Source: Methanospirillum lacunae
GTDB taxonomy: Archaea > Halobacteriota > Methanomicrobia > Methanomicrobiales > Methanospirillaceae
Direction of reading: 5' to 3'
Assembly (NCBI RefSeq): GCF_003173355.1
Contig: NZ_QGMY01000009.1
Location: 1-64,000 of the forward strand
Length of the DNA: 64,000 bases
Each line of letters begins with the position of its first letter. The stretch's first letter is position 1. The notes beneath the pieces were generated by a model, which was not told where the DNA came from, searched no databases, and worked only from the letters and a program-made list of their open reading frames with translations. Shown here piece after piece: positions 1-64,000 of this stretch. A program made the position numbers and the translations under genes.

Positions 1-1
1 G

Positions 2-991
2 CTCCAGGGGTCATCAAGCAGAGGACATCACTATGAGGGTCTTCTCACGAAATGTCCTGCTGTTTCGGTCTGTGACCGGACGCTCGTTGTGGATGAGAGC
101 GGAACGACTTCTGCTCACCGGAGAGCAAAAGCCTATTCCTGGGATGATCAGGTGTACCAAGCCTGGAAGTATGGAGGAGGATGCTGGCTTGACAGAGATG
201 ACCCGCCTTCTGATGATAAAACCAGTCCTGGTGATCATGATGGGAATGATCTGAAGAATGTTCATGAAGAATTCGGAACTGCTGATGGTTGCGGGCTGAC
301 TGCAGAATGTTCTGCAACGAATTCGGGTTCAGATTGCACATCAGATCAGGAATTAAATAATAATAATAATTTTTTATGTACTTATTACGGAATAAGAGAA
401 GATACAGAGAGCAGGAAAGATGATCATGAATGTGATTGTGTCTCTTCATCTGAAAATTGCAGATCCGTAATTAGGGATCAGGATCATCGTTCTGATGAAT
501 TATTAACGCCTGATTGTAAAAATACAGAATATAATAATTGCACTGATTTCAGCAACTCATTTGCAACTCCTCAAAATGAGCCCGGTTTGTCAGAACGTTC
601 GGCAGCGTTCTGCAATGGACCGTCAGGATCTTTGAAGGTGAGAACATCTGAGTTCTGTGAGATTGACCGGGGTTTTGGTCAGGGCCCGTGTGACTGCTGT
701 GGGTCAGAGTGGGTACATTACCAGGAGAGGATGACCCGGGAACGGCTGGCTGCTCCTCCCCGGATGAACAGGAAGATCTGCAGATCATGTTTTGAGAAGG
801 CGAAACGTGATGAGGCAGCATCGTTCAGGGCTCTTCCCGGTGTGATTGATCCGCTTTCACTGGTGAGGCTGAATTCTGATATCGGACGATGCCAGGTATG
901 TGATACGTTCAAGGCAACATGGCACGATTCAGATTCCGGGGTTGCAGTTTGTGATTCATGCCGGTCCAGGATTCTCCGGGAGGGATCATGA
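2..991 (+). CDS. Zinc-ribbon protein of unknown function, 5'-partial
   Basis: The frame is open to the left edge of the window, so the gene probably starts upstream; the first internal candidate start is a GTG at 89. I do not recognise the family. Cysteine pairs lie near the beginning (KCPAVSVCD), around 660-790 (CDCCG then CRSC) and at the end (CQVC then CDSC), which suggests two or three zinc ribbons. Between them is a long Asp/Ser/Asn-rich low-complexity linker containing a run of five Asn from an (AAT)n tract near 355-372. The stop overlaps the next start as ATGA at 988-991. Such proteins are common in plasmid- or virus-derived islands, but nothing here proves that. Confidence 0.5.
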   Translation, partial: LQGSSSRGHHYEGLLTKCPAVSVCDRTLVVDESGTTSAHRRAKAYSWDDQVYQAWKYGGGCWLDRDDPPSDDKTSPGDHDGNDLKNVHEEFGTADGCGLTAECSATNSGSDCTSDQELNNNNNFLCTYYGIREDTESRKDDHECDCVSSSENCRSVIRDQDHRSDELLTPDCKNTEYNNCTDFSNSFATPQNEPGLSERSAAFCNGPSGSLKVRTSEFCEIDRGFGQGPCDCCGSEWVHYQERMTRERLAAPPRMNRKICRSCFEKAKRDEAASFRALPGVIDPLSLVRLNSDIGRCQVCDTFKATWHDSDSGVAVCDSCRSRILREGS

Positions 992-1353
992 TTTCTCCGG
1001 TGTTTCGGTTTCACCTGCCTCATCTCTTCTGGTTCTTGTTCGGCTGCTCTGTGCTCTGGAAGGTTGGGAGGCTGAAGCCTGATCCGGTTACAGAGCAATT
1101 GAGGGTGATCATCGACGGTCCGGGTGAGATCGGGAGGATATCCCGGAATGATGCCCGGGCGGTATTGGATCGGGAAGAGGGGATAGAGATAGAACCCGGG
1201 GGAACGGTAGGGTTATCGCTGTCCGGTAGAGGGGTTGTGATCGAGATTCCGGGAGAAGGTGGAGGAAGGTTTGTAGCGGTTGCTATGAAGGTTTGGAATA
1301 TGCTGGAGAAATGGCCGAGGAAGAAGGCAGCGTTGTTTGAGGGTGGTTATTAA
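988..1353 (+). CDS. Small membrane-anchored protein of unknown function
   Basis: The start ATG at 988 overlaps the stop of the upstream zinc-ribbon gene, so translation is probably coupled; an upstream in-frame ATG at 958 lies inside that gene and is less likely. The 121-residue product begins with an aromatic hydrophobic segment (FHLPHLFWFLFGCSVLW), then a polar Gly/Glu-rich domain of about 90 residues rich in short beta-like stretches, ending with a basic segment. No catalytic motif is visible and I do not recognise the family. The tight pairing suggests the two proteins work together. Confidence 0.45.
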   Translation: MISPVFRFHLPHLFWFLFGCSVLWKVGRLKPDPVTEQLRVIIDGPGEIGRISRNDARAVLDREEGIEIEPGGTVGLSLSGRGVVIEIPGEGGGRFVAVAMKVWNMLEKWPRKKAALFEGGY

Positions 1354-1485
1354 CCAATGCGAGTAAACCCACAGTTGACAGGGAAAATAAGGCTCTGACA
1401 TGCAGGGCCACGAAGGATGGATAAATGCTGATACTCCTGATGATAAAAAAAGGATGCCCCTTGTAATGAACGTATTTCTTTGTTT

Positions 1486-1543
1486 CCGGACCCTCTAATC
1501 GAGAGCAGCAAAAGGGTCCGGCCAGGGGTTTTCTAAAAAACCA
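1486..1543. terminator. Hairpin terminator candidate between convergent genes
   Basis: A perfect 9-bp inverted repeat CCGGACCCT (1486-1494) / AGGGTCCGG (1513-1521) with an 18-nt loop is followed by a second small stem GGTTTT/AAAACC near 1528-1543. It lies between the plus-strand gene ending at 1353 and the minus-strand receptor ending at 1584, so it could stop transcription from both sides. Confidence 0.5.
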
Positions 1544-1583
1544 AATTTGAAGCAATATACCGGATTTATACCAGGATATGCAT

Positions 1584-3422
1584 TTAAAATTTAAATTGGA
1601 TCATCTCTGATGATATCTCTTCTACATCACGAGTGACAGAATGCATCGCCTGAGAAATCTGTGAGAGAGATGAAGAGATCTCTTCGGTTGCAGCTGAAGA
1701 ATCAAGCGACTGGCGAAGAGTACCACTTAATATTTTTGCTACTTCATTCACATTTGCAGTAATCTCTTCAACTGATGCTGCCTGCTCTTCTGATATCGAA
1801 GCCATATCAGTCACCTTCTGACTGATATTCTTAATCGATTCAACATTACTATTGAACACCTTGATTGTTTCAGATAACGTCTGATTTCCCTTTACTACAT
1901 TCTCTGTTGAATAACTAACCGCTTCAGCAGCTTTATGTGACTTATCCTGCAGATTTCTAATCATATCAGAGATATTTTCTGCAGACTGGCGTGATTCCTG
2001 AGCAAGCGATTTCACTTCAGAAGCCACAACAGCAAACCCCCTCCCTGCTTCTCCTGCACGTGCCGCTTCAATTGCTGCATTTAACGCAAGAAGGTTTGTC
2101 TGATTCGCGATATCAGATATTAAATTGACGATCTTTCCAATCTGATCCATCTGGTTCTTGATATCCAAAACGATGCTATCGACGTGCTCGGAAGATTTGG
2201 TAATCTCAGCCATTGCCTTTTCAGTATTTTGAACGAGGTGGATTCCAGCAATACCCATCTCTTCAGCTGATGTTGACATTTGAGCGATATTTTGGCTGCT
2301 AACTGCCAGATTCGAGACAGTAACTGAGAGATCTTCCATAGCACTGAGGATCTGCTTCACACCCTCTTCTCCATCCTCTGCATTCTTACTCAGTAGATTC
2401 GAATTATCAGCAAGGAGCCCGGTTCCACCAGATACCTGTTCAACACTGGCGTTTACCTCTTCTGCATTAGATGTAATACTCGTGATCTTGGTCTGGAAAA
2501 GCCGTAAAGGATTCGTAAATATATCGAGCATCTGATTTATACCACTGCAGATCTCAAAAAAGTCCCCGGCATACTCTTTTTCATTCGTTCTTGCAGTAAG
2601 ATTTCCTCCTTTTGCAATTTGAATCACATTGATAATATCAGATAACGCCTTCTTCTGATGGGTCAGATCCTCAATTACTGTCATCAAAGATGGTTTTCCA
2701 TTGTATTGTATTCCAGCAAGAGTTACATGACAGTCAATAATTGTTCCATCAAACTTCTGGTGAATCCAGTCAAATGATACAACATCTCCAGACATCGCCT
2801 GCTTTATTTTTTCGGGTGCCAGTTTTTCAGATGGTATGCCATCTTTTTGAAATTGAGGAGACAATATGGCAGGAGGTTTTCCGTTAAAAAAGTCTTTGGT
2901 TTTTGCACCAAAGAGATGAACTGCAGCCGCATTTGCTTCTACAAAAACGCCGTCGGTGATAACAAGCATTGCATAGGGGGTATTATCAAAAATTATCTGC
3001 AAATTTTTTTGTGATGCCTGAAGTTCTGCTTCTTTTACCTTCTGGCTCGTAATATCTTCAAAAGCAACCATAAGTGATGGATTACCGAGATATTCAAATA
3101 ATTTCAGATTAACTCGTGCGAAAAATGATTTGCCATCAAGTGTCTGGTGTTCCCATTCAAATATTTCATGCGAGCCTGAAAGGGCCCGTTTTATTATTTC
3201 CCCGGCAGATTCATCAGATGAGCGTCCATTTGGCTGAACAGGAGGAGAAAGTATGGCCGGAGGTTTACCGATAATATCTTCAGGTTTTTTTGCGTTAAAT
3301 ATGTTTAGAGCAGCCTTATTTGCATCAATAAAAACTCCATTCGTAATGATTAGCATGGCATACGGAGAAATATTAAAAATCACTCTCATATTCGAATTGG
3401 GTTCAATTTCTGCACTTGTCAT
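1584..3422 (-). CDS. Soluble methyl-accepting chemotaxis protein with two PAS domains
   Basis: The 612-residue protein relays a signal to the CheA/CheW complex. Two similar PAS domains occupy roughly residues 8-135 and 140-265; both contain the phrase GKPPAILSP, so they look like a tandem duplication. A HAMP-like helical region follows and then the methyl-accepting signalling domain (about 320-612) with the hallmark hairpin tip [19 protein letters not shown] and [12 protein letters not shown]. No transmembrane segment is present, so it is a cytoplasmic receptor, perhaps sensing redox state or a small ligand through PAS. No chemotaxis kinase gene lies next to it. Confidence 0.93.
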
Positions 3423-3719
3423 AGACTGTCATCACCTTGAATAAACTCTCGGATATTATCGAGATTAGTTTGATGCTATATATAGAATCGTATCAATTTT
3501 TAATTGAAAATTGAGGATTTTCATTGGGATGAAGTAAAATATCCTGAATCACCTTTTACAAGAGAGGACGACAGTTGAGTATGCCAAACAAGGTGCAAAT
3601 AAGGGAGACTGTTCTCACTCAATTATAAGCAAATTTTCAAAGAACTTCCAATTCAAGCAGATAAAGTGATTGTGAATGTTACTCCTGTGACTCTCAGCGG
3701 GTGCACTATCAGTACCTGG

Positions 3720-4433
3720 TTATTGCATGAATGTACACGACAAGGGACAGGCTCTGATACACATCCCACACCGGAGTCCTCCCAGGGTCTTGAACATATA
3801 TTCAGCACACAATTGCCTGGAAATGGTCCCGGATGGACTGATCGCCTGCACCGGACAGGCCCGGATACAGGCATCACAATCCTTGCACGAGGGGTGAATA
3901 AAATGTTCAGACCGGGAATCAGGTTTCAATTTGGCATCGGTGAGGATTGCAGAGAATCTGACCCGGGACCCATACGTGTCAGATATGAAGAGATGGTTCT
4001 TTCCAAATGATCCAAGTCCGGTAATATAGGCCGTGTATTTCATGGAAAAGTCAGCCATCAGGGTCTCTTTATTTGCATACCAGTACCCGAACTCACTCCC
4101 TTCACTTGGCGCAATACTGGCAAGGTATCCTTCCTGCTCCAGTTTTCTTGCTACCTGATATGCCATAATCCTGAGTGTTGCTGTTCCTGCCATGAGGGTA
4201 TTGGTATACTCTGCCCGACCTTTGGGAAGAGGGAGAAACGCTCCTCTTGGAACAGGTATACCGATGAGGATGACAGTGTTCAGAGTATCTGAAATTTCTG
4301 CCGGGTTATTGCCCTGGTATTTCGAATCGCCAAATGCCTGAATATCTGCAAAACCGATAAGTTCAGCTCCTGATTCCAGGGCCATGGATCTGATCGTATC
4401 TGTAAGGTGAGTATTGTATTCCATAGAATTCAT
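3720..4433 (-). CDS. 4Fe-4S protein, epoxyqueuosine-reductase-like
   Basis: At 237 residues this is shorter than QueG. The C-terminal part has two ferredoxin-type clusters (CKDCDACIRACP near residue 182 and CGMCIRACP near 222), the double-cluster domain shared with QueG-like and reductive-dehalogenase-like proteins. The N-terminal half has the family phrase ELIGFADI and ITGLGSFGKNHLFIS. The substrate is unknown; a role in electron transfer or corrinoid reduction is only inference. It is divergent from a MarR regulator. ATG at 4433 was used; a second ATG three codons in is equally possible. Confidence 0.75.
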   Translation of the reverse strand: MNSMEYNTHLTDTIRSMALESGAELIGFADIQAFGDSKYQGNNPAEISDTLNTVILIGIPVPRGAFLPLPKGRAEYTNTLMAGTATLRIMAYQVARKLEQEGYLASIAPSEGSEFGYWYANKETLMADFSMKYTAYITGLGSFGKNHLFISDTYGSRVRFSAILTDAKLKPDSRSEHFIHPSCKDCDACIRACPVQAISPSGTISRQLCAEYMFKTLGGLRCGMCIRACPLSCTFMQ

Positions 4434-4542
4434 GCAATGTAAATTGGAGAGAAAATTATTTGGTTGTTCATAAGGATTTCTGGGTCAGACAGGGAAAATA
4501 TGGTACCTTTGCTCGTATTTCAAATACTTCACCTCTTCAAAT

Positions 4543-4583
4543 TGTTGACCCACCACCATCATATACTTTGTTGACTCATCAAC
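4543..4583 (+). promoter_or_regulatory. Operator/promoter between the Fe-S gene and MarR
   Basis: TTGTTGAC occurs at 4543 and again at 4568, and the second copy forms an inverted repeat GTTGA-CTCA-TCAAC (4570-4583). A TATA-like CATATACT lies at about 4558-4565, placing transcription start close to the MarR ATG at 4590. This is where an autoregulating MarR would bind. Inference from sequence symmetry and position. Confidence 0.4.
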
Positions 4584-4589
4584 TATTGT

Positions 4590-5024
4590 ATGAGAGATAC
4601 GGACGGGCCGTTTGGAAAGTATGTGTCACTTGCATACTGGCTTATCCAAAAACGATTGAACATCGAACTTAAGGGATTTGGGATAAAGATCACCCAGTAT
4701 TCAATCCTCAGATATCTCTACAAGCATGATGGTTCCAATCAGGAGCAGATTGCCGGGGATCTTGAGATAGACAAAGGTCTCTGCTCACGTGAGATCAGAA
4801 AACTTGAGGACGCAGGACTCATCACCAGGACTAAACACCAGTCAGATAACAGGCAGTGGATCTGCACACTCACAGAATCCGGGCTTGCCCTCAAACCAGA
4901 TCTTATCAGGATTGGAGAACAGGTCAATGATAGTGTTCTGGGTGGATTATCATCTGAAGAAGAAGAGGCCCTCTATACTCTCATCAAACGTGTCATTTCG
5001 AATATGGACACTGGAGAAGACTGA
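4590..5024 (+). CDS. MarR-family transcriptional regulator
   Basis: A 144-residue winged-helix regulator. The core helix-turn-helix runs through QYSILRYLYKHDGSNQEQIA, and the recognition helix and wing through SREIRKLEDAGLITR and SDNRQWICTLTESG, all typical of MarR. The N- and C-terminal helices would form the dimer interface. The gene ends two bases before the DUF169 start, so the two form an operon, and it is divergent from the Fe-S protein at 3720, which it probably regulates. With a TATA-like element only about 28 bases upstream, the mRNA may be nearly leaderless. Confidence 0.85.
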   Translation: MRDTDGPFGKYVSLAYWLIQKRLNIELKGFGIKITQYSILRYLYKHDGSNQEQIAGDLEIDKGLCSREIRKLEDAGLITRTKHQSDNRQWICTLTESGLALKPDLIRIGEQVNDSVLGGLSSEEEEALYTLIKRVISNMDTGED

Positions 5025-5026
5025 TA

Positions 5027-5860
5027 ATGGCTATCATTAGCAACGTTGCCAAAAAGGCTGGAATACAAACCGAACCGGTCGCGATCGTGTGGAGCGATAC
5101 AAAACCTGAACATGCACTAGAGATACGGCCTGGAACCTGGGCATGTCTCATGTGGTATTACGCCAAGGCTGTCCTTGATGGAAAGATTACCGCATTATCC
5201 AGAAATGCATATGGTTGTGTCGGAGGTGCCATAGGTATTGGTTTCGGCCGCCCGTTTGAGCACCATTCTTCAGGAAGTGAAGAGAATTTCTGTTGTTTCC
5301 TCTCAAATGGAAGGGAGGGATGCAGAGATACGAAGGCCTATGATGCCCGGCTTGAGACTCTCACAAATCCGCACCAGAAAGAGATGCTCAGGAATGGAGA
5401 GAGGATAAAGAAGAACCCGGCAGTTGCAAAAGAGTTTCTCAATTCATTGCCTGATTATGATGTTTCAACAGAGTATGTTCTCTTTAAACCGCTCTCTCTC
5501 ACAGACCCCGATGAAACAATAAAAAGTGTCATCTTCCTGGCAAATCCTGACCAGATATCCGGTTTATCAATTCTTGCGAACTATACCCATGGTCAGATTA
5601 CTAACAGAGTCGTTGTTGCAGCCGGCGCTTCGGGATGCCAGGCATTTGGAGTCTGTACATATGATGAAGAAACGTCAGAAAATCCCAGGGCTGTTGTCGG
5701 GCTTACCGATCTGATGGCACGGAAAGCTGTGCGAAGGACACTGGGATCTGACAAGTTCACGTTTTCAGTTCCATACAAGTTGTTTCTGGAGATGGAAGCA
5801 AATGCCCCGGGAAGCATACTTGACTCTGAACTCTGGATAGAACTCAGAGATAACTCCTAA
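5027..5860 (+). CDS. DUF169 family protein
   Basis: A 277-residue protein matching the DUF169 family: it has the early phrase EPVAIVW, a Cys-containing stretch SRNAYGCVGGAIGIGFGRP, and further family-like segments such as VVVAAGASGCQAFGVC. Members occur widely in methanogens and anaerobic bacteria; their function is not established. It is directly coupled to the MarR gene (2-base gap) and close to two Fe-S proteins, so a redox or metal-related role is possible but unproven. Confidence 0.75.
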   Translation: MAIISNVAKKAGIQTEPVAIVWSDTKPEHALEIRPGTWACLMWYYAKAVLDGKITALSRNAYGCVGGAIGIGFGRPFEHHSSGSEENFCCFLSNGREGCRDTKAYDARLETLTNPHQKEMLRNGERIKKNPAVAKEFLNSLPDYDVSTEYVLFKPLSLTDPDETIKSVIFLANPDQISGLSILANYTHGQITNRVVVAAGASGCQAFGVCTYDEETSENPRAVVGLTDLMARKAVRRTLGSDKFTFSVPYKLFLEMEANAPGSILDSELWIELRDNS

Positions 5861-5970
5861 ACCTCTTCCTAATATGTAAAACATTTTTAATCAACCTGTG
5901 GGATAAAAGGAATGAGAAGTGATTGATCCTCAAGTGTCGGGGAGAGTCCATGGACTGATGAATGAGCCCA

Positions 5971-6855
5971 TCAGAGAACAGAGGGGATCACCGGGTTTTT
6001 GGACTCACACGGCACTGCACTCTGGCATAACCCGCATACATATTCATCAAACCCGAATTCCTTTCTCATGTAATCCTTTCCCGGACCAAAACAATACTCC
6101 CTGCATCTCATTTTGTCATGTCCTTTAGAAGTGACAGCACTGGCAGGACACCGTTTTATGCAACCTTCACATCTCCCTTTTGCATAATGCAGGCACCAGG
6201 CATGGTGATCAGTATACTCTCTTTTTGTAGGAGGAATGACTACCTGTGCTATAACCGAGCCGCAGATAACTGCTTTTCCCTTTCTGGTAATAAGCCCGTC
6301 ACAAAGCCCAAATGTTCCATGACCACTGACATAGGCTGCATGGCGTTCAGACCAGGCTGATGCCAATCCATACCGGGCTGAGATCTGTATAATCTTCGAA
6401 GGAGGCACTGCTGCCAGGATACCGATTTCTTCTAACTTTAAAACCAGATGTGCCGTTAATGCATCCTGAAAGGTTTCACTATAATATTTGGTTCGGGCTC
6501 CACGTTCAGATGGGAAATCCGTTTTACGCCGGTTATCCAGTTTGGTCTGCTCTGAAATCGGAGATATCCAGCTGATGATAGTGAGATCATCAGCACATGC
6601 TGAACTATCAGGGAACGAACCATGAAAAAACTCAATCGGAGTCATATATGGTGAACCAATGTCCTCTTTGAAAAAATCATACAAAGGGTCTCCACCATTT
6701 GAAAACCCAACCAGGGGCCCATCAAAGATTCTCTCGTGATGCTCAAACCGGAGACTGTTCTCTGGAGAATTCAGGTGAAAGTCTTCTATTATCTCTATAA
6801 TCCATGCAGCCAGGTCTTGTGTGTGGACCGGATTGTGATGATCATGTGATCTCAT
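5971..6855 (-). CDS. 4Fe-4S double-cluster protein, epoxyqueuosine-reductase-like
   Basis: A 294-residue protein in the same broad group as the gene at 3720 but clearly divergent. It has the central phrase YVSGHGTFGLCDGLITRKG and two Cys clusters near the C-terminus (CEGCIKRCPASAV, then CREYC and CGLCQSAVPCE). No membrane segment is seen, so it is probably cytoplasmic. The second cluster has irregular spacing. It diverges from an HxlR regulator across a strong palindrome, suggesting regulation by that protein. Electron transfer to a corrinoid or other cofactor is inference only. Confidence 0.7.
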   Translation of the reverse strand: MRSHDHHNPVHTQDLAAWIIEIIEDFHLNSPENSLRFEHHERIFDGPLVGFSNGGDPLYDFFKEDIGSPYMTPIEFFHGSFPDSSACADDLTIISWISPISEQTKLDNRRKTDFPSERGARTKYYSETFQDALTAHLVLKLEEIGILAAVPPSKIIQISARYGLASAWSERHAAYVSGHGTFGLCDGLITRKGKAVICGSVIAQVVIPPTKREYTDHHAWCLHYAKGRCEGCIKRCPASAVTSKGHDKMRCREYCFGPGKDYMRKEFGFDEYVCGLCQSAVPCESKNPVIPSVL

Positions 6856-6865
6856 ATTCTTCCAT

Positions 6866-6888
6866 AGTGGTATACTAAGGATACCACT
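6866..6888. promoter_or_regulatory. Palindromic operator for the divergent HxlR regulator
   Basis: A perfect inverted repeat AGTGGTAT-7 nt-ATACCACT sits in the short gap between the minus-strand Fe-S gene (start 6855) and the plus-strand HxlR gene. HxlR regulators often bind such symmetrical sites and control a divergent neighbour; binding here is inference. Confidence 0.55.
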
Positions 6889-6955
6889 TTAAGCAGGCAG
6901 ACACCAAAACTATACTATGCCAGTATCCTGTTCCAGACCACAGGAAAGGAAACCC

Positions 6956-7375
6956 ATGGAACCCGCTGTGGCATACAATATCTGCCCGATCCATGCTACA
7001 ATCAATGTTCTTGGAAAGAAATGGACAATACTCATTCTCCGTGATATTGCACTGCGAAAAATAAACAGGTTCAACCAGATTAAGCGATCCCTGCCAGGTA
7101 TCACCTCACGGGTTCTGATTCTCCGGCTCCAGGAGCTTGAAAAGACAGGTTACATCAGGCCTGACCTGATAAAAGACAAGCCACGGGTCGTTGAATGGCA
7201 ACTTACAGAAAAAGGACTTGATACCATCCCGGTTCTATTAAGTATTCTTGAATTCGGCGTAAAATGGTGTGCGGACGATGTCTTTGAAGATCACAAGCCA
7301 CGAACCATGAAAGAATTGTATCCATCCCTCTATGAAAACACGGAATCCGTGCGATTTCAAAGTACGGAGTCATAA
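6956..7375 (+). CDS. HxlR-family transcriptional regulator
   Basis: A winged-helix regulator of about 139 residues. The family signature is clear: a near N-terminal Cys (NICPIHATINVLGKKWTILI), then RFNQIKRSLPGITSRVL and LRLQELEKTGYI. The ATG at 6956 is preferred over 6917 because AAAGGA lies six bases upstream. The conserved N-terminal Cys suggests redox or electrophile sensing, as in some relatives. It is followed after three bases by a DUF2115 gene and diverges from the Fe-S protein across a palindrome. Confidence 0.87.
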   Translation: MEPAVAYNICPIHATINVLGKKWTILILRDIALRKINRFNQIKRSLPGITSRVLILRLQELEKTGYIRPDLIKDKPRVVEWQLTEKGLDTIPVLLSILEFGVKWCADDVFEDHKPRTMKELYPSLYENTESVRFQSTES

Positions 7376-7378
7376 ATA

Positions 7379-7969
7379 ATGGATGAAGATAAAGATATGG
7401 CCGTTATCGTTGAAGTCTCGGAGCATCTCTCCCGGGCCAGAACGAAAGGAGAACTTGGAGAGATTTTGAGTACAGAGATAACCAGGTACACGCTCCAGGA
7501 TCTCCAGGTAATCGGAGGAAGACTTCATACCGAACTCATTAGGCTTCCCAGATCGTACCGCGAGCAGGTAGGCCCATACCTGACCGATCAGATCCTGGGA
7601 GGATATCACCGCTTATTGACATTTCAGCGGTCAGGCAGGTTTAAAACCATGTCAAACCCGATCCAGGATCTTGAGACATTCAACGCATTCTGTAAAATAA
7701 TCCCGACCGGGTGTACACAATGGGATGATACTTCGAGCAGGATGCCAATCCCGTATACTCTCAGACACCGGCTCTTTTACTATCTTATTGCTGCATTTAC
7801 GATGTTTATTCTTGAAGAACCAGGACATCCGGTTGGAATGCCATTTCCGGGCGGATTCAAAGTGGAGGATAGAGATGGGGTCTTTTATTGCCTGATAAGA
7901 GACAAAGAAAAAGAGGTTCCGCACTCACTATGCAATTTCTGCCCGGCTGTTCAGTCTGAAAATGATTGA
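7379..7969 (+). CDS. DUF2115 (UPF0305) family protein
   Basis: A 196-residue protein resembling DUF2115, a family largely restricted to methanogens and of unknown function. Recognisable features are the C-terminal phrase GVFYCLIRDKEKEV followed by a Cys motif CNFCPA, and an internal HPVGMPFPGGFKVE. The Cys motif could bind a metal. It begins three bases after the HxlR gene and is surely co-transcribed. Family assignment is from memory of the pattern, so moderate confidence. Confidence 0.65.
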   Translation: MDEDKDMAVIVEVSEHLSRARTKGELGEILSTEITRYTLQDLQVIGGRLHTELIRLPRSYREQVGPYLTDQILGGYHRLLTFQRSGRFKTMSNPIQDLETFNAFCKIIPTGCTQWDDTSSRMPIPYTLRHRLFYYLIAAFTMFILEEPGHPVGMPFPGGFKVEDRDGVFYCLIRDKEKEVPHSLCNFCPAVQSEND

Positions 7970-7980
7970 ACCGGGCAGAT

Positions 7981-8838
7981 TCAATACCCAAACAGAAACC
8001 GGGTCATGTCAACAAACCAATGAAATCCACAGGCCGATGGCAGCCCTTTATACAATTGAAGCAGGCAGAGGGGAAGTCCAAAGAAGACTGAGGTCAGAAT
8101 AGCCATACTGATTGCCATACCCGGATTGCTCACAAATAGATCTGGAAGATGGTTCAGACTATGAGGAATAACCCCGATGCACACAACAGTGAGACAGACC
8201 CATCGCTCTGAACTCTTTGCCCGGAGCAACGAAAAGACCAGGATTAATGGAAACAACCTAAAGATGATCTCTTCTGAAAGGGCTGGGTTACATGCCAAAA
8301 TAAATGCAGATATGACATGTGAAAAGGGTTGCAATCCACTGGTGAAGTAAAAATACGTAAGATTGAGAGTGGCGAATGGAACTGAAATGATGATTCCAAA
8401 GAGGATGAGCCATGCTATACTTCGAGGTGGCTGCTGAAAGGTTTCAATCGATTTTCCTGACCTGGTACGAATCAGAAGCACTGCAGATGTATAACAGACC
8501 AGGACCAGTATCCCGGTGAGTACTCCATCAGTCAGGCTATCGTTCATGAAATAATGACTTGTCCCACTGATTGTTCCAAGGAACAATCCGGTGAAGAATT
8601 CCCGGTTCTTTATTGCAAACCGGGATTGCGCAAGAATGATGAAGGCTCCAATTCCTAAAAGAAGTTCAGTCAAGGACCATATCCGGGAGGTCAGGTTTGA
8701 GTATTGAAAAGGAAAGGACCAGTCCAGGGGCAGGAGAATATTGAGAATATACAGGCCTGCATATCCAAAAACCATGAGTAGCAGAACAATCCGGCCCTGG
8801 TATTGATGCTTTTTTTCAACTCCAGGGTAAACAACCAT
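7981..8838 (-). CDS. CPBP-family intramembrane metalloprotease
   Basis: A 285-residue integral membrane protein with about eight hydrophobic segments. The C-terminal half carries the CPBP (Abi) motifs: EEIIFR near residue 196, IPHSLNHL and FHWFVDMTRF, whose Glu and His residues would bind the catalytic metal in the membrane. The bacterial relatives act in bacteriocin self-immunity or protein processing; the archaeal substrate is unknown. Its stop is only 12 bases from that of the convergent DUF2115 gene. Confidence 0.8.
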   Translation of the reverse strand: MVVYPGVEKKHQYQGRIVLLLMVFGYAGLYILNILLPLDWSFPFQYSNLTSRIWSLTELLLGIGAFIILAQSRFAIKNREFFTGLFLGTISGTSHYFMNDSLTDGVLTGILVLVCYTSAVLLIRTRSGKSIETFQQPPRSIAWLILFGIIISVPFATLNLTYFYFTSGLQPFSHVISAFILACNPALSEEIIFRLFPLILVFSLLRAKSSERWVCLTVVCIGVIPHSLNHLPDLFVSNPGMAISMAILTSVFFGLPLCLLQLYKGLPSACGFHWFVDMTRFLFGY

Positions 8839-9007
8839 GTACCTGGTTCATCCATACTGATAGAAAACTATTCCGTTCATACAAGCCACCCACAGAAACC
8901 GGACCCGGGATCCATATTTCAAAAAAATTCCTGGAGAGAACTCCGGGATGGATCAAAAACCCGGTTAGAATCTGTACGTCAACACAGATTTGTAAATGAG
9001 AAGCGTG

Positions 9008-9040
<33 letters not shown>

Positions 9041-9065
9041 TTGAATAATGTTCTATTCCCTTTGT

Positions 9066-9653
9066 TTACGTATCATCCGGTAACCCAAGACCTTTTCTCT
9101 TCACCTGCATTGTCTGGATTACGAGGATTGTTATATCCTCCGGCAGTTCAGAACATAATTTGCTAATCTGCCAGGCTTTCTCATCTTGTACCTGATTACC
9201 TGCCAGGAGGACAGCCTTTTGAGCATACAGGGCTGCTCCAACGCAATGGTCTGCCATGTGGCCTGTTGCCACCCCCTGTCCGATTGATCGCACAACTGCG
9301 GATGCAACAGGATCGGTAATCGTTTTTGCAAACCTGTGAACGTTCCGTGATGCCACGATAAGATCACCGGTTAAGCAGGCTCCCCGTGACCATTCGCGGG
9401 CATAATGTATTGCCTCGTTTAAAACCGGTTCCGGTTCCCTGCCATAATACGGCAATACATGCTCAAAGCAGGTTATGGCCCATTTCATGAGTTTTCTGTG
9501 ATTTTCTGGTGAGAGATTGCCCCCTCGATGAATGGCAACAAATCGTTTGTCTCTCAATGGCTTCCCTGTACTATGTTTACATAAGATACCGGTTCCAGAA
9601 CGTTGAACATGATTTTCCTCATCCTGGTTATCAATGAAACTCACGATCTCCAA
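9066..9653 (-). CDS. Imm5-like putative immunity-type protein
   Basis: A 195-residue, helix-rich cytoplasmic protein. It matches the putative immunity protein (Imm5-like) pattern: HRKLMKWAITCFEHVLPYY, a middle AREWSRGACLTG, and the signature GVATGHMADHCVGAALYAQK. Relatives are scattered and their role is only predicted from bacterial toxin loci. Here it is eight bases downstream of a solute-binding protein gene and no toxin is visible nearby, so immunity is not supported by context. Confidence 0.6.
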   Translation of the reverse strand: MEIVSFIDNQDEENHVQRSGTGILCKHSTGKPLRDKRFVAIHRGGNLSPENHRKLMKWAITCFEHVLPYYGREPEPVLNEAIHYAREWSRGACLTGDLIVASRNVHRFAKTITDPVASAVVRSIGQGVATGHMADHCVGAALYAQKAVLLAGNQVQDEKAWQISKLCSELPEDITILVIQTMQVKRKGLGLPDDT

Positions 9654-9661
9654 AAAAGTGG

Positions 9662-10831
9662 TTAGGGATTTGGAACCTTTTCAGGCACATTGTTGTCAAC
9701 CTGTGTCAGACTTAGCCCATCTGTGTATATGAGATGAACAGATTTTTTGGGTATTGCTGTTCCGTTGACATACGAGATTAATCCAGTCACCCCGGAATAG
9801 TCATGTATCTGGTTTATTCCTTCTCTCAGATCTGTTCCAAGGTCATTATTTCCTGCTGCCCTGATTGCTATCATGACAGCATCATATCCAAGTCCGGCAA
9901 ATGGGGTTGGTTCAGTTCCATATTCAGATATGTAATCAGTTTTAAAATTCTGAATCTCGGAACTGATATTTTCTCCACCAAAATATGCATGAGTGGTGTA
10001 ATAGACATCCCCATCAGTATCAAGAACAGCATTGGAGAGGTTCTTTGTATCAAAAGAATCTCCACCAATGATTGGCACTTTATTTTGTCCATGGGCTGTC
10101 TGTATTACACCGGGAGCATCTTCAGGTCCTACCGCAATGTAGTAGAAATCAGGCTGATTCCCTGATGAGAGGTTAGAGAATACATCAGAGACATTTGTCT
10201 TTGGATGGATGGGAACCTGCGATACAATTGTGCCCCCGAGTTCTGTATACCGCTCAGAGAAATATTGTGCCAGCAGGGTAGTGTATTGCATATCAGTGTC
10301 GTACACCACAATACACGTGTGATATGACAGATTTTGGTATGCATACTCAGCAGCCATGGCCCCCTGGGCATTATCACCAAAGCATGCCAGATACAGATAA
10401 TCAGGCACTTGTTCAGGGAGTTTTGGGGATGTTGCTCCTGATGTGATGAAAGGTATGTGATGTGCAGCTGCAACCTGTGCTGCAGGAAGGACCATATCAG
10501 TATCTGATAATCCAATAAGAACAGGCACTGATTCATTGGCAATGAGATCTTCGGTCACTTTTCTGATAGTTTCTGGATCAGATGCTCCATCCTTTACAAT
10601 AACATCAACTTTGACACCATCGATTCCACCCTTTGCATTGATTAATCGCTCTGCTGTGAGTGCCCCTTGTGAAGAAGGAATGTCAAGGTTTGCCTGAGAA
10701 CCATTCAGGTTATAAATTGCTCCTATTTTAAAGACGTCAGGGTTTGAGGTTGCCTTTTGATCTGCCAGGCCAATCTGGCCGGATAGACAGAGTAATACCC
10801 ATAGTACAAGCACATATCTCCACCGATTCAT
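9662..10831 (-). CDS. ABC-type branched-chain amino acid-like substrate-binding protein
   Basis: A 389-residue exported protein with a cleavable signal peptide (about residues 1-23). The body is a periplasmic-binding-protein type I fold (LivJ-like): it opens with FKIGAIYNLNGSQA and continues with GALTAERLINAKGGIDGVKV, VLIGLSDTDMVLPAAQVAA and FAGLGYDAVMIAIRAAG. No permease or ATPase genes lie beside it, so it may serve a distant transporter or act as a receptor-like binding protein. It is the first gene of a two-gene unit with the Imm5-like gene. Confidence 0.87.
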   Translation of the reverse strand: MNRWRYVLVLWVLLCLSGQIGLADQKATSNPDVFKIGAIYNLNGSQANLDIPSSQGALTAERLINAKGGIDGVKVDVIVKDGASDPETIRKVTEDLIANESVPVLIGLSDTDMVLPAAQVAAAHHIPFITSGATSPKLPEQVPDYLYLACFGDNAQGAMAAEYAYQNLSYHTCIVVYDTDMQYTTLLAQYFSERYTELGGTIVSQVPIHPKTNVSDVFSNLSSGNQPDFYYIAVGPEDAPGVIQTAHGQNKVPIIGGDSFDTKNLSNAVLDTDGDVYYTTHAYFGGENISSEIQNFKTDYISEYGTEPTPFAGLGYDAVMIAIRAAGNNDLGTDLREGINQIHDYSGVTGLISYVNGTAIPKKSVHLIYTDGLSLTQVDNNVPEKVPNP

Positions 10832-11072
10832 ACAGTATCATTCTATTCAAATGAGTTAAAAACTTCGGGATTTATCCTGAAAATGCTCTGCATTTTTATA
10901 TGCTGGCCAGATGAGGATCCCTATAATTTTTGAGATATATAAAAAATCGAAACAGAAAGGTCAGAAAGCATGGATACATATGCAGATTATTGAATAGGTG
11001 TACCGGTTTTCATGCTCATGGTTTCAAAAAATCAGACCTATCTGATGGTAAGGTCAATATCACAACCAGAGT

Positions 11073-11363
11073 TCACCGGGATTTGCCTTTGATACCAAAC
11101 TCCCGTTCCTGTCTGGAGAGTTTTAATCCAATGGCATCATTGAGTTCAGACAGAGTTGTATCCCTATCCTTTTTTACGTATTTTCTGTTGTATAAGCAGT
11201 CATTTAGCCTTTCCTGTTGCGACTTTTTTCCAGAAGAGCAAACCCTGATCATTCTGTAAAACATGAACAGGACAACCCCGATAAAGATTATGATAAATAC
11301 GTAAAAAATCGTTTTCAGTCCGAAAACCGGTAACAGGATTGACCCAATGACGTCGCCATCCAT
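11073..11363 (-). CDS. Small single-pass membrane protein, hypothetical
   Basis: A 96-residue ORF with one strong hydrophobic segment near the N-terminus (FGLKTIFYVFIIIFIGVVLF) followed by a charged cytoplasmic-type tail rich in Lys, Arg and Glu. No SD is visible before the ATG, but a TATA-like TTTATAG about 28 bases upstream would fit a leaderless mRNA. I do not recognise the family. Confidence 0.4.
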   Translation of the reverse strand: MDGDVIGSILLPVFGLKTIFYVFIIIFIGVVLFMFYRMIRVCSSGKKSQQERLNDCLYNRKYVKKDRDTTLSELNDAIGLKLSRQEREFGIKGKSR

Positions 11364-11768
11364 ATGTATTTTAGTGTTCGTTATTCTATAAAAATGTAAA
11401 TATTAAAGAGGAGACAAGGGGATTGTGGGTTGAATGCTTATTAATCGGCCTTATTGGAACACTTGATGCAGTAATATCGGTCGCTAGTTCCTGTTATTTG
11501 TTTAGATCTGGAGGATTTCACCATGGTTTTCAAGAACAGGTTTTTTTCTGACTGACCTGGTCATGTAATAACGATTGTATGAAATCCGGATGTAAAAACA
11601 CGTCTTTTTATCCAGTTGCTCACAAAATCATGATTTTTCTCATAGTGGACAAATTGGAAATTGAATTTACAATTTGTCCAAACATCATATCAGAATTTAG
11701 ATAATCCATGAATATCTTAAAAACAGTCATGGGCATATAAGGAGAACAAAAAGATAAGGAAAAATGAG
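11364..11768. other. Intergenic region with an 11-bp inverted repeat
   Basis: This 405-base gap contains no convincing ORF. A perfect inverted repeat TGGACAAATTG (11646-11656) / CAATTTGTCCA (11670-11680) with a 13-base loop lies about 90-120 bases beyond the stop of the minus-strand NapH-type gene. It could be a transcription-end structure for that gene or a protein-binding site; there is no T-run immediately after it. Confidence 0.5.
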
Positions 11769-12857
11769 TTACTTTGCCTTCATTGCATGGAAATCATAAT
11801 CAGGAACATAATTTTTTATCTCGTTTAACTTGATGCTTCCCGGAACTGTTACCGGGATATCCATCATCGTATAGAAATCCTCAAGGCTCATTCCGACATA
11901 GGTTGCCCCTTCCTCAATTGTCATGGATCCTTTAAGATCAATCAAATTCAGGTAATTGCCCCCCTGCTGAACACTCTCCAACGATGGAACCGTGACCTGC
12001 ATAAGGCCGACAGTATTGAGTAGTGCAATCGCACCAAGGAAAATACACACAGTACCAACTACAAAGAGCAGGGATTGAACCTTTTTCCCGGCAAAAGTCA
12101 TAGAAATTACAGGTGTTTTAGATGGGCAGACCTCTACACACGTGGTGCATCCGACACACTCGGTGGTATTCTTTACTGTCTTTCTCCCTGGATCAATCCC
12201 CATAGGGCAGGACTTGGCACATTTCCCACATTCCATGCAGTCAATCCGGGTAACTTTTGTCGGACTAATCAGTGAAAAAATACCAAACATGGCACCAGCC
12301 GGACAGAGATATTTACAGAAAAAGCGGGTATTCACAAGTGACACCAGAAGGACAACAACAAGGATAAAGAGTCCAATCCCATTTTCATTGAGAATTTCCG
12401 CCCCAGACCAGATATGAGCATATGCAACATAGGGATCATATGGTGAAATCCATATTGAAGCGGTAATCCAGGCCATGGCTATGACAATCACGAGGATAAT
12501 GTATTTCAGTACCCTGAGTAGAAGATCATATTTTTCCGAAACTGAGAAATGTTTAGGATATATCTTCCCGATAAACTCAAAAATGGCTCCAAACGGACAT
12601 ATATTCCCGCATATAGCCCTGCCGAAAATGATGGTAAACCCAAGCGACAGAAACAACAGGGTCATTGTTCCTGAGAAGAGTTTTTGGAGATTCGCATGTC
12701 CTGACATCCACACCTGCAGATTTTCAAGCCCTCCAAGAGGACAGATTGCATGAACTGACGGAAAGACGTTACCGAGCGTGATATGCAGGTAATTGAGGAT
12801 CAGGGAAGCGACCACGATGATCCCAAGAATAGCCCATCGGATATATCGTACGTTCAT
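11769..12857 (-). CDS. NapH/MauN-type membrane ferredoxin
   Basis: A 362-residue integral membrane Fe-S protein with six to seven transmembrane helices. Two CP motifs in membrane loops (CGNICPFGAIFEF and CKYLCPAGAMFGIF) define the NapH/NosR-like family. A dicluster ferredoxin follows (CMECGKCAKSCPMGI and CVGCTTCVEVCP). The C-terminal 100 residues form an extracytoplasmic domain (SMTIEEGATYVGMSLEDFY) seen in some membrane electron-transfer proteins. It probably moves electrons between the membrane and a redox partner; no partner gene is adjacent. It appears monocistronic. Confidence 0.8.
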   Translation of the reverse strand: MNVRYIRWAILGIIVVASLILNYLHITLGNVFPSVHAICPLGGLENLQVWMSGHANLQKLFSGTMTLLFLSLGFTIIFGRAICGNICPFGAIFEFIGKIYPKHFSVSEKYDLLLRVLKYIILVIVIAMAWITASIWISPYDPYVAYAHIWSGAEILNENGIGLFILVVVLLVSLVNTRFFCKYLCPAGAMFGIFSLISPTKVTRIDCMECGKCAKSCPMGIDPGRKTVKNTTECVGCTTCVEVCPSKTPVISMTFAGKKVQSLLFVVGTVCIFLGAIALLNTVGLMQVTVPSLESVQQGGNYLNLIDLKGSMTIEEGATYVGMSLEDFYTMMDIPVTVPGSIKLNEIKNYVPDYDFHAMKAK

Positions 12858-13057
12858 GATACTACTATATTCAATAACCCATGACCCAGGATGGGGTATT
12901 TCAGAGAAAAAACCTGATATCTACATCTCTGGAGATAAACGAATCATATCAGATCGCTCTTTTCCAGCCGAGTATTCTCATCATTTTTAGAATATGAATT
13001 GATACTCTCTTTTGTTCCTTATTAACTCATTGGTAATAGGGTTAACCTAAAAAAGAA

Positions 13058-13363
13058 TCAGGGGTTGAACCGGCAGCCATGTCCCTGGCCACCATAACCA
13101 TTCCCGGTCTGACCGGATCTCATTCCGGTTCCATCACGGAGTGGTGTCCCGTTGTTTGGGCAGTCATCGCGAAGACAGGTTCCATTCCCATACCCGCCAT
13201 ACTGTCCACCTGCATTCTGGTACGCCTGTCCACCATACTGATTGCCGGTTCCATCCTGTGGACCAGCCTGTACTGCCCCGGAGACCGGGAGGGTCACGGA
13301 AAGGATTACCAGAGCCGCGATAATACTGATTCCTACAAATCCAAGCGTTTTTTGTTTCATCAT
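13058..13363 (-). CDS. Small secreted Gly-rich protein, pair member B (copy 1)
   Basis: A 101-residue exported protein: signal peptide of about 30 residues (ISIIAALVILSVTLPVSGAV) and a mature part rich in Gly, Asn, Gln and Tyr with four Cys-containing turns (CLRDDCPNN). It is homologous to the gene at 21078. It lies 12 bases downstream of pair member A. The DGTG phrases occur three times. Function unknown; short Cys-containing Gly-rich exports could be metal-binding or cell-surface matrix proteins, which is speculation. Confidence 0.7.
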   Translation of the reverse strand: MMKQKTLGFVGISIIAALVILSVTLPVSGAVQAGPQDGTGNQYGGQAYQNAGGQYGGYGNGTCLRDDCPNNGTPLRDGTGMRSGQTGNGYGGQGHGCRFNP

Positions 13364-13375
13364 TTCACCAATCTT

Positions 13376-13603
13376 TTACTGAAACCCACCCTTTCCGTAC
13401 TGGACTCCGGTTCCATCACGTGGTTGAGTCTGGTCATATGGGCAGTCTTGTGGGCAATCAGGGTTAATGCAGACACCTGTGCCAGCTGATCCGGACCCAC
13501 TGTGTACCATCATTCCATTACCTCCCTGTCCGGCTGCTGAAACCGGCAGGACAAACATCAGGGCAATGAGGCCCACAATGAGGACTAACGCTATTGTTTT
13601 CAT
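13376..13603 (-). CDS. Small secreted protein, pair member A (copy 1)
   Basis: A 75-residue exported protein. The start at 13603 has the SD GAGGGAATT just upstream; a longer frame to 13639 would enter the leader hairpin. After a signal peptide ending VLPVSAAG comes a short mature chain with the cluster CINPDCPQDCP and PRDGTGVQYGKG. The gene at 20836 encodes a close paralogue. It is the first gene of a two-gene unit. Function unknown. Confidence 0.7.
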   Translation of the reverse strand: MKTIALVLIVGLIALMFVLPVSAAGQGGNGMMVHSGSGSAGTGVCINPDCPQDCPYDQTQPRDGTGVQYGKGGFQ

Positions 13604-13614
13604 AATTCCCTCTT

Positions 13615-13664
13615 CACCGCTTTTGCGGTGCATAGACATACAATATGCACAATGTCATATAAAG
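13615..13664 (-). promoter_or_regulatory. TATA box and 5' leader hairpin of secreted-pair copy 1
   Basis: Read on the minus strand, CTTTATATG (13664-13656) is a good archaeal TATA box, predicting transcription start near 13635. The leader then contains TCTATGCACCGC and a perfect hairpin CACCGC-AAAA-GCGGTG (13630-13615), immediately before the SD. The same arrangement precedes the second copy of this gene pair at 20807-20826. Confidence 0.6.
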
Positions 13665-13811
13665 GGCAAAAATGAGCCTGGTTATTCCCCTGAACCTGGA
13701 GGTTACCGGGGGATGGAATGCAGATAAAGAAACCAGTGACTATTTGGATAAAAAGAGAGAAAAACGTCAGGAAACGAAATTAACCATCGAAATATCCTGA
13801 AAAAAGGATGA

Positions 13812-15224
13812 TTAGGGGGTTATTTTCATAGCCCGGTCATACACAAGTTCACTCCATGCCGGACTAACGCCGGTTTCAGGCTCTACATACGCCCGGTATC
13901 CAACAAAACAAGGCTCATCAGGTTCTATTCCTGAAACCCCTACTCCGGATTGTATAACAGAGGTTGTGTTTTTGCCATCATCGTTCCGGGATATTTTTGC
14001 TACATAGAGGTACTTTGCATTCGGATTATTTGGCAAATATTCTTCTGCAGATCCCGTATAATCCTTATTTGAAATACCGCCGATCCCGTTGAGTGCCCAG
14101 TCTCCGTAAAGGCCGAAGTTTGCATAGGTTGCCTTTCCTGTTGCAGCATGGTTCACACCATATACAATAATCTCTTCACCCGGTTTATCGCCCAGAGTTG
14201 TTTCGGTGGTATTGAGATAGACGGTATCCCTGCTTTCTCCAAGTACATCGATTCCCCGTTGAATGGCATCATATCCGTCAAAAAGCCAGACCTTTGTGGT
14301 TAGATCTTCCACATGATCTGTTCCGTGCCTGGCTATGATGGCTGCCCTGAGTTCTTCCACATCCTTCATCAGGTTTAGTTCCCTGGTTTCTCCCGTCCCC
14401 CGGGGAATAAGATTTGGAACATCATAATAGTCAGGTTCAGATTCATTTTCAGGAGTCAACCGGTATACAATGCCGGGTGTACTGTTCATGTAGGCATCTC
14501 CTTCAGTCTCATTGTGAAAGAGTGCAACCCGGTGCAGGGAGTTTATTGTATCTGTTTTGCTGTCAAGCCCTAAGTGGACCAGCGGTCCGGGAACCGTCAG
14601 GGTATGAATAATATTTTCAGGATAACCAGCCGAAAGAAGAGCATCACGTGCTTTCTGGTCTGCATGTTTATCTGCAGTTAATATCACGATAATTGGCTTT
14701 GAGAAAACGCCAGACTGATACGCTGGTTCAGCTTTCAGCCTATCCAGATTGATCGTATCTTCAAGACTTGCATACACCCTGCGATGCTCATCAGTATCAG
14801 GGAAGTACCTGACGCTCAGGAAATCAGCATAACTAAAATATTCACATTCCGGGGGAGTAACACCGACATAGACAAAAGCCTCATCAGGCCTCATATGGAA
14901 ATCAAGCCATAACCCGGCATTGTCCGGTTCAATAGCTGCATCAGAAAGAGAATTATTACCGGTCTGTCCGGGAGCTTTTGGAACCTTAAACGTCATATAT
15001 GGCGCTGTTGGATTATTTCCATAGCAGGATGGAGATATACCAGCATTATACATGCCCAGGACATCCACAGTCTCCATTTTCCCGTCATTCACTTGAAATC
15101 CTGCATTTTCAAATGCCTGGATGGTGGCATTTTTGGTGACAGGTATTGTATCAGCCAGAGCAGGAACAAGCAATAATGTGGTTAATACAAAAAAAATGAT
15201 GACATTTTTTAGAAAATTGCTCAT
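13812..15224 (-). CDS. Large secreted protein of unknown function
   Basis: A 470-residue exported protein with a signal peptide (IIFFVLTTLLLVPALA). I do not recognise a domain. The mature part has no Cys cluster or obvious catalytic motif; it mentions alternating beta-like and charged stretches, for example AFVYVGVTPPECEYFSYADF and EEIIVYGVNHAATGKATYANFG. The start is supported by the signal peptide. It is flanked by non-coding gaps on both sides and appears monocistronic. Confidence 0.7.
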   Translation of the reverse strand: MSNFLKNVIIFFVLTTLLLVPALADTIPVTKNATIQAFENAGFQVNDGKMETVDVLGMYNAGISPSCYGNNPTAPYMTFKVPKAPGQTGNNSLSDAAIEPDNAGLWLDFHMRPDEAFVYVGVTPPECEYFSYADFLSVRYFPDTDEHRRVYASLEDTINLDRLKAEPAYQSGVFSKPIIVILTADKHADQKARDALLSAGYPENIIHTLTVPGPLVHLGLDSKTDTINSLHRVALFHNETEGDAYMNSTPGIVYRLTPENESEPDYYDVPNLIPRGTGETRELNLMKDVEELRAAIIARHGTDHVEDLTTKVWLFDGYDAIQRGIDVLGESRDTVYLNTTETTLGDKPGEEIIVYGVNHAATGKATYANFGLYGDWALNGIGGISNKDYTGSAEEYLPNNPNAKYLYVAKISRNDDGKNTTSVIQSGVGVSGIEPDEPCFVGYRAYVEPETGVSPAWSELVYDRAMKITP

Positions 15225-15401
15225 TTGTAGAGTTTTTAAGTTCGTTGAATATATAGATATTGTGAAATTGCCAGGGCTTTCTGTAGTTCTATGTGATTAT
15301 ACTATTCCAGGGTCGTTGATCTTTTCATCACTGTGAGAAGATACACAATCATAGTGGGGAGAAACTCACAACTGTTTTAAAAACCACAATACTATTACAT
15401 T

Positions 15402-16037
15402 ATGTCTGAATTTTTTGAAAAAAGAGCGATAGTCTGGGATAAGGATCCAAGACGTGTTCTGATGTCAGAGGCCATTGGTAAAGCAATGGTTCACAGGATC
15501 AACCCTGAAAAAACAGATATTCTTCTGGATTATGGAACCGGGACCGGTGCCATCGCATTGCAATTTGCAAAGTTCGTGAGAAAAATTATTGCTGTTGATT
15601 CAGCAGAGGCTATGCTTGATGTTTTGAAAAAGAAACTCACAGATGAGAGGGACACAATTATTGAACCACGGCACTGGAGCATAGAAGATGATATTACCAT
15701 TCTGCCACAAGTAGACATTATTACATCCTCTATGGTCCTACATCATATCAAAAATACTGAACAGGCAGCCCGGGTCTTTTACTCACTTATAAAGCCTGGA
15801 GGAAGAATAGCGATCGCTGACCTAAAACCTGATGATGGTGAATTTCATGAACCCGGAATTGCAGAACATGACGGATTCTCGCAAAATTTCCTGGCCGACC
15901 TATTCAGATCTGCAGGTTTTTCAGAAATCGAGTTTGAAGATATTGTTACGATCAGTAAAACAGGTTCAAAGACAAAAACTGCACGTGATTTCACAGTTTT
16001 TCTGATGACAGCAACGCGAGAACATAAAGTCTCGTAA
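15402..16037 (+). CDS. Class I SAM-dependent methyltransferase
   Basis: A 211-residue Rossmann-fold methyltransferase. Motif I is LLDYGTGTGAIALQFA (SAM binding), the acidic motif II IIAVDSAEAMLDVL follows, and SSMVLHHIKN is motif IV-like. It resembles UbiE/Methyltransf_11 enzymes; the substrate cannot be inferred. The stop is only nine bases from that of the convergent PAS sensor. Confidence 0.88.
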   Translation: MSEFFEKRAIVWDKDPRRVLMSEAIGKAMVHRINPEKTDILLDYGTGTGAIALQFAKFVRKIIAVDSAEAMLDVLKKKLTDERDTIIEPRHWSIEDDITILPQVDIITSSMVLHHIKNTEQAARVFYSLIKPGGRIAIADLKPDDGEFHEPGIAEHDGFSQNFLADLFRSAGFSEIEFEDIVTISKTGSKTKTARDFTVFLMTATREHKVS

Positions 16038-16046
16038 ATAATATCC

Positions 16047-17807
16047 TTATTTGGGACTGATCTGATAATATTTCCTGATATAATTCAGGACTTTTTCAGA
16101 CTCGCTCCACCTTTGATCGAGTTTTGTGATACTGTCTGATATTTTATCAACCTGTTTCTGAACAACCTGACTCTTATCTTCAGTGAGATAAATATCAGCC
16201 AGCGAAATAATGATAGACAGAGGATTTCTGATATTATCATTCAGAAATGCCATTTGAGCGAGATTACGCTGGATCTGATCAAGAAGTTGATTCTTCTCCT
16301 CTTCAAGTTTCTTTTTATTTGTAAGATCTTCACCTGAAGAGAGTGTGCCAAGGGTCTGACCTTCCGGAGTTCTTATAAGAGTATTTACCCATGAAACCGT
16401 GATTATTTTATTTTCCCGGGTAATAATCTCATTTTCATTTGAAAAGTACATTTCACCGGTAGAATGAATGATATTCTGAAACACCTCTTTGGTGGACTCT
16501 ATCATTTCAACAGGAATAAACGTATCAAACCAGTTGAGCCCAATGATATCATCAACAGATGCACCAAGCATTTCTGCCCCTTTCCGGTTGATAAGGACGA
16601 TGGTTCCATCACGGGAAAGGACGATTATCATGACTTCAGCTATATTGAGATATTGTTCGGCACGGTCACGTTCTATCCTGATAACCTCTTCAATCCGTTT
16701 CTGCTCAGAAATATCAACAATACTCCCGATCATCCGGGTTGGAGTTCCTGATTCATCCCATGAAACCACGGAACCTCTGTCCATCACCCATTTCCAGGAC
16801 CCGTTCGAGGTCCTAAGCCGGGTTTCAACTCTCCATCGACTGGTGCTGCCAGAAATATGCTCATGCAGTGAGGAAAGAACCCGTTCACGATCTTCCGGGT
16901 GTATTCGTTTCTCCCAGGAATCAAAGACTGGTTTAATATGTTCTTCTTCAAGGATTTTGGCAAATGCAGGGCTGTAATACACTTCCCCGGTCTTCATATT
17001 CCAGTCCCAGAGACCATCTGAAGTTGCATTCATAGCGAGCCTGAATGTCTCTTCACTTGCTTTAAGTTCCTCTTCCATCAGTTTTTTGTCAGTCACATCA
17101 GTGGATATCGAGACAACCTCATGGGAAGGAAGCCTGAACAAAGAAGTGTCATAATATCTCATTCGACCATCAGGTGTCTTAACTTCAGCCTGGTAGAGAA
17201 CAGGTTCTGTTCCTTTGTGTACTTCTCGTAGTCGTGAAACCAGATCGGGTGTATGGATAACAGTGCCGATATCATCCAAAGTCCTGCCAATAACATCTGA
17301 TTTTTGTTTGTTTTCGTACTTGAGAGCAGTGGAGTTGATATCTTTAATCTTATAATCAACGTCCTCCTTTCCATCACCAGTTACTTCATAGATAGCAGCC
17401 CCACTGGGCATTGTATCAAAAATCCCCCGGAAGAGGGATTCTTTCTCTTGCAATCGTTCTCTACTTTCTTTATTCATCTGGGAAAGAATCGTGATGACTG
17501 AGGCTATTATAATAAAAATGAATACTCTGACTAATGCTTGGAAAACAACATCAAAATCCTGATAAAATAGAATAATAAGAGAAAAATAGATCAACGAAAG
17601 AAGAACTGAAAAAACAAACCCACGCTTTTGATAAAATGTACAAGCGATTAAGATCGGAAAGTAATAGAGATTTTGGAAAACAATGGATATTCCCATCTGC
17701 AGGAAATAGAGGCTGATTCCAAGACACAGAAGGGTAGAAAATACCAGGGCTACAAAAGGCAACTGTCTGAAATCAAGACTACCCGGGGTGATATCAGGTT
17801 GGGACAT
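16047..17807 (-). CDS. Membrane PAS sensor with degenerate histidine-kinase H-box
   Basis: A 586-residue protein with four to five N-terminal transmembrane helices (about 15-110), then three PAS/PAC modules (about 125-240, 245-375, 380-505). The C-terminus has an HK-dimerisation-like helix in which the usual H-E-L-R-x-P is replaced by FLNDNIRNPLSIIISLADIY: no phosphoacceptor His. No HATPase domain follows; the protein simply ends after a second helix. It therefore cannot autophosphorylate in the canonical way and probably signals by protein contacts. This design recurs in Methanomicrobiales. Confidence 0.85.
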   Translation of the reverse strand: MSQPDITPGSLDFRQLPFVALVFSTLLCLGISLYFLQMGISIVFQNLYYFPILIACTFYQKRGFVFSVLLSLIYFSLIILFYQDFDVVFQALVRVFIFIIIASVITILSQMNKESRERLQEKESLFRGIFDTMPSGAAIYEVTGDGKEDVDYKIKDINSTALKYENKQKSDVIGRTLDDIGTVIHTPDLVSRLREVHKGTEPVLYQAEVKTPDGRMRYYDTSLFRLPSHEVVSISTDVTDKKLMEEELKASEETFRLAMNATSDGLWDWNMKTGEVYYSPAFAKILEEEHIKPVFDSWEKRIHPEDRERVLSSLHEHISGSTSRWRVETRLRTSNGSWKWVMDRGSVVSWDESGTPTRMIGSIVDISEQKRIEEVIRIERDRAEQYLNIAEVMIIVLSRDGTIVLINRKGAEMLGASVDDIIGLNWFDTFIPVEMIESTKEVFQNIIHSTGEMYFSNENEIITRENKIITVSWVNTLIRTPEGQTLGTLSSGEDLTNKKKLEEEKNQLLDQIQRNLAQMAFLNDNIRNPLSIIISLADIYLTEDKSQVVQKQVDKISDSITKLDQRWSESEKVLNYIRKYYQISPK

Positions 17808-17951
17808 TATAGACCTGTATTCTGAAAGCCTAGAGTAGAACTTACTTTGAGATCATTTAGGTTTGACGGTTTTATGATCACACCAAACCTAACAGGATCC
17901 GGGTTAAAAAAGTCGAAATAATCCAGGATGCGGTGATAATTATTGGAAAAA

Positions 17952-18491
17952 TTAAGAGAGTTGTTTGGTAAACGCAGCCAGATGGTTTTCAGATCCACTC
18001 TTGAGATTTTCGTACACAGTCTTCAGATCCTCTCTGGTTGTGTTTGCAATTGCTCTATCAAGATCTGCTATGTCCTGTTCCTCAATCTTCACACCAGCGC
18101 TCAGAGCATCTACTAGTGATTTATTGCCAAGTTCTTTTAATGAGGCAGAAAAATCCTGAATTTCCGTTGGAGCGCTACCGGGTGTAAGGTTATACCGGTC
18201 CAGAAGGAACTTCACCGATTGGGTATGAGTTGTTTCGGACTGTGCTATGTTGTCAAACACCGGCAGGGAATACTTTTCGGACCATTCAGCATAGAGATCA
18301 TGGCTCATCTGTTCTTCGCTGTGCATGAAACGCAAATCAGCAATTTCAATCTCTGACAGGTTATAATCCAGAGGGTCTGGAATGTTCAGAAGATTTCCTC
18401 CTTGTATGCCGCCATATCCCTGTGCCGATACTGATGCCGGGAGAATGACTGCAATGGTTAAAAGACCAATGAGTAACTCAATTTGTATCAA
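17952..18491 (-). CDS. Secreted DUF2202 ferritin-like protein
   Basis: The product of about 179 residues has a signal peptide (LLIGLLTIAVILPASVSA) and a DUF2202 domain, a ferritin-like four-helix fold: DLRFMHSEEQMSHDLYAEW and PVFDNIAQSETTHTQSVKFL carry the metal-ligand type Glu and His residues. I chose a TTG start at 18491 because a strong SD GGAGGTG precedes it by nine bases; the in-frame ATG at 18533 has no SD. Function of the family is unknown, possibly metal storage or oxidoreduction at the cell surface. Confidence 0.75.
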   Translation of the reverse strand: MIQIELLIGLLTIAVILPASVSAQGYGGIQGGNLLNIPDPLDYNLSEIEIADLRFMHSEEQMSHDLYAEWSEKYSLPVFDNIAQSETTHTQSVKFLLDRYNLTPGSAPTEIQDFSASLKELGNKSLVDALSAGVKIEEQDIADLDRAIANTTREDLKTVYENLKSGSENHLAAFTKQLS

Positions 18492-18638
18492 ACTCTTTTC
18501 ACCTCCGATGATGCCGAAGAAACCATACATCATAGAAGTATTAAAATGAAGGAGTCTGATCCAGTTCCCCCCGAATAATGAGGTTACCGAGGGGAGTATA
18601 CCATTACAATACTACAAATTAGTACTTTTCACTCTGAT

Positions 18639-19895
18639 TCAGTTGAGTATGTGATCCAGATCTTCCAGAAGTGCCTTTGCAGATAAATATCTATCACCGG
18701 GGCTGGATGCCAGGCATTTCTGGATAATCGGGAGAATTTCAGCACCTTTTCGCTGTAAAAAAACCGGCTCCTTTCCTGAAGGAATGGTTGCTTTGCCTGT
18801 CAGAAGCTCTGAAAATACCATCCCGATCTCCCAGATATCAGTGCCATACCCACAGTCCGGTGCCTGTTGATGCTGCTCTGGTGCTGCATATCGTGGAGAA
18901 AACCCGGATATAGACCACCGGGATGGGCCTGACCTTGCAAGCCCCCAGTCGGTCAATTTCACAGATCCATCGCTTGTGAGCAGGATATTTGAGGGTTTTA
19001 TATCACAATGAGCCACTCCCCGCTCATGGGCATAAACCAGGGCTGATACAAGGCTTCTGACGATCTGCAGTCCCCTGACAACATCTACTGGTTTTTTAAT
19101 ATCTGCAAGAGTTCCGGGCAGGTATTCAATTTCAATATAGGGAACAGGGAGTATGTTTGCTGATAACACCGCTGCAATATGCGGGTGATCGAGATCTTTC
19201 CACACACTTATCTCCTGCATAAACGACATCCCGGTCTTTTCATCAACCCTGCGTGGAACTTTGACAACTACTGCAAGATTATCAGAGATCCGTTCTGCAT
19301 ACCAGATGATACCAACTCCTCCTTCCGTTAGGATCCTGACATTTCTGTACCGGTTTGCTGGAAGAGGAAACGGCAACGGTGTTAAGGTTTTTTCAGATCC
19401 CTCAAACGGGTATCTGTTCCTGACAAGTTCGGTCACCCCGTACATTCCGAGAATAAACGAGAGTCCCAGTGAACCATAGACCAATAAAGGGAGCGGATAC
19501 GTAAACTGAAGAAGATTAGCATACTGCCTGACAAAAAAGAGAAGACAGAGTATCAGAGTCGAGGAGATGATCAGGCCAAGCCCGACTGACATAATAAGAT
19601 GCCATGAAAGATACCACTTAAGCAGCATGACCAGATGCAGGACAATAAGCAATGAAAAGAAGATATACATTACAGGAAGAGACACATTCGCCGCATTACC
19701 CATCCCTGCATTTCCTCCATGCTCCATCTCTCCACCCATACCTCTATTTCCATGTTGTACAGGAGTAGATAATAGAAGGAGTATCACGACCACGTACAAC
19801 CCGGCAAGTATCAGATTGAGAGCCCGGATTACCTGATTGTGTAACTCAGGTTTTGTTTTGATAGTTTGAGATCCTGGAAAGATAGTGGTCTTCAT
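18639..19895 (-). CDS. Membrane Ser/Thr protein kinase
   Basis: A 418-residue protein. The first 165 residues hold four transmembrane helices; between helix 1 and 2 is an extracytoplasmic loop rich in Met, His and Gly (HGNRGMGGEMEHGGNAGMGN), a composition typical of metal, especially copper, binding. The C-terminal kinase domain is complete: VVVKVP lysine, helix-C Glu in MQEISVW, catalytic loop HCDIKPSN (HCD for HRD), DWG for DFG, and AAPEQ. It lies 12 bases downstream of the FHA/wHTH regulator, so the two form a phospho-signalling unit; FHA domains bind phosphothreonine. Confidence 0.88.
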   Translation of the reverse strand: MKTTIFPGSQTIKTKPELHNQVIRALNLILAGLYVVVILLLLSTPVQHGNRGMGGEMEHGGNAGMGNAANVSLPVMYIFFSLLIVLHLVMLLKWYLSWHLIMSVGLGLIISSTLILCLLFFVRQYANLLQFTYPLPLLVYGSLGLSFILGMYGVTELVRNRYPFEGSEKTLTPLPFPLPANRYRNVRILTEGGVGIIWYAERISDNLAVVVKVPRRVDEKTGMSFMQEISVWKDLDHPHIAAVLSANILPVPYIEIEYLPGTLADIKKPVDVVRGLQIVRSLVSALVYAHERGVAHCDIKPSNILLTSDGSVKLTDWGLARSGPSRWSISGFSPRYAAPEQHQQAPDCGYGTDIWEIGMVFSELLTGKATIPSGKEPVFLQRKGAEILPIIQKCLASSPGDRYLSAKALLEDLDHILN

Positions 19896-19907
19896 GAAAG
19901 TAATTGA

Positions 19908-20684
19908 TCAGGAATTTCCTGAGAGATATAAAAAGGCTGCTCCCAGAGGTCCTGGTGAGAGCTCAATAAGGTCTTCATTTTTTAGTGTTACAGGATCATG
20001 TGATACAGGTTTGCCATTGAGATATGTACCACCTTTGCTGTTACCATCCTCAAGGGTCCAGACACCGACCCTTTTTCGCAACCAGGCATGAGGCCGCGAA
20101 GCACGGCTTACTGACCGGTATTCATCTCCAAGAATGATTGCCGGTTCAGTGAAGAGAGCCTCCTCTGTCTCCTCACCTCTTCCAATCCGGTATAATTCGC
20201 TCTTTAATTCATACCTTCGTCCACTATCAGAGCCGTTGGTCAGGGAAAGAGCAGGTCCGGTTCCAGGAGAGATCTCCCGCAGTCCCTTCTTTGCAGCCTC
20301 AATCCTGTCAGAAAGGCCTGATATTCCTGATTCTGATACAGAGGAGAAAAGGGCAAGGTTGCGGGTGGCCTGATCCAGACCACCGGGAATGAGAGAGTAA
20401 TAAAATACCGGCTGACCATGGTTTACCGGGTCATCAGATACCCCTATCTCCTTTCTGATCAGACCAAGAGAGAGAAGCCGGGTCAGATGTTTTTTGGTAT
20501 TTTCATAACTCGTAGAGATCTCATGGGCCACCTGCCTGACGGTCCGGGGTTTGGTTCCCATGAAAGACAACATCTGAAGCCTGACCGGACTTGCCAGAAC
20601 ATCAAGGTATTCAGAGAGCTCAGCGATGAACTCAGGATCTGAACCTGAAAGGATCGTCCGATCTTGGGAATTTTCAGATGTCAT
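19908..20684 (-). CDS. ArsR-like winged-helix regulator fused to FHA domain
   Basis: An N-terminal winged helix (ELSEYLDVLASPVRLQMLSF, then VRQVAHEISTSYENTKKHLT) of the ArsR type is joined through a helical linker to an FHA domain with the expected RIGRG, VSRASRPHAWL and NSKGGTYLNGK motifs. ATG 20684 is chosen for its SD AAGGAA; in-frame starts at 20720 and 20771 are possible. It would bind DNA and read a phosphothreonine mark, presumably placed by the kinase encoded next. It is divergent from the second small-secreted-pair operon. Confidence 0.85.
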   Translation of the reverse strand: MTSENSQDRTILSGSDPEFIAELSEYLDVLASPVRLQMLSFMGTKPRTVRQVAHEISTSYENTKKHLTRLLSLGLIRKEIGVSDDPVNHGQPVFYYSLIPGGLDQATRNLALFSSVSESGISGLSDRIEAAKKGLREISPGTGPALSLTNGSDSGRRYELKSELYRIGRGEETEEALFTEPAIILGDEYRSVSRASRPHAWLRKRVGVWTLEDGNSKGGTYLNGKPVSHDPVTLKNEDLIELSPGPLGAAFLYLSGNS

Positions 20685-20780
20685 ATCAATCAGTTCCTTC
20701 TTGATTGGTCCTTTCATCATATCATCTCTACCCCTGATAACCTTCGGGTTTAGAGGGAGAACAGATCCCATTTTAGGCCT

Positions 20781-20831
20781 TGATATTGCAGGCTGAAGTA
20801 TGTGTATCTATACACCGCCCAGGCGGAGATA
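20781..20831 (+). promoter_or_regulatory. Promoter, palindrome and leader hairpin of secreted-pair copy 2
   Basis: TGATAT (20781) is a weak TATA candidate. An inverted repeat GTGTAT-CT-ATACAC (20802-20815) runs into a hairpin CCGCC-CA-GGCGG (20815-20826). The SD GGAGAT (20825-20830) partly overlaps the second hairpin arm, so pairing could hide it. TCTATACACCGC matches the leader of the other copy (TCTATGCACCGC). This could also be an operator for the divergent wHTH-FHA protein. Confidence 0.55.
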
Positions 20832-20835
20832 CATC

Positions 20836-21063
20836 ATGAAAGCAATTGTATTAATCCTCATCGTGGGCCTTATCGCCCTCGCAACTGTTCTTCCGGTATC
20901 AGCAGCCGGACAGAATGGAAATGGACAGATGCTACAGAATGGTACAGGAACAGTTGGTACTGGTGTGTGTCCCAACCCCGACTGTAATCTTGCTGATTGT
21001 CCAAATAACCAGACTCCACCCAGAGATGGGACTGGAATACAGTATGGAAAATCTGAACAATAA
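20836..21063 (+). CDS. Small secreted protein, pair member A (copy 2)
   Basis: A 75-residue paralogue of the protein at 13376: same signal peptide pattern (LILIVGLIALATVLPVSAAG), same Cys cluster (CPNPDCNLADCPNNQ) and same end (PRDGTGIQYGK). ATG 20836 follows the SD GGAGAT; a frame extension to 20800 runs through the leader hairpin. It is followed after 14 bases by pair member B. Confidence 0.72.
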   Translation: MKAIVLILIVGLIALATVLPVSAAGQNGNGQMLQNGTGTVGTGVCPNPDCNLADCPNNQTPPRDGTGIQYGKSEQ

Positions 21064-21077
21064 AGAGGTTTGAGTTA

Positions 21078-21404
21078 ATGAACAAAAGAGTCCTTGGAAT
21101 TCTTGGAATTACTCTTATTTCTGTTCTGATCATTCTGATTATCGTCCTTCCGGCATCGGGTGTAGGTAATACAGGCCCGCGTGATGGAGTCGGTAACCAG
21201 GGTGGATATCATGCCCATCAGTATGGTTCTGGGCAGCAGAGTGGGTCCGGGACCGGATCCTGTATCAGTGAGAAATGCCCGCATTACGGGTCATCAGGTC
21301 GGGACGGAGCCCGCATGGAGTGTGAGGCATACGCTAACGGACATCGAAATGGTATGCATTCAGGATCAGAAAGCCGGGGGCATGGATATTCGATGAAAGG
21401 ATAA
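21078..21404 (+). CDS. Small secreted Gly/His-rich protein, pair member B (copy 2)
   Basis: A 108-residue paralogue of the protein at 13058: signal peptide (LISVLIILIIVLPASGVG), then a Gly-, Ser- and His-rich chain with CISEKCPHYG and many His residues at the end (YANGHRNGMHS). SD AAAGAGGTTT precedes it. The His and Cys content would suit metal binding, but this is inference. Confidence 0.7.
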   Translation: MNKRVLGILGITLISVLIILIIVLPASGVGNTGPRDGVGNQGGYHAHQYGSGQQSGSGTGSCISEKCPHYGSSGRDGARMECEAYANGHRNGMHSGSESRGHGYSMKG

Positions 21405-21544
21405 ATAATGTAAATAAAACTGGAATATGTAACTCATTGTTTATCTATACATTTAGAATATCATATGAACTATGCATCAGATAGTTCGCAAATCATCGGA
21501 AACCACATGATACCCCTGTCATCGCTATTGTTCTTCAATTATTT

Positions 21545-22117
21545 CTAAAATTGTTCTAAAGCCAACGATGAACCGAGACTCTTCATGGAAGAATGGAGAT
21601 CTTCTCTTTCGTGTGCCGGTTTGTTTCGCATTCCGGCAACGACATACACCTCTTTAACATCAAATTCCAGTAGCTCAAACATCTTTTTCGTGTAATCAAA
21701 ATACAACCGGAATAGATTTGAGTCAGGATTGCCTTGAGTAAATACAAGTATCAGTTTTTTTCCGGCTTTTTCTTCCTTGAAATACGGGGAGAACCGTGGA
21801 GAGAATTGTGCGAACAACCTATCGGTAAATATCTTCGCTTGTGCACTCATCTGTCCCATATAAACCGGTGAACCAAGAACAAGGGCATCGGCACACTCAA
21901 TAGCATCATAAAGTATCTGCATATCATCGTTGATGACACAACCCCTATCGCTATTTTTACAATAAAAACAACCTCGACACGGAATGATGTCAAGATCATT
22001 GAAACACCAGGATTCAGTTTTGGCACCTTGTTCTTTCGCACCTTCGAGTATTTTGTGCACTGTCCAGGCAGTATTGCCCTCTTTTCGCGGGCTAGCAATA
22101 AATCCAATGATTTTCAT
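21545..22117 (-). CDS. Iron-sulfur flavoprotein / NADPH-dependent FMN reductase family
   Basis: A 190-residue flavodoxin-fold protein. FMN-binding phrases GFIASPRKEGNTAWTV and LGSPVYMGQMSAQAKIF are present, and the compact cysteine motif CRGCFYCKNSDRGC matches the 4Fe-4S site of iron-sulfur flavoproteins (Isf) of methanogens. It would pass electrons from ferredoxin to small acceptors such as O2 or peroxide in the known family. It appears monocistronic. Confidence 0.88.
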   Translation of the reverse strand: MKIIGFIASPRKEGNTAWTVHKILEGAKEQGAKTESWCFNDLDIIPCRGCFYCKNSDRGCVINDDMQILYDAIECADALVLGSPVYMGQMSAQAKIFTDRLFAQFSPRFSPYFKEEKAGKKLILVFTQGNPDSNLFRLYFDYTKKMFELLEFDVKEVYVVAGMRNKPAHEREDLHSSMKSLGSSLALEQF

Positions 22118-22311
22118 TATACCTTCTTGAACCTTCTGAGAAATCTTATATCTCTGTCACTCTATTGTTTTCCGGTACCAATAAGGCTGAATTGCACTTG
22201 TAAGGGTGTACGCGAGTTCATCCCGAAATAATATAAGAAAGAGATACCAGGCAATACTATACACCTTTTTAAAAATTACCGGTATCATTAATGCTAATCC
22301 TTGTTCTCTGC

Positions 22312-22968
22312 TTATGCCGTACTACGTGAGAAAACCGCCCCATATCCTCCTCCCAGTTTCTGCCTGGCTTCAGCAAGTCCATTTTCGAGAGCCTGCCTAT
22401 CCTCTGTTTCTGAATATCCGGTATCGTCGATCATCTCAATTGCTGTCTGAAACGCCTGTTCTGCAGCCTGATACTGCCCAAGGATCAATGAGACCCGGCC
22501 AAGACCAGCATATGCTGCCCATGCTGAATCTTCACCACCACACAAAGAGCTGGCTGTCTTATACGCGTCTATTGCTGATTGGTACCGTTTCGAACCTTCT
22601 AGTGCATACCCAAGACCCAACCAGGCATCATATGAATTTGAATCCAGATTGATTGCTTCTTCAAACTGCTTTTTAGCATCAAGAAATGATTCACTTGCAA
22701 TAAGTTGATTACCTTTGGCTATTGATGATGAAACAGTCGGGATCTCCACATTAGTACCTGAAATATTTCTGGGAATGTAGAAATCAGGGAGAATACTGGT
22801 ATCAGTCCGGTCAAGTACCCAGTCCGGAGCACCGAGCCAGCCCTGGGTATACCCCTCTTCAGCTAAAACGAGGGGAGCGATTGAAAAAATCACTGCCAGG
22901 AAACCGCAGATATAGAGCATTACACTCTCCATATAACCGATTTTAATTCTCGTTTTCTTATTATGCAT
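22312..22968 (-). CDS. Exported TPR-repeat protein
   Basis: A 218-residue protein with an N-terminal signal/anchor segment (VMLYICGFLAVIFSIAPLVL) and three TPR units at about residues 85-190 (FLDAKKQFEEAINLDSNSYD, YQSAIDAYKTA, YQAAEQAFQTAIEM). ATG 22968 has an SD-like AAGGTGA. TPRs mediate protein contacts, here outside the membrane. It is divergent from the secreted gene at 23114. Confidence 0.78.
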   Translation of the reverse strand: MHNKKTRIKIGYMESVMLYICGFLAVIFSIAPLVLAEEGYTQGWLGAPDWVLDRTDTSILPDFYIPRNISGTNVEIPTVSSSIAKGNQLIASESFLDAKKQFEEAINLDSNSYDAWLGLGYALEGSKRYQSAIDAYKTASSLCGGEDSAWAAYAGLGRVSLILGQYQAAEQAFQTAIEMIDDTGYSETEDRQALENGLAEARQKLGGGYGAVFSRSTA

Positions 22969-23113
22969 AGGGTCACCTTGACGGGAAATGAGAAATACTT
23001 TCTACCGCCACTATCGTCACACAATATCGGGATTATATTCAAGAACAATTGCACAAATTTGTTATACTTCTACACCGAGGGGTCATTTAGTCAATGAGGG
23101 AGATGACAAGAAT

Positions 23114-23716
23114 ATGAAAAAAATGTTGGCAGTATTGATTCTGAACAGAACCAATACAGGATGGGTACTTCTCATTGCACTGATCATCATGATGATATGC
23201 ACTATCCATGTTGCAGCATTGCCAACGGTCATGTTCCCACTCAAACCTTCCCCGATAACTGGCCCATACCAGGATGCTGAATTTCTTACTATTGCCAATG
23301 AGACAATCTACGGGTTATCTAATCAAACGATACCAAATGGCACAACCCTACGGGAACTCCAAACCACCCAGCAGAAACTTGCAAAGATGAATATCAGCCC
23401 TGATCTTTATCCACGTGCAAGGCAGATTAATGCATATCTCTATTACACATCAAAAGCCGGGGATGCATACTCAGATGCCATGAGTCTGGCAAGTAAGCCA
23501 TATTCACCAGCATATACTGATAGTTCAGTAACCAGTGAAGCAAAAGAGTATCAAATTGCATCACAGGTTATCTGGAATCAGATCATGGATCTCTATCCAG
23601 GGGTTTCTCCATACCGGCTTGAAACATCGAAGACACCATACTCACCAAACGAAGATCCAACGTTCAAATGGCCGTATGATCCAGTGCAGACATATGCCAT
23701 TGGTGACCTCTGGTAA
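23114..23716 (+). CDS. Secreted protein of unknown function, LPTVMFPLK family (copy 1)
   Basis: About 200 residues with an N-terminal hydrophobic export signal (VLLIALIIMMICTIHVAA). I chose ATG 23114, preceded by GGGAGATGA. The mature part is highly similar over its whole length to the gene at 38228: both have FPLK, GPYQD, IYGLSNQTIPNG, QQKLAKMNISPD, INAYLYYT, AGDAYSDAMSL and NEDPTFK. No catalytic motif is evident. I do not recognise the family; it looks like a lineage-specific surface protein. Confidence 0.7.
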   Translation: MKKMLAVLILNRTNTGWVLLIALIIMMICTIHVAALPTVMFPLKPSPITGPYQDAEFLTIANETIYGLSNQTIPNGTTLRELQTTQQKLAKMNISPDLYPRARQINAYLYYTSKAGDAYSDAMSLASKPYSPAYTDSSVTSEAKEYQIASQVIWNQIMDLYPGVSPYRLETSKTPYSPNEDPTFKWPYDPVQTYAIGDLW

Positions 23717-23761
23717 ATTCAGGTACCTTTCGACGAAAAAAGGGATCAGGCTGATAAAATA

Positions 23762-24643
23762 TTAATCAGATTTTTCAATCTCTGCCATCAACCGATCCAT
23801 AACCTCGTCTATTGCTCTCCAGGTTGGAGAATCCTGTTTTTTTCCAATAAACGGATGGCCGGAATCCCCGGCTTCCCGCATTTTTATATCAAGGGGAATC
23901 TTTCCAAGGAATGGAACATGATGTTCCTGTGCTATCCGTTCACCCCCACCGCTTCCGAAGAGATCAATGGTACCATGGCAGTGGGGACAAGTAAGCCCGC
24001 TCATATTCTCAATAACACCAAGGACCGGAATCTCAAGCATCCCTACAAAGGTGATTGCTTTGGTTGAATCCAGGGTTGCAACATCCTGCGGTGTTGTTAC
24101 AATCACAGCCCCCCTGATATTTGGCGCTATTTGTGCAATTGTAAGAGCCTCGTCCCCGGTGCCAGGTGGTAGATCCACAATCAGGTAATCAAGACTTCCC
24201 CACCTGACATCAGAAAGGAACTGTCTGATCACTCCCATCTTGATTGCTCCCCTCCATACTACAGGATCGGATTTTTTCTCCAGCAGGAAAGCCATTGAAA
24301 TGACTTGAAGGGTTCCTGTCATCCTGACCGGGACCAGCATCTGCCCATCACCAAGGAGCTGATACTCTTCAAGCCCCAGCATCTTGGGAACATTTGGTCC
24401 ATGAATATCCAGGTCTAATAATCCGGTCTGCTTTCCAAGGGCAGAAAAAGCATATGCCAGGTTGACAGCAACCGTGGACTTCCCAACTCCTCCTTTTCCT
24501 GAAAGAACCAGGATTACATGCTTGACATCAATTTTCGCTTTTTCTGGAGTTTTATGTGCAGGAACCGGACGTGGGGTTTGAATTTGATCATCAACGTTCG
24601 GTTCATGTGGAGAATCTATTTTTTCAGGTGAACCATCAGCCAT
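23762..24643 (-). CDS. Mrp/NBP35-family Fe-S cluster carrier ATPase
   Basis: A 293-residue P-loop ATPase. The deviant Walker A motif SGKGGVGKSTVAVNLA, the phrase LDLDIHGPNVPKMLG and DLPPGTGDEALTIAQ define the family, and the C-terminal CPHCHG supplies the CxxC that holds a bridging 4Fe-4S cluster. It would accept clusters from assembly scaffolds and deliver them to apo-proteins. It has its own promoter and lies beside the convergent secreted protein gene. Confidence 0.93.
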   Translation of the reverse strand: MADGSPEKIDSPHEPNVDDQIQTPRPVPAHKTPEKAKIDVKHVILVLSGKGGVGKSTVAVNLAYAFSALGKQTGLLDLDIHGPNVPKMLGLEEYQLLGDGQMLVPVRMTGTLQVISMAFLLEKKSDPVVWRGAIKMGVIRQFLSDVRWGSLDYLIVDLPPGTGDEALTIAQIAPNIRGAVIVTTPQDVATLDSTKAITFVGMLEIPVLGVIENMSGLTCPHCHGTIDLFGSGGGERIAQEHHVPFLGKIPLDIKMREAGDSGHPFIGKKQDSPTWRAIDEVMDRLMAEIEKSD

Positions 24644-24762
24644 GTTAGGACTCCGTTATTCATGCAACAGGGAAACCAACTCTACAAATTCAGAGAAAAG
24701 GATGCTGACATCAGATGTCTGATCTGAAATTCCAGATGATAGTGTCCATGTTTGTGGGCACA

Positions 24763-24805
24763 TAATAATTACACATATGAGTAATAATTACTTTGCATTA
24801 TAAAC
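24763..24805 (-). promoter_or_regulatory. Mrp promoter with palindrome and repeated half-site
   Basis: The minus-strand TATA-like TTTATAATG is at about 24805-24797. Just downstream in the direction of transcription is a palindrome AGTAATAATTACT (24780-24792), and TAATAATTAC recurs 19 bases farther at 24763-24772. Position between TATA and the likely start site fits a repressor site. The binding protein is unknown. Confidence 0.4.
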
Positions 24806-24848
24806 CAGAATCAAAGGATCAGTAAGTGAGAGAAAACTGGTTTTTCAT

Positions 24849-25775
24849 TTACCCAAACTGGTATGTTGATCCAACCGTATTGAGTATCACCTGATTCGGC
24901 ATCTCTTCAGTTAACTGGGTTATTGCTTCCCAACCGGTGCAGTGTAATGGAATTACATATTCAGGATCAATCTCTTTCATGGCAGCAACGGTTGGATTAA
25001 TTATCCTGCTAAAGAACGAACCAGAAAGATGAAATCCTCCGATAACTGCATAGATCTGGTCCATCCCGGTGATCATGCGGGCATACCGGATCGTATTGAT
25101 GACTCCTGCATGAGCACACCCGGTAATAATCACCAGGCCTTTTTCTTTGAGATTGAGGATAATAGCCTGATCATCATGAAACTCATCAGGAACCCATGAG
25201 TCAGAATCTTCAACATAGTAAACAGGATTACTCTGTTCAAATTCAGTAGTTCGTTCAATATCACCGGTTATCAGGATCCGGTCATGCCAAAACATGGTAG
25301 GTCCTGATGTAAAGAGAAGTTCTGCTCCTGCATTCCTGCATGCATTCAGATCCGGAGGAGCAATATCAATGAAGGGTTCATTAGAGAACCGTTTCTGCCT
25401 CCTTGAAAATGAACCAGGGTGAACATATACCGGAACCGGCCGGCCTGCACACTCCAGAACTTCAATAAGAGAACCCACGTGATCATCATGACCATGGCTG
25501 ATCACCAGAGCAGCAATATCTTTCAGGGATATGCCCAGTTGGTTAGCATTATACTGAAGAGAGATCTTTGAGGCACCAGCATCCATCAAAATCGATATCG
25601 ACTCATTACCTGACCATGTTGTAATATACAGTGAAAGACCGTGCTCAGCCAGCAAAACCTCGCCATTTGAGAGGGGTGGCCTTTTTACAACAGATGATGA
25701 ATCTGACCTGAGGAGGTCAGTATAATTATCAACAAGGACCGTTATCTCGGCTCTGTCTATCTCCTGAAGTCTCAT
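24849..25775 (-). CDS. MBL-fold hydrolase, COG1237-type
   Basis: A 308-residue metallo-beta-lactamase-fold protein with the metal motif ISHGHDDHVGSL and further ligands in CAHAGVINT and GGFHLSG. It belongs to the group annotated as related to the dihydropterin/ribofuranosylaminobenzene-phosphate synthase, an enzyme on the tetrahydromethanopterin route, but that activity cannot be confirmed by reading. Its start overlaps the stop of atwA by four bases (ATGA), so it is co-translated with a methyl-CoM reductase activation factor. Confidence 0.82.
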   Translation of the reverse strand: MRLQEIDRAEITVLVDNYTDLLRSDSSSVVKRPPLSNGEVLLAEHGLSLYITTWSGNESISILMDAGASKISLQYNANQLGISLKDIAALVISHGHDDHVGSLIEVLECAGRPVPVYVHPGSFSRRQKRFSNEPFIDIAPPDLNACRNAGAELLFTSGPTMFWHDRILITGDIERTTEFEQSNPVYYVEDSDSWVPDEFHDDQAIILNLKEKGLVIITGCAHAGVINTIRYARMITGMDQIYAVIGGFHLSGSFFSRIINPTVAAMKEIDPEYVIPLHCTGWEAITQLTEEMPNQVILNTVGSTYQFG

Positions 25776-27376
25776 TCGTTAGCCATGACCTGACGTTCTT
25801 CCTCGGTTACTTCAGCAAGGACTTCTGCAGTCGGACCTATTTTGATGATCTTTCCAAATCGCATGAGAGCACAGCGGTCACATATGTCTCTCACAAACTC
25901 CATGTCGTGAGACACAACAATGAACGTATCTTCCATCTCCTCACGGGCATGCAGGATAGAATGTTTCACATCAACCTTTGTTATCGGATCCATCGTCCCT
26001 GTCGGCTCATCAAGGACTACAATTGTCGGTTCCCGGATTAAAACCTGGGCGAGGGCAACCCGGTGACGTTCACCCTCACTCAGAGTTCCCGGAAGGCGGT
26101 TCAAGACTTCTTTGCTCTTTTCTACTGTAAACCCTGCCATCTTCAAGGTGATAATCGCCTTCTGCTTCGCAAGCTCTTTGGGAAACTCAAGGCCAATGGC
26201 ATCGGTTAGGTTATCAAGCACCGTCCTGTGTGGAAAGAGATCATATTCCTGGTGAAGAAGTCCGATGTATTGTTTTGCCCGACCACGGTTGTCAAACCCG
26301 GGCTTGGTCATATCAACCCATTCATCACCGACCCTTATGTTCAGTTCACCACTGGTCGGCTCGATGATACCGGCAATCATCTTTGAGAGAGTCGTTTTCC
26401 CGGCTCCCGAAGTACCGATGATTCCAAAGATCTCCTGATGGTTTACTTCTAACTGAATGTTATTGACTGCACGGATAAGTCCGCGATCTAGTGAGACATA
26501 CTGTTTTACCAGATCGCGTGCCTGGAGAATCGGTTTACCACACTCAACACCACAGAACACTTCATCATCATGGAATCCTTTCATGAAGACAGCCATGACA
26601 TCTTTTGGAGACCCGGATGCTTTGATCTCGCCATCTTCAAGGAGAATGGCTGTAGTTGCAACCTCATCAAGAATCTGGGTGAAATGAGAGGTTACGACCA
26701 TTGACATTCCTGATGCTGCAGCAGCCTCCTTGAGCATTTTGTGAACCAGGTAGGCAGTCTTTGGATCCAGTGTTCCGGTCGGCTCGTCTGCAAAGAGACA
26801 GAACGGCTCCTTTGCCAGCTGACGGGCGAGAACCACACGCTGTTTTTCGCCACCAGAAAGATCCCGGGCAATATGCATCATCCGGTGTGAGAGCCTGACC
26901 TGATCGATGAGATCTGCAGCCCTGGTTATGGCTTTTCCGGCAGGATACCCGATATCATCAAGAGCGTGAAGAACATTATCAATGACCCGGTCATTTCCAT
27001 ACAAGGCAAAGGTCCGCTGGAACATGATCGCATTCCTGGCCAGGATACGCCGTTTCAGGAGTTCCTGATCTGGGTTCCAGAAGTCAACATCTATTGCAGA
27101 GAGGATACCCCCACATTTAGGGCATTTCTGACCTGAATGGCTCTGAACAGTGACATATTCACATGATGGGCAGGCCGCAATATGGTAGATGATTCTGCCC
27201 GTGGTAGGTGGCTGGTCAATTCCACGAAGCAGGTGAATCAGAGTTGTCTTTCCTGCCCCGCTTCTGCCGATGACGCCAAGGATCTCTCCTTCATCAAGAG
27301 TAAAGGAGACATTTTTCAGGGCATATATTCCATCAAACGAAAGAGAGAGGTTTTCTATTGTAATAAGGCGGGTCAT
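25772..27376 (-). CDS. atwA: Methyl-coenzyme M reductase activation component A2 (tandem ABC ATPase)
   Basis: A 534-residue soluble protein with two ABC ATPase domains (about 1-260 and 285-534): Walker A GRSGAGKTTLIHLL and GTSGAGKTTLSKMI, signatures LSGGEKQRVVLARQ and LSEGERHRVALAQ, Walker B FADEPTG and VLDEPTG. A zinc ribbon CPSCEYV...CPKCGG is inserted after the first Walker A. There is no membrane partner. Component A2 is needed with ATP to reactivate the nickel F430 of methyl-CoM reductase. It lies between a DUF2124 gene (20-base gap) and the MBL gene. Confidence 0.93.
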   Translation of the reverse strand: MTRLITIENLSLSFDGIYALKNVSFTLDEGEILGVIGRSGAGKTTLIHLLRGIDQPPTTGRIIYHIAACPSCEYVTVQSHSGQKCPKCGGILSAIDVDFWNPDQELLKRRILARNAIMFQRTFALYGNDRVIDNVLHALDDIGYPAGKAITRAADLIDQVRLSHRMMHIARDLSGGEKQRVVLARQLAKEPFCLFADEPTGTLDPKTAYLVHKMLKEAAAASGMSMVVTSHFTQILDEVATTAILLEDGEIKASGSPKDVMAVFMKGFHDDEVFCGVECGKPILQARDLVKQYVSLDRGLIRAVNNIQLEVNHQEIFGIIGTSGAGKTTLSKMIAGIIEPTSGELNIRVGDEWVDMTKPGFDNRGRAKQYIGLLHQEYDLFPHRTVLDNLTDAIGLEFPKELAKQKAIITLKMAGFTVEKSKEVLNRLPGTLSEGERHRVALAQVLIREPTIVVLDEPTGTMDPITKVDVKHSILHAREEMEDTFIVVSHDMEFVRDICDRCALMRFGKIIKIGPTAEVLAEVTEEERQVMANE

Positions 27377-27396
27377 ATGTATGTAATAAATAAGGA

Positions 27397-27876
27397 TTAT
27401 TCAACGGTTATATCGACACTTATGGTTGCATCTATCAGAAGATCAAAGGAGATTTTATCAAGCCAGCCTGATTTCTGAAACATGTGCATGAAACAGATCC
27501 CTGCACATGCAACACCGGGATATTTTGCAAGTAATGCTTCTGCCTCCTCGATCTTCACCGGTACACCAGGCATAGAGAGCCCTCCCATCAGTATAAAGAC
27601 CGAGGGGTTGGTAATCTTGCAGGGCTCTCCAAGTTGAAACCCGAGACCCTCTGTATACACCATCTTTCGTGACTCATCCTCATGGAGATAGGGAGCAAAT
27701 AGAAACGTACACGGAAGTGATCGGGCAGCATAACAGAGCAGCTCCACAAAAGGAGTGCAGGTTCCGGGCACACCGAAAAAGACCACTTCAGCACCCTCCG
27801 GAAGGGACCATGTTTCAAGATATTCTTTAAACGGCCGCAGCATTCCAGGGATTCCCTGAAGAGTACTATTTTTCAT
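27397..27876 (-). CDS. DUF2124 family protein
   Basis: About 159 residues. The start at 27876 is set by a strong SD GGAGGATAG; the longer frame to 27936 adds an unlikely leader. Phrases PEGAEVVFFGVPGTCTPFVE and ITNPSVFILMGGLSMPG match my recollection of DUF2124, a methanogen-restricted family of unknown function. It is the first gene of the operon with atwA and the MBL hydrolase, which hints at a role near methyl-CoM reductase activation. Confidence 0.7.
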   Translation of the reverse strand: MKNSTLQGIPGMLRPFKEYLETWSLPEGAEVVFFGVPGTCTPFVELLCYAARSLPCTFLFAPYLHEDESRKMVYTEGLGFQLGEPCKITNPSVFILMGGLSMPGVPVKIEEAEALLAKYPGVACAGICFMHMFQKSGWLDKISFDLLIDATISVDITVE

Positions 27877-27946
27877 ATCTATCCTCCATTCTACCTGATC
27901 GGGATCGGCATGATGCCGAACTCCAATCAACCACACATGTGAATAG

Positions 27947-27972
27947 ATTTGTACAAATAAGATTTATATACT
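27947..27972 (-). promoter_or_regulatory. Promoter and palindrome for the DUF2124-atwA operon
   Basis: On the minus strand, TATATAAATC (about 27972-27963) is a strong TATA box. A perfect 12-bp palindrome ATTTGTACAAAT lies at 27947-27958, between it and the probable start site. A repressor bound there would block initiation. Confidence 0.6.
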
Positions 27973-28132
27973 TCTACCCACATGAGCCTTAACACCCCAT
28001 AAAGAAGAGACACAAACCCAATCGGGTTTTTCTAAGTTCCTGATACCGGATGATTGCCCTCATTGAAAGGATCATATAAAAAAGATCGAAAGGAGTGCCC
28101 ATTCTCCAGGTACACGAGTCCGGGAGAACTCC

Positions 28133-28672
28133 TTATATTGCCGGGGTGATTGAAACGGTTCCTGCAATCATTGCAAGATTATCAATACCAGCTGTAGCAT
28201 CGTCCATAGATGAATAGAATCCTACTATAATCGAAACTTTCTCGTCAGTACTGAGAACATAGACTCCAGCAGTGTTGTTTTCCATCGTACCGTACATTAC
28301 AACACCATCTGAGACCACAATCGGATCCGCAGCAAAAGGAGTAATTCCAGCCCCAATCATAAAGTTGTCTAAGAAATCCTTTGCATTTCCGGTTGAAAGT
28401 TTCTGACGGATTGGGTTGTCCATTACATAAATCGCATATGTAGGGAGTGACCCCGTATCATTAGTAATAAAGGTAGTTGGACCCACACTGGAATCTTTTG
28501 TTTTTTCCGTGGTTCCCGGTGGTATCATCACAGTAAACACAGTGGTTGACGAGCTGTTTACCGAAGATTCATCAACAGTAACCTGCTTCCACCCGGTAAA
28601 ATCTATCGCTGCCATAGCCCCGGTTCCGAGTACCATGAGAACAACGAGTAATACTAATATACCTCTCTTCAT
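28133..28672 (-). CDS. Secreted protein of unknown function
   Basis: A 179-residue exported protein: SD GAGGGA, signal peptide LVLLVVLMVLGTGAMA, then a compact domain with the phrases VFTVMIPPGTTEKTKDSS and NPIRQKLSTGNAKDFLDNFM and GVYVLSTDEKVSIIVGFYS. No Cys and no catalytic motif. I do not recognise the family. It appears monocistronic. Confidence 0.68.
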   Translation of the reverse strand: MKRGILVLLVVLMVLGTGAMAAIDFTGWKQVTVDESSVNSSSTTVFTVMIPPGTTEKTKDSSVGPTTFITNDTGSLPTYAIYVMDNPIRQKLSTGNAKDFLDNFMIGAGITPFAADPIVVSDGVVMYGTMENNTAGVYVLSTDEKVSIIVGFYSSMDDATAGIDNLAMIAGTVSITPAI

Positions 28673-28861
28673 CTCTATCCCTCAGGATAGAACACTCTTA
28701 CAGGTTACAATATATAATTTATCGCATCCGTTAGACAGATGATGAGGTATTTATAAAAAGTAAATTATTCTAAAGATTACTCTCATGTATTGAGTGTTGA
28801 TTCAGATTGTCATCGATGGCAAATTTGAAAGCACATATCCTGAAATTTCGTATTCTGAAAA

Positions 28862-29299
28862 TTATTCAGATTGATCACCCTGGCGAATGGTATACCCTCT
28901 GGGACATACGCCTCCGTCATGCTTTGGACAAACGGTCTCATCCTTTCTGGGACAGATCCCTTCACTGCGACGCGAACATCCCAGAATTTCTATGGTTTTT
29001 CCATTTACAAGAGCGTCAATAACCTTTTTCCGGGCTTCATGAAGGTCTTTCCAGAGAGTTTTTCGGGAAATTCCCAGATTCTGGGCAGCTTCTTCCTGTT
29101 CAAGCCCCTCCAGGTCAACAAGGCGTAAAATTTCGACCTCATCAGGCCGAAGCAAAACCCGCAGTTTTTCATCCCAGATATCGCACTGAGGACCATAACA
29201 CTTGAGCGGGCCGCACCCTATCGGTCCCCGCCTCCCCCGTGGTCTCCCCCGCCGTGGAGCATTCAGCTCATAATCATCTGGATCAACGGCCATGCTCAT
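28862..29299 (-). CDS. DUF134 family helix-turn-helix protein
   Basis: A 145-residue DUF134 protein. The N-terminus is basic with a Cys pair (GCGPLKCYGP), then a sigma-70 region-4-like HTH (LVDLEGLEQEEAAQNLGISR and KTLWKDLHEARKKVIDALVN). The C-terminus has four more Cys (CSRRSEGIC, CPKHDGGVCPRG), suggesting metal binding. Family members are predicted DNA-binding proteins often found near iron-molybdenum-cofactor type proteins; here no such gene is adjacent. Confidence 0.82.
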   Translation of the reverse strand: MSMAVDPDDYELNAPRRGRPRGRRGPIGCGPLKCYGPQCDIWDEKLRVLLRPDEVEILRLVDLEGLEQEEAAQNLGISRKTLWKDLHEARKKVIDALVNGKTIEILGCSRRSEGICPRKDETVCPKHDGGVCPRGYTIRQGDQSE

Positions 29300-29939
29300 A
29301 CATGGTCACTTCTTGTTTTTTTAGTACTCATCTGCGGCAACATGATAACCAGGGGATGAGTTTACCTCTTCATCGCTACACAACCAACAAGTCCGGGAGC
29401 TGCAAGGTGCCTTCACCACGATATATCCCCATGATAATGGCAGGAGAAATTAGCATACATATTACCCGGATACGGAGGCAGATGAAACAGTCGTGCAAGG
29501 AAGAATAAATTCTTCACAGATGAGCATTCTGGATTTAACTCACCATAAGACACGGAAGGTTATCTATCAATTCATACCACAAATCAGGCACAAACAAAGG
29601 ATTGTTTTCATCATACCTGATCTTCCTGTTACCGAATGAATCCAGGGTATTATTTCTTTCCCACATTTTTTCTAAATGAGGTTGCAATTTCAATTTTACA
29701 GATAATATTTAAGCAAAAATATAATACTCAGGGAGTAACAAGCATAGTATCTGTAACAGATACGGGGGTACAGGGATGGACAGAGAAATCCGGATTAATA
29801 ATTGGGTGAACCGAACAGATACATGTGAGGCACATTATCAGATTAACTTTCTTTATGATAGGAAATTCGATGTAAGGAGAATCAGTAGGTTTTCTTGCTA
29901 TGTGCAGAGAACATACATCGGAGTTCGCGGGGTGGCATC
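29300..29939. other. Non-coding upstream region of the beta-helix protein
   Basis: About 640 bases with no convincing gene; the 89-residue plus frame at 29239-29508 is mostly antisense to DUF134 and looks like a shadow. The right half holds the promoter and palindrome annotated separately, leaving a leader of about 190 bases. Confidence 0.6.
29717..29763 (+). promoter_or_regulatory. TATA box and 17-bp palindrome
   Basis: An A/T-rich TATA element AATATAATA at about 29718-29726 is followed by a perfect palindrome GTATCTGT-A-ACAGATAC (29747-29763) at the expected start site. It could be an operator or a hairpin at the mRNA 5' end for the beta-helix protein gene at 29940. Confidence 0.55.
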
Positions 29940-32327
29940 ATGAATATCAATCCCTCTCGGTTTTTTACCAGTTTGATCAGTGTCTGGATTGTTCTTGTCC
30001 TGGGTGGTTTAGCATCTGGGTCCGGAATCTCTTTTGAACCAGGTCACACCGGCCCTGATTACAACTTTTCCGGGAATTACTCATCCGGTCAGATTACCGT
30101 AACCGGAGCAGGTACATATTATCTCACTGATAATCTGACTGCTTCTTTATCAGAGTATGCAATACAGGTCAATACTTCTGATGTTATGGTGGACGGAAAT
30201 CGAAAATCAGTCACCGGAACCGGAGAGAATGGGATCCGGAGTACACCCGAGGGCAATAATACCACAATTACTCAATTCAGTATGATAGCCGGGTTTGGAA
30301 CCGCAATTTATTCACAGGGTACCGGGGGAGAAATATCTGATAATTCGGTATATAGCAACGGGTGTGCAATTGTTGTCAAAGGAACTGGCACTCTGGTCAC
30401 CGGGAACAATGCCAGTAGTAACTCAGAGAACGGCATCTATGTGACCGGTAACAACGTACATATCACAGAAAATATTGTAAATGATAATACGTGGTCAGGA
30501 ATCAACACCACAGGGCTGTATAATTATATCACCAGCAACCAGGTGAAAAATAATCTGAAGAATGGTATTGCTTGTCAGAATGATGCCATCATTACTGGAA
30601 ATACGGTGACCGGCAATGTGAGAGATGGTATCCTGACATGGGATAATGCCACAATCTCTGAAAATACTGTGAGTGAGAATCAGAGATATGGCATGAAAAC
30701 GACTAATAATGTAACTTTTTTGAAGAATACGGTCAATTACAATCATGAAGATGGTATCTTTACCGGTAAAAATGCGTATGTTTTTGGCAATGATATCTTC
30801 AATAACCTGGCATATGGCCTTTATGTAGGAAATTATGCCACTATTCTTGACAACAACATCTCAAGCAACGAGGAATATGGCCTTTATGCAGGGAATTACG
30901 CAAATATATCTGACAGTATTGTAAATGGAAATGCGTGGGGCGGTGTTGTAGCAGGAAATTATGCAGGAGTTTTAAATAATCTCGTCAACGGCAATCAGGG
31001 ATCTGGCATTGATGTCTCAAATAATGCACAGGTTGTCAATAATACCGTATCAGATAACCTTGGCACTGGAGTTTTTTCCTTACATGGTGCAGAGATACAC
31101 CACAATACTATAACCAACAACTATGATTGTGGTATCAACGGCTGGGGTACAGCAAATATCACAGACAATATGCTAAAAAATAGCACGTACGGTCTTTTCC
31201 TGCCAGATAACAGTGTCAATGTAAACGTTACGGAAAATACCATATCCGGATCCACTGATACAGGAATATATATCGATGGTGGTGGTTGGAACGCAGGATC
31301 TGGAAACATCTACAACAACAATCTCATAAATACCGTTTCAGTCGGAGGAACAGGATACCTGCCCTATTTCACCTGGACTAATCCAAAAGGGCCACAACCA
31401 GGAACAAATGTAATAGGAGGGCCATACATCGCTGGAAACTACTGGGGTAACCTGAATGGGACCGGCTGGTCAGATCTCCAGGAACCAAATGTATCCGGGT
31501 ATTCTTCTATACCATATGAAATAGTCAGGGAGTCCGGGGTGTATGACACCGTACCACTCGTCAGATCACTCAATACCATCTCCTCAACCAATGATAAGTG
31601 GACGATCAACTATCCACATGGAAATATATCGTATCTGCATCTCTCGAACGCAACATACATAATACAGGCAAAACCTGGTGCCGATATTCTGAATGTCTCA
31701 ATAGACAACGAACCAGTCGGACCGGTGAGTAACTGGACATTTAAAAATATCATTTCAGACCACTCCATCTCCTCTTCTGGACAACCGACACCCGGACAGG
31801 TGCATGCGTTCTTTGCACTGAATGCCACATGGGGATCAGCTCCACTCACGGTTGCGTTTACTAACCAATCTCTCGGCAGTCCGACCTCGTATTTCTGGAA
31901 TTTCGGGGATGGGGACATTTCAACAGACCGGGATCCGGTTCACACATACACCACTCCGGGAGTGTATTCAGTCTCGCTGAAAGCATTCAATGACCAGACC
32001 GGGGGAATTGTGATGCTCAACAACGCAGTGACCGTGACTGCAGGAGATGTTCCCTCTCCCACTCCTACACCGGTGCCGGGAGAGATCACAGCAGCATTCT
32101 CAGCAGATCAGACAACCGGGGGTGCTCCCCTTCAAGTCCGGTTTACTGATCACTCAATTGGAAATCCGGCATCCTGGATATGGGATTTCGGGGACGGGAA
32201 TCTTTCAACACTGCAGAACGTCACTCATACCTACTCATCCATGGGATCGTTTTCGGTGAGCCTGACTGCACAGAATGGTATATCAACAGGAAAACTCGTG
32301 AAAACAGGTTATATCATCATTACCTGA
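29940..32327 (+). CDS. Secreted right-handed beta-helix protein with two PKD domains
   Basis: About 795 residues. ATG 29940 was chosen because it begins a signal peptide (FTSLISVWIVLVLGGLASG); an in-frame ATG at 29895 adds a non-signal leader. Residues about 60-480 are beta-helix repeats of the NosD/parallel-helix type (NGIYVTGNNVHITENIVNDN and many N-x-x-x-x-N ladders). Two C-terminal PKD domains follow (SPTSYFWNFGDGD and NPASWIWDFGDGN), separated by a Pro/Thr linker. It is a surface protein, perhaps in adhesion or polysaccharide binding; no catalytic site is evident. No anchor is visible at the C-terminus. Confidence 0.9.
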   Translation: MNINPSRFFTSLISVWIVLVLGGLASGSGISFEPGHTGPDYNFSGNYSSGQITVTGAGTYYLTDNLTASLSEYAIQVNTSDVMVDGNRKSVTGTGENGIRSTPEGNNTTITQFSMIAGFGTAIYSQGTGGEISDNSVYSNGCAIVVKGTGTLVTGNNASSNSENGIYVTGNNVHITENIVNDNTWSGINTTGLYNYITSNQVKNNLKNGIACQNDAIITGNTVTGNVRDGILTWDNATISENTVSENQRYGMKTTNNVTFLKNTVNYNHEDGIFTGKNAYVFGNDIFNNLAYGLYVGNYATILDNNISSNEEYGLYAGNYANISDSIVNGNAWGGVVAGNYAGVLNNLVNGNQGSGIDVSNNAQVVNNTVSDNLGTGVFSLHGAEIHHNTITNNYDCGINGWGTANITDNMLKNSTYGLFLPDNSVNVNVTENTISGSTDTGIYIDGGGWNAGSGNIYNNNLINTVSVGGTGYLPYFTWTNPKGPQPGTNVIGGPYIAGNYWGNLNGTGWSDLQEPNVSGYSSIPYEIVRESGVYDTVPLVRSLNTISSTNDKWTINYPHGNISYLHLSNATYIIQAKPGADILNVSIDNEPVGPVSNWTFKNIISDHSISSSGQPTPGQVHAFFALNATWGSAPLTVAFTNQSLGSPTSYFWNFGDGDISTDRDPVHTYTTPGVYSVSLKAFNDQTGGIVMLNNAVTVTAGDVPSPTPTPVPGEITAAFSADQTTGGAPLQVRFTDHSIGNPASWIWDFGDGNLSTLQNVTHTYSSMGSFSVSLTAQNGISTGKLVKTGYIIIT

Positions 32328-32770
32328 CAATCAGCACCTGATATTACTCACTTTTTTTTGACACATTACCGGTATATTCAGAAAAAACCTGAAGTTTATA
32401 CGTAGAGTTCTCATCGGGCTGATGTATTAGGTATGCATTCCAAATCTCCTGGCCGGTGAAACCAGGATATCAGTTTATATCAGTTGGAATCCAGGATACA
32501 GTCGAGGTTCCAGCCCGATATCAGAACGAACGTCCCATAACATTGATAACGATCACTTAACCCATCGATTCTAGATAATACCCGGAAACTTTTGTTCCCC
32601 CTGCATTATTATTTTTCAGATTCATTTCAAAAATAATAATAAGCTTTAATTTAGTATAACTAATTGTGATATATCATGCAATAAACTGTATAAGATACAA
32701 CAAATTAGAATTTACTAGAATTATTTGCATTAATGAATCCTAAACATCATACCATACATGCAGGAGTATT
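32328..32770. other. AT-rich intergenic region upstream of the FmdE-importer operon
   Basis: No gene is seen in these 443 bases. It contains a perfect 12-bp AT-only inverted repeat ATTATTATTTTT (32605-32616) / AAAAATAATAAT (32629-32640) with a 12-base loop, and beyond it a palindrome TTAGT-ATA-ACTAA (32651-32663) that resembles metal-repressor sites of the DtxR type in style. Either may mark the end of the beta-helix transcript or the operator of the next operon. Confidence 0.45.
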
Positions 32771-33865
32771 ATGAAAAAATTAGCATATCTGGTCATTCTG
32801 ACCCTGTGCTGCAGTATCCTACCAGGGTTGGCACTCGCAGATTCTGATCTTGCATATGATCTCGGATCCAGGGCAGCCACGGTTGCGATGGACCTGCTCA
32901 AGTTCGAACCCGGCGACGAGAACATCCTTGCCCTTACGAATGCAGGTCATGCACTGATCAAAGGAGAGACAACTGAACGGGCACTTTCAGGCATAACTAA
33001 TGTGACCGGCCTTCAGAATGGAAACGGGAACCTCTTCCAGGTGAACAGACCAAACTGGAAACCACTCTGGTTCTACTTCTACAATAAGAAGACCGGGCTT
33101 GCAGTCTACATGGAGGTCGATGCCACAACAAACAGCATAAAGGGTGAGGAACGTAAAGCTCTTGACGCTGACAAAGTATTCTCTCAGATCTCTTTGATGA
33201 TGGTAGATCTTGACAAGATGCTTGCAAGGCCTGATGACGCAAATGTCACATTTAATAAGAAAAAATTCAGTGGCAATGAGTTCTCCCTGATTGGACTCTC
33301 AAACGTCTGGGCAAAGGGGGCCTCATATGACTTCATGAACGCTGCTGCATTCCATGACCACCTCTGCCCGGGTGTGACCTCTGGATACATGATCATCAAG
33401 TACATGGAGAAGAACCTCCCGATAACCAACGCATCCGAGACCTACATCGATATTGGATCTCCAAACTGGTGTAAAGAGGATGCTTTCCAGATGATCTGGG
33501 ACTCCACTCCCGGAAAGAACAGCGAATTCGTGATGGCATTAAGTGCTGAAGATGAGGCAGCCCTTAAAGCAAAATACGGAACACGACCGGCAGGAATCAT
33601 CATCCGCTGGAATGATGGGGCCAAGAAAGGAACAGGAATTGCTCTTGGGTTTGACTTTGACAAAGTCAGTGATGAGACAAGAGTTACAAACTGGACCGGA
33701 CCCTCATGGGCTCCAAAACTGGTTGAGGACATCGGAATGATGCCGATGGTGGACAAAACCGAAGACTACATTACCACACTCAAAGAGTTCCCGGTTGATG
33801 AAGCAAACCTGACAAAACTGAAGACAGCAGGAAATAATCCCTACAAAGTGCTGGGGATGTTGTAA
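32771..33865 (+). CDS. Secreted FmdE-domain protein
   Basis: A 364-residue exported protein with a signal peptide (VILTLCCSILPGLALA). The C-terminal half has the FmdE signature around AAAFHDHLCPGVTSGYMI (His and Cys as metal ligands) and DIGSPNWCKEDAFQMI. FmdE was named from the formylmethanofuran dehydrogenase operon, but the domain occurs in many proteins and likely binds metal. The export signal and the neighbouring binding-protein importer suggest it handles the imported metal or cofactor outside the membrane. Confidence 0.85.
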   Translation: MKKLAYLVILTLCCSILPGLALADSDLAYDLGSRAATVAMDLLKFEPGDENILALTNAGHALIKGETTERALSGITNVTGLQNGNGNLFQVNRPNWKPLWFYFYNKKTGLAVYMEVDATTNSIKGEERKALDADKVFSQISLMMVDLDKMLARPDDANVTFNKKKFSGNEFSLIGLSNVWAKGASYDFMNAAAFHDHLCPGVTSGYMIIKYMEKNLPITNASETYIDIGSPNWCKEDAFQMIWDSTPGKNSEFVMALSAEDEAALKAKYGTRPAGIIIRWNDGAKKGTGIALGFDFDKVSDETRVTNWTGPSWAPKLVEDIGMMPMVDKTEDYITTLKEFPVDEANLTKLKTAGNNPYKVLGML

Positions 33866-33901
33866 GGAGATACTAATCCACTATTTTTGAAGAGGAAAAA
33901 C

Positions 33902-35038
33902 ATGACACGATTATCGATTACTGTACCATGGAAAATTTTTACACTCATTGCACTGCTCGGACTGCTCGCAGTTCCGGCAGTGATGGCTGCAGCATCTACT
34001 GCTGACAAGACTGTTACCGATAGTTACGGACGAACAGTAACCGTTCCGTCAGAACCTAAGGAGGTTATCTGTTCAGGCTCCGGTTGTCTTCGGTACCTGA
34101 CATATCTGGGAGCACAAAACCTCGCTGCCGGTGTTGACAGTATTGAGAAAGAACCTCAGAAGATGGATGCACGAGGATACGCACTTCTCAATCCCCAGTT
34201 CAAGGATCTTCCTCTCTTTGGTGAATACCGGGGAAAGGATGATCCTGAAAAGATTATTGCAATTAATCCCCAGTTGATCTTCAAGATCAGTTCATCCGGA
34301 CAGGCTGACGCAGCAACAAAAGATGAAGCTGACAAGCTCTCTTCAAAGACGAGTATCCCGGTCATCATGATGCCATATGGATCACTTCGGACTGCAGAAG
34401 AACAGGAGCAGATGTTCAGCACCCTTCGCATTATGGGAGAAGCCACCGGGAAGCAGGACCGGGCAGAAGAACTGATCTCTTACATCAAGGATACTATCGC
34501 AGATCTACAGAGCAGGACCAAAGATATCCCTGAATCTGATCAGAAGACAGCCTATGTTGGTGGAGTCAGTTATGCAGGAGCTCATGGTATCATCTCAACT
34601 GAACCTGCATATCCGCCATTCCTCTGGGATAACATCAAGAATGTGGCAGGAAAGATGGGAACACAGCATGCTGATGTTGCCAAGGAAGCCATTGTAGACT
34701 GGGATCCAGATTATCTCTTCATGGATATCGGAACCATCCAAACCGACAATGAAGGAGGAATTGGTGAACTCAAAAATGATCCAGCCCTTGCCAGTCTGAA
34801 AGCAGTCAAGAACGGAAATGTCTACGGAGTTCTGCCATACAACTTCTACAGCACCAATTACGAGAATGTCCTGGCTGATGCCTATTATATCGGCAAGATT
34901 GTGTATCCAGACAAGTTTGCAGACATTGATCCACAGGCAAAAGCAGATGAGATCATGACCAAGTTCCTTGGATCATCTCCGCTTAAGGATATCAACTCCC
35001 AGTACAAGAACCTGGGACTGACCAAACTGACCATCTGA
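33902..35038 (+). CDS. Metal/cobalamin-type ABC substrate-binding protein (FecB/BtuF family)
   Basis: About 378 residues from ATG 33902, which begins the signal peptide (FTLIALLGLLAVPAVMAA). The body is a periplasmic-binding-protein type III fold: VTDSYGRTVTVPSEPKEVI, then GCLRYLTYLGAQNLAAGVD, and a C-terminal half with VDWDPDYLFMDIG. The family carries iron-siderophores, heme, cobalamin or molybdate. It is the second gene of a five-gene unit, followed by permease and ATPase. Confidence 0.9.
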   Translation: MTRLSITVPWKIFTLIALLGLLAVPAVMAAASTADKTVTDSYGRTVTVPSEPKEVICSGSGCLRYLTYLGAQNLAAGVDSIEKEPQKMDARGYALLNPQFKDLPLFGEYRGKDDPEKIIAINPQLIFKISSSGQADAATKDEADKLSSKTSIPVIMMPYGSLRTAEEQEQMFSTLRIMGEATGKQDRAEELISYIKDTIADLQSRTKDIPESDQKTAYVGGVSYAGAHGIISTEPAYPPFLWDNIKNVAGKMGTQHADVAKEAIVDWDPDYLFMDIGTIQTDNEGGIGELKNDPALASLKAVKNGNVYGVLPYNFYSTNYENVLADAYYIGKIVYPDKFADIDPQAKADEIMTKFLGSSPLKDINSQYKNLGLTKLTI

Positions 35039-35088
35039 ATCAGGAATGAAAAACTTCCTGATTACCCTCAATTTTTGGAGAAGAGTAC

Positions 35089-36159
35089 ATGCATCTTGCT
35101 GATGGAAAGTCTCCTGTTGATTATCTCTGTTACATAAAAACGAAAATTCTCTGCATTTGTGCAGGAATTGTACTGGTGTTCCTTCTTCTGATTCTCTCGA
35201 TATCAGTTGGCGCTGTATCTATTCCTCCCGGAGAAGTATTATTCACTCTTCTGGGCCACAACGTGAGCTCAAAATGGGATACCATCATCTGGAACATCCG
35301 TCTTCCCCAGGCATTAACAGCAGTCGTAGCTGGCATAGGCCTCTCTGTTGCAGGAGTGGCAATGCAATCAATCCTGAGAAATCCCCTAGGTTCACCATTT
35401 ACTCTTGGTATCTCAAATGCCGGGGCATTTGGTGCGGCTATGTCGGTTATCATTCTCGGATCCGGCCAGATGCATTCGACTGCTGCCAATGCTGTCACCA
35501 TTAACAACCCGTATACCACGACCATCATGGCATTCATCTTCTGCATGATTGCAACCGGTATCATCCTGATGATCTCACATATCAGGGGAGCATCCCCGGA
35601 GGTGATGGTGCTCACCGGGGTGGCTCTCTCCTCGCTCTTTACTGCTGGTACCATGTTTCTGCAGTATTTTGCTTCAGACACACAGCTTGCAGCAGTAGTA
35701 TTCTGGACATTTGGTGATGTCAGCAGGGCAAACTGGCCTGAACTCGGGCTTATGACAGTGCTCGTCACGCTCTCTACAACCTACTTTCTCGCAAATCGGT
35801 GGAATTACAACGCCATTGATGCAGGGAACGAGACTGCAAAAGGGCTCGGTGTGAATGTTGAGCGAGTCCGCATTATTGGAATGACTGTTTCAGCCCTGAT
35901 TACGGCAGTGATAGTCGCATTCCTCGGCGTTATCGGATTTGTAGGTCTGGTTTGTCCCCACATGGTCCGGAGGATCATCGGGGATGACCAGCGGTTTCTG
36001 ATTCCGGGATCATGCGTAATGGGAGGAATCCTTCTGCTTGCATCAGATACCGTGGCACGGCTTATCGTTGCCCCTTATGTACTCCCGGTGGCAGTTCTCA
36101 CCGCGTTTATGGGAGCTCCGGCATTCATTTACCTCATCATCAGGGGGTACCGCAGATGA
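35089..36159 (+). CDS. FecCD/BtuC-type ABC permease
   Basis: A 356-residue inner membrane protein with about ten transmembrane helices. FecCD signature phrases include RLPQALTAVVAGIGLSVAG, MQSILRNPLGSPFTLGIS and GVIGFVGLVCPHMVRRIIG, the last being the coupling helix region. Its stop overlaps the ATPase start (ATGA at 36156). Together with 33902 and 36156 it forms a type II importer. Confidence 0.92.
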   Translation: MHLADGKSPVDYLCYIKTKILCICAGIVLVFLLLILSISVGAVSIPPGEVLFTLLGHNVSSKWDTIIWNIRLPQALTAVVAGIGLSVAGVAMQSILRNPLGSPFTLGISNAGAFGAAMSVIILGSGQMHSTAANAVTINNPYTTTIMAFIFCMIATGIILMISHIRGASPEVMVLTGVALSSLFTAGTMFLQYFASDTQLAAVVFWTFGDVSRANWPELGLMTVLVTLSTTYFLANRWNYNAIDAGNETAKGLGVNVERVRIIGMTVSALITAVIVAFLGVIGFVGLVCPHMVRRIIGDDQRFLIPGSCVMGGILLLASDTVARLIVAPYVLPVAVLTAFMGAPAFIYLIIRGYRR

Positions 36160-36941
36160 TTCTCAATGCAGACGAACTGAAATTCCTGTACAGAAACAGA
36201 ACCGTTCTTGAGAATGTCGCACTTGAAGTAAATCATGGAGAGATTGTTGCGATTCTGGGACCAAACGGGGTTGGAAAGACAACACTCCTTAAATGTCTCA
36301 ACCGTATCCTGACACCAAGGAGCGGACATATCTATCTGGATGGTGCAGATGTCAACAGTCTTGACAATCTTGAGATCGCACGACGTGCAGGATATGTTCC
36401 CCAGCGGGTAGAAACCGGAAGACTGACCGCTTTTGATGCGGTCCTTCTTGGTCGCCGTCCTCATATCAAATGGGATGTTACTCCTCATGATTTGAGCATC
36501 GTTGATGCTGTCTTCACCCGGCTTTCCATGGAGCAACTCCGTCTCTCATACATCGATGAGATGAGTGGTGGAGAACTCCAGAAGATTGCAATCGCCAGGG
36601 CCCTTGTCCAGGAACCACGGATTCTCCTTCTTGATGAGCCCACCAGCAGCCTGGACCTCAAAAATCAGGTTGAAATCCTCTCAACGATCCATGGAATCGT
36701 GCGTGAACATGGGATAGCTGCCGTCATGACGATGCATGATCTCAACCAGGCTTTCAGGTACGCAGATCGGTTTATCTTCCTGAAAAATGGCAGAATCCAT
36801 TTCCAGGGAGAGAGATGCTCTGTCACCACGAAGATGATCGAAGAGGTCTATGGTCTGCCGGTTGTCATGGGAACCATAGAAGGTATCACCTGTATCATGC
36901 CCGGGTGTTCAGACACCGTGGTAGTACACCAGGAGAATTAA
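36156..36941 (+). CDS. FecE/BtuD-type ABC ATPase
   Basis: A 261-residue ATPase. Walker A is LGPNGVGKTTLLKCLNRIL, the signature MSGGELQKIAIARALVQE, Walker B ILLLDEPTS, and the H-loop MTMHDLNQ. The start at 36156 overlaps the permease stop; a frame extension to 36012 lies inside the permease. It energises import of the ligand captured by the binding protein. Confidence 0.94.
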   Translation: MILNADELKFLYRNRTVLENVALEVNHGEIVAILGPNGVGKTTLLKCLNRILTPRSGHIYLDGADVNSLDNLEIARRAGYVPQRVETGRLTAFDAVLLGRRPHIKWDVTPHDLSIVDAVFTRLSMEQLRLSYIDEMSGGELQKIAIARALVQEPRILLLDEPTSSLDLKNQVEILSTIHGIVREHGIAAVMTMHDLNQAFRYADRFIFLKNGRIHFQGERCSVTTKMIEEVYGLPVVMGTIEGITCIMPGCSDTVVVHQEN

Positions 36942-36949
36942 AGATTTAC

Positions 36950-37585
36950 ATGTGTTCAAACGATTCAACAAAACCAGACCAGCAGCCTGAATACGCATCA
37001 TTTCAAGATGCTGCAGAGTTTCACGGCCACGTATGCATCGGCCTTTCAAGCGGGTATCAGGTTGCAATTGCAGCAATGAAGGCACTTGGTGTTACAAGAC
37101 CCCATGACGAAGAACTCGTTGCCATCGCAGAGACAGACGCCTGCGGAGTTGATGCCATCCAGGTGGTCACCGGATGCACTGCAGGAAAAGGAAACCTGAT
37201 CATCCATGACTACGGCAAACATGTATTCACCTTTTACTGCCGGGAAAGTGGCAAAGCCGTACGGGCTATGACCTGCCTTGAAGAGTTCATGCCGAGAGAC
37301 CCCGAAGCCGAAGGACTCAGGACCCGAGTATTTTCAGGAAAAGCAACTGAAGAAGAAAAAGCAAGGTTTCATGCAATGACTGAAAATGCTTCAAAAGCCA
37401 TTCTTGATGCTCCACCTGAAAAAGTAGTAAAACTGGAGTTCATTCAGATGGAACCTCCAAAAAAGGCACGAATTTTTACCTCAATCCCATGTGGATGTTG
37501 TGGAGAGATGGTTGCAGATGCAAAGACCCGGGAACATGAAGGGAAACGAATCTGCATGCCGTGTTTCCTGAAATTAAATCAATAA
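36950..37585 (+). CDS. Cytoplasmic FmdE-family protein with zinc finger
   Basis: About 211 residues with no signal peptide. The FmdE domain occupies the first 150 residues (EFHGHVCIGLSSGYQVAI, ETDACGVDAIQVVTGCTAGK), and a C-terminal treble-clef finger has CGCCGE and CMPCF. It starts eight bases after the ATPase stop. The paired exported and cytoplasmic FmdE proteins around one importer suggest a metal or metal-cofactor uptake route with a receiving protein on each side of the membrane; the ligand is not determined. Confidence 0.85.
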   Translation: MCSNDSTKPDQQPEYASFQDAAEFHGHVCIGLSSGYQVAIAAMKALGVTRPHDEELVAIAETDACGVDAIQVVTGCTAGKGNLIIHDYGKHVFTFYCRESGKAVRAMTCLEEFMPRDPEAEGLRTRVFSGKATEEEKARFHAMTENASKAILDAPPEKVVKLEFIQMEPPKKARIFTSIPCGCCGEMVADAKTREHEGKRICMPCFLKLNQ

Positions 37586-37795
37586 TAATCATCTTGCAGG
37601 AGGAATTTTCAGGATAACCTCCTTTTTATAGTTCCCGCTGGATGGTTTTAGATCTACTCAATTCGCTACTACTATCCTTCAAACTACAAAAAAACACATC
37701 ACTTTCATGTATTAATACCCTGAAATTCCAGATTTAATCTGAAACTATACAGAAGGAATATATATTTGTGCACACATGAGTAACACAGAGGCGAT

Positions 37796-38119
37796 ATGAT
37801 GGTATGGAACACGTATCAGATCAGGGGTATGATAATTCTGCTGACTCTCCTCACAGTCTCTATCTTGCCGGCAATCGCTGACAACGAATACCTGGATGGC
37901 GGATACATGGGCATTCCTGCTGACATTTACTCTCGGATGGATCCATCAGTCTCCAACAATATTATTGGAACAGTTCAGGAAAGACCACTGTTTGGATTAT
38001 CTGATGATCGACCCATTCAGTTTGGCCATAGATTTGTACCTGAATACCATCTCCAGCAGGGGAACCGTTACCAGGTCTTTAATGAAACCCGGTACAGGCC
38101 AGTATTTTTCCATTTTTAA
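37796..38119 (+). CDS. Small secreted protein, hypothetical
   Basis: A 107-residue exported protein with signal peptide IILLTLLTVSILPAIA and a polar mature part rich in Tyr, Arg and His (FGHRFVPEYHLQQGNRYQVF). I do not recognise it. It is upstream of the LPT..FPLK paralogue at 38228, separated by 108 bases, in the same direction. The SD is GAGGCGAT. Confidence 0.5.
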   Translation: MMVWNTYQIRGMIILLTLLTVSILPAIADNEYLDGGYMGIPADIYSRMDPSVSNNIIGTVQERPLFGLSDDRPIQFGHRFVPEYHLQQGNRYQVFNETRYRPVFFHF

Positions 38120-38227
38120 TTGTATAGAACGGTGAGTCACACCAGCCCTTCAAGGAGCCCTCAACGGGCATCATTGGAATTTTTCAGCATCACATGATAT
38201 CAAGCAATCTTTTATGAGAGAGAACCC

Positions 38228-38875
38228 ATGGGATTTATCATGACGAAAACATACGGTATTTTCTCTTCACCTGGGAAAGATCGCAAAAGAACCAGACCCT
38301 CCCGGATTCTGCTGACAGGTGTACTAATAATTGTGCTTTGTATAGCACATGCTTCAAGTCTTCCTACGATATTATTTCCGTTAAAGGATTCGCCCGCAAC
38401 AGGACCGTATCAGGATGATGAGTTCCTGACCCTGGCTTCTTCTGCAATTTACGGCCTTTCAAATGCAACCATCCCAAACGGAACTGAACTCAGGGATTTA
38501 CAGAGCACCCAGCAGAAACTAGCCAAAATGAACATCAGCCCTGACTTCTATGAAAAGGCACGTAAGATAAATGCATATCTGTATTATACCGCACAGGCTG
38601 GTGATGCATATTCAGATGCAATGAGCCTCTCTGGAAAAGCATATTCACCAGTATACGAAGACCCTTCTGCACTGAGTGAAGTTCAGGAATATCAGGCAGC
38701 ATCAAAGACGATGTGGAATCAGATACAGGATCTCTTCCCGGGTGTGGAACCATACCGGATAACTACAGAGGAAAAACCATTCTCCGTAAATGAGGATCCA
38801 ACCTTCAAGCAGCCCAACAACCCATTCTCATCATATACAGAAGAAGATGCGATCTATGATCAGTATTATCGGTGA
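38228..38875 (+). CDS. Secreted protein of unknown function, LPTVMFPLK family (copy 2)
   Basis: A 215-residue paralogue of the gene at 23114, with a signal segment (RILLTGVLIIVLCIAHASS) and the same ordered motifs FPLK, GPYQD, IYGLSN, QQKLAKMNISPD, INAYLYYT, AGDAYSDAMSL, NEDPTFK. The two are so alike over their whole mature part that they are recent duplicates or under constraint. ATG 38228 has GAGAG just upstream; 38240 is an alternative. Confidence 0.7.
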   Translation: MGFIMTKTYGIFSSPGKDRKRTRPSRILLTGVLIIVLCIAHASSLPTILFPLKDSPATGPYQDDEFLTLASSAIYGLSNATIPNGTELRDLQSTQQKLAKMNISPDFYEKARKINAYLYYTAQAGDAYSDAMSLSGKAYSPVYEDPSALSEVQEYQAASKTMWNQIQDLFPGVEPYRITTEEKPFSVNEDPTFKQPNNPFSSYTEEDAIYDQYYR

Positions 38876-39144
38876 TTGTCGATTTCCTGCCGCGCTATTG
38901 CCGACCCACTCGCGAATGCGTGAACGCAGATTCTCGGACTAAGAAGGGTAAGAATTTTCCCCAAATTCATTCTACTATAAATATTGATCGATATCAGTCT
39001 GCCTTTTTTTTGCTGTGTGGACACAACAAAAAAATGATGAGCAAAAAAAATTGCTCGCAAAAACATTTTTTCTTAGTTAGATCAAATTGAGTGTATTGAA
39101 AACCTGCACATTTCGCCCCATTTTCAGAATTATGACCGATTTTC
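38876..39144. other. Non-coding region upstream of mtr promoter
   Basis: About 270 bases with A-rich runs (poly-A near 39028-39070) and no convincing ORF; several short frames over it lack SD sites and similarity. It separates the secreted-protein gene from the mtr promoter. Confidence 0.5.
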
Positions 39145-39241
39145 TTTATAACGGGACATGATTTCGAAACATTTAACTAAATACTGACCAACTAAGCAAT
39201 TACCACAACGGTATTGTAACGCTCTATGTGTGTGGTATTGC
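39145..39241 (+). promoter_or_regulatory. mtr operon promoter and leader inverted repeat
   Basis: TTTATAA (about 39145-39151) is a TATA box predicting transcription start near 39173. In the resulting leader of about 118 bases, GCAATTACCACA (39196-39207) pairs with TGTGGTATTGC (39231-39241), an 11-base-pair stem with one bulge and a 23-base loop. It might be an operator or an RNA structure. A clear SD AGGAGATA precedes mtrE. Confidence 0.5.
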
Positions 39242-39291
39242 ATAGTGAGTACTCTTGTGTCTGATCAGAGTTACGCAGGAGATAGGTTTAC

Positions 39292-40191
39292 ATGGAAGAG
39301 ATTGTATTAGGCATTGGTATTACTGCATTGGCGGGAGCACTTGCCACAGTTGCCGGTGCTGCGGAAGATACTGAATCTGATATCGGATCACAGGGTGACC
39401 CGAACTCACAGGTTCAGCTCGCTCCGCAGATGGGATATATCCACCGCATCTTCAACAAGGCAGTCTCCGGTGAGCCACCAGCATACGGGCTTTGGTGTGC
39501 CATTGGAGCTGGAGTGGCCTGGGCTTTCTTGCAGCTTAACTACAACCCGGCTCTTGCTATCATCCTTGGTTCAATAGTTGCGGTGTTTGTTCAGGGTATC
39601 TACTGTACATCAGGTTACCTCGGACGTACCGCAAGTCTGGCCAAGTTCAAGCAGCCGGTCTATATCGACATTCTGAAGTCTTTGACTTCAGTGACGATGG
39701 CTCATGCGTTTGTCGCGATATTTTGTACCACAGCAGTGTGTTACCTGATGTCGGCAGCGTTGCACCACCCGTTCGCACTTCCGCTCCTCGGTCTTATCTG
39801 GGGTATAGCGCTTGGTGCAGCAGGGTCAGCATCAGGAAACCCGTTCTACGGAAAGGAACGCCAGTACCAGAACCAGAAGTTCGGAGCTGGTGTTCCAATC
39901 TCTGCATCCGGTAACATTGTCCGGTATGCAGAAGCAGGTCAGCGGTCTTCCCTTGACAACGGATGGTTTACCACCAAGTTTGCCGGTCCGGCATCAGGGA
40001 TCTGTTTTGGTCTGATTGTGTTCCTTGAACTCTGGCGTACCGTTCTCTTTGAGAAGGCACTAGCCGGATGGGGAGCAGTCATCGCAGGAATCGTTCTTAT
40101 TCTGGTCTTCACATTCATCGATCGCTGGATTGAAGTCTGGGGACGCAAGACCTACGGACCATACACTGAACCAGAGGAGACTTCATCATGA
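39292..40191 (+). CDS. mtrE: Tetrahydromethanopterin S-methyltransferase subunit E
   Basis: A 299-residue integral membrane subunit of the sodium-pumping complex that transfers the methyl group from methyl-H4MPT to coenzyme M. Recognised from the early phrase ALAGALATVAGAAEDTESDI, the segment GYIHRIFNKAVSGEPPAYGL and the end WGRKTYGPY. About six transmembrane helices. It opens the operon; the stop overlaps the mtrD start (ATGA at 40188). Confidence 0.96.
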   Translation: MEEIVLGIGITALAGALATVAGAAEDTESDIGSQGDPNSQVQLAPQMGYIHRIFNKAVSGEPPAYGLWCAIGAGVAWAFLQLNYNPALAIILGSIVAVFVQGIYCTSGYLGRTASLAKFKQPVYIDILKSLTSVTMAHAFVAIFCTTAVCYLMSAALHHPFALPLLGLIWGIALGAAGSASGNPFYGKERQYQNQKFGAGVPISASGNIVRYAEAGQRSSLDNGWFTTKFAGPASGICFGLIVFLELWRTVLFEKALAGWGAVIAGIVLILVFTFIDRWIEVWGRKTYGPYTEPEETSS

Positions 40192-41033
40192 GTGCACTCG
40201 GAGGAAAGGCAGCTGGTGGCGACAGCATCAACCCTGTTGGAACCGTTGTCGGTCTAGTTATCATTCTGGTTTCAATTGGAATTACCGCTGTACTCGGTTC
40301 ATCCCTCGTTATTCCCCTCATCGGGATTATCGTCGGTGGTGCACTGATTGCATTCGGTGTTCACTTCGTCCCTGTCGGTGGAGCACCGGCAGCAATGGGT
40401 CAGGCACCAGGTATCGCAACTGGTGTGGCAATGCTCGCAGCAGGTGCCGGTCTTGCCGGTCTGTTCGGTGGGGCATGGGCATTTGAGACCACTGGCGACT
40501 TCTTAATCTCCATCATCGGAGGAGCAGTCGGCGGTGGCCTTATGATGGCAATCACCTGTTTGATGGTGAACGCAACCTATGTCTTTGCCATGGGTATTCC
40601 TGCAGCATCTGGAAAGATCGCAAAGGACCCAATCACTGGTGACACCTTCCCAGAATACAAATCCCAGGGAACTGAGGGACACGGTCTGCCATTCATCTCC
40701 TTTGTTGGTGGTGTAATTGGTGGACTTATCGCTGGTCTTGGAGGAACGATCATCTATATCGAACTTCTGGATGCATACAGCACTGGTCTCGCAACCCTTA
40801 TGCAGGCAAAACCAGAAGCAATTGCTCCACTTGCAATATCTCTTGCAGGAATCTTTGCAATTGGATTCTTCCTGGTCAACGCAGTGCTCGCAGCATACAA
40901 CATCACCGGTACCATCGAAGGACCACATGACCCCAAATTCAAGCGGGTTCCCCGTGCAATCATCGGTTGTGCCGTTGCATCTGCATTCTGTGGTCTCATC
41001 TCACTGCTGCTGGTGACCAACATCGGAATGTGA
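40188..41033 (+). CDS. mtrD: Tetrahydromethanopterin S-methyltransferase subunit D
   Basis: A 281-residue Gly/Ala/Ile-rich membrane subunit with six to seven helices. Its internal phrase FPEYKSQGTEGHGLPFISFV and the Pro-Gly rich helices are typical of MtrD, which with MtrC and MtrE forms the membrane part that pumps sodium. It overlaps mtrE by four bases and precedes mtrC by nine. Confidence 0.95.
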   Translation: MSALGGKAAGGDSINPVGTVVGLVIILVSIGITAVLGSSLVIPLIGIIVGGALIAFGVHFVPVGGAPAAMGQAPGIATGVAMLAAGAGLAGLFGGAWAFETTGDFLISIIGGAVGGGLMMAITCLMVNATYVFAMGIPAASGKIAKDPITGDTFPEYKSQGTEGHGLPFISFVGGVIGGLIAGLGGTIIYIELLDAYSTGLATLMQAKPEAIAPLAISLAGIFAIGFFLVNAVLAAYNITGTIEGPHDPKFKRVPRAIIGCAVASAFCGLISLLLVTNIGM

Positions 41034-41042
41034 GGAGAAGAC

Positions 41043-41939
41043 ATGACAGCAAAAATGGAAGCATCAGAAGGTAAAATGCCTCACAACAAGCTGTTGACCT
41101 ATGGACTGGTCATCGCTGTCGTAGGCACATACCTCACCTATCTCAACGTACTCACCGGCGTTGCGGTATTCTCCTTCTTCGGAGGAATTGCTGCAGTCGC
41201 CGCCATCTGGTGGGGTTCTGACACGATCAAGCACCTCTGCAGTTACGGTCTTGGAACCGGTGTTCCGTCAGCAGGTATGATCGCATTCGGTTCCGGGGCA
41301 ATCGCCATGATTGTCGGTACCAAGTTCGGCATTGCATCGCCGATTGTAACCGTTATCCTGGCAGCAATTCTCGGAGCAGTCATCGGATACACCGCTAATA
41401 ACATCATCAACATGAACATCCCGGTGATGATCATGTCCCTGATGGAACTTGCAATTGTCGGTGCACTGACAATGCTCGGGTTTGCATCAATGGCAACCGG
41501 TTCGTTTGAGTTCAACCAGCTGATCATCGGAAGCATGTCCCTTTCAGTAGAGAATGCCGGAGCAGCAGCAGGTGGGGCACAGACTTTCCTTGTCACTGCA
41601 ATCCCACAGTACGGAAACTCCCTTATTGGTGGTGCAGCACTCGCAGTGATCTTCTTCCTCGGTGCACTCGCACTCCAGCACCCATTCAACGCCTGCCTTG
41701 GTCCGAATGAGTCACAGGACCGCACGCTTATGCTTGCACTCTCCTGTGGATTCCTCTCTATGATCGTCGTAGCCGTCATCTCACTTGTGTTCCTTGGACT
41801 CCTTGCAGGAGTAATCAACCTGGTCATCTCACTGATCGCCTGGTTCTACTGCTACAAGACATACATCGACCTCTCCAAGCGTGACGCCTATGCATGGCTT
41901 GATTCAAAGCCAATCATTGAGGTCGGAGGTGACCAGTAA
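41043..41939 (+). CDS. mtrC: Tetrahydromethanopterin S-methyltransferase subunit C
   Basis: A 298-residue membrane subunit with seven to eight helices. Typical phrases are GLGTGVPSAGMIAFGSGAIA, LMLALSCGFLSMIVVAVISL and the end KRDAYAWLDSKPIIEVGG. It starts nine bases after mtrD with SD GAGGAGAAG. Its stop overlaps the mtrB start (TAATG at 41937-41941). Confidence 0.95.
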   Translation: MTAKMEASEGKMPHNKLLTYGLVIAVVGTYLTYLNVLTGVAVFSFFGGIAAVAAIWWGSDTIKHLCSYGLGTGVPSAGMIAFGSGAIAMIVGTKFGIASPIVTVILAAILGAVIGYTANNIINMNIPVMIMSLMELAIVGALTMLGFASMATGSFEFNQLIIGSMSLSVENAGAAAGGAQTFLVTAIPQYGNSLIGGAALAVIFFLGALALQHPFNACLGPNESQDRTLMLALSCGFLSMIVVAVISLVFLGLLAGVINLVISLIAWFYCYKTYIDLSKRDAYAWLDSKPIIEVGGDQ

Positions 41940-42226
41940 TGACCTGGGTCCCAGTACTGCCCGAGTTTGGTCTCGGATGTGACGTGTTCGCAGGTTTTGT
42001 CTCCCAGCAGGGTGAGTCACTTGCACCCATCATTGCACAGGTTGACAAACTGGACAAGACTGCTGATGATATCGTTGGAATGCTCTCCGGAGAAGGTAAC
42101 TTCCTTGAGTCATTCCCACACCGTGAGAAGTCCCTCGTATATGCAGGAGCCATTACCTCTCTGTGGTATGGGCTTGCAGTCGGACTTCTGCTGGCAGGTG
42201 TCATCGTACTGGCCTTATTGAAGTGA
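41939..42226 (+). CDS. mtrB: Tetrahydromethanopterin S-methyltransferase subunit B
   Basis: A 95-residue subunit: a soluble N-terminal part (VAGFVSQQGESL-like VFAGFVSQQGES, AQVDKLDKTADDIVGML) and one C-terminal membrane helix (YGLAVGLLLAGVIVLAL). The size and position between mtrC and mtrA match MtrB. Confidence 0.93.
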   Translation: MTWVPVLPEFGLGCDVFAGFVSQQGESLAPIIAQVDKLDKTADDIVGMLSGEGNFLESFPHREKSLVYAGAITSLWYGLAVGLLLAGVIVLALLK

Positions 42227-42236
42227 GGTGATATAG

Positions 42237-42974
42237 ATGGCAAACAAAAAATCACCGGCCAGTGGCTGGCCGATTGTTCAGGGTGACTTCCACACAGGAG
42301 ATCCCCAGAGCCCGGTCGCAGTCGTGACCATGGGTTCACACCTTGACGAGCAGGCGATCTGTAATGCAGGAGCGGCAATCGCCGGATCCTGTAAGACCGA
42401 GAACCTCGGACTTGAGAAAGTTATTGCAAATATCATCTCAAATCCGAACATCAGATACGTACTCACCTGCGGTACTGAAGTCAAGGGTCACCTCTCAGGA
42501 CAGAGTCTTATCGCTCTGCACCAGAGTGGTATTACCGGCGGTAAAATCGTCGGATCCAAAGGCGCTATTCCGTTCATCGAGAACCTGTCCGCTGAGAATA
42601 TCAAGCGGTTCCAGGATCAGGTTGAGATGGTCGATATCATGGAAGCAGAAGATATCGGTGCCATTTCAGCAAAAATCAATGAACTCAAGGCCAAAGATCC
42701 AGGCGCATTTGACGCTGAGGCAATGATCGTTGAGATCAAGGATGAAAGCGGCGGAAGTGGCGACGCGGAAGGAGCAGAAGTCCGTCCGATGTCTGCTGAA
42801 GTTGCACTCATTCACGCCCGGATGAAGACCATCCAGATGCTCGTTACCGACATTGGATACCAGGACAAATTTGCAGCTGGTGTCTATGGAGGAAAAGTCG
42901 AGGGTCTGATGATCGGTCTCATCGTCTCGTTTGTGATTGTCGGACTCCTTCTCATGGGACACGGGGTGGCATAA
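42237..42974 (+). CDS. mtrA: Tetrahydromethanopterin S-methyltransferase subunit A, copy 1
   Basis: A 245-residue corrinoid subunit. The cobamide-binding domain (about 10-170) carries the ligand His in [14 protein letters not shown] at residue 85. After a Gly-rich linker, the tail (about 195-245: [10 protein letters not shown] then [12 protein letters not shown]) is a single membrane helix with the same pattern as MtrF. The methyl group moves from MtrH to cob(I)amide here. The corrinoid domain is repeated in the gene at 43178. Confidence 0.95.
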
Positions 42975-43178
42975 ATGGCAGACGACGAGAAGAAAGCAGG
43001 CCCGGTCAGAATGGCAGCAATCGAGGCCATGGTCTCTGATATCAAATACAAGGGTCAGATCCTTGCACGAACAAACAAACTCGAATCTGGTGCTATGGAC
43101 TCCGGTCTTATCGGGTTTGCCATCGGTCTTGCAGTAGCACTTCTGATGGTTGTTCCAGTCCTTCTGGGGGTACTGTAA
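42975..43178 (+). CDS. mtrF: Tetrahydromethanopterin S-methyltransferase subunit F
   Basis: A 67-residue single-helix subunit: a short polar head ([20 protein letters not shown]) and a membrane helix ([20 protein letters not shown]). Length and the DIKYKGQ/LAR phrase match MtrF. It starts with the base after the mtrA stop and ends overlapping the next start (TAATG). The first-copy MtrA tail has the same pattern, pointing to common origin. Confidence 0.9.
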
Positions 43179-43921
43179 TGGCAGACAAGGGAGACGCAGC
43201 ATCTGGCTGGCCAATCGTACAGGGTGATTTCCATACCGGTGACGTAAAAAGTCCGGTTGCAGTTATCACCATGGGTTCACACCTTGACGAGCAGGCAATC
43301 TGCAATGCAGGAGCTGCAATCGCCGGATCCTGTAAGACCGAGAACCTCGGACTTGAAAAGGTAATTGCAAACGTCATTTCAAACCCGAACATCAGGTTTG
43401 TCCTGACCTGTGGTACTGAAGTGAAGGGTCACCTTTCCGGTCAGAGTCTTATCGCTCTGCACAAGGACGGAGTTAACGGCGGAAAGATCGTCGGCTCCAA
43501 GGGTGCTATTCCGTTCATCGAGAACCTCACTGCAGACAACATCAAGCGGTTCCAGGAGCAGGTTGAGATCGTTGATATCATGGAGGCCGAGGATATCGGC
43601 GCTATCTCCGCAAAGATCAACGAACTTAAAGCACGTGACCCAGGGGTATTCCCAGGCGGACCAATGGTCGTTGAGATCAAGGAAGAAGGGGGAGGCGGAG
43701 CCGCTGTAGCAGCCACTGCAAATCCACAATTCCTTGAGATCGAGGCAAAACTCGATGCAATCGAGACGAAACTTGAGTTCGTTAACGGAGAAATGACCCA
43801 GCGTGTAGGCCGCAAGGTCGGACGTGATATCGGTATTCTGTACGGTATCGTTGCAGGTCTGATGACATATGTCATTGTGACAGAATTACTGCCAAAACTG
43901 CTTCATTTGATCGCAAAATAA
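43178..43921 (+). CDS. mtrA: MtrA-MtrG fusion (second MtrA copy)
   Basis: A 247-residue protein in the place of mtrG. Residues 1-170 repeat the MtrA corrinoid domain, including the ligand His at 85 in [14 protein letters not shown]. After a Gly/Ala linker, residues about 183-247 are Mtr[47 protein letters not shown], one membrane helix. No separate mtrG exists in the operon, so the fusion supplies it. The complex could then carry two corrinoid domains per unit. Whether both bind cobamide is open, but no key residue is lost. Confidence 0.9.
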
Positions 43922-43934
43922 GAGGTGATGTTAG

Positions 43935-44957
43935 ATGTTCATGTTTGAGAAGGAACAGACGGTCCTTGACTTCAACGGTCACAAGATCGGAGGACAGCCT
44001 GGAGAATACCCACGCGTGCTTGGTGCATCCATATTCTATAACAAGCACGAAACCGTGCTCGACGAGCACACCGGCAAGATTGACAAGGCTAAAGCAGAGG
44101 CTCTCTGGAACAGGTGTCTCGAGCTCTACGACGCTACCGGCAACTGGTACTTCTGCCAGATCATCGCCGAGTACGGCGAGGCATTCGAGAGCTACTTCAG
44201 CTGGTTCACCGAGATCGATGATGAGTTCCCATTCCTGATGGACTCCTCTGCACCTTCTGCACTTGCACATGCATGCAAGTACGTTACCGAAGTCGGTATC
44301 GCAGACCGTGCAGTCTACAACTCTATCAACGGTTCAATCGGACCAGAGAACATCGAGGCTATCAAGAAGTCCGATGTCGATGCAGCAATCGTTCTCGCAT
44401 TCAACCCCGGTGACGCAAGTGTCCGTGGTCGTGAGAAGGTGCTGACTGATGGTGGTGTTGCAGGTCAGGAGAAATCCATGATTGCAATTGCCGAGGAAGC
44501 AGGTATCAAACGCCCAATCCTCGACACAGCAGCAACCCCGCTCGGTCTCGGTTCTGGTGGCTCATTCCGTGAGATCCTTGCATGCAAGGCAATCCACGGT
44601 CTGCCAACCGGTGGTGCATACCACAACATGACCGTGTCCTGGACCTGGCTCAAGCGCTGGAGAAAGAACGGTATTCTTGACCGGTACAAAGATGCAGGCG
44701 TACTGCTTGAACAGATGGGCCACCACCACTTCGGCGGTGTTGAGGGTATCCGTCAGGCAGCCTGGTCCGCACCAGATATCGGATGTAACATTATGGCAGG
44801 AACGCTCGGTGCAGATCTGCTTATGTTCGGTCCAATCGAGAACTGTGAAGCCGCTGCAACCTCAATGGCATTCACTGATATCGTTCTCGCCGAGACCCTC
44901 CGTGAACTTGGTGGCGACATCAAAGAGCCAAACCACCCAATCAACAAGCTGGTATAA
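43935..44957 (+). CDS. mtrH: Tetrahydromethanopterin S-methyltransferase subunit H
   Basis: A 340-residue soluble subunit that binds methyl-tetrahydromethanopterin and passes its methyl group to the MtrA cobamide. The TIM-barrel fold shows NGHKIGGQPGEYPRVL near the start, YNSINGSIGPENIEAIKKSD and LADTAATPLGLGSGG-like DTAATPLGLGSGGSF in the middle. SD GAGGTGA precedes ATG 43935. It closes the operon, followed by a strong terminator. Confidence 0.96.
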   Translation: MFMFEKEQTVLDFNGHKIGGQPGEYPRVLGASIFYNKHETVLDEHTGKIDKAKAEALWNRCLELYDATGNWYFCQIIAEYGEAFESYFSWFTEIDDEFPFLMDSSAPSALAHACKYVTEVGIADRAVYNSINGSIGPENIEAIKKSDVDAAIVLAFNPGDASVRGREKVLTDGGVAGQEKSMIAIAEEAGIKRPILDTAATPLGLGSGGSFREILACKAIHGLPTGGAYHNMTVSWTWLKRWRKNGILDRYKDAGVLLEQMGHHHFGGVEGIRQAAWSAPDIGCNIMAGTLGADLLMFGPIENCEAAATSMAFTDIVLAETLRELGGDIKEPNHPINKLV

Positions 44958-44973
44958 TCCCAGCTCTTTTTTT
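44947..44973 (+). terminator. mtr operon terminator
   Basis: AGCTGG (44947-44952) pairs with CCAGCT (44960-44965) over a seven-base loop that includes the mtrH stop, followed by seven T (44967-44973). A compact stem plus T-run is the expected end signal. Confidence 0.75.
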
Positions 44974-45052
44974 GATACACGGTCAATTGTATACACGATT
45001 GAGTCCTGCTGATCTGTAAGGTAATTCTTTTCCGCGATGCGAATTATTATTC

Positions 45053-45094
45053 ATATATCACGGTAATCTGTACCCTAATAGTCACAATTGTGAC
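45053..45094 (+). promoter_or_regulatory. cysE promoter with GTCACAATTGTGAC operator
   Basis: A TATA-like ATATAT at 45053-45058 is followed by a perfect 14-bp palindrome GTCACAATTGTGAC (45081-45094) at the expected transcription start. The same 13-base core GTCACAATTGTGA stands before cysK (48056-48068). Shared regulation of cysteine synthesis is the natural inference. Confidence 0.7.
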
Positions 45095-45136
45095 GCGACC
45101 CGAAACGGTTGTCAGGATAACATACCGGAGTAACTC

Positions 45137-45304
45137 ATGCCACGAATAAATAATGACCATGAAATCCCTGCAGAACGCTCATCTGGTATGGTAGTCTCTA
45201 AAGTGCTACCTCTGGTACGTTCTGATATTGCGGGCAAACAAATTCTGATATTTGTGCCGAATTTCAGAGATGAGCATCTCTTCATGAGCCATATCGGGAT
45301 ATGA
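45137..45304 (+). CDS. Small ORF upstream of cysE
   Basis: A 55-codon frame with SD GGAG (45127-45130) six bases before ATG 45137, ending four bases before the cysE start. The product (for example [20 protein letters not shown]) has no recognised family. Position between promoter and cysE suggests a co-translated small protein or a translated leader. A minus-strand frame over the same bases has no better support. Confidence 0.4.
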
Positions 45305-45308
45305 AAGA

Positions 45309-46346
45309 ATGATTGGTGCACAAATCAGGGAAGATATTAGTAGTATCCTACAGAAAGATCCTGCAGCACGGAGCAGAATTGAAATATTATTTTGCTACCC
45401 GGGTCTACATGCCCTAACAATACACAGGGTGGCTCACAGGCTCTGGTTAAGAGAACACCGGCTTGCTGCACGCTTTCTCTCTCATATTTCCAGATTTTTT
45501 ACAGGTATTGAAATCCATCCGGGAGCAACAATAGGAAGACGAGTTGTTATCGATCATGGTATGGGGGTTGTTATCGGAGAGACTGCAGAAGTTGGTGATG
45601 AAGTACTACTTTACATGGGAGTTGTTCTGGGTGGGACAACATTAACTAAAGTTAAAAGGCATCCAACTCTTGGAAAAGGTGTTGTTATCGGTTCGGGTGC
45701 TGCAGTTCTTGGCCCGGTGACTCTTGGTGATTATGCAAAGGTTGGGGCAGGTGCTGTTGTTGTCAGGGATGTTCCACCAGGTGCTACAGTTGTCGGTGTT
45801 CCAGGAAGAATTGCCGGACTCAAGAGACACCCTACTCAGGATGATATCAGGGATAATGAAATGCCTGATCCCACACTCCGGGTTATCAGCAGAATGCTTG
45901 AACGCCAGAGTTCACTTGAGGAGAAGATCCAAAAACTTGAGAAGGATCTGGTCTGTATCAGACAACAGGCACCTGTTACTCCGATATCAGATCGTGAAGC
46001 CGAAATCTGGGCAGCACTCAGACAGATCATTGATCCTGAGATCGGTCATAATATTGTCGATGTGGGTCTGATAAAATTGGTGGAGATAACCGAGGAAGAT
46101 GTTAATGTTGAAATGTCACTCAATACCGAGTCATGTCCACTACTTGAATACCTGGTAAATCAGGTAGAAAACAGGCTTAAACTCATCGAATGGGTTCGTA
46201 TTGTCAAGGTAGAAGTAATTCATGACCCTTGGGAATCTGAAACTTGCCAGAATACATTAATTCATTACAATGAAAAATCTGAAGGTGAGAAACAACCTGA
46301 AGATTTCGAAATGTTAAACCAGAACCATCCTCCTTCAGTTGGATGA
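45309..46346 (+). CDS. cysE: Serine O-acetyltransferase fused to MIP18/DUF59 domain
   Basis: A 345-residue protein. Residues 1-175 are a SAT: helical N-terminus, then left-handed beta-helix hexapeptides ([40 protein letters not shown]) with the catalytic Asp-His pair, ending [11 protein letters not shown] coiled coil (about 195-220) leads to a DUF59 (MIP18/SufT-like) domain at 228-305 with [19 protein letters not shown] and [10 protein letters not shown], a Cys at 276. SAT makes O-acetylserine for CysK. DUF59 proteins act in Fe-S assembly, so the fusion couples cysteine supply with cluster biogenesis, which is inference. Confidence 0.9.
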
Positions 46347-46469
46347 ATGATAATGAAATAATTGGGTGTGCGTAATATCCAGAAAATCACGGACAATAAC
46401 CAATCAGTCTCTTTCCACTTTAAAATTTTTTTTATTCAGGTTTCAAACTCCCGTAATATCGACAGGTTT

Positions 46470-47441
46470 TTATCCAAAATTTCCGCCTGAATGACTACTG
46501 CCAGAATCGGGACTAGTACCGGAACGATCACTACCAAACCCAGAATCCCTACCGGAATAACCGCTCTCAATACTTGAGCCTGTGCCGGAACGATCACTAA
46601 CAGAACCAGAATCCCTACTGGAATGTCCATTATCAAGACCAGGGCTAGTACCGGAACGGTAACTGTCAGAACCGGGACCAGTGACGGAATAGCCATTACC
46701 AATTCCAGGGCTAGTATCGGAATAGTAACTGTCAGAACCGGGACCAGTGACGGAATAGCCATTACCAATTCCAGGGCTAGTATCGGAATAGTAACTGTCA
46801 GAACCGGGACCAGTGACGAAATAGCCATTACCAATTCCAGGGCTAGTATCGGAACGGTAACTGCCAGAGCCGGGACCAGTGACGGAATAGCCATTACCAA
46901 TTCCAGGGCTAGTATCGGAATAGTAACTGTCAGAACCGGGACCCATGCCGGAATAGTCATTACCAATTCCAGGGCTAGTACCGGAACGGTAACTGTCAGA
47001 ACCGGGACCCATGCCGGAATAGCCATTACCAAGACCGGGGCCAGTAGATGTTGTTTCGGACGAATCGCTAGATGTGTCTATCATATGATAAGCATATCCA
47101 ACATTGTACCATCTGTTATCATATCCCCCACTTAGTTCTACAGCACGCCTGAATGCAAACCAGGCCTGGTTTTGCATATTTTTAGCTCCATATGCGAATC
47201 CTAAATTATTCCATACTGATGGAACAACAGGGTCGATCGAAATAGCTCTCATAAAAGAAGACAATGCAGCATCATAATTACCTTCACTGTAATATTGCTT
47301 CCCTCTTTCATTCCATTGTGTAGCAGTCCTATCAGCAGAGCTGAACCCGATGGAGAGCAGTAAACAAATTATAATGAGAGTTAATACAACAGATGGAAAC
47401 ATTTGTTGAATAGATTGGTATGACTTTGAAACCGAATTCAT
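46470..47441 (-). CDS. Exported TPR protein with eight 22-residue repeats
   Basis: About 323 residues. ATG 47441 was chosen (SD GGGAGG 11 bases upstream); in-frame ATGs at 47450 and 47465 are possible. A membrane/signal segment (VVLTLIIICLLLSIGFSSA) is followed by a two- to three-unit TPR (YYSEGNYDAALSSFMRAISI) to about residue 130, then a Gly/Ser/Tyr-rich domain of eight imperfect 22-residue units (pattern GPGSDSYxSxTSPGIGNGYS) and a short end. The repeat domain is extended and probably surface exposed. It stands on the opposite strand between cysE and cysK. Confidence 0.75.
   Translation of the reverse strand: MNSVSKSYQSIQQMFPSVVLTLIIICLLLSIGFSSADRTATQWNERGKQYYSEGNYDAALSSFMRAISIDPVVPSVWNNLGFAYGAKNMQNQAWFAFRRAVELSGGYDNRWYNVGYAYHMIDTSSDSSETTSTGPGLGNGYSGMGPGSDSYRSGTSPGIGNDYSGMGPGSDSYYSDTSPGIGNGYSVTGPGSGSYRSDTSPGIGNGYFVTGPGSDSYYSDTSPGIGNGYSVTGPGSDSYYSDTSPGIGNGYSVTGPGSDSYRSGTSPGLDNGHSSRDSGSVSDRSGTGSSIESGYSGRDSGFGSDRSGTSPDSGSSHSGGNFG
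46482..47009. repeat. Eight tandem 66-bp repeats in the TPR gene
   Basis: Eight consecutive 66-bp units, each one 22-residue protein repeat, run through the 3' half of the minus-strand TPR gene. Units 2-6 are the most alike; the last two have drifted (DSGSVSDRSGTGSS type). Copy number is likely variable by slippage. Confidence 0.85.
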
Positions 47442-48019
47442 ATGAATCATAACCTCCCTTATCATTAAAATATAAAAATGATTCGTCGAAAACTAAAAAA
47501 TATCATTATAACACTCGTTCCATTCTCCCCATTTAAGATGAATTTCGTCATAATATTACTTCAAAAGCAATAAATGGCGTAGTCAGACCTACAGATGGAA
47601 TATCTCTGGAAAATGCGAACATATACCTTATCCCATAATCAATAAATGAACCAGAAGAATTCTAAACTTTTTTAATTCCATCGGAAAAGAAAAGAGATTG
47701 ATACCGACTGGGTAGTGAATAGGATACGTATTGAACAGTTACCAGAATTACTTGAACGGAAATAGTATCTGCCAAAAAATCGCGTAAAAATTTATGAAAC
47801 AATAAGGATCGATATAGATGCAACTCCTACTTTTAGAAAAAACCAGAATTCAATAATTGTGGTGAACTATTACTGATTGCTTCATCTGATTATGACATAA
47901 TAATTGGGTTATTACCTCCCTTACCATCTCTTCATGTAGACGTTAAAAGCCATATTATGGGCCCAATTTGACCGAGATACTGCCACAGGCATCGAGGCTT
48001 TTTTTTCCGGTTTGGAATA
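47442..48019. other. Non-coding gap upstream of the TPR gene and cysK
   Basis: About 580 bases, AT-rich, with no ORF having an SD or recognisable product. A coding-looking frame at about 47692-47880 is interrupted by a stop and may be a decayed remnant. The cysK promoter begins at its right edge. Confidence 0.5.
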
Positions 48020-48069
48020 GTATATACCATAACCTTGAGAATATTATGTTTGAATGTCACAATTGTGAT
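48020..48069 (+). promoter_or_regulatory. cysK promoter with GTCACAATTGTGA operator
   Basis: TATATA (48021-48026) is the TATA box; a palindromic GTCACAATTGTGAT (48056-48069) lies about 39 bases downstream, at the predicted start of transcription. Its 13-base core is identical to the site before cysE. Confidence 0.7.
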
Positions 48070-48125
48070 ATTACGCCAGGGCATTTAATCATCCTGGAGA
48101 ACGTAGTATTCTGCCGGAGGGCATT

Positions 48126-49076
48126 ATGGGACGAATTTACAATGATATTACCAAAACGATAGGAAATACCCCACTTATCCGCCTTAACCGTATAACCAAG
48201 GGATTAAACACACAGACATTTCCACCAACAATCCTGGTAAAACAGGAGTCACGAAACCCTCTCGGGAGTGTGAAGGACAGGATAGGCGTTGCCCTGATCG
48301 AGGCAGCAGAACGAGATGGTCTCATTAAACCGGGAACGACAATTATTGAGCCCACAAGTGGGAATACCGGGGTTGCACTGGCATTTGTTGCTGCTGCCAA
48401 AGGGTACCGCCTGATCCTCGTGATGCCAGAATCATTCAGTATTGAGAGGAGGAAACTTTTCAAGGCACTTGGAGCAGAACTTATCCTCTCCCCGGCGACA
48501 GAGGGTATGACTGGTGCAGTAAACCTCGCTGAAAAGATTCATAGTGAGCACCCTGACAGTTATCTTGTCCCGCAACAATTCAAAAATCCAGCAAATCCGG
48601 AGATCCACCGGAGAACAACAGCAGAAGAGATCTGGAATGACACAGACGGGCAGGTTGACATCGTTGTTGCGGGAGCAGGAACAGGGGGAACCATCACTGG
48701 CATTGCTTCTGTATTAAAGTCCAGAAAGGCATCATTCAGGGCAATCGCTGTGGAAGCTGCAGCATCTCCCGTAATCTCGGGTGGAAAACCAGGAAAGCAC
48801 AAGATCCAGGGTATAAGCCCGGGGTTTGTTCCAGATGTTCTTGGTGTGAATCTGCTTGACCAGGTAATTCAGATCACAGATGAAGAGGCCTACGAGTATG
48901 CACGACGACTAGCATCAGAAGAAGGAATTCTTGCAGGGCCATCATCGGGTGCAGCAGTGGCAGCAGCAATGAAACTCGGATCTCTTCCGGAAAACGCCGG
49001 AAAGCTGATTGTTGCCATCCTCCCGGACACGGGAGAACGGTATCTCTCAACAGATCTCTTTGAATATTCAGAATAG
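48126..49076 (+). CDS. cysK: Cysteine synthase (O-acetylserine sulfhydrylase)
   Basis: A 316-residue PLP enzyme that makes cysteine from O-acetylserine and sulfide. The PLP lysine lies in [14 protein letters not shown], the phosphate-binding and substrate loops are [12 protein letters not shown] and [13 protein letters not shown], and [12 protein letters not shown] is near the C-terminus. Length is normal. SD GGAGG lies just upstream of ATG 48126. It is convergent with cysS. Confidence 0.95.
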
Positions 49077-49090
49077 AGTAGATAGAAACA

Positions 49091-49122
49091 GGGAACAAAC
49101 CAATCTTTTTTTGAAGGTTCCC
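49091..49122. terminator. Terminator between convergent cysK and cysS
   Basis: GGGAAC (49091-49096) pairs with GTTCCC (49117-49122) around a loop containing seven T. A second AT-rich inverted repeat AATTACAT/ATGTAATT (49147-49170) overlaps the cysS stop. The pair would end both transcripts. Confidence 0.5.
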
Positions 49123-49168
49123 ATAATCAAAGATTTTCGTTAAAATAATTACATAAATAAAAATGTAA

Positions 49169-50428
49169 TTACAAAGGGGGATCAGTAATAGTAATTCCCG
49201 AACCAACCATCTTTTCTCGGATAAGATCTGCTAGTTCGAATTGTTTCCGTGCTCTCAGTTCTGCCCTGATCTCCTGTAATATTGTGAGCGGAACACTGTT
49301 TTCCCGCAAAAAGTTAATTCCTAGAATTTTACCATATTCAACAAGCGCAGTGAGATCCCCTTCCGCTGCAAGAGACTGGATTGCTGCAAGTGCCATTGGC
49401 GTATTGAGATCTGCATTCATTGCATCAACAAATGCCTTCCTTCCTTCAATGGAAACACCGTTATCTTTGATAGCTACTGCCCGGATATGTTCAAGGGCCT
49501 TTTCAGCGTTTGCTAGGCCTTCGTCAGTCGCCTGCAGCGGGGAACGATAATGAGAGAGGAGAATATAATATCGCAATACATCTTTACTCCATCTTTTCAG
49601 GGCATCCCTTATCGTAACAAAATTGCCCAGTGATTTAGACATCTTTTCCCCTTCAACGGTGAGATAACCGGTGTGGAGCCAGTATCTGACCATGGGGTGC
49701 TTTCCCTCAAGGGATTCCATTTGGGCAATTTCAGCCTCATGATGAGGAAAGATGAGGTCAAGGCCTCCTCCATGAATGTCATACTGCTGACCAAAGTACT
49801 TTTCTGATATTGCAGTATCTTCGATATGCCAGCCAGGCCTGCCTCTTCCCCAGGGAGAATCCCATGTGTATTCTCCATACTCCCCAATCTTCCAGAGAGC
49901 AAAATCTTCAGGATTGTGCTTGGTAGTGTCTTTAACACGACTTACCCGGTTATCCCGCTTCTGTCCTGACAACTCACCATTCCGTTCAAATGTATCGATA
50001 TCAAAGTAAACTCCGGTTTCAGTACCGTAAGCAACTCCTTTTCGAACCAACCGTTCAATCTGGTTGATTATTTCAGGAATGTGGGTTGTTGCCCGGGCGT
50101 AGTAACTTACAGCATCGATGCCAAGTGACTGCATGTCGTTGAGATATTCACGCTCAAACATTCGTGACAGATATGCCTGGGACACCTGTTCGCGAACAGA
50201 ACGATCAATGACCTTATCATCGACATCGGTGATATTCTGCAGATAAAATACCTCTTTTCCGGTTGAACGGAGATATTTAGCCAGCACATCAAAGACGACA
50301 TACGTTCTTGCATGGCCCAGATGAGAGTAGTCATACACTGTCGGACCACAGACAAACAGTGAAACCCGGTCTGGATACAATGTCTCAAAAGGCTCAACAG
50401 ATCGCGTGAGTGTGCTGTATAAATTCAA
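49169..50428 (-). CDS. cysS: Cysteinyl-tRNA synthetase
   Basis: About 419 residues, shorter than the usual bacterial ~460 because the C-terminal extension is small. Class I signatures are DYSHLGHARTYVVFD (HIGH) and GEKMSKSLGN (KMSKS). Zinc ligands: FVCGPTVYD Cys is kept; the usual second Cys in PGWHIEC is Asp here (PGWHIEDTAI), with HGGG and FPHHEAE present. I set the start at TTG 50428 (SD GGAGAG, six-base spacing); the longer ATG frame at 50476 lies in the tRNA gene and is not real. It is directly downstream of tRNA-Cys, 21 bases away. Confidence 0.93.
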   Translation of the reverse strand: MNLYSTLTRSVEPFETLYPDRVSLFVCGPTVYDYSHLGHARTYVVFDVLAKYLRSTGKEVFYLQNITDVDDKVIDRSVREQVSQAYLSRMFEREYLNDMQSLGIDAVSYYARATTHIPEIINQIERLVRKGVAYGTETGVYFDIDTFERNGELSGQKRDNRVSRVKDTTKHNPEDFALWKIGEYGEYTWDSPWGRGRPGWHIEDTAISEKYFGQQYDIHGGGLDLIFPHHEAEIAQMESLEGKHPMVRYWLHTGYLTVEGEKMSKSLGNFVTIRDALKRWSKDVLRYYILLSHYRSPLQATDEGLANAEKALEHIRAVAIKDNGVSIEGRKAFVDAMNADLNTPMALAAIQSLAAEGDLTALVEYGKILGINFLRENSVPLTILQEIRAELRARKQFELADLIREKMVGSGITITDPPL

Positions 50429-50449
50429 AAAAATCTCTCCTGTTTGATA

Positions 50450-50523
50450 CGCCGGCGGAGGGAATCGAACCCCCAAACATTCGCTTTGCAGGCGAAGGCA
50501 TTAATCCACTCTGCCACACCGGC
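50450..50523 (-). tRNA. tRNA-Cys (GCA anticodon), G73 discriminator
   Basis: A complete cloverleaf of 74 bases on the minus strand: acceptor GCCGGTG / CGCCGGC, D arm GCAG/ATGC, anticodon stem TTCGC/GCGAA around CTGCAAA (anticodon GCA), five-base variable loop, T arm GGGGG / CCCTC around TTCGATT. CCA is not encoded. The discriminator base 73 is G, whereas cysteine tRNAs normally have U73, a main CysRS identity base. The gene stands just upstream of cysS in the same direction, so tRNA and enzyme are likely co-transcribed. Confidence 0.92.
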
Positions 50524-50748
50524 ACCAAGGACATTCAGTTTTTATTCTGCTGTTACATTGTGCAAAGATCGGAATACAGATATTAATTCAACAATCTCAT
50601 CTGACATATATATCGTGCGTACCGTAGTACGACGTCAAATGTAGGTTTTTTCAGATAATAATCCTTTCAGAAGTGGCCATATTTAGGCTTCATTTTTATG
50701 AAATATATAATATTATTCAAAATAATTATATAATGCAGGACGACATCA

Positions 50749-51453
50749 ATGGAAATTATTCAGGGAATTCATCAAATAGAAGCAGGAAAGACAGTTGATT
50801 TTGGTTTTTACACAAATTGTTTTCTTATTGAGCAGGATGGACTGATTCTTATTGATACAGGTCTTCCTGGAAACACAGAGAAAATTCTTTCATATATCAC
50901 CGGGACTATTCACTTGGATCCGCAAGATATCCATACCATTATCCTCACTCATTACCACCAGGATCATACAGGCAATATAATCGAATTACAGCAGATAACT
51001 GGAGCTAAAATAGCTATTCATATAGCAGATGCTAAACTGTTATCTGATCAAATAAAACAGAATTTTCAACAAAAAGAAATAAAATCTGAAGAGGAGATTT
51101 TGAATAAGGAGAAATTCTTAAACTTTACTCCGGATATCCTTTTGAATGATGGCGAAATAATTGCAGGGATGCAATGTATTCACGTACTAGGCCATACGCC
51201 CGGAAATGTTGCTTTTTTTGACTCAAAACGTAAGATACTCTTCTGTGGAGATACCATCTTTGGAATAGATGGAAAAGTGGATATTCCACAGGGAATACAG
51301 GAGAGAATGAAAACCATGGGAACGCTAGACATTACAAGGGAATCAATGAAAAAATTACGTGCATTAGATTACAATATTCTTTTATTTGGTCATGGAGATC
51401 CCATTTTGGAAAATGCTTCCAATATTGTAAACAAATTTATTAATATATTCTAA
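50749..51453 (+). CDS. MBL-fold metal-dependent hydrolase
   Basis: A 234-residue metallo-beta-lactamase fold protein with the metal motif ILTHYHQDHTGNI, then VLGHTPGNVAFF, ILFCGDTIFG and LLFGHGDPI, giving a full two-metal site. It resembles glyoxalase II-like hydrolases; substrate unknown. The flanking DNA is AT-rich, and the codon use looks more AT-rich than in neighbours. The gene is monocistronic. Confidence 0.88.
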   Translation: MEIIQGIHQIEAGKTVDFGFYTNCFLIEQDGLILIDTGLPGNTEKILSYITGTIHLDPQDIHTIILTHYHQDHTGNIIELQQITGAKIAIHIADAKLLSDQIKQNFQQKEIKSEEEILNKEKFLNFTPDILLNDGEIIAGMQCIHVLGHTPGNVAFFDSKRKILFCGDTIFGIDGKVDIPQGIQERMKTMGTLDITRESMKKLRALDYNILLFGHGDPILENASNIVNKFINIF

Positions 51454-51562
51454 TTTTTAACCAAAATGATTATTTTTAACTCATAATTTGAAAAAACAAT
51501 TTATTCCATGGTGATAACTAAAAAACGGCCATAAATACTTTGAAAGGACTTCAATTAGATTT

Positions 51563-52165
51563 TTATGGCTGTTTCATTACCAGATCGAGCCCGAGTCTGA
51601 TCAATTCTTCAGAAGATAAACCTGTACTCCCGGATTTGATTAACTTTATAATACCAAACATAATTTGGGAGACCATGACAAGATAGAACTCATGAGGGAG
51701 ATCACGGATTAGTCCTTTGTCAATCGCTTCTTCAGATATCTGATTCATCCAGGCAAATTCAGCATGGGCTTCACGCTTGACTTCTTCAGAGATACTTGGA
51801 GAGTGATAAAACTGCTCGACAAAGAGAAATTTCTCGTAGTTAGAAATCCCCCAGGTGACAAAACCATGAAAACACCGCTCAAGCCTGGTCCTTGGATCAA
51901 GAGCAGGATTATCACAGATCCTGATTGCTTCTGCCATGTCTTTTTTTATCGTCAGATAGAGTTGATCAAAGAGTGTATTTTTATCTGGAAAATAATGAAA
52001 CAGTGTTCCGGTAGATATCCCGGCTTCCTTGCTTATCTGTGATGTAGGGGTTGCATGAAATCCCTGGCTTGTAAAGAGATGAAGGGCAACATTCAATATT
52101 ATATCACGTTTACCAAGTGGAATGTTTCCGGTTTCTGATTGCCTTTCAGCTCGGGGTGGACTCAT
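51563..52165 (-). CDS. TetR-family transcriptional regulator
   Basis: A 200-residue repressor with an N-terminal TetR HTH (NVALHLFTSQGFHATPTSQI, SKEAGISTGTLFHYFPDKN) and an all-helical ligand domain. It lies 57 bases downstream of the aldo/keto reductase gene in the same direction and probably regulates it, perhaps in response to an aldehyde or toxic organic ligand. Confidence 0.9.
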   Translation of the reverse strand: MSPPRAERQSETGNIPLGKRDIILNVALHLFTSQGFHATPTSQISKEAGISTGTLFHYFPDKNTLFDQLYLTIKKDMAEAIRICDNPALDPRTRLERCFHGFVTWGISNYEKFLFVEQFYHSPSISEEVKREAHAEFAWMNQISEEAIDKGLIRDLPHEFYLVMVSQIMFGIIKLIKSGSTGLSSEELIRLGLDLVMKQP

Positions 52166-52222
52166 CTTCTTATTAATTATTTTTTTTTTACTGAAAACTT
52201 ATTCCAGGAGAATATCCTGAGT

Positions 52223-53428
52223 CTATGCTGAGTCATCCAGTTTTTTCCTGCTAAACATCATTTTCACCAGTGGGAGTAGTATTTTTGTTCTCCAGCCACT
52301 GAGCGTCTTTGATACATTTTTAAGTTCACCGGGTATAGGAATGTGCTGGGGACAAAGTGAGACACATTTACCGCAGTTTTTACAGAGCGAGGCATGAGAA
52401 GGCGTTCCACCCATCGCTCCCATGAGTCGAAACCCATACATCCCTCTTGTAACCAGCCGGTTTCCTGCCATGTGGTATGTATTATAAAATGAAAAGCATT
52501 CAGGAATGTTTACTCCAAACGGACAGGGCATACAGTATGAACAACCAGTACATGACACCTTCATCAGTTTTCGGTACACATTTTTTATCTCATTCATCAT
52601 GGAGAGTTCTTCAGGAGTCAGGGATCCAGCAAAAGCATCTTCTGATGCTGCAATGTTTTCTGCGATGTGTGCTTCATCATTCATCCCGGAGAGCACCACA
52701 GTTACTTCAGGATGATTCCAGACCCATCTGAGAGCCCATTCTGCGGGTGAACGCTTTTTATCTGCAGAATTGTAGATCTTTGCAACTTCAGAAGGGATTT
52801 TCCGGGTCAGGACACCCCCCCGCAGAGGTTCCATGATTATGACTGCAATATCCTTGGATGCTGCATATTGCAGCCCTTCTTTCCCGGCCTGAATATCTTC
52901 ATCCAGAAAATTGTACTGAATCTGACAGAAACCCCAGTCATAGGCGTCAATAATCTCTTTAAATGTTTTACGATCCCCATGAAACGAGAACCCGATGTTG
53001 ATAATTTTCCCTGATTCCCTGGCTTTTTCCAAAAACTCAAAAACTCCAAGATCCTGAAATTTTTTCCAGGTACTTGAGTCCAGGGCATGGAGAAGATAGT
53101 AGTCAATGTGATCGGTCTGAAGTTTTTTGAGCTGACCATTCAGAATTGTCTCCATGTCTTCAGGCTTTTGCAGATGCCAAGGAGGAAGTTTGGTTGCAAG
53201 TTTTACCTTTTCCCGATATCCATCCTGAAGAACCTGGCCTAATATCCGCTCACTTTCGCCGTACATAAACGCAGTATCAATGTAATTGATACCTGCATCG
53301 ATGGCACTTCGAATCTGGTTCTTCGCACGCTCTTCATCAATCCGGCCCCTTTTTGTTGGAAGTCGCATTGCTCCAAATCCAAGAACAGATAATAAATCAC
53401 CATTTTTTGGGACTTGCCGATATTGCAT
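52223..53428 (-). CDS. Aldo/keto reductase with C-terminal ferredoxin domain
   Basis: A 401-residue protein. Residues 1-270 are an AKR barrel with the catalytic tetrad seen in GINYIDTAFMYGESE (Asp, Tyr), KLATKLPPWH (Lys) and YYLLHAL (His). The last 120 residues hold clusters CTGCSYCMPCPFGVNIPECF and CKNCGKCVSLCPQHIPIP for two 4Fe-4S centres, a fusion common in anaerobes. It would reduce carbonyls with electrons from ferredoxin or NADPH. TetR lies downstream in the same transcript. Confidence 0.9.
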   Translation of the reverse strand: MQYRQVPKNGDLLSVLGFGAMRLPTKRGRIDEERAKNQIRSAIDAGINYIDTAFMYGESERILGQVLQDGYREKVKLATKLPPWHLQKPEDMETILNGQLKKLQTDHIDYYLLHALDSSTWKKFQDLGVFEFLEKARESGKIINIGFSFHGDRKTFKEIIDAYDWGFCQIQYNFLDEDIQAGKEGLQYAASKDIAVIIMEPLRGGVLTRKIPSEVAKIYNSADKKRSPAEWALRWVWNHPEVTVVLSGMNDEAHIAENIAASEDAFAGSLTPEELSMMNEIKNVYRKLMKVSCTGCSYCMPCPFGVNIPECFSFYNTYHMAGNRLVTRGMYGFRLMGAMGGTPSHASLCKNCGKCVSLCPQHIPIPGELKNVSKTLSGWRTKILLPLVKMMFSRKKLDDSA

Positions 53429-53587
53429 ATGCCTCTCCTGAAATACCCGATACGTGTAAGAGTATGAGGTATAGACTGACTACTCAATATGCAGAATGAA
53501 CCACATATATTTTCTGGTATCGTATGAATCAAATATCCATATTAGATGGTGTAACAATCAGGACTGAAAAAAAGAGATTTTGAAAGA

Positions 53588-54631
53588 TTATGCGACACTT
53601 TCAAAGAAAACCGGCCAGAAGGGATCCTGGGCTGGAACTTCCAAGGGGACTGTGGAACCATCAAGACGCTTTAATATACGGTGCTCCGGATTGATGGTTA
53701 CTGTCCCTATCACCGATCCCGCAATACCGATTTTTGCGAGTGATGCAAGAATAGCATCTGAATATTCCTTCTTCGCGGTGAGGAGGAGAGAACCTTCAGC
53801 AATAGCTTTGATGGGATCAATCCTGAAATGGTCGCATACCATCCTGACCTCTGGAGGATATACAAACAGTGATTCATCAATCTCCATTCCGACACCACTT
53901 GCATCAGCAATCTCAAATAATCCTCCGATAACCCCACCCTCTGTGGCATCATGCATCCCGGTTACACCACCGGTATCCATTGCAGTCAGGGCATCTTCAA
54001 CAACACTCATCTTCCTGCAGAGTGCCTGTGCCCGCTTCACAAGATCGGGATCATGATGCTCAAGGAGATCCTTTTCCCGGAGAACTGATAAAATCCCTGC
54101 AGTCTCGATTGCCGGACCTTTGGTTAGAATAACCACGTCTCCGGGTTGTGCTCCAGCCGGAGTGACATATGAGCCCTCCTTTGCAGTTGCAAATACTGTT
54201 ACGCCTCCAATCGTTGGTGCTGCAAAACCCGGATAATATCCGGTGTGACCACCAACAATTGCAATTCCAAGTTCTTTTGCAGCTTCATGAATTGATTGAA
54301 CAATGACTTTCAGATCCTCATCTGGTGTTTCAGGAGGGAGGAGCAGTGAATAGGTCATATACCGGGGGCGAACACCCATCACTGCAACATCACTTGCACC
54401 AATGTGAACGGTATACCACCCAAACATCTCAAGAGGCTGACCGGGTATCGCGAATATCGGATCTTCTGCTACAATGAGGACCTCTTCGTTACCAAGAGAG
54501 ATTACCCCTGCATCAATCCCGGTCCTAGGCGGAACAATAACTGATGAATCGGGAGCACCAAGCCGGTGCTGAAGAAATGAATTAAAGATCCCAACATCTA
54601 TCTTTCCAATCTTCTGCCCGTTGCCAGTCAT
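53588..54631 (-). CDS. AIR synthase-related protein (PurM/HypE fold)
   Basis: A 347-residue protein of the AIR-synthase superfamily, which includes PurM, HypE, ThiL and SelD. Phrases ASDVAVMGVRPRYMTYSLLL, GGHTGYYPGF and MHDATEGGVIGGLFEIADAS are typical; the sequence is nearer HypE and archaeal uncharacterised forms than PurM. It would use ATP to activate a substrate. Its start overlaps the ThiN-like gene stop (TAATG at 54631), so they are translationally coupled. Confidence 0.82.
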   Translation of the reverse strand: MTGNGQKIGKIDVGIFNSFLQHRLGAPDSSVIVPPRTGIDAGVISLGNEEVLIVAEDPIFAIPGQPLEMFGWYTVHIGASDVAVMGVRPRYMTYSLLLPPETPDEDLKVIVQSIHEAAKELGIAIVGGHTGYYPGFAAPTIGGVTVFATAKEGSYVTPAGAQPGDVVILTKGPAIETAGILSVLREKDLLEHHDPDLVKRAQALCRKMSVVEDALTAMDTGGVTGMHDATEGGVIGGLFEIADASGVGMEIDESLFVYPPEVRMVCDHFRIDPIKAIAEGSLLLTAKKEYSDAILASLAKIGIAGSVIGTVTINPEHRILKRLDGSTVPLEVPAQDPFWPVFFESVA

Positions 54632-55239
54632 TATACCTCTGACTGAGATGCCGATTCAGCGGTATATCTCTGCGCAATCTCGATAATCTGATCCACAACT
54701 TCGATAGGATCTCTGCCTACCAGAACGGTGACCGGTTCCTTGCCAACCGCTCCGGTTTCATAAAAGATTTTGGGAGCAACCCCTCCACATGCCCGGACAG
54801 CTTCTGCCACTTTCCAGGGCATCGAACCACATTCTTTCTCTTTTACTTCTTCAGGCTCATTACTCCGGTCAATGACTGAAAAGACCCATCCTTTTTCTGC
54901 ACAATATTGTTTCAGCCATACCGCAAATGCAGGATTGTTCATGAAATCAATTCCCGCCCGGTATGAGGGATCTACTTTCGCAAGCTCGATGATCAACCGG
55001 GCCATATGACTGGATGCACCTAACCGGGGGCGTCCTGCAGCGTATGGCATATTACGCACCACTGTTATTCTCCCGTCCACTGCAAGGACATCAGCCCTGG
55101 TTTTTGCACCCTGCCTTGCATACACCATATTGGTTCTCACTTCCGGGATAAATGAGACGAATTCCCTGCATTGCTCAATCTTTTCCAGGGCCAGGGAAAA
55201 TTTTCCATATAATTCAATGAGATCATCTGCCACAAACAT
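54631..55239 (-). CDS. ThiN-like thiamine-phosphate synthase family protein
   Basis: A 202-residue protein resembling the ThiN domain, an archaeal thiamine-phosphate synthase: EVRTNMVYARQGAKTRADVL, NMPYAAGRPRLGASSHMARL and GSMPWKVAEAVRACGGVAP. In many archaea ThiN is fused to ThiD; here it is free-standing. It precedes and overlaps the AIR-synthase-like gene, whose superfamily includes thiamine-phosphate kinase ThiL, so the pair may act in thiamine metabolism. That is inference. Confidence 0.75.
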   Translation of the reverse strand: MFVADDLIELYGKFSLALEKIEQCREFVSFIPEVRTNMVYARQGAKTRADVLAVDGRITVVRNMPYAAGRPRLGASSHMARLIIELAKVDPSYRAGIDFMNNPAFAVWLKQYCAEKGWVFSVIDRSNEPEEVKEKECGSMPWKVAEAVRACGGVAPKIFYETGAVGKEPVTVLVGRDPIEVVDQIIEIAQRYTAESASQSEV

Positions 55240-55475
55240 TCACTCATTATCAGATTGGTGAAAATCCATATTGTAGGTTCTTACAAGAGATACCCAGAAC
55301 ACGAAGATTCATCCCAATTCAAACAGATCCGGAATATGTAGCTACACTTGTGAGAATTCATTTATTAACACAGAATGAATCTGATTCATACCAGAGTGAT
55401 AAACGAACGCTCCAGTTTGATAGGAAACCGGGCAGCCATGGAAATATCGTTTATTCACTCAATCTAGGAGAAATC

Positions 55476-55856
55476 ATGAATTCAAAAGTGATCATAGCAG
55501 GAATCATTATAGTTATTACAATCTGTATTACCGGATGTTTAGCAGACCAATCAGAAAACCAGACCCCTGTTGCACCAGAAAAGGTAACCATCAGTGACCT
55601 GTTAAACAGTGCGGATAAGTTTGCAGATAAACCTGTCATGGTAGAAGGGAAGATCTCCTCGCAATGTGGATCTGGCTGCTGGTTTATCATGTCAGATGAT
55701 AACGGCGATCTCTATGTCAATCTGAAACCAAATAACTTCGTAATTCCACCGGCGATGGGCAAAAAAGTAACCGTTATTGGAAATGTCATTATCAAGGATA
55801 ACGATCTCGCCCTGGTCGGAAGCAGCGTCAATCTGGATGGGAAAACCTACCCATGA
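55476..55856 (+). CDS. Lipoprotein with OB-fold domain
   Basis: About 126 residues. ATG 55476 follows SD TAGGAG; a frame extension to 55350 is unlikely. Lipobox-like ITICITGC, then an OB-fold: DKPVMVEGKISSQCGSGCWF and LYVNLKPNNFV. The paired Cys in CGSGC may bind a metal. Its last four bases overlap the permease start, so it is the external partner of the exporter. Confidence 0.8.
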   Translation: MNSKVIIAGIIIVITICITGCLADQSENQTPVAPEKVTISDLLNSADKFADKPVMVEGKISSQCGSGCWFIMSDDNGDLYVNLKPNNFVIPPAMGKKVTVIGNVIIKDNDLALVGSSVNLDGKTYP

Positions 55857-57022
55857 ACTTCTGGACTCTGGCGATTAAGAACTTGAGCAGAAGGAGGATG
55901 CGAACACTGCTGACCATAGTGGGGGTAGCCATCGCTATTGCAGTCCTCTATTCACTCTTATCATTCAATGCCGGATACGAGAGGCAACTCTCCGGAGAGA
56001 TGAATAGTCTTGGAGTAAGTCTTCTCGCAGTTCCAAAAGGGTGCCCGTATGAGGCTGCAAGTCTTGTCATGCATGGAGGAGTTATTCCAAAGTATCTGAA
56101 TGAATCTAATCTGCAGACGATCAGGAAAACCACTGGTGTTGAGATAGCAACTCCGATGCTATTGCAGCAATTTACCAATAACGGGACATCCCATGTAGTG
56201 TATGGCATCGAAAGTGCCGAGATGCAGAAGATCAAGCCATGGTGGAAAGTTCAGGGGCGATTTTTCTCAGACGATGAAAAGAACGTCATGGTGATCGGAG
56301 CGGGTCTCGCAGAACTTGATGGTGCCAAAGTAGGAGACACAATTCCAATAGGTCCAATAAAAGAACCTTTCACTATCGTCGGGATACTTGAGCGGACTGG
56401 AGGTCAGGATGATCAGTCTCACTTCTTACCAATCGATGAAGCCCAGAGGATCTTCAAGAAAGAAGGCAAGATCAACACAATAGCGGTACTTGTGAAGGAT
56501 CCCAAAGAGGTTGCTTCTGTATCTGATGAGATCGAGAAGATACCAGACACCCAGGTCGTCACGATGTCACAGATATCCGGGACCATTATGAATCTGGTGG
56601 GTTCAGCACGTACATTGCTCTTTTCGCTCATTGCAGTAGCAATAGTTATCAGTGCATTTGGTATCATGAACACCCTGCTGATGTCTGTACATGAGCGAAC
56701 CCGTGAATTCGGGATGATGAAAGCAATCGGTGCATCAGGAGTTGACATAGGAATCATGGTCATGATAGAGACAATCATCGTAACCACTGCTGGTGGAATT
56801 CTGGGGATCTATGGATCATTTGTTGGTGCTGGTATGATTGAGAAGTTTGTCAGGTCAAATATTCCATATGCACCGGTCGGAAGCCTGATAACCGTTGATC
56901 CTTTTCTGATAGGAGAGTGCCTGCTCTTCTCGGTTGTGCTGGGGCTGATATGTGGATTATATCCAGCCTTTAGATCATCAAGACTGAGCCCGATGGAAGC
57001 CATCAGGAGTGAGTTTGAATGA
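55853..57022 (+). CDS. FtsX/MacB-type ABC permease
   Basis: A 389-residue permease with one N-terminal helix (TLLTIVGVAIAIAVLYSLLS), a large extracytoplasmic MacB-core domain (about 40-245) and three C-terminal helices (LLFSLIAVAIVISAFGIMNT, MMKAIGASGVDIGIMVMIET, IGECLLFSVVLGLICGLYPA). It starts four bases inside the lipoprotein gene and overlaps the ATPase gene by four bases. This class moves lipids or peptides outward. Confidence 0.9.
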   Translation: MNFWTLAIKNLSRRRMRTLLTIVGVAIAIAVLYSLLSFNAGYERQLSGEMNSLGVSLLAVPKGCPYEAASLVMHGGVIPKYLNESNLQTIRKTTGVEIATPMLLQQFTNNGTSHVVYGIESAEMQKIKPWWKVQGRFFSDDEKNVMVIGAGLAELDGAKVGDTIPIGPIKEPFTIVGILERTGGQDDQSHFLPIDEAQRIFKKEGKINTIAVLVKDPKEVASVSDEIEKIPDTQVVTMSQISGTIMNLVGSARTLLFSLIAVAIVISAFGIMNTLLMSVHERTREFGMMKAIGASGVDIGIMVMIETIIVTTAGGILGIYGSFVGAGMIEKFVRSNIPYAPVGSLITVDPFLIGECLLFSVVLGLICGLYPAFRSSRLSPMEAIRSEFE

Positions 57023-57708
57023 ACCTGATTGAAGCCCAAGATCTCTCAAAGGTTTACCACAGGGGAAGTGAAGAGATTCATGCCCTGAAAGGGGTGAGTC
57101 TTTCAGTGAAGGCAGGAGAATTTGTCTCCATCGTGGGACCTTCAGGATCAGGAAAAACCGGCCTTCTAAATATCCTGGGACTTTTGGATGATCCATCTGG
57201 TGGGAGCGTGAAAGTACACGGAACCGATGTGACTCATCTGAAGGAGAAACAGCGGGTAGTGTTAAGACGGGACACTATAGGGTTTGTATTTCAGCAGTTC
57301 TTCCTAATTCCAACAATGACAGCAAGGGAAAATCTTGAACTTCCCCTGCTCTTCAGCAGAACAAAACCAGATCCAAAAAAGACAGAATCAATCCTTGAAA
57401 TGCTCGGACTTGCTCACCGGGGTGATCACCTTCCATACCAGCTTTCAGGGGGTGAGATGCAACGTGTTGCCATCGGACGTGCCCTGATGAATGATCCGGA
57501 GGTAATACTTGCAGATGAGCCAACCGGAAATCTTGATTCTGTAAGTTCAGAAATGATCTACAACCTCTTCAGAGAACTCCGAAACAAAGGACTTACCCTT
57601 ATCGTTGTCACTCATAACACCGACCTTGCCAAACGGGCAGACCGGGTAATTACAATAAGAGATGGTATACTGACTGAGAACGAACAGGTGTGCTGCCCCT
57701 GTTCATAA
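57019..57708 (+). CDS. LolD/MacB-type ABC ATPase
   Basis: A 229-residue ATPase. Walker A is [15 protein letters not shown] (Gly where Thr is usual after KT), signature [20 protein letters not shown], Walker [13 protein letters not shown], His in VVTHNTDLA. It starts at a four-base overlap with the permease. It energises the exporter made with 55853 and the lipoprotein. Confidence 0.94.
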
Positions 57709-57862
57709 TGTATAAATTATTTTTACTATGAGAGAACAGGAATAAATTGCCGTATTCCTTGGCTATTTATTTCAGAAACCGCGACATTAGTATGCAACAG
57801 GGATTCCCGTACAAGCATCCAGATGTCGATGTGGAATTTTCTGATGTTGTCCCATACCTGAT
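57709..57862. other. Leader region of the second tRNA-Cys
   Basis: This short gap holds a TATA-like CTATTTATTTC (about 57763-57773) that could serve the tRNA at 57863. No ORF is convincing; a minus-strand 73-residue frame is an antisense shadow over the tRNA. Confidence 0.35.
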
Positions 57863-57933
57863 GCCAGAATGGCAGAGAGGCCATGCAGCTGACTGCAGAT
57901 CAGCATAGCCCGGTTCAATTCCGGGTTCTGGCT
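57863..57933 (+). tRNA. tRNA-Cys (GCA anticodon), U73 discriminator
   Basis: A 71-base cloverleaf: acceptor GCCAGAA / TTCTGGC, D arm GCAG/ATGC with a short loop AGAGGCC, anticodon stem GCTGA/TCAGC around CTGCAGA (anticodon GCA), four-base variable loop ATAG, T arm CCCGG/CCGGG around TTCAATT. Base 73 is T (U73), the normal cysteine identity base; CCA is not encoded. D loop and variable loop are shorter than usual, and position 21 is C. This is distinct from the copy at 50450. Confidence 0.88.
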
Positions 57934-58200
57934 CTGACATAAGAGTCTTGGATATAGTGCCATTACTATTAAAATGACTGAAAAGCAATGCAACTGACTG
58001 TAATCAGGAGTATATCTTTTCTGACTATGAATCTCTAGAGCCTGGAAACGACAATACTCGCTGATTTTTTTTTGTCCGGCCTATCATCTTCTATACATAA
58101 GAAAAGAAACTATCCCATTGTCGAATCCTACACTGATTGACTTTTCTCATCAATATTACACACATCAACGAGAAGTTTCCACTCAATATGAGGTATGGAG

Positions 58201-59640
58201 TTAATTATTATTGCGAATCTTAACTCTTCCAAAACGAGATACGAAAATAACAATAATACAAACAATACTTGCTGCAAACAGTGTAATTCCACAGTTATAT
58301 TGCATCAATTCTGCCCCTTGTATTAAAACCGGACCTGATTGACCATTCCAACCTGGGGCCAGAGACATAAAAGTACTGGCAAACGATACTCCCAATGCAA
58401 TGCCCAGGGTTCGGGAAGCAGAAGCAACAGATGAGCTCATAGCAGACTTTTCTGGATCAAGAGAATGAAGGATGTCAGTATTATTAGGACCCTGAAACAG
58501 ACCACATCCTATACCCCGGAGACAGAGTGAAATGAAAATAAGGACACGATTTACAGATAATGACCCAATAGCCTGAATAACACAGGATACAGCCACAAAT
58601 ATCAACCCATATGTAGAATAATCCAGCCGGTAATGATCATACAACCTCCCGATAATTGGAGAAACCACAATCATCATGAATGGAACCAGCATTAATGACG
58701 TACCAGATGCTGCCGGGCTATACCCCATGACACTTTCAAAATAAAATGGACTTACAATATTTGTCGAATTTATTACAAGAAAGAAAAAAAGCAGACAAAT
58801 AATTGAAATTCTGAAAGTCTGATTTTTGAATATCTTCAGATCAACTAATGGATTTTGACTCCTGGATTCAAAAAATACAAAAGCAACCAATGAGATAACA
58901 CAAACAAGGCAATATATTGTAATATATAGTGTTAAACTAAGGTTTTGAGCAAATTCAGAACATGCCAGCAGACAAGATACAAGTGTCAGGATAAGCAATG
59001 CAGATCCCAATACATCTAATTCAATAGATTCTGATCTCTTCTCAGGGATATTGAGATATTTCAGGCAACAAAGTATTAGAAAAATCCCTATTGGAACATT
59101 TATGAGAAAAATAAACTGCCAGCCAAGAAAATCAGTAATAAATCCTCCAAGTCCGGGACCAATAAACGTTGCACCTGCTACAGCTGCTGTTATGTACCCC
59201 ATCGCCTGTCCCCTCTGATTGGGCTCACTGGCATGGATGATAAGGGGACCCATCCCGCAATAAACCATGGATGCACCAATTCCCTGGATAATACGGAAGA
59301 AAATGAGTCCTTCTATTGTTCCCGTAAAACCACAGGCAAGTGAGCTAAACGTAAAGAGACCCCATCCCAGAATATATAGCCTGGTAATCCCGGTAAATTC
59401 TGATACCTTTGCGAAGATGATAAGCAGGCTCGTCATCATGAGGATATACCCGGTAATAGTCCACTGTGACAAGGCCAGATCAGTTTTAAAAAATTCCGTT
59501 ATTGTCGGTAACGCTACATTGACCATGACAGCATCAAGATTTGCCATGAACACTCCGACAATGAGAATCATCAGAATGAAATGCCTTTGCCGGGACTGTG
59601 AACATGAGTTTATATGGCGTTTTAGCGATAATTGAATCAT
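58201..59640 (-). CDS. MFS exporter, DHA2 family (14 TM)
   Basis: A 479-residue transporter with 14 predicted helices. DHA2/EmrB-like marks: NLDAVMVNVALPTITEFF in helix 1, RIIQGIGASMVYCGMGPLII, motif C GPGLGGFITDFLGWQFIFLI. Members export drugs or toxic organics by proton antiport. It is divergent from an HxlR regulator at 59762, its likely controller. Confidence 0.9.
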   Translation of the reverse strand: MIQLSLKRHINSCSQSRQRHFILMILIVGVFMANLDAVMVNVALPTITEFFKTDLALSQWTITGYILMMTSLLIIFAKVSEFTGITRLYILGWGLFTFSSLACGFTGTIEGLIFFRIIQGIGASMVYCGMGPLIIHASEPNQRGQAMGYITAAVAGATFIGPGLGGFITDFLGWQFIFLINVPIGIFLILCCLKYLNIPEKRSESIELDVLGSALLILTLVSCLLACSEFAQNLSLTLYITIYCLVCVISLVAFVFFESRSQNPLVDLKIFKNQTFRISIICLLFFFLVINSTNIVSPFYFESVMGYSPAASGTSLMLVPFMMIVVSPIIGRLYDHYRLDYSTYGLIFVAVSCVIQAIGSLSVNRVLIFISLCLRGIGCGLFQGPNNTDILHSLDPEKSAMSSSVASASRTLGIALGVSFASTFMSLAPGWNGQSGPVLIQGAELMQYNCGITLFAASIVCIIVIFVSRFGRVKIRNNN

Positions 59641-59761
59641 ATCTGGTAAAATTCCCGAATGTAAGAAATACCTTCAAATTTAATGTGCACCTAAAATTGA
59701 TCGCTGCGATATTTATTGAAAAAACGAACTTAATTCATCCATACGCACCATGAGGATACCG

Positions 59762-60103
59762 ATGAATATTCAAACCAATAAACCAGAGAAAGTATGCCCG
59801 GTTGAAGTTGCATTAAATATTATTGACGGAAAGTGGAAACTTCGAATTCTGTATTTTCTTCAGGACAGAACACTGCGATACAATGAAATCCAGGAGAAGA
59901 TACCTGGAATAACTCAGAAAGTTCTGACAAGCCAGCTTCGCCAGCTCGAAAAAGATGGTATTCTCACACGTAGAGCATATGCTGAGATTCCTCCCAGGGT
60001 AGAATATTCTCTAACGCCGATAGGAAAAAAACTGATAACGGTTTATAAGGCACTCAATGTATGGGCTCTTGAGTACCTGGACCAGGAACTAGTCAGGAAT
60101 TAA
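59762..60103 (+). CDS. HxlR-family transcriptional regulator
   Basis: About 113 residues. The HxlR core is clear: CPVEVALNIIDGKWKLRILY, RYNEIQEKIPGITQKVL, LRQLEKDGILTRRAYAEIPP. ATG 59762 follows AGGA; an ATG at 59750 is also in frame. The conserved Cys early in the protein could sense redox or electrophiles. It is divergent from the MFS exporter. Confidence 0.88.
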   Translation: MNIQTNKPEKVCPVEVALNIIDGKWKLRILYFLQDRTLRYNEIQEKIPGITQKVLTSQLRQLEKDGILTRRAYAEIPPRVEYSLTPIGKKLITVYKALNVWALEYLDQELVRN

Positions 60104-60216
60104 ACCGATAATTTTCAGACCAATATTTTTTTGATTATCCACACTAACAACCAGGACAGTGTCGCTGACTGTGGATAACCAGGGCCAGGTACTTCCGGGT
60201 TATGTCACTCATGAAA

Positions 60217-60507
60217 CTACGTATGTTCTTTAAAAAGTGTTTGCAGAATTGACTGTACAGGTTCTGCATCCTCTTTCCTGTGACTGACGTAGATTATTGT
60301 ATCTCCAGACATTCCCTTCATTGAGAAAGAATTACAGGAAAAGGTAAAGAGAGTGTTAGAACCGAGTTTTTTGGTTGAAACCTCTCCCTCCCCTTTATCC
60401 TGAATTGATTGCAGAAATGCATCACTGACCGGGATGTCGAGAGTACATTCATTTACAATTGCACCGTCGGTACATTTTGATGAAATTCGCGATTTAATAA
60501 TCTTCAT
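60217..60507 (-). CDS. Small protein coupled to cysteine desulfurase
   Basis: A 96-residue cytoplasmic protein I do not recognise. It starts at TAATG, overlapping the desulfurase stop by two bases, so it is co-translated. It has Cys in SSKCTDG, VNECTL and FTFSCNSF. The spacing and operon position suggest a sulfur acceptor or partner, but no known carrier motif is present, so this is inference. Confidence 0.6.
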   Translation of the reverse strand: MKIIKSRISSKCTDGAIVNECTLDIPVSDAFLQSIQDKGEGEVSTKKLGSNTLFTFSCNSFSMKGMSGDTIIYVSHRKEDAEPVQSILQTLFKEHT

Positions 60508-61655
60508 TATACAAGGCCCTCTATAACATCAGCCACAAGTCTGCACTGCTCCATGGTGTTCAGATACGAAAGACTTATTCTGACACAACCTTGTCCATTG
60601 GTTAATCTCTGATGAATCCACGGAGCACAATGCAGACCAGTCCGGGTTACCACGTTATATTTTCTTCCCAGAATCAGACCTACGTCTTCCGGATCGACTC
60701 CGGATATATTAAATGAGAAGATCGGGGTATCAGGATCAGGTGAATACAGAATCACATTATCCAGGTCAGATAACCGCTTCGAAAGATACCGAGACATTTC
60801 ATCAAGATGCAAACATATCCTGTCAAAACCAATTCCGGACACATAGTCAATTCCTGCAGTCAGGGCAGCAATACCGGGAAAGTTGGGAGTTCCTGCCTCA
60901 AATCGTGCAGGCATTTCTGCTGGATGATCCGGGGAAGCAGAATCAAATCCGGTACCACCCTGGTGAAGAGAGAGAACTGATTCAGGTGTTCGTATAAAAA
61001 ATCCACCGATTCCGGGAATTCCAAAGAGGTATTTATGACCGGTAAAAACAAAGGCATCAACAGGGATTTCAGATAACCGGATCGGGATCTGTCCGGCAGT
61101 CTGTGAACCATCGATTATAGAGAAGACGTCTTCTTCATGGAGTAATCTACAGATTTCAGTTATATCCTGTACTGCTCCGGTTACATTACTGCCATGATTT
61201 ATCACCGCAAGCCGGGTCTCCGGAGTAATGGCTTCACGAATCAAATCCGGATTGATATGGCCTCCCGAGTCTGCCGGAATAATAGAGAGGGAGATCTTTT
61301 CTGCCTTTTTTAGAGTTAATAAAGGGCGGATTACAGAATTATGTTCCAGTTCTGTCGTGATCACATGAAAAGGAGTGTTCAATCCAGTAGCAAATCCGTG
61401 AATCAGGATATTAAGTGAATCTGTTGCATTTGATGTGAATACCCATTCAGATGGATCATCGGTTTGAAAAAAAGAAGATAGTGCCTTCCGGCCCTCATCT
61501 GGATAGGAGATCAATCCTTCTAATGTTGTCCTCCCTGATTCCAGATAAGGTAATGAAGATGACTGTGCTACCGCATCCAGTACACAGGGGGGTTTAGGCC
61601 AGGTACTTGCAGCATTATTCAGATAAACCAGGTTCTTGATATCCGCGTGCTGCAC
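60507..61655 (-). CDS. Class V aminotransferase / cysteine desulfurase
   Basis: About 382 residues. I set the start at GTG 61655, with SD GGAGAG and nine-base spacing, right after the moaE stop; ATG 61703 would overlap moaE by 41 bases. PLP lysine is in FVFTGHKYLFGIPG and the sulfur-accepting Cys is in TRTGLHCAPWIHQR, the arrangement of the TIGR01977-like desulfurases. It would take sulfur from cysteine for molybdopterin, Fe-S or tRNA thiolation, in a cluster with MoeB-like and MoaE proteins. Confidence 0.88.
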   Translation of the reverse strand: MQHADIKNLVYLNNAASTWPKPPCVLDAVAQSSSLPYLESGRTTLEGLISYPDEGRKALSSFFQTDDPSEWVFTSNATDSLNILIHGFATGLNTPFHVITTELEHNSVIRPLLTLKKAEKISLSIIPADSGGHINPDLIREAITPETRLAVINHGSNVTGAVQDITEICRLLHEEDVFSIIDGSQTAGQIPIRLSEIPVDAFVFTGHKYLFGIPGIGGFFIRTPESVLSLHQGGTGFDSASPDHPAEMPARFEAGTPNFPGIAALTAGIDYVSGIGFDRICLHLDEMSRYLSKRLSDLDNVILYSPDPDTPIFSFNISGVDPEDVGLILGRKYNVVTRTGLHCAPWIHQRLTNGQGCVRISLSYLNTMEQCRLVADVIEGLV

Positions 61656-61662
61656 GATCTGA

Positions 61663-62067
61663 TTACTCTCCTGCCCCCGGGACCCACCGTACTTTATCGC
61701 CAAATAGTTCAGCTTTCCATATAGGAACCCTGACTTTTAATTCATCGATAAGATATCGTGATGCTGCATATCCCACATCTCGATGGCTGGATGCGACCGT
61801 GATGAGTACGATCACTTCACCCACTTTCATAGGACCATACCGGTGGATAACCTGAACACGGGTGAGATCCCACTTCTCTTCAGCCTCCGATATTATCTTA
61901 TGAATCTCCTTTTCTGCCTCTTCCTTATCTGTTTCAAGTCGCAGAACATCCATCCCGTCATTTCTCACTGTGCCTGCGAAGATAAGAACAGCCCCGGTAT
62001 CAGGTCCGACATTCTCAAAAACCTGGGAGAGATCTATGGGTTCTTCCTGCATCCGGTACATACTCAT
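61663..62067 (-). CDS. moaE: Molybdopterin synthase catalytic subunit
   Basis: A 134-residue MoaE. Family phrases: FAGTVRNDGMDVLRLETD, GPMKVGEVIVLITVASSHRD, LIDELKVRVPIWKAELFGD with the active-site Lys, and end RWVPG. It takes thiocarboxylated MoaD to build molybdopterin dithiolene. No MoaD gene is visible in the window. The next gene, the desulfurase, starts eight bases later. Confidence 0.93.
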   Translation of the reverse strand: MSMYRMQEEPIDLSQVFENVGPDTGAVLIFAGTVRNDGMDVLRLETDKEEAEKEIHKIISEAEEKWDLTRVQVIHRYGPMKVGEVIVLITVASSHRDVGYAASRYLIDELKVRVPIWKAELFGDKVRWVPGAGE

Positions 62068-62151
62068 TAACCAATATTTATGGGGTCTGTTCCTATAATG
62101 GATCTATCCTTCAGGCAACGTAAAGGCTCATTAAAACGTATTACCGTTTAC

Positions 62152-62904
62152 TTAACCAGAAAATTTACATTTCCAACATACTGGACAGTGAGGATCTCTT
62201 CTGACCTGAAAGTTCTCTATAGAACCCTGTTCCCCATCCCAGAGAACAAGTCTACCTGCCTGAATCCTGCCGGTCCCGGTGATCATCTTAATTACTTCAT
62301 TCGCTTCCATAAGACCAATAATGCCGGCTGTGACACCAAGCACAGGAACAACCGGATATCTAGGCGAATGATGGATGAAACACTGCAGACAGGCCGTATC
62401 ACCGGGAATTATCACCATCATCTGTCCCTTTAGCCCGTGAACAGCCCCATGGACAAACGGGACTTTGTTCCTGACACAATAGGAATTCAGAACCCGGCGG
62501 GTTTCCATAGAGTCAACAGCATCTACTATGATATCTGCACCTTTTGCAAGGATAGGAAGAGAATTTGAGGCAATAGATTCATGGATCGCATGAATAGAAA
62601 TCTCAGGATTTAGAGAGTGAAGTTTTTCTTGTGCAGAAGTTATTTTCTCTCTGCCGATGTCATCAGACCAGTGTAGAATCTGGCGGTTCAGATTGGATAA
62701 TGCCACGGTGTCCTGATCAACAATAGTCAGAGTCCCAACTCCAGCTGCTGCAAGATACAAGGTTATTGGAGATCCAAGACCACCACAACCTGCGATGAAT
62801 ACATGGCTTTTTTTGAGAGCTTCCTGTCCTTTTGATCCAAATATCAGGATCTGACGGAGATAACGTTCTCTCTCATTATCTGATAACGTAAAATCTGAAG
62901 ACAA
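62152..62904 (-). CDS. MoeB/ThiF-family E1-like adenylyltransferase
   Basis: A 250-residue E1-like enzyme: nucleotide loop GCGGLGSPITLYLAAAGVG, then IVDQDTVALSNLNRQIL, zinc pair CLQC (about 180) and CPVCWKC at the end. It adenylates the C-terminal Gly of a ubiquitin-like sulfur carrier such as MoaD or ThiS. It is the first gene of the minus-strand cluster with moaE and the desulfurase. Without a rhodanese domain it is MoeB/ThiF/HesA, not decided. Confidence 0.9.
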   Translation of the reverse strand: MSSDFTLSDNERERYLRQILIFGSKGQEALKKSHVFIAGCGGLGSPITLYLAAAGVGTLTIVDQDTVALSNLNRQILHWSDDIGREKITSAQEKLHSLNPEISIHAIHESIASNSLPILAKGADIIVDAVDSMETRRVLNSYCVRNKVPFVHGAVHGLKGQMMVIIPGDTACLQCFIHHSPRYPVVPVLGVTAGIIGLMEANEVIKMITGTGRIQAGRLVLWDGEQGSIENFQVRRDPHCPVCWKCKFSG

Positions 62905-63042
62905 TTGACGTACTCCATGGTGATTACTAATGAATTCACACTATAACCATTCAATCTCCAAAATATTTGAGTAGGAACAGAGGAGGGCAGGATATGCCCC
63001 CCATATGGCAATGGCATATACAAAGCGGACGGTACAGGTTTA
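62905..63042. other. Promoter region of the sulfur cluster
   Basis: Non-coding. A TATA-like TTATAGTG (minus strand, about 62945-62938) could drive the MoeB-like gene. Other small frames over it lack support. Confidence 0.35.
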
Positions 63043-63237
63043 TTATATAGAATTTGGCATCAGGCTGGTACCATTACATATGGCATTGAGGTTATGCATG
63101 TGCCAACAATAATTTCCCCGCTTGAGCTCCCTGGGATATGGAATCTCATACACCACTCCGACCCCATATTCCTGGGAATAATATTCTTCATTGTCTGGCA
63201 GTGAAGCCAGAATTCCTGCATTTATTTGAGGATTCAT
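63043..63237 (-). CDS. Small hypothetical protein
   Basis: A 64-residue frame from ATG 63237 with SD GAGGT (spacing about six) on the minus strand. The product contains YSQEYGVGVVYEIPYP and CWHMHNLNAIC. I do not recognise it. It could be a small protein upstream of the MoeB-like gene or a chance frame; the SD and absence of an opposing gene give it some weight. Confidence 0.35.
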   Translation of the reverse strand: MNPQINAGILASLPDNEEYYSQEYGVGVVYEIPYPRELKRGNYCWHMHNLNAICNGTSLMPNSI

Positions 63238-63521
63238 ATCTACCTCGTGTCCACCATGTGAACATACAATTGTCAACTTCCAGAGAAATAGTCCCACCAG
63301 TAGCGGCAGCTCTTACCATATTCCGGATGGGCTTATAAATAAGAGTCATTAAACAAATCATTCAGATATCAAAGATTTTCTAAATAACGAGCCAAACATA
63401 TTGCCTCATTCTCATACCTTTTAACCACCAAGAAGAAATTCTATTCAGATTTGAACCCAAAAGTTGATGCATTACAATCATCTGACAATGGACATTCTGA
63501 TTTTATCTGAACGGAACTTGT

Positions 63522-64000
63522 ATGAACACTGATATTTGGTTAGTTAGATATTCTGAAATATTTCTAAAAAGTGAACCTGTCAGGAGATCATGGGAGGATA
63601 TCCTAATCAGGTCACTGTCGGGCAGATTGCCAGACTGCGATGTGACCAGGGAGAGAGGGCGTATATGGATATCAGGACCAGTAAATCCAGACCAGCTCAG
63701 ATATACATTTGGTGTGCATTCCTTTTCTCCATGTAAAAAAGAATCTCTCACCAATATAAAAGAACAAATAATCAGGTTTGCTGGAGAGACTGGTATCAGG
63801 AATGCATCCACCTTTGCTCTTAGAATCCACCGGACAGGAGAACATTCCTTTACTTCCCAGGAACTAGCACGGGATCTTGGAGATCATGTGAGAATTTTTT
63901 ACCCATCGTTACGCGTAGACCTTAAAAATCCAGAGTACGAACTACATATTGAAGTCAGGGAACGGAATTGTTATTTTTACACCGAAATATTCCCCGGACC
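63522..64000 (+). CDS. thiI: ThiI tRNA sulfurtransferase, 3'-partial
   Basis: The gene runs off the right edge of the window. The visible 159 residues are the N-terminal ferredoxin-like and THUMP domains of ThiI: WLVRYSEIFLKSEPVRRSWE, RYTFGVHSFSPCKK, HSFTSQELARDLGDHVRIFY and CYFYTEIFPG, the last close to the family tail CYVFTE. ThiI makes 4-thiouridine in tRNA using persulfide from a cysteine desulfurase, and supplies sulfur for thiamine in some organisms. It is divergent from the MoeB-moaE-desulfurase cluster. The catalytic PP-loop and any rhodanese domain are out of view. Confidence 0.88.
   Translation, partial: MNTDIWLVRYSEIFLKSEPVRRSWEDILIRSLSGRLPDCDVTRERGRIWISGPVNPDQLRYTFGVHSFSPCKKESLTNIKEQIIRFAGETGIRNASTFALRIHRTGEHSFTSQELARDLGDHVRIFYPSLRVDLKNPEYELHIEVRERNCYFYTEIFPG

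What the first reader, a model, noticed from the sequence alone, without database searches (positions are those of the whole stretch)
43178..43921. MtrA-MtrG fusion: a second corrinoid domain in the methyltransferase complex
Between mtrF and mtrH, where mtrG is expected, is a protein with a full MtrA cobamide domain (ligand His 85 kept in [14 protein letters not shown]) joined to an MtrG tail ([18 protein letters not shown] plus helix). No free mtrG is present. The operon thus encodes two MtrA domains, one tethered through MtrG, which could double the corrinoid per complex or give the second domain a different role.
Basis: partly seen in the sequence, partly recalled or inferred. Interest (0 to 1): 0.8.

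Follow-up and report, generated by a model that had tools for sequence, protein, structure and literature searches.

The report
Known MtrA-MtrG fusion in Methanospirillum methanogen
In this methane-producing archaeon the small membrane subunit MtrG of the sodium-pumping methyltransferase carries a second, fully conserved vitamin-B12 domain; the fusion is real and order-wide, but it was described in 2015, and what remains open is what the second domain does.

Summary
Window 43178-43921 encodes a complete MtrA cobamide domain (Pfam 1.8e-81, ligand His85 kept), a flexible linker and a nearly complete MtrG (Pfam 1.1e-21). It lies between mtrF and mtrH, and the 99.9%-complete genome has no other MtrG. 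It is not new: Wang et al. 2015 (PMC4632066) named this gene mtrA-2b, the mtrA-G fusion of Methanomicrobiales, and described its homogenisation with mtrA-1 by gene conversion.

What I add: (1) across the order, every MtrG checked whose 5' side can be read is fused; apparent short ones are contig ends or N gaps. In the phylum sample, listed MtrG outside the order are free. (2) His85 is kept in 59/59 MtrA-1 and 66/66 fusion domains, with strong purifying selection (dN/dS about 0.04-0.06 in Methanospirillum). (3) In Methanospirillum, unlike most of the order, conversion has largely lapsed: the copies differ at about 11-15% of residues and form separate clades. Fixed differences lie only at residues 3-24 and 159-161, none in the core. 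This favours a second equivalent B12 shuttle over a new role. (4) The solved M. mazei complex holds six MtrH but three MtrA, so 6 MtrA : 6 MtrH is a testable prediction.

The parts
39292..40191 (+). mtrE
   Evidence: Pfam MtrE 1.3e-130
40188..41033 (+). mtrD
   Evidence: Pfam MtrD 6.4e-93
41043..41939 (+). mtrC
   Evidence: Pfam MtrC 1.6e-70
41939..42226 (+). mtrB
   Evidence: Pfam MtrB 9.4e-28
42237..42974 (+). mtrA-1: canonical MtrA (cobamide domain plus MtrAc stalk helix)
   Evidence: Pfam MtrA 3.9e-85; NCBIfam TIGR01111 4.5e-102
42975..43178 (+). mtrF; its stop overlaps the start of the fusion (TAATG)
   Evidence: Pfam MtrF 1.3e-19; sequence
43178..43921 (+). mtrA-2b: MtrA-MtrG fusion gene
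   Evidence: Pfam MtrA 1.8e-81 and MtrG 1.1e-21 in one open frame
43190..43693 (+). second MtrA cobamide domain
   Evidence: PF04208 match; AlphaFold model superposes on apo MtrA 5l8x (rmsd 1.3, TM 0.94 by target)
43430..43432 (+). codon of cobalt-ligand His85
   Evidence: sequence; invariant in 66 of 66 fusion domains
43685..43723 (+). flexible Gly/Ala-rich linker (about residues 170-182)
   Evidence: pLDDT below 50 at residues 170-187; length similar to the mtrA-1 linker
43721..43882 (+). MtrG part (stalk and membrane helix)
   Evidence: PF04210 match; single helix 183-246 in the model
43935..44957 (+). mtrH
   Evidence: Pfam MtrH 2.3e-93

Best explanation
The gene is mtrA-2b, the order-wide mtrA-mtrG fusion of Methanomicrobiales. 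Its C-terminal part replaces free MtrG in the central stalk of the Na+-pumping methyltransferase. Its N-terminal part is a second working cobamide carrier, held on a flexible linker at the cytoplasmic end of the stalk next to the MtrH dock. It would accept methyl groups from MtrH and deliver them to coenzyme M at MtrCDE, like the domain of MtrA-1, so each protomer has two B12 shuttles and the trimer six. Shown here: the fusion, absence of free MtrG, intact ligand, purifying selection on the second domain, linker architecture. Inferred: cobamide loading, assembly of both proteins into one complex, six copies, equal function.
For: Both profiles match in one frame; sole MtrG in the genome; one MtrG per listed genome of the order, fused wherever readable among those checked. 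His85 is invariant in 59/59 MtrA-1 and 66/66 fusion domains. dN/dS is 0.062 for MtrA-1 and 0.043 for the fusion domain within Methanospirillum. All fixed differences between copies lie at residues 3, 5, 6, 24 and 159-161. Linkers are 11-14 and 12-15 residues. No ATG, GTG or TTG start in the window's linker that would yield a free MtrG. Structures place the MtrA and MtrG N-termini at the same cytoplasmic end of the stalk, and show three MtrA but six MtrH per complex. Wang et al. 2015 describe the same gene.
Against: No biochemical or structural data on an Mtr complex from Methanomicrobiales were found, so B12 content and stoichiometry are unmeasured. Conserved sequence does not prove that both domains are used at once. 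Six carriers around three MtrCDE cavities could interfere with each other. In the M. mazei structure the second MtrH of each dimer is thought sterically hard to reach.
Confidence: 0.72

Rival explanations
1. The second domain is a specialised carrier with its own role, for example reactivation of oxidised cobalt, a regulatory cap on MtrCDE, or use under other conditions, so the two domains are not equivalent.
For: In Methanospirillum the copies have largely stopped being homogenised: about 11-15% aa difference, separate clades for MtrA-1 and the fusion domain. Methanomicrobium pairs are 83% identical.
Against: Fixed differences in the genus lie only in the first 24 residues and at 159-161; none is in the core 25-158, which holds most of the residues modelled to contact MtrH or MtrCDE. 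Most other genomes of the order have domains 91-100% identical, which leaves little room for a different role.
Confidence: 0.13
2. Gene dosage or passive redundancy: the fusion arose by tandem duplication, the MtrG helix became essential, and the attached MtrA domain is kept mainly by gene conversion from mtrA-1 and not because two carriers help.
For: Gene conversion between the copies is well documented and visible here as 98.3% median paralogue identity against about 75% between orthologues.
Against: In Methanospirillum conversion has largely lapsed, yet the fusion domain stays under purifying selection (dN/dS 0.043) with His85 kept. A useless domain should decay there. A comparable fusion (to MtrF) arose in Methanococcales and in Methanocella, and Wang et al. 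cite both mtrA paralogues as essential.
Confidence: 0.1
3. The fusion is an artefact of assembly, frameshift or gene calling, or a free MtrG is made from an internal start.
For: Near-identical mtrA copies do appear to break or collapse assemblies in this order.
Against: All 27 single-contig genomes listed have an MtrG frame of 244-303 codons. The same architecture is seen in named isolates (L008, L015, L038, L062). No in-frame ATG/GTG/TTG occurs in the window's linker.
Confidence: 0.03

Closest known systems
mtrA-2b, mtrA-G fusion of Methanomicrobiales (Wang et al. 2015, PMC4632066)
   Same: Same gene, same place between mtrF and mtrH, same domain order, same relation to mtrA-1.
   Different: In Methanospirillum the copies do not cluster by species; the paper sampled one species of this genus (M. 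hungatei JF-1), and the pattern shows only with several (seven here).
mtrA-2a, mtrA-F fusion of Methanococcales and Methanocella arvoryzae (PMC4632066)
   Same: A second MtrA domain on a single-helix stalk subunit whose N-terminus lies at the same sheet beside MtrH.
   Different: Fused to MtrF instead of MtrG; independent origin; located between mtrA-1 and mtrG.
Canonical Mtr complex of M. marburgensis (8Q3V) and M. mazei (9QTQ)
   Same: All eight subunit types are present; the MtrA domain and MtrG helix match by sequence, the MtrA domain also by fold.
   Different: There MtrG is free and there is one MtrA per protomer.

Membership tests
MtrA (PF04208, TIGR01111) | Full cobamide-binding domain over profile cut-off | tested here: met
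   272.3 bits against 25; model matches 5laa and 5l8x at rmsd 1.3-1.4
MtrA (PF04208, TIGR01111) | Axial cobalt ligand His84/85 | tested here: met
   Present in the window and in 66/66 fusion domains
MtrA (PF04208, TIGR01111) | C-terminal MtrAc stalk helix | tested here: not met
   Replaced by MtrG; the fusion carries an MtrA domain but is not a canonical MtrA subunit
MtrA (PF04208, TIGR01111) | Carries 5-hydroxybenzimidazolyl cobamide | not testable with these tools
   Needs purified protein
MtrG (PF04210, TIGR01149) | Profile match over cut-off, long single helix | tested here: met
   77 bits against 27 and 77.1 against 50.65; helix 183-246
MtrG (PF04210, TIGR01149) | Free small subunit | tested here: not met
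   Fused in the window and wherever readable among those checked in the order; free in listed hits outside the order
mtrA-2b of Wang et al. 2015 | MtrA domain fused to MtrG between mtrF and mtrH, with a separate mtrA-1 upstream | tested here: met
mtrA-2b of Wang et al. 2015 | Paralogues cluster within species (reported evolutionary pattern, not part of the gene's definition) | tested here: inconclusive
   35 of 55 pairs are sisters, but seven Methanospirillum species form separate MtrA-1 and fusion clades; support for placing the window's own copies is weak, 55/85 and 61/95

The most novel reading that the evidence does not exclude
The fusion brings the complex to six MtrA carriers matched to six MtrH active sites. 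The MtrG-tethered domain serves the membrane-distal MtrH that appears idle in the M. mazei structure, giving two alternating methyl shuttles per Na+ pump. Fusions to MtrF and to MtrG would be separate solutions to the same unused-site problem.
Probability: 0.2. Interest if true: 0.6.

Novelty: already known. Interest (0 to 1): 0.3.

Why it matters
Mtr is the sodium-pumping step that couples methyl transfer to energy conservation in methanogenesis. The Mtr structures cited here come from organisms with one B12 carrier per protomer, whereas two orders of methanogens encode two. If both work, the one-carrier shuttle model needs revision for those orders. Methanospirillum is a good test system because its two domains can be told apart by sequence and by mass spectrometry, unlike the near-identical copies in most of its relatives.

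Tried and rejected
Internal translation start giving free MtrG: the linker codons were read in the loci; the window has no ATG/GTG/TTG there and linker Val codons are mostly GTC/GTT/GTA. Genomes with apparently free MtrG: 26 regions with short frames were fetched; 23 end at a contig edge and three (L089, L099, L107) have N gaps; MtrA sequence is still joined wherever enough of the gene is left. A separate mtrG elsewhere in the genome: none. A third MtrA: none. Strong recent conversion in the window: only a short tract near codons 47-59, p about 0.02 uncorrected over seven species, so weak. A literature search for Methanospirillum mtrA work found nothing.

Full report
Observation. The ORF at 43178-43921 is a single open frame of 247 aa. 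Pfam finds MtrA at residues 5-172 (1.8e-81) and MtrG at 182-235 (1.1e-21); NCBIfam mtrG also passes its curated cut-off. The tail aligns to the MtrG chains of both solved Mtr complexes. mtrF ends in TAATG, so the fusion starts inside the mtrF stop, with GGGGGT a few bases upstream (sequence). The operon reads mtrE-D-C-B-A1-F-(A2-G)-H with every subunit identified. The whole genome holds one MtrG and two MtrA. The closest named relatives are Methanospirillum.

Known already. Wang et al. 2015 (PMC4632066; [quoted passage not shown] They showed that the MtrA domains of the two copies are homogenised by gene conversion. A 2018 follow-up lists mtrA among long-lasting cases. The finding is therefore a correct rediscovery.

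Distribution. 179 of 232 genomes of the order have an MtrG match, 127 of 135 among those at least 90% complete, with one match per genome in every row listed. All 27 single-contig genomes have MtrG inside a frame of 244-303 codons. Short frames were checked: 23 of 26 fetched end at a contig edge and the other three hold N gaps inside mtrA-2. The near-identical mtrA copies seem to break assemblies, so draft genomes understate the fusion. In the phylum sample, the listed MtrG matches outside the order lie in short free frames of 73-143 codons and cover the profile from position 1-4, whereas the fused ones mostly start at position 5-11 (the match list was cut).

Is the second domain working? His85 is invariant in 59 MtrA-1 and 66 fusion domains, and the two sets share most of their roughly 70 invariant positions. 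Within Methanospirillum dN/dS is 0.062 (MtrA-1) and 0.043 (fusion). Linkers are short, Gly/Ala-rich and of similar length in both proteins (median 12 against 14 residues). The AlphaFold model shows an MtrA domain, a low-confidence segment 170-187 and one long helix 183-246; the domain superposes on apo M. jannaschii MtrA (5l8x) and cobalamin-bound Methanothermus fervidus MtrA (5laa) at rmsd 1.3-1.4. The model is of moderate confidence (mean pLDDT 76) and rests on 32 sequences.

Conversion in this genus. Across 55 loci with both copies (54 relatives and the window), paralogues are 98.3% identical (median) against about 75% for orthologues, and 35 pairs are sisters in the tree. Methanospirillum differs: 85-89% identity, and the MtrA-1 and fusion domains of seven species form two clades. 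Support is good for the clades without the window (96/98 and 94/96) but weak for placing the window copies (55/85 and 61/95), so conversion may have lapsed before or just after this species split off. Only short tracts of possible later conversion remain (window codons 47-59, p about 0.02 uncorrected; one stronger case in L006). Methanomicrobium and some Methanocorpusculum pairs also are not sisters. Fixed differences between the copies in the genus are residues 3, 5, 6, 24 and 159-161 only. Where conversion no longer forces identity, no fixed difference has arisen in the core, which argues for equal function.

Mechanism. In the solved complexes the stalk is (MtrABFG)3 with all N-termini at the cytoplasmic end. 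The MtrA cobamide domain swings on a disordered linker between MtrH and the MtrCDE cavity. In M. mazei the N-termini of MtrB, MtrF and MtrG form a sheet beside the MtrH dock, and three MtrH dimers give six MtrH for three MtrA. Attaching an MtrA domain to MtrG (here) or MtrF (Methanococcales) puts a second carrier next to the first, and would give six carriers for six MtrH. The authors of the structure think the distal MtrH is hard to reach for the normal MtrA; a second tether might change that. This last step is my inference and is untested.

Verdict. It is already known. The remaining interest is the untested function of the second carrier, for which Methanospirillum is a useful system.

Noticed in passing
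window 45309-46346 (+): Serine-acetyltransferase-like hexapeptide protein fused to a C-terminal FeS_assembly_P (MIP18/DUF59) domain, residues 230-303 (PF01883 1.9e-15), upstream of a cysK-like gene at 48126.
   Followed up: partly
window 46470-47465 (-): TPR protein whose C-terminal half is built from 66-bp tandem repeats (6.5 copies, 91% matches), encoding GIGNGYS-type units.
   Followed up: partly
L013, L027, L054: Draft contigs where mtrB is followed directly by an MtrA-MtrG gene with no mtrA-1 or mtrF; no MtrF in those drafts. Probably assembly collapse between near-identical mtrA copies; a real deletion is not excluded.
   Followed up: partly
L045: A contig labelled Bacilli bacterium carries a Methanomicrobiales mtr operon; probably mis-binned.
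   Followed up: no
window 36815-37585 (+): FmdE-family protein with a weak match to a C-terminal dksA/traR-type zinc finger, a little upstream of the mtr operon.
   Followed up: no
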